Origin: Ardenticatenales bacterium
Lineage (GTDB): Bacteria; Chloroflexota; Anaerolineae; Ardenticatenales; Ardenticatenaceae
Assembly (NCBI GenBank): GCA_013812995.1
Contig: JACCSL010000044.1
Coordinates: 1 to 14,463, forward strand
Direction of reading: 5' to 3'
DNA length: 14,463 nucleotides
Below, in pieces: positions 1 to 14,463 of this stretch (position 1 is its first letter; the number at the start of each line of letters is the position of its first letter). Under the pieces are notes generated by a model, which saw only the letters and a list, made by a program, of their open reading frames with translations, was not told where the DNA came from and searched no databases. The translations under genes were made by a program, and so were the position numbers.

Positions 1-1642
1 CCAGCAGGATGGGCGAGTTCAACGAGGTCGTGGGCGTCGGTTCCGGTGTAAAAGTCGGCTGAAGGAAAGAATTCGGCGTCGCGGTGGGCAGAACGAGGGT
101 TTCCACGGTCGCGGTGGGAATCACGGCAACCGGAGGACTTCCAGGGAGGTCTTGGGTGGTGGGCGGCGCGCCGCCACTCACGATGATGTCCACGGGCGTG
201 CCAGGGAGCACAGCCAGCCCCCGCCGGGGGTTCTGCTCAATGACGCGCCCCGCCGGGATGAGCATGTCATAGGCGGTGCGGCGAATACCCAGCCGCAATC
301 CGCCCGCCTCCAGGGCGGTGCGAGCGTCCTGCTCCGGCTGCGCATACAGGTCCGGCACCACGCGCAGAACGATGGGCTCCGGGAGGGAAGAGACTTCTAC
401 AAGAATCGTATTGTCAGCGGCGGGCAGAATTCCCTCCGGAGCGCACTCCTGGAAGGAGCCGGGGAGCGCGCCCGCCAGCGGACACTGCATCACGACCACG
501 CCCGGCGGAAGGTTGGGGTCGTTGCGGAAGCCGACGATGCTAACGACATACTCCTGGTTCCAGGCCAGCGTCACCGCCTCGTTGTAGCGCAGGAAGGGCG
601 GCCCTACCAGATTGGGCACGGTTTTGATGGCCGGTGTCGGCGTGCCCGCTGCGACCTGCGTTGCCGGATTCTGCAATACCTGCCGAACCAGCAGGAGAAT
701 GACACACAGGAGCAACGTGATAATGCCCCCCACCGCGTAGCGTACCCAGGGCGGACGAGATACCGTCGTCACCCGCTCGATGCGCTCGTCCACTGCCTGG
801 ATAGGCGGTGCGACAGGCGTTGGACTCTCCAGGGCCTGGAGCAGCGCGCTGGCAAAGGCCAACCCGTTGGGCGGACGCGAGGCGGGGTCCGGGCTCAGCG
901 CCCGCAGCAGAACTTGCTCCACGATGGTCGAGATGTCGGGGTTGAAGCGGCGGGGCGAGGGAAACTCGACAGGACTGCTCACCTCTGCTGCCCCAGCAGG
1001 CAGAGAGCCGGTCAGCAGTTCATACAGGATAATCGCGAGGCTGTAGATGTCGCTGGCGGGCGTCATGGGCGGGATGGGGAGTCGGAGCTGTTCCGGGGCC
1101 AGGTAGCGAATGAAGCGATCAGGGATTGCCTCGTCCAACCGCCGCAGCGCAATGACCAGTTCGCCCGACTCCCATCCCGTGATAAAGGGATGCGCGTGCT
1201 CCAGCCCCTCATCGGTTACATAGATATTTTCGGGGTTGAGCGCCCCATGGGCCACCCCCTCGCGGTGGGCGACGCCAACGGCGCGGGCAATCGCGGCCAG
1301 CAGCCGCACCGTGTTTCCCACGCTCATCGGTGTATGTTTGGCTGCGTATCGTCGCAGGGACATGCCCTGCGGAATCGCCTCGACCTGGTAGAGGGCTCCA
1401 TCGGGGAGTCGCCCATAGGAGAGGAGCCGGGGAATGTGCTCATCGTCCACGGCACGGATACTGAGCATCTGCGCCCGCCAGCTATCTACAAAATCCTCGT
1501 CCCGGTTGGCGGGCGGGCCAATCCGCTTGATCCAGACAGGGATGCCCTCGTCCAGGGCAAGCCCCGTAAAGACTTCTACTGAGCCCTGCTGAATCAGGTG
1601 CTCATCCACACGAAAGCGCTCTTCGAGCGTGGTGCCAATCAT
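1..1642 (-). CDS. PASTA-repeat membrane pseudokinase (Ser/Thr kinase-like), 3' end outside window
   Basis: The minus frame opens with ATG at 1642 and stays open for 547 codons to the window edge. Residues 1-270 have a Hanks-type kinase fold: Lys39 in the VAIK-like VWIKR, the APE motif (182-184) and Asp198 of subdomain IX. Active-site signatures are degraded. The glycine loop keeps only one glycine (Gly20), HRDLKPEN reads HGALNPEN (132-139; catalytic Asp becomes Ala134, Lys becomes Asn136), and DFG reads about TGW (155-157). A single membrane span follows at about 300-320. Then come two PASTA-like repeats (about 341-418 and 426-489) and a Thr/Pro-rich tail (505-540). PASTA domains of this family sit outside the cell and bind peptidoglycan fragments. 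I infer a membrane sensor or scaffold without phosphotransfer activity. The start lies 28 nt after the DHH phosphoesterase gene, so co-transcription is likely. The ribosome-binding site is weak. Confidence 0.9.
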   Translation of the reverse strand, partial: MIGTTLEERFRVDEHLIQQGSVEVFTGLALDEGIPVWIKRIGPPANRDEDFVDSWRAQMLSIRAVDDEHIPRLLSYGRLPDGALYQVEAIPQGMSLRRYAAKHTPMSVGNTVRLLAAIARAVGVAHREGVAHGALNPENIYVTDEGLEHAHPFITGWESGELVIALRRLDEAIPDRFIRYLAPEQLRLPIPPMTPASDIYSLAIILYELLTGSLPAGAAEVSSPVEFPSPRRFNPDISTIVEQVLLRALSPDPASRPPNGLAFASALLQALESPTPVAPPIQAVDERIERVTTVSRPPWVRYAVGGIITLLLCVILLLVRQVLQNPATQVAAGTPTPAIKTVPNLVGPPFLRYNEAVTLAWNQEYVVSIVGFRNDPNLPPGVVVMQCPLAGALPGSFQECAPEGILPAADNTILVEVSSLPEPIVLRVVPDLYAQPEQDARTALEAGGLRLGIRRTAYDMLIPAGRVIEQNPRRGLAVLPGTPVDIIVSGGAPPTTQDLPGSPPVAVIPTATVETLVLPTATPNSFLQPTFTPEPTPTTSLNSPILL

Positions 1643-1670
1643 ATTGTTGATTCTCTAAAAGGTGAGGTGT

Positions 1671-2786
1671 TTATTTTGATGAGTTGCTCAGGCCAAGGCG
1701 CTCGAAGAAGCGCTGCTTCACCTGGACATTGTAGACCTGCCACTTGAGGTTCTGGTAGGTTTCATCCCGATTCCCGCTCAGGAAACCAACAGGAATCTCA
1801 AAGCCGCCCGCCGCGCGCTTGCCACCCCCAAAATATTGCCCCTGCCGGCTCTTGCCGAAGGCGCTTTTGAGGAGTTCATCCGGGTCGATGGTCACTTTGG
1901 CGGTACGGAGCGAGCCCACGACCGCCTCCTCTTCCTCGCCTGCGACCAGGCCGAAGACGATGGCGGTGTGGACATTTTCTTCCGTTAGCAAGAAATCGGC
2001 CGCCTGGGGAATCGCATCGCGATCCTCTGCGCGTACGTAGCCGATCCCGCTGATCGAGAAGTTTTCGCGAATCTCTCGATTTTCCAGGGCGCGGCGAATA
2101 ATCTCCATGACTGATTTCGAGCGGGACTGACTCATGATCTCTGTCAGGAGCCCATAATCGTAGTAGTCGCTCAGGAATGCGGCAGCCTTGAATTCTTCCT
2201 GGTGCGCCTTGATGAAGCCATTCGTCTCCGTTTGAATGCCATGCATGAGCGCCGTGGTGAGACGGCGATGTTCGGAGCGTTTGGGGTCCAACTTCAGGAG
2301 GCCCTGGCGAATATACTCGACATAAAGTGTCGCGCAGGCACCTACCGGACGGATATCGGTGTACTTCGCGCGGATCAAGTCCTGTATCTCGTGGTGATCC
2401 ACGATAACGAGAGGGGGAATATGGGCTTCGGAGAGGCGCAGGGTAACGCTGCTGGTCGTGCCCTGATTATCCACGAAAACGCTGCCGCTGAACTGCCGCA
2501 GGTCGAAGCCATCGGTGTAGCGTGTGAGCTCGACCTCCAGCAGGTTGACGAGAGCCAGGTTTTGTTGGTGACTGATTCTGCCCGCGTAGAGCAGCACACA
2601 GTCGATGTCATACTGCGCGGCAATCAGGCGGTGGGCCCACCCGGACGCGATGGCGTCCGGGTCCGGGTAATCCTGAAGTACGACTACATGCCGCTCGCCA
2701 CGATGTTGTTCCAGAAGCTCGACCAGTCGATTGACTATCGCAGAGGGCGAGGGGCTCTCCGTATTCTCTTGCAATTGCTGCTCCAT
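1671..2786 (-). CDS. DHH/DHHA1 family phosphoesterase (NrnA/RecJ-like)
   Basis: This is a 371-residue cytoplasmic Mn-dependent phosphoesterase-like protein. Visible motifs are the metal-binding QDYPDPDAIAS (38-48), VDNQ (105-108) and the family-naming DHH (130-132). A DHHA1 substrate-binding domain follows at about 240-340 with FGGGKRAAGG (319-328). In many family members the last motif is GGGH-x-x-AAG; here the His position is Lys, which may alter specificity. Family members degrade nanoRNA, pAp or cyclic dinucleotides, and the sequence alone does not choose between them. The start at 2786 is preferred because AAAGGAGGG lies just upstream (2793-2801). The reading frame stays open further 5', but that extension is Arg/Pro-rich shadow sequence of the neighbouring small gene. 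A TATAAT promoter lies about 30 nt upstream. The pseudokinase gene follows 28 nt downstream. Confidence 0.92.
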   Translation of the reverse strand: MEQQLQENTESPSPSAIVNRLVELLEQHRGERHVVVLQDYPDPDAIASGWAHRLIAAQYDIDCVLLYAGRISHQQNLALVNLLEVELTRYTDGFDLRQFSGSVFVDNQGTTSSVTLRLSEAHIPPLVIVDHHEIQDLIRAKYTDIRPVGACATLYVEYIRQGLLKLDPKRSEHRRLTTALMHGIQTETNGFIKAHQEEFKAAAFLSDYYDYGLLTEIMSQSRSKSVMEIIRRALENREIRENFSISGIGYVRAEDRDAIPQAADFLLTEENVHTAIVFGLVAGEEEEAVVGSLRTAKVTIDPDELLKSAFGKSRQGQYFGGGKRAAGGFEIPVGFLSGNRDETYQNLKWQVYNVQVKQRFFERLGLSNSSK

Positions 2787-2814
2787 CCCAGGCCCTCCTT
2801 TTTGAGGTGGGCCG

Positions 2815-2842
2815 ATTATAACAGGCACAGAGGGCACGGCAA
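2815..2842 (-). promoter_or_regulatory. Sigma-70-type promoter for the phosphoesterase-pseudokinase pair
   Basis: Read on the minus strand, a perfect -10 TATAAT (2815-2820) is preceded by an extended-10 TG. A TTGCCG -35 (2837-2842) lies 16 bp further upstream. Transcription would begin near 2808, giving a leader of about 22 nt that contains the AAAGGAGGG ribosome-binding site. It lies in the 76-nt gap after the small hydrophilic protein gene, so the phosphoesterase can be expressed independently of the glycosylase. Confidence 0.6.
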
Positions 2843-2862
2843 GGGATTCAGGGCGAGCCAGG

Positions 2863-3198
2863 CTATGCTTCCCCCTCGGGGCGCGAGTTCTGGCTGGCGC
2901 TGCGTTGCGGCTCTTCCATAGGTTGGCCAAAGCCCGCTCCGTGCTCTGTCTCGCGCCGGGATTGTCCGCCCCCCGCTGGCGTGATCGCGGGGTCTTCCTC
3001 TTTGTGCGCGGTCTGGGGGTCGGGGTCGCCCTCGATGCTGGTGGTGGAACCCGGCTTGCCCTCGTACGCGTCGCCGGGCTGGCTCTCGTAGCCGTAGATG
3101 CCATACTGCGCGGCCTCGGCCTGTTCCTCATCCTTGTTCAGCGGGTCGTGGCGCTTCTTATCGAAGCCATACTCATCGCCGGGTTTATTCTCAGCCAT
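2863..3198 (-). CDS. Small hydrophilic, probably disordered protein of unknown function
   Basis: This 111-residue protein has no recognised domain. It is highly charged and rich in Gly, Pro, Glu, Asp, Gln and Ser. It has no cysteine, no hydrophobic stretch long enough for a membrane span and no signal peptide, so it is probably cytoplasmic and largely disordered. The N-terminal half has Gly/Tyr/Asp elements (PGDEYGFD, YGIYGYESQPGDAYEGKPG) that look like a degenerate repeat. The ATG at 3198 has a GAAGGAG ribosome-binding site and overlaps the 3' end of the uracil-DNA glycosylase gene by 8 nt (ATGGCTGA), a typical coupled arrangement. The coding call rests on this overlap, the ribosome-binding site and the non-random composition. 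The function is unknown. Confidence 0.72.
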   Translation of the reverse strand: MAENKPGDEYGFDKKRHDPLNKDEEQAEAAQYGIYGYESQPGDAYEGKPGSTTSIEGDPDPQTAHKEEDPAITPAGGGQSRRETEHGAGFGQPMEEPQRSASQNSRPEGEA

Positions 3199-3817
3199 CG
3201 TCTTGCTCCTTCAACAGCCCCGCGCGCTGTGCCGCGAGGCGCAGATCATCGATGAATGACTGGAGGGCGGCCGCCCCATCAGCGGGGGCCATGCCCTGCA
3301 AGCGCAGGATGTAGGACGGATGAAAGGTTGCCATTGTCGGTGTGTCGTGCGGACCCTCGCGCCACTGGCCGCGCTCCTGGGTGATCTTGAACGACTTGTC
3401 GATCACGGCCTGCGCCGCCGTGCCACCCAGGCAAAGGATCGCCTTGGGGCGAATCAACTCGATCTCCCGCTCGAAGAAGGGGCGGCTGGCCTTTTTCTCG
3501 GCGGCCTGTGGCGGCCGCGTTTTCAGGGAGCGTCCATTGCGGGTGTTGGGCCACACCTTGACCGTGTTTGAAATCCATAGTTGATCGCGGGTCAGCCCCA
3601 GTTGGGTCAACGCACTCTCCAGGAGCTTTCCGCTCGGCCCCACGAAGGGCGTCCCTTGCTGATCCTCCTGCGGGCCAGGGGCCTCGCCCACCAGCATCAG
3701 GGGGGAGGTGGGGTCCCCGGCGGCGAAAACCACCTGGGTCTGCTCTTCTGTCAGGGTCGGGGTTAGGGTGTCGATGGTTTCCTGGCGTAGTTGCTCAATG
3801 GCTTCTTGAATGTTCAT
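3191..3817 (-). CDS. Uracil-DNA glycosylase, family 4-like, lacking the Fe-S cysteines
   Basis: This 208-residue base-excision-repair-type protein should remove uracil from DNA. Recognisable family-4/5 motifs are GEAPGPQEDQQGTPFVGPSG (44-63, uracil/water-activating motif), NTVKVWPN (84-91), the IRPKAILCLGG core (122-132) and HPSYILR (166-172, motif 2 His166). Classical family-4 enzymes hold a [4Fe-4S] cluster with four cysteines, including the one in a VKCRPP-like segment. Here the only cysteine is Cys129 inside the core strand; the VKCRPP position reads VKVWPN and the later cysteine position lies within SRPFF. The cluster is therefore predicted to be absent. The start at 3817 is chosen for its AAGGAGT ribosome-binding site; upstream in-frame sequence crosses a terminator hairpin. 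It overlaps the next gene by 8 nt. Confidence 0.9.
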   Translation of the reverse strand: MNIQEAIEQLRQETIDTLTPTLTEEQTQVVFAAGDPTSPLMLVGEAPGPQEDQQGTPFVGPSGKLLESALTQLGLTRDQLWISNTVKVWPNTRNGRSLKTRPPQAAEKKASRPFFEREIELIRPKAILCLGGTAAQAVIDKSFKITQERGQWREGPHDTPTMATFHPSYILRLQGMAPADGAAALQSFIDDLRLAAQRAGLLKEQDDG

Positions 3818-3828
3818 GGTACTCCTTG

Positions 3829-3859
3829 CTGGGGTGGTTAAGGTCGCCCCAGTATAGCA
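3829..3859 (-). promoter_or_regulatory. Extended -10 promoter with overlapping inverted repeat
   Basis: On the minus strand TGCTATACT gives a TGn extended -10 (hexamer 3851-3856; TG at 3858-3859), with no good -35. Transcription would start near 3844. An inverted repeat, CTGGGG (3829-3834) and CCCCAG (3847-3852), covers the start region and reaches into the -10. It could be an operator or a leader hairpin. The site lies between a terminator and the glycosylase ribosome-binding site. Confidence 0.45.
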
Positions 3860-3871
3860 GGAGATATCGAC

Positions 3872-3909
3872 AAAAAGCGGAGAATCGGAGCCGCCATGCT
3901 CCGATTCTC
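3872..3909 (-). terminator. Rho-independent terminator after the CBS-domain gene
   Basis: A perfect 12-bp stem pairs GAGAATCGGAGC (3880-3891) with GCTCCGATTCTC (3898-3909) around a 6-nt loop. On the minus strand it is followed after 3 nt by TTTTT (3872-3876). It lies 24 nt beyond the CBS-domain stop codon and separates the stress cluster from the glycosylase cluster. Confidence 0.78.
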
Positions 3910-3932
3910 TGGCAATGTGCTGAGATGTACCC

Positions 3933-4394
3933 TCATGCCGTGGTGTGACCCTCGTCCATCTCGCCCTTACGCGGCATCGCCGGGCGACTGATTTCCTCCA
4001 GGGCGACACTGGCCGCCACTTCTGAGTCATGCACCGCGATGTCCCCCAGAGAGACGATGCCAACCAACCTGCCCTGCTCGACGATGGGCAAGCGGCGAAT
4101 CTGGTTCCGGCTCATCAGGTCCACGGCATCCGCCACGCGCCAATCGCGCTGCCCGGAGATCGGGTCCATTGAGGCAATATCCTGAAGCTTCACCTTGTCG
4201 GGGCTATCTCCCTCCGCCACCACCCGGAGCACGATGTCCCGGTCGGTGATGACGCCCAGCAACCGCTGCTCGCCATCGCAGATGGGGATAATGCCCACGT
4301 TGAGCTTTTTCATCTCCTGTGCGGCCTTGAGCACGCTGTCGGTCGGTAGCAGGTACAGTACCTCGTCCGTCATAACTTCAGCCAGTGTTCGCAT
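3933..4394 (-). CDS. Tandem CBS-domain protein
   Basis: This 153-residue stand-alone Bateman module has two CBS domains. CBS1 is at about 7-58 (MTDEV, VGIIPICD, LLGVITDRDIVLRVVA). CBS2 is at about 73-125 (DIASMDPI, IRRLPIVEQGRLVGIVSLGDIA). Such proteins bind adenosine nucleotides or related ligands and act as energy or redox sensors; no catalytic domain is attached. The acidic C-tail (127-153) is unstructured. The start at 4394 has AAGGAG 6 nt upstream. A second ATG seven codons earlier (4415) is in frame but lacks such a site. It is the last gene of the membrane-stress cluster, 33 nt after the LEA-repeat gene, and is closed by a strong terminator. Confidence 0.95.
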   Translation of the reverse strand: MRTLAEVMTDEVLYLLPTDSVLKAAQEMKKLNVGIIPICDGEQRLLGVITDRDIVLRVVAEGDSPDKVKLQDIASMDPISGQRDWRVADAVDLMSRNQIRRLPIVEQGRLVGIVSLGDIAVHDSEVAASVALEEISRPAMPRKGEMDEGHTTA

Positions 4395-4427
4395 TACCGT
4401 CTCCTTGGTTACCATGTGGTTCTTGGG

Positions 4428-5354
4428 TTACTTCCGACGAAAGCGGCCAAAGAAAGAGCCACTTTTGTCTTTGACCTGCTCGACCTTCTCGCTGGCACTC
4501 TCAGCCTGAGCGTGGGCCAGTTCCATGACCTGCTCGCCCTTGTGCTCCGCCTGAATCTTGGCCTCTTCCGCCTCGACTTTGCCCTTGCTCACCAGCGAGG
4601 AAACCGTCTCTGCCACGGTGTCTTTCATTGAGGTGAGTTTGTCTGACAGACTCCCGGCTTTTTCCTCGACGGCCTCTCTGGCCTGCTCGGCGCGGGCAGC
4701 ACTGCTGTCGCGCGTCTCCTCGATCCGCTCCTCGGCGCTCTCTTTGGTAGCGGACAGGGAATCAGCGGCGGCGTGCAGGGCAGAGCTAGCCTTGTCCTTG
4801 AGCGCCTGGGTGCTCTCACTGACCTTGTCTTGGATGGCGTGCTTGCTCTCACTAGCCTTGTCCTGAATAGTGTGCTTGCTCTCGCTGGCCTTGTCCTTGA
4901 TGGCCTGCGTGCTCTCGGAGACCTTATCGCTGGCCGTCTCCTTCGCGGTCGCCATGACCTTGCTGGCCTCTTCTGCAACCTTGTGCCCTTCCTCCTCCAG
5001 GTGCGCCTGGAGCCACTTGAGCCCCTGCGCGGTGAGCAGGCTGATGAGAACCCGCCGTGCCTCCTCGGAGATGATTCCTTCCTCTTCAGCGTTCTGCACG
5101 GCAGAGGCAACCTTGCTGCGGCGGGAGCCCTTGGGTGGCATCGGGGGCTCATTGTCGCGCCGCCTCACGAAGAGCGTCGCGAGCAGGAGCCCAAGCCCCA
5201 GCGCGCCCACGATGAAGGGAACAAAGTTTTCTTCCAGGTAGCTCTGCGGGTTTGCGGTGCGCTGGATTTTCTTCTGAAGGGTGTGAATGTCCTGGTCGAT
5301 GCGCGCGCGGGCTTCGTCTCGCTCCTCGCGGATGTCGTCAACTGAGGATGCCAT
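4428..5354 (-). CDS. Membrane protein with DUF3618-like N-terminus and LEA-like 11-residue repeats
   Basis: This 308-residue protein has three parts. Residues 1-43 are charged and helical (DDIREERDEARARIDQDI), resembling DUF3618/YqjK-type proteins, and lead into a membrane span at about 44-63 followed by RRRDN. Residues 75-125 form a globular or amphipathic segment. Residues about 127-300 are a long Ala/Lys/Glu/Ser-rich helix-forming tail. The tail contains four consecutive 11-residue repeats (146-189): SESTQAIKDKA, SESKHTIQDKA, SESKHAIQDKV and SESTQALKDKA. Eleven-mers with this charge pattern are the hallmark of group-3 LEA desiccation-protection proteins. I infer a membrane-anchored protectant or spacer. 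The start at 5354 follows AAGGAG and lies 4 nt after the YqjE-like stop codon; a longer in-frame extension would overlap that gene. The DUF assignment is by eye. Confidence 0.85.
   Translation of the reverse strand: MASSVDDIREERDEARARIDQDIHTLQKKIQRTANPQSYLEENFVPFIVGALGLGLLLATLFVRRRDNEPPMPPKGSRRSKVASAVQNAEEEGIISEEARRVLISLLTAQGLKWLQAHLEEEGHKVAEEASKVMATAKETASDKVSESTQAIKDKASESKHTIQDKASESKHAIQDKVSESTQALKDKASSALHAAADSLSATKESAEERIEETRDSSAARAEQAREAVEEKAGSLSDKLTSMKDTVAETVSSLVSKGKVEAEEAKIQAEHKGEQVMELAHAQAESASEKVEQVKDKSGSFFGRFRRK
4788..4919 (-). repeat. Four tandem 33-bp coding repeats (LEA-like 11-mers)
   Basis: Four in-frame 33-bp units encode 11-residue repeats of consensus SES(T/K)(Q/H)(A/T)(I/L)(K/Q)DK(A/V). 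Units 2 and 3 are the most alike (KHTIQDKA, KHAIQDKV), and units 1 and 4 share STQA(I/L)KDKA, so expansion by duplication is likely. Sequence on either side is similar in character but no longer in strict 11-residue register. Confidence 0.85.
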
Positions 5355-5358
5355 GATG

Positions 5359-5766
5359 TTACACTCCTTGTGGTTCGATGGATGTAGCGACGCGCTCGGC
5401 GTCGTTGGCAACCTGCTCCACCTTGGGTCCGGCAAGGGCCATCTTGCCCATGTAGGCAAGGATGCCACCGACCAGGAAGTAGAGCAAGGTCACAATCAGG
5501 GCTGACAGCCAGGGGCTAAGCCAGCTCTGGAGAATGAAGAACAGCGTGATGCCGAGAAAGGCCAGCCCCAGTAGGGCAAATATCCCGCCGCCGAGCAGCA
5601 GGCCGACGCCGCGCCCCTTTTCCTTGGCAATAGTTTGAACCTTATCTAGCGCCTCGGCTTTGTGGAGTTCAACCTCTTTGCGGACAAAGGTTTGCGAGCT
5701 ATCGACCAGATCAGCCAGGATGGTGCTAACGGACGCGTCCGCTGTGGGTGCCTTGTGGTCCAGCAT
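5359..5766 (-). CDS. YqjE-like membrane protein (Phage_holin_3_6 / DUF1469)
   Basis: This 135-residue protein has the architecture of the YqjE/DUF1469 family. An N-terminal amphipathic helix (15-50: TILADLVDSSQTFVRKEVELHKAEALDK) precedes two membrane spans (about 54-79 and 85-107) separated by a short turn, SWLSPWLS. A short cytoplasmic tail follows. The KEVELHKAE segment is characteristic of the family. The family is widespread, usually next to YqjD/ElaB-like genes, and its molecular function is not settled; the holin label is by homology only. The gene starts 3 nt after the YqjD-like stop and ends 4 nt before the LEA-repeat gene, so the three are surely one operon. Confidence 0.9.
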   Translation of the reverse strand: MLDHKAPTADASVSTILADLVDSSQTFVRKEVELHKAEALDKVQTIAKEKGRGVGLLLGGGIFALLGLAFLGITLFFILQSWLSPWLSALIVTLLYFLVGGILAYMGKMALAGPKVEQVANDAERVATSIEPQGV

Positions 5767-5769
5767 GGC

Positions 5770-6255
5770 TCAACCTCGTTTCATGATGGTGCCCAGCAAG
5801 AGCCCAACCATGAGCGCCATCAGCACGGCGATGATTGGGGCATCCTGCACGCGGTGTCTAAAATCTTCTTTCATCTCGCCAAAGTCGCGCTCGCGGACAT
5901 AGTCAGCGGTAGTGTCGATGCGGTCAGCGACCTTGTCGATGACCTGTGCCTCGGGAAGCACGGAGCGCTGGCGCACACTGTCTGCCGCATTGTGAATCTT
6001 GTCGGCGACATTCTGCTTGGCAACATGCGCGCGTAGCGCAGCCTCGTCCGTGATCTGCTCGCCCGTAGCCTTCACCTGCTCCGTGGCAGCAGAGGCTGCC
6101 TGGCTGGCCGCGGCCACCGCGCTGGCCTTGAGGTCCCCCGCGAGGGAGGCAACATCCTCTTTGATGGCCTCTTTGGCCTGCGTCAGATCATCTTTAACCG
6201 TGGCCTGTGCCTGCTCTTCAGTTCCGTCGGTAGCTTCGTTTTTCTTCTGAGCCAT
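5770..6255 (-). CDS. YqjD/ElaB-like (DUF883-type) tail-anchored membrane protein
   Basis: This 161-residue protein is an Ala/Asp/Glu/Lys-rich amphipathic helix over most of its length (15-135), ending in a C-terminal membrane span (about 140-157) with an MKRG cap. That is the layout of the E. coli YqjD/ElaB/YgaM family, which are stress-induced inner-membrane proteins reported to bind ribosomes. Segment 102-135 (EAQVIDKVADRIDTTADYVRERDFGEMKEDF) resembles related actinobacterial and Chloroflexi proteins. The family assignment rests on architecture and gene order (YqjD-YqjE-YqjK-like), not on a decisive motif. The start at 6255 is supported by a GGGAGGG ribosome-binding site. A hairpin lies 34 nt upstream. 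Confidence 0.85.
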   Translation of the reverse strand: MAQKKNEATDGTEEQAQATVKDDLTQAKEAIKEDVASLAGDLKASAVAAASQAASAATEQVKATGEQITDEAALRAHVAKQNVADKIHNAADSVRQRSVLPEAQVIDKVADRIDTTADYVRERDFGEMKEDFRHRVQDAPIIAVLMALMVGLLLGTIMKRG

Positions 6256-6288
6256 AAGACCCTCCCTGATAAGGTTCTAAAGAGGAAT

Positions 6289-6314
6289 AGGGGATGGCAG
6301 AAACCCCATCCCCT
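6289..6314 (-). terminator. Hairpin between the small stress protein and YqjD-like gene
   Basis: A 9-bp perfect stem AGGGGATGG/CCATCCCCT has an 8-nt loop. On the minus strand it is followed by the pyrimidine-rich ATTCCTCTTT, so it fits a weak intrinsic terminator or attenuator 39 nt after the upstream gene. No convincing promoter lies between it and the YqjD-like start, which favours partial read-through. Confidence 0.5.
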
Positions 6315-6352
6315 TCTGAATACAGCATGGATCGTACCACGCCTGTTGCGCG

Positions 6353-6727
6353 TTACGACGCGGCCTTGCGCTCCTCGACGGGTAACCTGAGCGGCAGCTT
6401 GGACGGGCGATGAGTCCACACGATCTTGGAGCGGTCATCGTAGTGGCCCCAGGGACCATGCGCGCGCTGCCACGCATCCTGAACCGCCGTGCAAACCTGC
6501 TCCCACTCGGCGAAGGGTGGGGAGAACATGCGCCAGGTATACGCCAGGAGGGTCTGCACCTCGTCCCAGGTGAGGCCCGCATTGTTCTCTACCTGGGCCG
6601 CCTGCCACCCCAGGCGGTAGGCCGGGGCATAAAATTCCCAGTCCCGTCCCATCTGGTAGTAGGGCGTAGTGGTGTAGTAATCGCGAAAGTGTTTTTGGAC
6701 GGTGAGCCAGGGCTTGATGGTTTCCAC
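6353..6727 (-). CDS. Small aromatic-rich conserved protein, probable stress-associated
   Basis: This 124-residue soluble protein has no signal peptide or membrane span. The core FRDYYTT...WEFYAPAYRLGWQAA (14-44), then LTWDEV (52-57) and a Trp-rich C-terminal helix EWEQVCTAVQDAWQRA (74-89), resembles a conserved bacterial module. That module reads roughly FRTHYQTTY...YEPAYRYGY...W..VE...W..V..AVRHAW and is often found near YqjD-type and general-stress genes. The match is from memory of the pattern, so the family link is moderate. The start is a GTG at 6727; the AAGGAG ribosome-binding site overlaps the stop codon of the Zn-peptidase gene (12-nt gap), which points to translational coupling. The function is unknown. 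Confidence 0.82.
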   Translation of the reverse strand: METIKPWLTVQKHFRDYYTTTPYYQMGRDWEFYAPAYRLGWQAAQVENNAGLTWDEVQTLLAYTWRMFSPPFAEWEQVCTAVQDAWQRAHGPWGHYDDRSKIVWTHRPSKLPLRLPVEERKAAS

Positions 6728-6739
6728 GATGAGCTCTCC

Positions 6740-7450
6740 TTAGTGGCTGCGGCGGCGGCTACCTGCACCAAGTGCCATAAATAAAAAATAGAGGAGGGAA
6801 GAGAGTGCCTGGGCAGCGCCTGCCACGTAGGTCAACGCGGCGGCCCGTAGCATATCATTGGCCTGCTTGCGCTCCTCCTCGTTGCGGAGAAGGCCATTGC
6901 TTTCCAGCATCGCCATCGCCCGGGTGCTGGCGTTGAGTTCCACGGGAAGGGTCACGAGGCTGAAGAAGGCCCCACCGCTGAAGGCGAGCACGCCCAGGAT
7001 GGCAAGCCAGGTGCTGCCCACCATCAAGCCTGCGATGAACATCAGGTAGCCCAGGGTGGAGCCGATCTTGAGCAGGGGAACCACGCCGGTGCGAACCTTC
7101 ATCCAGCTATAATTGTCCCGGTCCTGCAACGCGTGCCCTACCTCGTGCGCTGTCACAGCCATCGCCGCGACGCTGGCGCGCTGCCCGATATCGGGGGAGA
7201 GGCGCAGGATATTGCCCTGTGGATCGTAGTGATCGCTCAGTTTCCCCGGCGTGACCTCTAGCCCCACGGTGGGCAATTGCTCCTTGTTCAACAGGAGTTT
7301 GGCGACCTCGAAGCCGCTCATCCCGCTGCCGTTGGGAACCTCGGCATATTTGTTGTAGGTGCTTTGCACGCGCCACTGCGCATACGAGACCAGCAGAAGC
7401 GCAGGAAGGGCCAAAAGTAGATAGAGAGGATCGAAGCCAAAGCCGTTCAT
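6740..7450 (-). CDS. YugP-like zinc-dependent membrane metallopeptidase
   Basis: This 236-residue integral membrane peptidase contains the zincin motif HEVGH (102-106) within VTAHEVGHALQD, so His102 and His106 bind zinc and Glu103 is catalytic. A conserved Glu in LPVELNAS (Glu171) is the probable third ligand. Membrane spans are visible at about 8-24, 124-143, 146-168 and 207-226. This matches the neutral zinc metallopeptidase family typified by B. subtilis YugP, thought to act in membrane-protein quality control. The start at 7450 has GAGGT 5-6 nt upstream. In-frame sequence further 5' is intergenic. It begins a minus-strand cluster with the small stress protein and Yqj-type genes. Confidence 0.93.
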   Translation of the reverse strand: MNGFGFDPLYLLLALPALLLVSYAQWRVQSTYNKYAEVPNGSGMSGFEVAKLLLNKEQLPTVGLEVTPGKLSDHYDPQGNILRLSPDIGQRASVAAMAVTAHEVGHALQDRDNYSWMKVRTGVVPLLKIGSTLGYLMFIAGLMVGSTWLAILGVLAFSGGAFFSLVTLPVELNASTRAMAMLESNGLLRNEEERKQANDMLRAAALTYVAGAAQALSSLLYFLFMALGAGSRRRSH

Positions 7451-7616
7451 TGTTACCTCATTGGTGCCACATTGATGATTCCAGGTTTCCCGCAAAGCAA
7501 GAGCCATGCCAATTGTAGGCAAATGACATGCTGCTTGATAGTTAGCTAGGCAACTTCCTCCCAACCCTCTGGCAACATGATCGCGTTTCCGGCTTTGCCC
7601 TGACCATCTGGGCCTG
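7451..7616 (-). promoter_or_regulatory. Leader/promoter region of the Zn-peptidase gene, abutting the mobile element end
   Basis: This is 166 nt of non-coding DNA between the tnpB stop and the peptidase start. On the minus strand a TACAAT -10-like hexamer (7512-7517) sits inside GCCTACAATTGGC, whose outer GCC/GGC are complementary. No matching -35 at 16-18 bp is convincing. The end of the IS605-like element should lie in the first few tens of bases, so the original promoter may have been displaced by the insertion. Confidence 0.3.
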
Positions 7617-7760
7617 TCAACTACCCCCGGTTAGAAAGCGGGGGCTTGGCTCTAACGCATCGGTTGAGCCGTTCAACGAGGAGCGATAGCCCTCCTCGCC
7701 TAGCACATCTAAGCACAGGCCGGTTGACTGAGCGGCCCGGCGGGCAATGTTACCCGCCGC
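7605..7760 (-). ncRNA. Candidate omega-RNA (reRNA) at the tnpB 3' end
   Basis: On the minus strand the last ~140 nt of tnpB contain three successive stems: CGAGGAG/CTCCTCG (7677-7698), GTTGA/TCAAC (7663-7677) and CCCCCG/CGGGGG (7624-7644), the last overlapping the stop codon region. TnpB guide RNAs are known to come from the tnpB 3' end plus the element end, with the guide read from flanking DNA. The guide here would lie just below 7616. The 5' limit and processing are guesses. Confidence 0.45.
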
Positions 7761-8783
7761 AACAGTGTCAGCATGGCCGGAGAAACCACACTTAACACAG
7801 CAAAACTTGGACTGAGAAGGACGGTTACGCTTATCAATATGCTTGCACTCAGGATTAGGACACTCACGCGACGTGTTACGCGGGTCTACCAGGACAACGG
7901 GAACGCCCGCCAGAAAGCCTTTATAGGTGATTTTGGCGCGTAAATCGTAGAAGCTCCACGAGGCATGTTCTCTCCGTTGGCTTTTCCTAACCGTTACCCT
8001 CTCACGTATGCCCGTCAAGTCTTCAAGGGCGATACCGCGCGAGGTGCCTTTAGCCTTACCAACAAGCTCTGTGGAGATGACGTGATTCACGTCCTTAGCA
8101 AACCGACCTTCCTTGCGCGAGCGCTTCACCAAGAGGCGCGTGGCCGATGTGGTGCCTTTGCTCTGCAAGTGCTGGCGAATCTTGAAGTGACGGGTACGCA
8201 GCCCGTTGACCTTTGCGCCACTGTAGCGCTTCCCGTCACTATCGCTGGCGATGTTCTTAATCCCAAGGTCAACCCCAAGGTACTCGGAAACATCCGCCTG
8301 GGGAGCCTCTTCGACTCGGCACGTCGCATAGAGGTAAAACTTGCCCTTGCGGTACACAAGGTCGCTCTCGCCCCATTGCCCTTGCAAAAGCGCCCGGTGG
8401 TACTCGCCACACACAAAGGGGATGGTCAAGCGCCCGGCTACCGTCCAGATCGTCACCTCGCGTTGTTCGGGCCAGTAGGTGAGCATCCGAGCATCAAAGG
8501 GGATAGCCCCCGTAGGCTTGAAGGTCCGTAGGGTGTCCTTGTCCAACTTGTAGGCATCCTTCACCTTGCCGATGCACCGTACCGCCAGTTGAGCACCTAA
8601 GCCGTATTGCACTTTAACATCGTAATAGACCAACTCATGCAGCTTGAACTGGCTAAAGGTGCGAGTCTCCCATGCCACCGCGCTGATATGGTTGCAGGCG
8701 GCGTTGCCAATGGCGAGCGTCCGCTTTAAGGCGTCGGCTTGCTCTGGCGTGGGGAGTATCTTCAAGGTCGCGGTAAGTTTCAC
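7617..8783 (-). CDS. tnpB: TnpB RNA-guided nuclease (IS200/IS605 family OrfB)
   Basis: This 388-residue protein has an intact TnpB layout. An N-terminal Rec/wedge-type region opens with KLTATLKILPTPEQ. The RuvC-I motif is GVDLGIKN (Asp172), RuvC-II is ALEDLTGI (Glu254) and RuvC-III is HADTVAAGNIARRA (Asp339). A zinc finger lies in between, with CPNPEC (Cys308, Cys313) and CVKCG (Cys329, Cys332). All three acidic residues and the four cysteines are present, so it should be an active RNA-guided DNA endonuclease. The start is a GTG 3 nt after the HTH gene's TAG, with GAGGA overlapping that stop, so translation is coupled. The last codons overlap a terminal hairpin from which the guide RNA is expected to derive. 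Confidence 0.95.
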   Translation of the reverse strand: MKLTATLKILPTPEQADALKRTLAIGNAACNHISAVAWETRTFSQFKLHELVYYDVKVQYGLGAQLAVRCIGKVKDAYKLDKDTLRTFKPTGAIPFDARMLTYWPEQREVTIWTVAGRLTIPFVCGEYHRALLQGQWGESDLVYRKGKFYLYATCRVEEAPQADVSEYLGVDLGIKNIASDSDGKRYSGAKVNGLRTRHFKIRQHLQSKGTTSATRLLVKRSRKEGRFAKDVNHVISTELVGKAKGTSRGIALEDLTGIRERVTVRKSQRREHASWSFYDLRAKITYKGFLAGVPVVLVDPRNTSRECPNPECKHIDKRNRPSQSKFCCVKCGFSGHADTVAAGNIARRAAQSTGLCLDVLGEEGYRSSLNGSTDALEPSPRFLTGGS

Positions 8784-8786
8784 GGG

Positions 8787-9059
8787 CTATTCCTCTTGGG
8801 CCTCTGCCGGGCGATAAGCTATCAAGTCGTGAGCTTCCATCGGGAAACCGCGCCGCCTCATCTCGTCAATAATCGCTGCCCCTGTTTCCAGGTTGAAGCG
8901 GGTAACGTGATTGTTGGCGATGTTGGACATGGTAATGGGGTGGATACCGACCGCTTCAGCCAAGGCCACGATGGAAGGGACTTCCCGCCGTTGTGATTCT
9001 GACCTGCTCTGCTCTAGGGCTTCCATCTGTGCTAAGTATCCCTTGAGGGCGATGTACAT
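8787..9059 (-). CDS. XRE-type helix-turn-helix regulator co-transcribed with tnpB
   Basis: This 90-residue protein is almost entirely one DNA-binding domain. An N-terminal helix (MYIALKGYLAQMEALEQ) is followed by VPSIVALAEAVGIHPITMSN (27-46), a classical Cro/C1-type helix-turn-helix. A segment resembling the XRE ending 'NGKVTRIDLETL' follows (NNHVTRFNLETGAAIIDEMRRRG, 49-71). The start at 9059 is set by AGGAGG (9064-9069). A strong promoter (-10 at 9100-9105) puts the transcript start near 9093, which excludes the upstream in-frame ATGs at 9101 and 9128. It ends 3 nt before tnpB, forming a tight two-gene operon. I infer that it represses this operon and the divergent tnpA promoter. The family is certain enough; the target is inferred. 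Confidence 0.88.
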   Translation of the reverse strand: MYIALKGYLAQMEALEQSRSESQRREVPSIVALAEAVGIHPITMSNIANNHVTRFNLETGAAIIDEMRRRGFPMEAHDLIAYRPAEAQEE

Positions 9060-9099
9060 AGCGCCTCCTGTGTGGGGTTGGGTATCACTCTTGGAAGTC

Positions 9100-9128
9100 A
9101 TTGTATATCCCTTTCCGCTAGATGTCAA
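9100..9128 (-). promoter_or_regulatory. Sigma-70 promoter of the HTH-tnpB operon
   Basis: On the minus strand a perfect TTGACA -35 (9123-9128), an exact 17-bp spacer and TACAAT -10 (9100-9105) are present. Transcription would start near 9093, giving a leader of about 34 nt with an AGGAGG ribosome-binding site. Confidence 0.78.
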
Positions 9129-9146
9129 GCATAATAAGCTAGTATT

Positions 9147-9204
9147 CTAGTACTAAACGCTTGGACTTCTAGCCACAGTCTGTTATACTCTAGTCGTAAA
9201 CGCT
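9147..9204. repeat. Pair of 15-bp direct repeats between divergent promoters (operator candidates)
   Basis: CTAGTACTAAACGCT (9147-9161) and CTAGTCGTAAACGCT (9190-9204) match at 13 of 15 positions and start 43 bp apart, about four helical turns. One copy abuts the -35 and the other follows the -10 of the plus-strand promoter. They are the natural binding sites for the adjacent HTH protein, though this is inference. The second copy also lies in an inverted repeat, CTCTAG...CTAGAG. Confidence 0.5.
9161..9189 (+). promoter_or_regulatory. Sigma-70 promoter pointing toward the tnpA remnant
   Basis: TTGGAC (9161-9166), 17 bp, then TATACT (9184-9189) make a well-formed plus-strand promoter. Transcription would start near 9196. 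The leader to 9272 has no open gene but ends in GAAAGGA, which looks like a ribosome-binding site left behind after the 5' part of tnpA was lost. Confidence 0.6.
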
Positions 9205-9277
9205 AGAGTAACACAGATTGCTCTGGCGGCAACAAAATAGTGAAGGCACCGAGGGGCCAGCCACCAGAAAGGACTAG

Positions 9278-9550
9278 CGTAAGTCTTGCGCAACCACAGG
9301 CCAAGTGGCTTCCCAGGCCGAAATTTCGACACTTCCGGGGTTCTCGGTCAGCGCCTCTTAGATCCCTTTCGGCTTCTTGGTAGCCGTCCAGGGGCATTCC
9401 CGTGGTATTTTCTGTATAAACTTGACGATAGCGAGTAAAAAACCGACGCGAGCAGCTTCAAGTATGCAGAATCGGGCTGTTGCTCCGGGCAGGAAGTCTC
9501 GAAAAATCGAGCGTTTGAGCCTTTCCTGCTCAGGTTGCGCAAGACTTACG
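9278..9550. mobile_element. 273-bp MITE-like element with perfect 18-bp terminal inverted repeats
   Basis: CGTAAGTCTTGCGCAACC (9278-9295) is perfectly repeated in inverse orientation at 9533-9550. Both ends are flanked by CTAG (9274-9277 and 9551-9554), consistent with a 4-bp target duplication of IS5-type transposases, or with TA-type insertion if the repeat is longer. Counting the palindromic flank, the inverted match is 23 bp. The interior has no recognisable transposase; short open frames on both strands look random. It sits where the 5' part of tnpA should be. Confidence 0.72.
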
Positions 9551-9554
9551 CTAG

Positions 9555-9749
9555 TACAGCCCGGCAGAAGTGGCGAGACTCTTTAAGGGGGCAATGTCGC
9601 GGATTCTCAGGCTAGAGTTCCCTACCGAGATAGGGCGCTTTATCTGGCAACAGGGCACCCTTTGGGCACCGTCCTACTATGTCGGCACCGCTGGCAATGT
9701 AAGCGCCGACGTTATCAAGCGGTACATTCTGGAATGCCAACGTATCTGA
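9555..9749 (+). pseudogene. tnpA: 3' remnant of IS200/IS605 Y1 transposase tnpA
   Basis: An open frame of 64 codons encodes the C-terminal half of an IS200-type transposase. It begins YSPAEVARLFKG, continues through a segment typical of these enzymes (LEFPTEIGRF), and ends with the highly characteristic LWAPSYYVGTAGNVSADV and KRYIL. The Tyr in KRYIL (residue 57 of the remnant) is at the expected nucleophile position. The N-terminal half with the HUH metal-binding motif is missing. A TAG and the end of the 273-bp element lie immediately upstream, and nothing to the left of that element resembles it. Family enzymes are usually about 130-155 residues, so roughly 80-90 residues are lost and the protein cannot be active. 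It was missed by ORF-length criteria because it has no start codon. Confidence 0.85.
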
Positions 9750-9765
9750 CAAGCCGCGTATCTAC

Positions 9766-9790
9766 GCCTCCCGGCGTCAAGCCGGGAGGC
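9766..9790. repeat. Perfect 10-bp hairpin downstream of tnpA
   Basis: GCCTCCCGGC and GCCGGGAGGC pair fully around a 5-nt GTCAA loop, 16 nt after the tnpA stop. Subterminal hairpins of this kind are what Y1 transposases recognise at the ends of IS200/IS605 elements. There is no T-run, so a simple terminator is less likely. Confidence 0.7.
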
Positions 9791-9824
9791 AAAACCAACC
9801 ATCTATTTATGAAGATGGGAGGTA

Positions 9825-9870
9825 AGCCCCATTCCTCCCCTGGCTAGAAGCCAGGGGTTTCCTTGGGGCT
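9825..9870. repeat. Nested inverted repeat near the tnpA-side terminus
   Basis: Outer arms AGCCCC (9825-9830) and GGGGCT (9865-9870) enclose a perfect inner hairpin CCCCTGGCT/AGCCAGGGG (9837-9845, 9849-9857) with a 3-nt loop. It probably marks the terminus of the IS605-like element. It may be a second element's end, because the hairpin at 9766-9790 would already suffice for one terminus. Confidence 0.6.
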
Positions 9871-9876
9871 AACGTC

Positions 9877-10167
9877 ATCGGTAACAAATTAAGGAAACTC
9901 ACGGGCTGTCAAATAGGGCACAAATCCCCGTCATTCTGGATACCAAAGGTCGTCTTGGGACCGTCTTGGGACATTCAGAGGCATGATCGCTTAGTTTTTT
10001 TGATCAACAGGGTTTGACCAAGGACGAAACCAGGTGCTTCCAGAAAATCGCGGAAAATACATAGGTAAAGTTTGTGACAAATTGCTTCAGTAAGATGGCA
10101 CTCTTAGAGAGAAATCTTGTTTAATAGTGATTTGACGGTTGGCTCAAAACCTTAACTTCTTACTGAT
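9877..10167. mobile_element. 291-bp MITE-like element with 11-bp target site duplication
   Basis: The exact direct repeat GGGCTAACGTC occurs at 9866-9876 and 10168-10178. Just inside it are imperfect terminal inverted repeats. ATCGGTAAC...TTAAGG (9877-9894) matches the reverse complement of 10150-10167 at 15 of 18 bases, and GTCAAAT at offset 32-38 from each end also matches. An 11-bp duplication with such ends fits the IS4/IS231 group. The interior is AT-richer than its surroundings and encodes no recognisable protein. It includes a tandem CGTCTTGGGAC duplication at 9951-9972. Confidence 0.7.
9951..9972. repeat. Tandem 11-bp duplication CGTCTTGGGAC
   Basis: Two exact, immediately adjacent copies (9951-9961, 9962-9972) lie inside the 291-bp element. 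They may be replication slippage or a paired protein-binding site. Confidence 0.6.
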
Positions 10168-10195
10168 GGGCTAACGTCTATGAAGAAGCCCCAGG

Positions 10196-11239
10196 CTATG
10201 GGATGCCGATGGTGCGGGACTCGTAGCTGGGCAACAGGTCAACGGAGGCGTCACTCACGACGAACTCACGCAGGATCCAGCCGGGCGTGCCATCCTGCAA
10301 GTGGACAAAAATCCACGCGCCATCTGTGCTGCGCGCCAGCGCCTCGAAGGGAATGCTGGGATCATCCACGCGGCTGGCCTCGTCGAAATCCTCGCCCGGT
10401 CCCTGCTGCACATAGACAAATTCGAACTCTTTCAGGTCGATATGCGCTGTGACGCCGCTCGGCTGGACATTCTCCTGCACGGGTAGCTCGTCGAGGGAGT
10501 CGCTCACGACGAACTCGCGCAGAACCCACCCCTGAATGTCACCTGCGGCCACGCCAAAGATCCACTCCCCGTCGGCGCTCTGTCCCTGGGGCTCAAAGGA
10601 AGTGTTCGGCTCGTACACGCGCGCCACATCGGGATAGGCCAGGTCCGGCCCGGAGCGCACAAAGATAAACTCGAACGTCTTGAGGGCGATGATGTTCTCA
10701 GGCTCGCTCGTAGCCACGGCAGTGCTGGAGGGAGAGGGTTGCGTCGTAGGGGCCTCTGCCGGGCTGTCTGCGAGGGCATTCCCGCGCACGACGGGCGTGG
10801 GCTGGCCCAGGGCCACATTCACTGGGCGCAGCGCGATGCGCGAGGAGGTGAGCCAGCCAAGCCCCAGCACGAGCAGGGTCAGGCCGACGAGCCACGGGAT
10901 CCGCGATGTGCCTGACCGGGTGGGTGGCAGAACCGCGGCAGTTGGCGCGGTGGTCTGCGTGCTAGCAGCGAGGTGCGGCACGGCGGGCAGCCGGGTGGTT
11001 GTGGCGAGCTCCCCCGTGGCAGGCGGCATTGGGGAGGGAGCATTGGGGATTGCCAACGTTCGCGTTGACTCCAGATACATATCATTGTAGGCACTCAGAT
11101 TCTGGCAGTCGTGGACCCGCTCGGCATCATCAAAGGCGACCCACTGCCCGGCGGGCATCTGGCGCATGTGGATCGCCTGGCCACAGTGCTTGCACTGTCG
11201 AAAATAGGACTCATTCGCATTTGGGTGTGGCCCCGTCAC
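10196..11239 (-). CDS. Membrane-anchored protein with CxxC head and two SH3b repeats
   Basis: This 347-residue protein has a cytoplasmic N-terminal head with a zinc-ribbon-like CKHC (Cys16, Cys19) and HDC (His43, Cys45). A Pro/Thr/Ala-rich linker (60-112) and one membrane span (about 114-130) follow. Outside the cell, another Pro/Ser/Thr linker (145-180) leads to two bacterial SH3 repeats (about 183-247 and 265-331). The repeats share the pattern F-E-F-(I/V)-(F/Y)-V-x-x-G-P and end alike with GW(V/I)LREFVVSD, so they are recent duplicates. SH3b domains usually bind cell-wall peptides. The start is a GTG at 11239 with GGAGG 6 nt upstream. It lies 43 nt after the recombinase-like gene, probably in its operon. 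The exact ligand is unknown. Confidence 0.87.
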   Translation of the reverse strand: MTGPHPNANESYFRQCKHCGQAIHMRQMPAGQWVAFDDAERVHDCQNLSAYNDMYLESTRTLAIPNAPSPMPPATGELATTTRLPAVPHLAASTQTTAPTAAVLPPTRSGTSRIPWLVGLTLLVLGLGWLTSSRIALRPVNVALGQPTPVVRGNALADSPAEAPTTQPSPSSTAVATSEPENIIALKTFEFIFVRSGPDLAYPDVARVYEPNTSFEPQGQSADGEWIFGVAAGDIQGWVLREFVVSDSLDELPVQENVQPSGVTAHIDLKEFEFVYVQQGPGEDFDEASRVDDPSIPFEALARSTDGAWIFVHLQDGTPGWILREFVVSDASVDLLPSYESRTIGIP

Positions 11240-11282
11240 AATGTCCTCCTTGCCAATTTGAGCATAGCTTCGTGCCTGTATC

Positions 11283-12251
11283 TCACAGCGCGGGCGCGGC
11301 GAGCTGCTCCACGCGCGCGCCGGTCTCGCGCCAGGTAATCTCGCTGAGCCCCAGCTTGCGCCGGATGAGGTCGGGGTCCATCCCCGCGCGACAGTCTCGC
11401 ACGGCGCAGGTCATGCGCACCATCTCGAAGGAGACCTGCTTGCTCAGTCCCGCTGCCTCCGCCAGCCCCTGGAGCACATATTCCAGGTTGCGCGGCGTGC
11501 ATTCAAAGAGATGATCCTCGACCTTGTGCTGCGCGATGTATTCATCGTACACCCTCGGAAAATCCAGCGGTAGCGCCAGCTTGCGCTCCTTCAGGGAATA
11601 GCGCGGGTTGCTGTAGCGGATGTAGACCACGGGCTCTTCCGGGTGGCTGAAATCCAGATGCTCAAGCGCGATGCCGACGGCCTCGCTCTTCTTCATGGCC
11701 GTTTTGAGCAGGAGCGTGAAGAGGAGGTAGGGACGGGCATCGGGCTTCTCCTCGGCGTAGCGCAGGGCCTCGGCGGTAGTGAGTAGCGTCTCTATCTCGT
11801 CATCATAAAGAATCTCGGGCAGCGGGATGCGCACGGGCTCATGGATGAGCGGCGCGGCGGGGTCGCGAACGATGATCTGCTCCTCGTAGAGCCACTTGAA
11901 GAAATTCTTGAGCGAGGTGATGCGCCGCTGGTAGCTCTTGGGCGAGCAGGGCACGTTTCGCCCCTCGCGCAGGTAGACCAGAAAATCGTGCAGCTCCTTT
12001 GTCCCAAACTTGTTGATCGCAGTCGCGCGCCCGTGGAAGCGGGCCATCAAGTTGAGATCGTTGCGAAACGATTTGATGGTGTGGATTGAGAAGCGTTTGA
12101 GCGCCATCCACTCCTCCCACTCACTAATGGCGGAGGCCAGGCTGGACTCGGCGGTGAGCGGCGGGCGGGCAGTGACGGGGGGGCCGAGTTGCCCGCTGGG
12201 GTCGATGTTGAACAGAGGTAATTGCTTGGGGTCTTTGCGCGGCCTCGCCAT
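11283..12251 (-). CDS. Tyrosine recombinase-like (Xer/phage integrase fold) protein lacking catalytic residues
   Basis: This 322-residue protein has the two-domain layout of Xer-type recombinases. The N-terminal SAM-like core-binding domain (about 36-130) includes SYQRRITSLKNFFKWLYEEQII and DPAAPLI. The C-terminal catalytic-type domain (about 143-314) includes LPEILYDDEIETLL. Aligning signature motifs by eye, TGLRxSE reads TAMKKSE (Arg to Lys187) and HxLRH reads EMVRM (276-280; only Arg279 kept). LGH reads LGL, and the nucleophile Tyr position is Gly311. Lys221 (SLKERKLALPL) is kept. Strand transfer is therefore predicted to be impossible, while DNA binding may remain. The start at 12251 has AGGAGG 4-5 nt upstream. 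It is followed by the SH3b gene and divergent from the C25 protease. Confidence 0.88.
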   Translation of the reverse strand: MARPRKDPKQLPLFNIDPSGQLGPPVTARPPLTAESSLASAISEWEEWMALKRFSIHTIKSFRNDLNLMARFHGRATAINKFGTKELHDFLVYLREGRNVPCSPKSYQRRITSLKNFFKWLYEEQIIVRDPAAPLIHEPVRIPLPEILYDDEIETLLTTAEALRYAEEKPDARPYLLFTLLLKTAMKKSEAVGIALEHLDFSHPEEPVVYIRYSNPRYSLKERKLALPLDFPRVYDEYIAQHKVEDHLFECTPRNLEYVLQGLAEAAGLSKQVSFEMVRMTCAVRDCRAGMDPDLIRRKLGLSEITWRETGARVEQLAAPAL

Positions 12252-12288
12252 CTCGCCTCCTGGCTTTTTCGTGTAGAGCAATGTCGAA

Positions 12289-12353
12289 CATCTGTACGAT
12301 ACCGAAATCGCGTGGCGCTGTCAATCCCTTTTTAGAAATACACCTGTACAATA
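12289..12353. promoter_or_regulatory. Divergent control region between recombinase-like and protease genes
   Basis: On the minus strand TTGACA (12319-12324), a 17-bp spacer and TATCGT (12296-12301) form a promoter for the recombinase-like gene. On the plus strand TACAAT (12347-12352) could be the -10 for the protease, but no -35 is evident. Two near-identical 13-mers, CATCTGTACGATA (12289-12301) and CACCTGTACAATA (12341-12353), 11 of 13 matching and 52 bp apart, cover both -10 elements. They could be shared operator sites. Confidence 0.45.
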
Positions 12354-12411
12354 GGCCCCTCACTTCCTTCCCGCTTTGTAGCACTCCTCTGTCACGCAGA
12401 AAGGAAAAGCC

Positions 12412-14463
12412 ATGCGATCCCTCTTCCTAATCGTGCTTTTGATGGCGCTGGGCCTGGTGCTCGTACCCACCACCAGCCACGGAACCTCGTTACCTGCTGA
12501 CTCACAGCCCGCGCGTGCTCAGGAACCAGGGATAACCGTCATTGACTCCGATAACACGCAGTTCGAGGCGGTCATCAGCGTGCCCGCGCTTACCACGCAG
12601 GCGCTTCGAGGGCCGGATGCGGTGGCCTATACCGCGCTCTTCCTGCCGGAGCAGGAAACGCGGCTCGTGACAGCTGGCGAGGGCGCAGGGCAGATAGGCA
12701 TTCCCTATGTGAGTTACCTTGTCGCGATTCCTGCCGGTAGCACGCCTGTCCTAACGGTGGCGCGGGCGACAATGGGGGCAACGATGTCTAACACGCTGCC
12801 CTACCCGGTCCAGCGTGCCCCCGTAGATCAGGAACCTGACCCCTACTTTGGGGACTTCCCCTTCGTCCGGGACGAAACCGTGTATAGCCAGGATCGTGCG
12901 TTCCCGGCGGAGGGTGTGGTGCAGGTCCAACGCCTGGGGCAGCTGCGCGGCCTAGAGCTGGTGCGCGTCAACGTGGCGACGGCGCTTGCCAACCCCATCC
13001 AGCGCACTCTACAGCCCGTCGTGAGTGCCCATATTCGCCTCACCTTCGAGGGGGGAACGGGGTTCTTCTTGCCCCAGCGCGCCCTGCGCGCCTTCGAGTC
13101 CCACTTTCTTCCCCTCTATCAGCTCGCTGTGAATTACGACGCGGTGCCCCCGTACACCGACCCTGACTTTCCCATCGCCGACTGCATCGGCTACGAGATG
13201 CTGATCATCACCCCACCCAATTTTCGCGATGAGGCAGAGCCCCTGGCGGCGTGGAAGTTAAAACAGGGAATCTCTACCCGGATCGTCGAGATAGGGAATG
13301 GGGAGGGGCAGACAGGCAGTACCAAGGAAGAGATACGCGCCTACATCAAGGCACAGTACGATCAGTGCAACGTTCGACCCTCCTATGTTCTTCTCTTCGG
13401 CGATGAGAGTGTCGTGCCAGGCTGGCCGCTGGAGTATGAAGTCTATGGCTCGGATGGCGAGCTGGAGGAGATGAAGCTTACCACCACCGATCATCCCTAC
13501 TCGGTGCTCCACACGCTGGGCGATACAGAAACGGTGCCCCTGCCGGATATCATTGTGGGCCGTATTCCCACCAATGCCAGTTGGGAAATGGTAACGGTAG
13601 TGAACAAGATCATTAACTACGAGAAGGCTCCGCCGAACGTGCCTGCCTTCTACCAGAACGCGATGATGGCCAGCTACTTCCAATGTTGCAGTGAGGAAGC
13701 TCCGGAGGGAACTACCTCGCGCGGGTACATTGCTACCTCGGAAAAAATACGCGACCGTCTTCTGATAGAGGGCTACGGGGTGCAGCGTATCTACAATGCC
13801 TCCACCCAGTTTCATCCCACCTATTCAGGAGATGTGACGCCTCGCTACTATAGCGATGGCAGCGCGCTTCCCCCGGCCCTCGCGCCGGGCAGCGGCTTTG
13901 CGTGGAACGGTGATACAGCAGCCATCGAAGCCGCATTCGAGGCGGGGCGCTTCCTGGTCATCCACCGGGACCACGGCAACGAAGTTTCCTGGGGCAATCC
14001 GCCTTTCGGCAATGGGAGTGTGGATGATCTCGACAATAGCAATCGCCTTCCAGTGGTGCTCAGTGTAGAGTGCCGCGCAGGCGTAGAGCTGGCCCCCGCT
14101 TTTCTGACAGAGAAAGGCGGCGGGGCGGTCGGCGTGATGGCGGCCACGGGCGATACGCCCACTGGACCGGACGACCTGCTGGCACTCGGTGCTATTGATG
14201 CCATCTGGCCGGACATGCTGCCGGATGTGGGTGGAGATAGCTCGATTCGCCGCCTGGGCAACGTCGTCAATTATGGCAAGCTCTATGTCATCTTCAAGGA
14301 TTGGGACAGCGTACAGGACCGCATCATGTACATGGTGCACACCTTCGGCGACCCCACACTGCGCGTGTGGACGCGTAGCCCCTATCTGTACCCACCGCTG
14401 CCCCTTGGCTACCGCGTCTCTGGGGTCTCCACACGAGCCTGGACGATTCAGTATCCTGTGGAG
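12412..14463 (+). CDS. Secreted gingipain-like cysteine protease (peptidase family C25), 3' end outside window
   Basis: 684 codons are read from ATG 12412 (AAGGAA ribosome-binding site) to the window edge without a stop. A signal peptide is clear: MRSLFLIVLLMALGLVLVP, then a likely cleavage after ARA (residue 36). Residues about 40-245 form a propeptide/beta-rich region. The C25 fold starts near YEMLIITPPNF (261-271), with YVLLFGDESVVPG (325-337) and PDIIVGRIPT (378-387). The catalytic dyad appears as HRDHG (His521) and LSVECRAG (Cys554), matching the His-Gly and SVxC motifs of gingipains. TFGDPTLRVW (644-653) is the usual domain end. Further C-terminal Ig-like or sorting domains probably lie outside the window. 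In Chloroflexota such proteases are thought to be exported for protein degradation. The substrate cannot be told from the sequence. Confidence 0.93.
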   Translation, partial: MRSLFLIVLLMALGLVLVPTTSHGTSLPADSQPARAQEPGITVIDSDNTQFEAVISVPALTTQALRGPDAVAYTALFLPEQETRLVTAGEGAGQIGIPYVSYLVAIPAGSTPVLTVARATMGATMSNTLPYPVQRAPVDQEPDPYFGDFPFVRDETVYSQDRAFPAEGVVQVQRLGQLRGLELVRVNVATALANPIQRTLQPVVSAHIRLTFEGGTGFFLPQRALRAFESHFLPLYQLAVNYDAVPPYTDPDFPIADCIGYEMLIITPPNFRDEAEPLAAWKLKQGISTRIVEIGNGEGQTGSTKEEIRAYIKAQYDQCNVRPSYVLLFGDESVVPGWPLEYEVYGSDGELEEMKLTTTDHPYSVLHTLGDTETVPLPDIIVGRIPTNASWEMVTVVNKIINYEKAPPNVPAFYQNAMMASYFQCCSEEAPEGTTSRGYIATSEKIRDRLLIEGYGVQRIYNASTQFHPTYSGDVTPRYYSDGSALPPALAPGSGFAWNGDTAAIEAAFEAGRFLVIHRDHGNEVSWGNPPFGNGSVDDLDNSNRLPVVLSVECRAGVELAPAFLTEKGGGAVGVMAATGDTPTGPDDLLALGAIDAIWPDMLPDVGGDSSIRRLGNVVNYGKLYVIFKDWDSVQDRIMYMVHTFGDPTLRVWTRSPYLYPPLPLGYRVSGVSTRAWTIQYPVE

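Follow-up and report, generated by a model that had tools for sequence, protein, structure and literature searches.

An XRE-type regulator gene ahead of tnpB in two IS605-type elements of one Ardenticatenales genome: a candidate element-encoded control module

The DNA analysed here (henceforth the window) is a stretch of 14,463 nucleotides from an Ardenticatenales bacterium. It holds an inferred IS200/IS605-type element in which a small gene for a Cro/C1-type helix-turn-helix protein (xre) lies between a broken tnpA and a complete tnpB, and a second element with the same gene order is found at contig C626 of the same genome assembly. We consider it slightly better than an even bet that an IS605-type element gained the xre gene between its divergent tnpA and tnpB, and that the product would bind DNA there as an element-encoded autoregulator of both.

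Results

The xre-tnpB pair

Within the inferred element we recognised tnpB, xre and a tnpA stump and no other gene. The features of its tnpB side are:

7616-9876, no strand assigned: inferred IS200/IS605-type element, about 2.26 kb long; tnpA remnant and xre-tnpB operon arranged back to back; cleavage points predicted
7617-8783, minus strand: tnpB, RNA-guided endonuclease TnpB family, 388 aa, GTG start; stop codon within the last bases of the inferred element
7616-7800, minus strand: expected 3' tnpB/omega-RNA scaffold, right-end hairpin at about 7624-7644; omega-RNA identity inferred from known TnpB biology
8787-9059, minus strand: xre, 90-aa Cro/C1-type (XRE) HTH regulator, ATG start, directly before tnpB
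9100-9128, minus strand: predicted xre-tnpB promoter, TTGACA-17-TACAAT, 11/12 consensus matches

The best choice of start for xre is the ATG at 9057-9059, preceded by AGGAGGCGCT, which gives a product of 90 aa. Its stop codon (8787-8789) leaves a gap of 3 nt to the GTG of tnpB (8781-8783), and a GAGGA-type ribosome binding site for tnpB sits within the 3' end of xre. A preliminary description of this DNA had placed the regulator 3 nt ahead of tnpB in an operon arrangement with a near-consensus promoter before the pair, and the coordinates, the ribosome binding site and the 11/12 promoter match all bear this out. A promoter scan of 2.7 kb gave two sites against a shuffle mean of 1.6, a count that chance would explain, so the argument for the xre-tnpB promoter is one of quality and place. 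The gene appears to be positioned for joint transcription and translational coupling with tnpB, and the two would be co-transcribed.

The tnpB product scores 158 bits against the NCBIfam model guided_TnpB (NF040570, cut-off 100), and its GTG lines up with Met1 of 14 aligned homologues. Residues D172, E254 and D339, which we take to be the RuvC acids, are invariant together with C308, C313, C329 and C332 in a 15-row TnpB alignment whose closest relative is 91% identical; the preliminary description had likewise stated that RuvC acids and zinc cysteines are kept, and all seven residues are indeed present. Solved TnpB and Cas12f structures match the protein by sequence. With this NF040570 score and these catalytic and zinc residues the gene has what is expected of a guided-endonuclease tnpB of the IS605 group, and TnpB looks catalytically intact. 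The minus strand over 7590-7800, where the scaffold is expected, has a predicted fold of -96.1 kcal/mol (z -3.34), and an Rfam search of the window gave no match at gathering score. Several named TnpB relatives and one TnpA relative come from Chloroflexota, which would suit a host in that phylum, although kinship is poorly traced by mobile genes.

The regulator family and its predicted fold

By sequence, the window regulator belongs to a real protein family of 17 database proteins, including its own record, the other 16 being 49-76% identical to it. Against Pfam HTH_26 it reaches 15.1 bits and so does not pass the curated threshold of 22; 14 of the 17 family members match HTH_26 at E up to 1. 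The AlphaFold model (pLDDT 91.1; helices 30-37 and 41-48) is a single HTH domain with a short low-confidence tail and without an extra toxin-binding domain. Its best Foldseek matches, none at E <= 0.001, are mainly Cro/C1-type regulators, and the modelled fold can be taken as a Cro/C1 helix-turn-helix. Among the fold matches are CapH, ClgR, SinR, C.Kpn2I, C.BclI, HipB, HigA2, CHU_2935-type antitoxins and Aca11. CapH, C.Kpn2I, C.BclI, HipB and Aca11 are regulators of defence or nuclease operons. A padloc search with XRE gave no match at E up to 0.1. The earliest queries (the 17-protein family and the own-genome search) were made without the initial Met, which later queries carried. Together, family and modelled fold support a DNA-binding regulator and are silent on its target.

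A truncated tnpA, a MITE-like insertion and the element ends

On the other side of xre the window carries:

9273-9555, no strand assigned: MITE-like insertion, 283 bp, perfect 23-nt inverted ends (9273-9295/9533-9555)
9555-9749, plus strand: tnpA stump, C-terminal 64 codons and stop, no HUH motif
9826-9876, no strand assigned: left-end-like hairpin, CCCCTGGCTAGAAGCCAGGGG, outer GCCCCA/TGGGGC stem

The stump covers positions 75-124 of model NF033573; its start falls near residue 75 in the TnpA alignment, and the conserved MPDH-H stretch (61-66), which we take to be the HUH motif, is missing. The window copy therefore encodes no Y1 (HUH) transposase, as had been recognised when its tnpA was described as truncated, and with only 64 C-terminal codons left it is at most a decayed IS200/IS605 member. 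The MITE-like insertion adjoins the break, where the 5' part of tnpA is lost. We rejected a tnpA that is complete apart from this insertion, having found by eye that the 213 bases between xre and the insertion encode no tnpA N-terminus; as their length is near that of the tnpA/xre intergenic region at C626 (206), about 75 tnpA codons seem to be missing. A second copy of the insertion at C96 is 96% identical, so the break may be recent. Its inverted end has no third copy in the genome at up to 2 mismatches. The CTAG flanks of the window insertion are probably a target duplication, presumably of the IS5 kind; at C96 one flank of the copy reads CTAG and the other CGAG.

At its low end the element has GTCAAC at 7616 (minus strand ...GGGGGTAGTTGAC), with similar ends at C331, C936, C256, C278 and C886, and at its high end ...GGGGCTAACGTC at 9865-9876, with similar ends at C936, C991, C753 and C331. 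Hairpins lie at both inferred ends and resemble other ends in the genome, in line with the subterminal hairpin ends expected of the IS605 group. Sequence related to the 3' region of tnpB occurs, split into two pieces, at C508. Contigs C331 and C936 each have an IscB gene (both score 329 bits; cut-off 175) between a low-type and a high-type end some 1.7 kb from each other. The high-end copy at C753 has a HEARO RNA as its neighbour. A search with GGAGCTAACGTCTATG, whose pattern itself required TATG, gave 27 matches; a simple pattern rule assigns an end-like hairpin to 15 of them and inspection by eye to 18, the latter number taking in one that a contig end interrupts and one in altered form. Given the hairpins and the paired ends round IscB, many of these matches are probably element ends beside start codons; those with no hairpin are unaccounted for. 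That GGAGCTAACGTCTATG is a plain host leader only was considered and rejected on the same two observations. The window element thus looks to have kept end types that other elements of the genome use.

A second element with the same gene order

At C626 an intact tnpA, xre and tnpB stand in the three-gene order of the window, with tnpA pointing away from xre. This tnpA encodes 139 aa (NF033573, 140 bits); the gap from xre to tnpB is 21 nt, and the TnpB has 389 aa (223 bits). The two TnpAs are 91% identical over the part shared with the window stump, and the DNA of the tnpA end region is 83% identical over 300 bases. The XREs are 49% identical and the TnpBs 24%, the latter belonging to different lineages. 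Because the same order occurs with unrelated TnpBs, XRE looks like a component of this IS605-type element, one that stays while the TnpB differs; and because C626 pairs the regulator with an intact tnpA, loss of tnpA is not a prerequisite for the regulator. In a poorly resolved XRE tree the two element-linked proteins are not sisters. The assembly (5.03 Mb, 1069 contigs, the window being on C391) is 83.57% complete with 3.96% contamination, so C626 might be misbinned.

The related intact tnpA at C626 could mobilise the window element in trans. The likeness of C626 to the high end of the window stops inside the hairpin, at 9852, and since its own end differs from that of the window, mobilisation in trans is less sure.

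Candidate operators between two facing promoters

Between tnpA and xre we recognised three further features:

9143-9161, no strand assigned: candidate operator O2, a 19-nt direct repeat (84%) of 9186-9204, 43 bp apart
9162-9189, plus strand: putative tnpA-ward promoter, weaker, facing the other, TGGACT-16-TATACT, TG before the second hexamer, 9/12
9176-9220, no strand assigned: candidate operator O1, hyphenated palindrome, 18-nt arms 83% complementary, core TACTCTAG-n9-CTAGAGTA

The palindrome overlaps the -10 of the tnpA-ward promoter, and its score was reached by 1 of 150 shuffles; O2 lies just upstream of the xre -35, with a direct-repeat score reached by none of 150. CTAG occurs six times in the 213 bases from xre to the MITE-like insertion (shuffle mean 2.0; six reached by 36 of 5,000). 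This layout of predicted operators is what a regulator acting between two facing promoters would need. In the tnpA/xre region of C626 neither palindrome nor repeat is significant (equalled by 144 and 60 of 150 shuffles, respectively) and CTAG is absent, which counts against a shared operator. Upstream of the solitary XRE relative at L012 there is also a candidate 19-nt repeat, 44 bp apart.

Occurrence of the pairing

Four XRE-family genes were found in the genome, two of them directly upstream of tnpB (window and C626) and two, the paralogues at C232 and C459, not beside tnpB. The chance of finding two of four before tnpB is of the order of 1e-5 to 1e-4, a rough estimate that assumes about 5,000 genes and about 10 tnpB (five were seen, C626 included).

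Outside this genome the picture is different. None of 160 tnpB relatives (41-60% identity, in genome and viral contigs) carries an XRE gene (best E 0.4); at least 400 bases of upstream sequence were available at 152 of these loci, the eight shorter ones being uninformative. XRE was likewise missing beside six tnpA relatives (E up to 1e-40), which come from three other genomes; their neighbours are tnpB of the window's type in five cases (three divergent, two tandem) and IscB in one. In a sample of 396 genomes of the class, ten matched XRE: the own genome, three with full-length relatives (G166, G199, G324) and six with weak matches (2.2e-5 to 6.2e-4) in frames of 352-441 aa, which were excluded from the family. 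Two of the three full-length relatives have no tnpB nearby; at G166 the contig ends 133 bases on, so its neighbour cannot be judged. Searches of 100 relative genomes and of a phylum sample of 400 genomes (E up to 1e-8) recovered XRE in the own genome only. The XRE alignment found no relatives in the genome-contig and viral-contig collections, and plasmid and phage collections searched by protein, and plasmids by DNA, gave no match. As a proxy for co-location, which may also arise by chance, we compared contig sizes: the 16 database relatives of XRE have no contig of equal size among the best 120 of 404 TnpA matches or the best 120 of 7205 TnpB matches. The TnpA and TnpB matches listed share five contig sizes, XRE and TnpB only that of the window, and XRE and TnpA none.

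The preliminary description had asked whether the pair is conserved beyond this species, holding that it would be accidental if related tnpB genes never carried the regulator. Conservation was not seen outside the own genome in the samples searched. As to accident, the 160 relatives speak for it and C626, with a TnpB of another lineage, against it. By these sequence comparisons the pairing looks neither universal nor clearly accidental, and the arrangement rare; as it is unseen outside the genome, the regulator seems to have been acquired recently by a narrow lineage of elements rather than to be a general partner of TnpB.

Discussion

The earlier suggestion that the HTH protein controls tnpB, tnpA or both is still the best available inference, and the following sequence of events would account for the observations. 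XRE would bind the CTAG-rich palindrome and the repeat between the two facing promoters, holding down the tnpA-ward promoter and setting the level of its own xre-tnpB mRNA, and with it the level of guide RNA if the omega-RNA derives from that mRNA. Transposase and nuclease would be kept low in an established host, and in a newly entered cell, where the regulator is still absent, both would be expressed for a while. The window copy has lost part of its tnpA, and a MITE-like element sits where the gene is broken; this leaves regulator and nuclease in place, and any movement of the element would need TnpA provided in trans. In one studied case TnpB produces its guide RNA out of the mRNA that encodes it (PMC10278001), so that a single regulated promoter could set both protein and guide. 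By analogy with known systems one may go further, tentatively, and picture an IS605-type lineage with its own XRE controller, which would time nuclease and transposase after entry and stay as a module through exchanges of the TnpB. The phylogeny of TnpB reportedly does not follow that of the elements (PMC9956272), which fits an exchange of TnpB between the window element and C626.

The xre gene might instead be a passenger, a solitary host-type regulator captured between tnpA and tnpB with no specific role in the element. XRE relatives do stand alone elsewhere, tnpA/tnpB elements with related genes manage without one, and C626 has no operator-like repeats; but this reading would leave to coincidence that two elements of one genome, with unrelated TnpBs, have the same gene order, that xre and tnpB are coupled at 3 nt and that significant repeats lie between the facing promoters of the window, and we regard it as rather unlikely. 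A pair of the toxin-antitoxin kind, in which XRE would bind and restrain the TnpB protein, or loss of XRE would release it, seems very improbable. The gene order, with a small gene first and a potentially toxic enzyme second, would suit it, as would the HipB, HigA2 and CHU_2935-type antitoxins among the fold matches; yet the model is one HTH domain with no additional domain for toxin binding, and two such XREs beside TnpBs that are 24% identical are unlike a specific protein pair.

The preliminary description had preferred to see a TnpB retained after mobility was lost, as in domesticated derivatives, and a host that kept xre-tnpB for defence or gene control after losing tnpA would explain why an intact TnpB with a strong predicted promoter stands next to a broken tnpA. 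That view does not hold up well. A regulator of the same family coexists with an intact tnpA at C626, both ends of the window element look preserved, the 96% identity of the MITE-like insert to its other copy means that the break may be recent, and XRE was without a padloc match at E up to 0.1. Elements with tnpB only are moreover a known class, the IS1341 group, without tnpA-derived sequence (PMC9956272); the window element still has its tnpA stump and falls outside that group. The window element may or may not have lost its mobility, and the case for domestication is weak; we judge it improbable.

TldR is itself an RNA-guided regulator that has lost the nuclease. Like an element under our preferred reading of element-encoded autoregulation, it ties a TnpB descendant to gene regulation, but the window TnpB keeps its RuvC residues (D172, E254 and D339 are present, those lost in TldR and other domesticated forms) and the regulator is a separate HTH protein. 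TldRs are described as nuclease-dead TnpB regulators in PMC13418256. The IS605c type of the IS200/IS605 superfamily has Y1 tnpA and tnpB in reverse orientation, according to PMC9956272. The window element shares with it the divergent genes, the hairpin ends and a guided TnpB, and differs in the extra XRE between the genes and, in the window copy, the broken tnpA.

CRISPR-associated transposons are also elements with regulators of their own. Their Xre regulators RtaC and RtbC are also XRE proteins of an RNA-guided mobile element and are reviewed as regulating transposition, with zygotic induction. Theirs is a Tn7-like transposon with a type I effector, whereas here a Y1 insertion sequence has an intact-looking nuclease behind the regulator; CRISPR-Cas genes of a Tn7-like transposon are not found in the window element, and the likeness is one of gene type and proposed role. 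CvkR of type V-K CRISPR-associated transposons is reported to repress cas12k and tnsB (PMC9938897) and so is likewise an element-encoded repressor of a Cas12-family effector and a transposition gene, but it is of MerR type, not XRE, and belongs to a Tn7-like element. The C proteins of restriction-modification systems precede their nuclease, act at paired palindromic sites and postpone the nuclease in newly entered cells, as summarised in PMC8053105. The window too has a small HTH gene directly upstream of a nuclease gene, with a 3-nt gap and a single predicted promoter, in what would be a bicistronic operon; one palindrome and a repeat 43 bp away are candidates for paired operators. This is an analogy only: the nuclease is RNA-guided, the operators are predicted and the element has no recognised methyltransferase, none of the 13 window ORFs scanned against Pfam (a subset of those in the window) having matched one.

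How IS200/IS605 elements control TnpB is of interest because TnpB is a nuclease able to cut the host chromosome. We found no report of an XRE gene before tnpB in an IS200/IS605 element in the literature searched, which covered few subscription journals. With a dedicated transcription factor before tnpB, one small protein and about 200 bp of DNA would suffice to test dose and timing. If the reading of element-encoded autoregulation is true, IS605 elements would join restriction-modification systems and CRISPR-associated transposons as systems in which HTH regulators were recruited separately.

Features in and around the element, and a probable decayed copy

In and around the TnpB element, the window contains three further features.

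6740-7477, same strand as tnpB and downstream of it: zinc metallopeptidase gene (Zn_peptidase_2, 253 bits)
9273-9555: MITE-like element of 283 bp with perfect 23-nt inverted ends; second copy at C96:478-760, on another contig of the same genome
11283-12281: tyrosine-integrase-family ORF (Phage_integrase, 42 bits; N-terminal SAM-like domain)

Because the metallopeptidase gene lies downstream on the same strand, with its likely start within ~170 bases of the element, read-through from tnpB would enter it. The two copies of the MITE-like element are 96% identical, and a search via its ends found no autonomous partner. Just beyond the high end of the TnpB element, positions 9876-9960 (CATCGGTAACAAATTAAGGAAACTC and onward) hold a repeat also present on contig C129 (from 1991); its boundary is sharp and falls on the same base. 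Elsewhere in the genome, C508:1321-1566 carries a two-piece relative of the 3' region of tnpB plus the right end, probably a decayed copy.

A 19-nt repeat also occurs upstream of the solitary XRE relative in G324, another genome of the class (L012:1806-1868); its copies are 44 bp apart, close to the 43-bp spacing in the window.

Ends possibly common to TnpB and IscB elements

Copies of the end-like motif GGAGCTAACGTCTATG were located both in the window and elsewhere in the genome, including beside IscB genes.

Window 9826-9876 and 10167-10182: motif sites
C331, C936, C991, C753, C572, C733 and others, same genome: motif sites
C331:2339-4074 and C936:7171-8907, same genome: IscB genes (329 bits each)

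Both IscB genes lie between ends of the kinds that bound the TnpB element, and C753 gives a match to HEARO RNA (101.6 bits; L229:1153-1380), so that ends and transposase may be common to TnpB and IscB elements. Allowing up to 2 mismatches, GGAGCTAACGTCTATG has 29 matches in this genome, its reversed control none, and 59 other genomes 0-4 each. A hairpin, CTCC-ATTCCTCCC...GGG-TTCCC-TGGAG, precedes the shorter motif in 15 of 27 matches by rule (18 of 27 by eye). Long ORFs (L25-like, GatA-like, PanC-like and ErpA-like, as judged by eye) often follow hairpin and motif directly. The motif copies are perhaps IS200/IS605-type ends that provide start codons with a Shine-Dalgarno already in place; alternatively, they may be a leader RNA.
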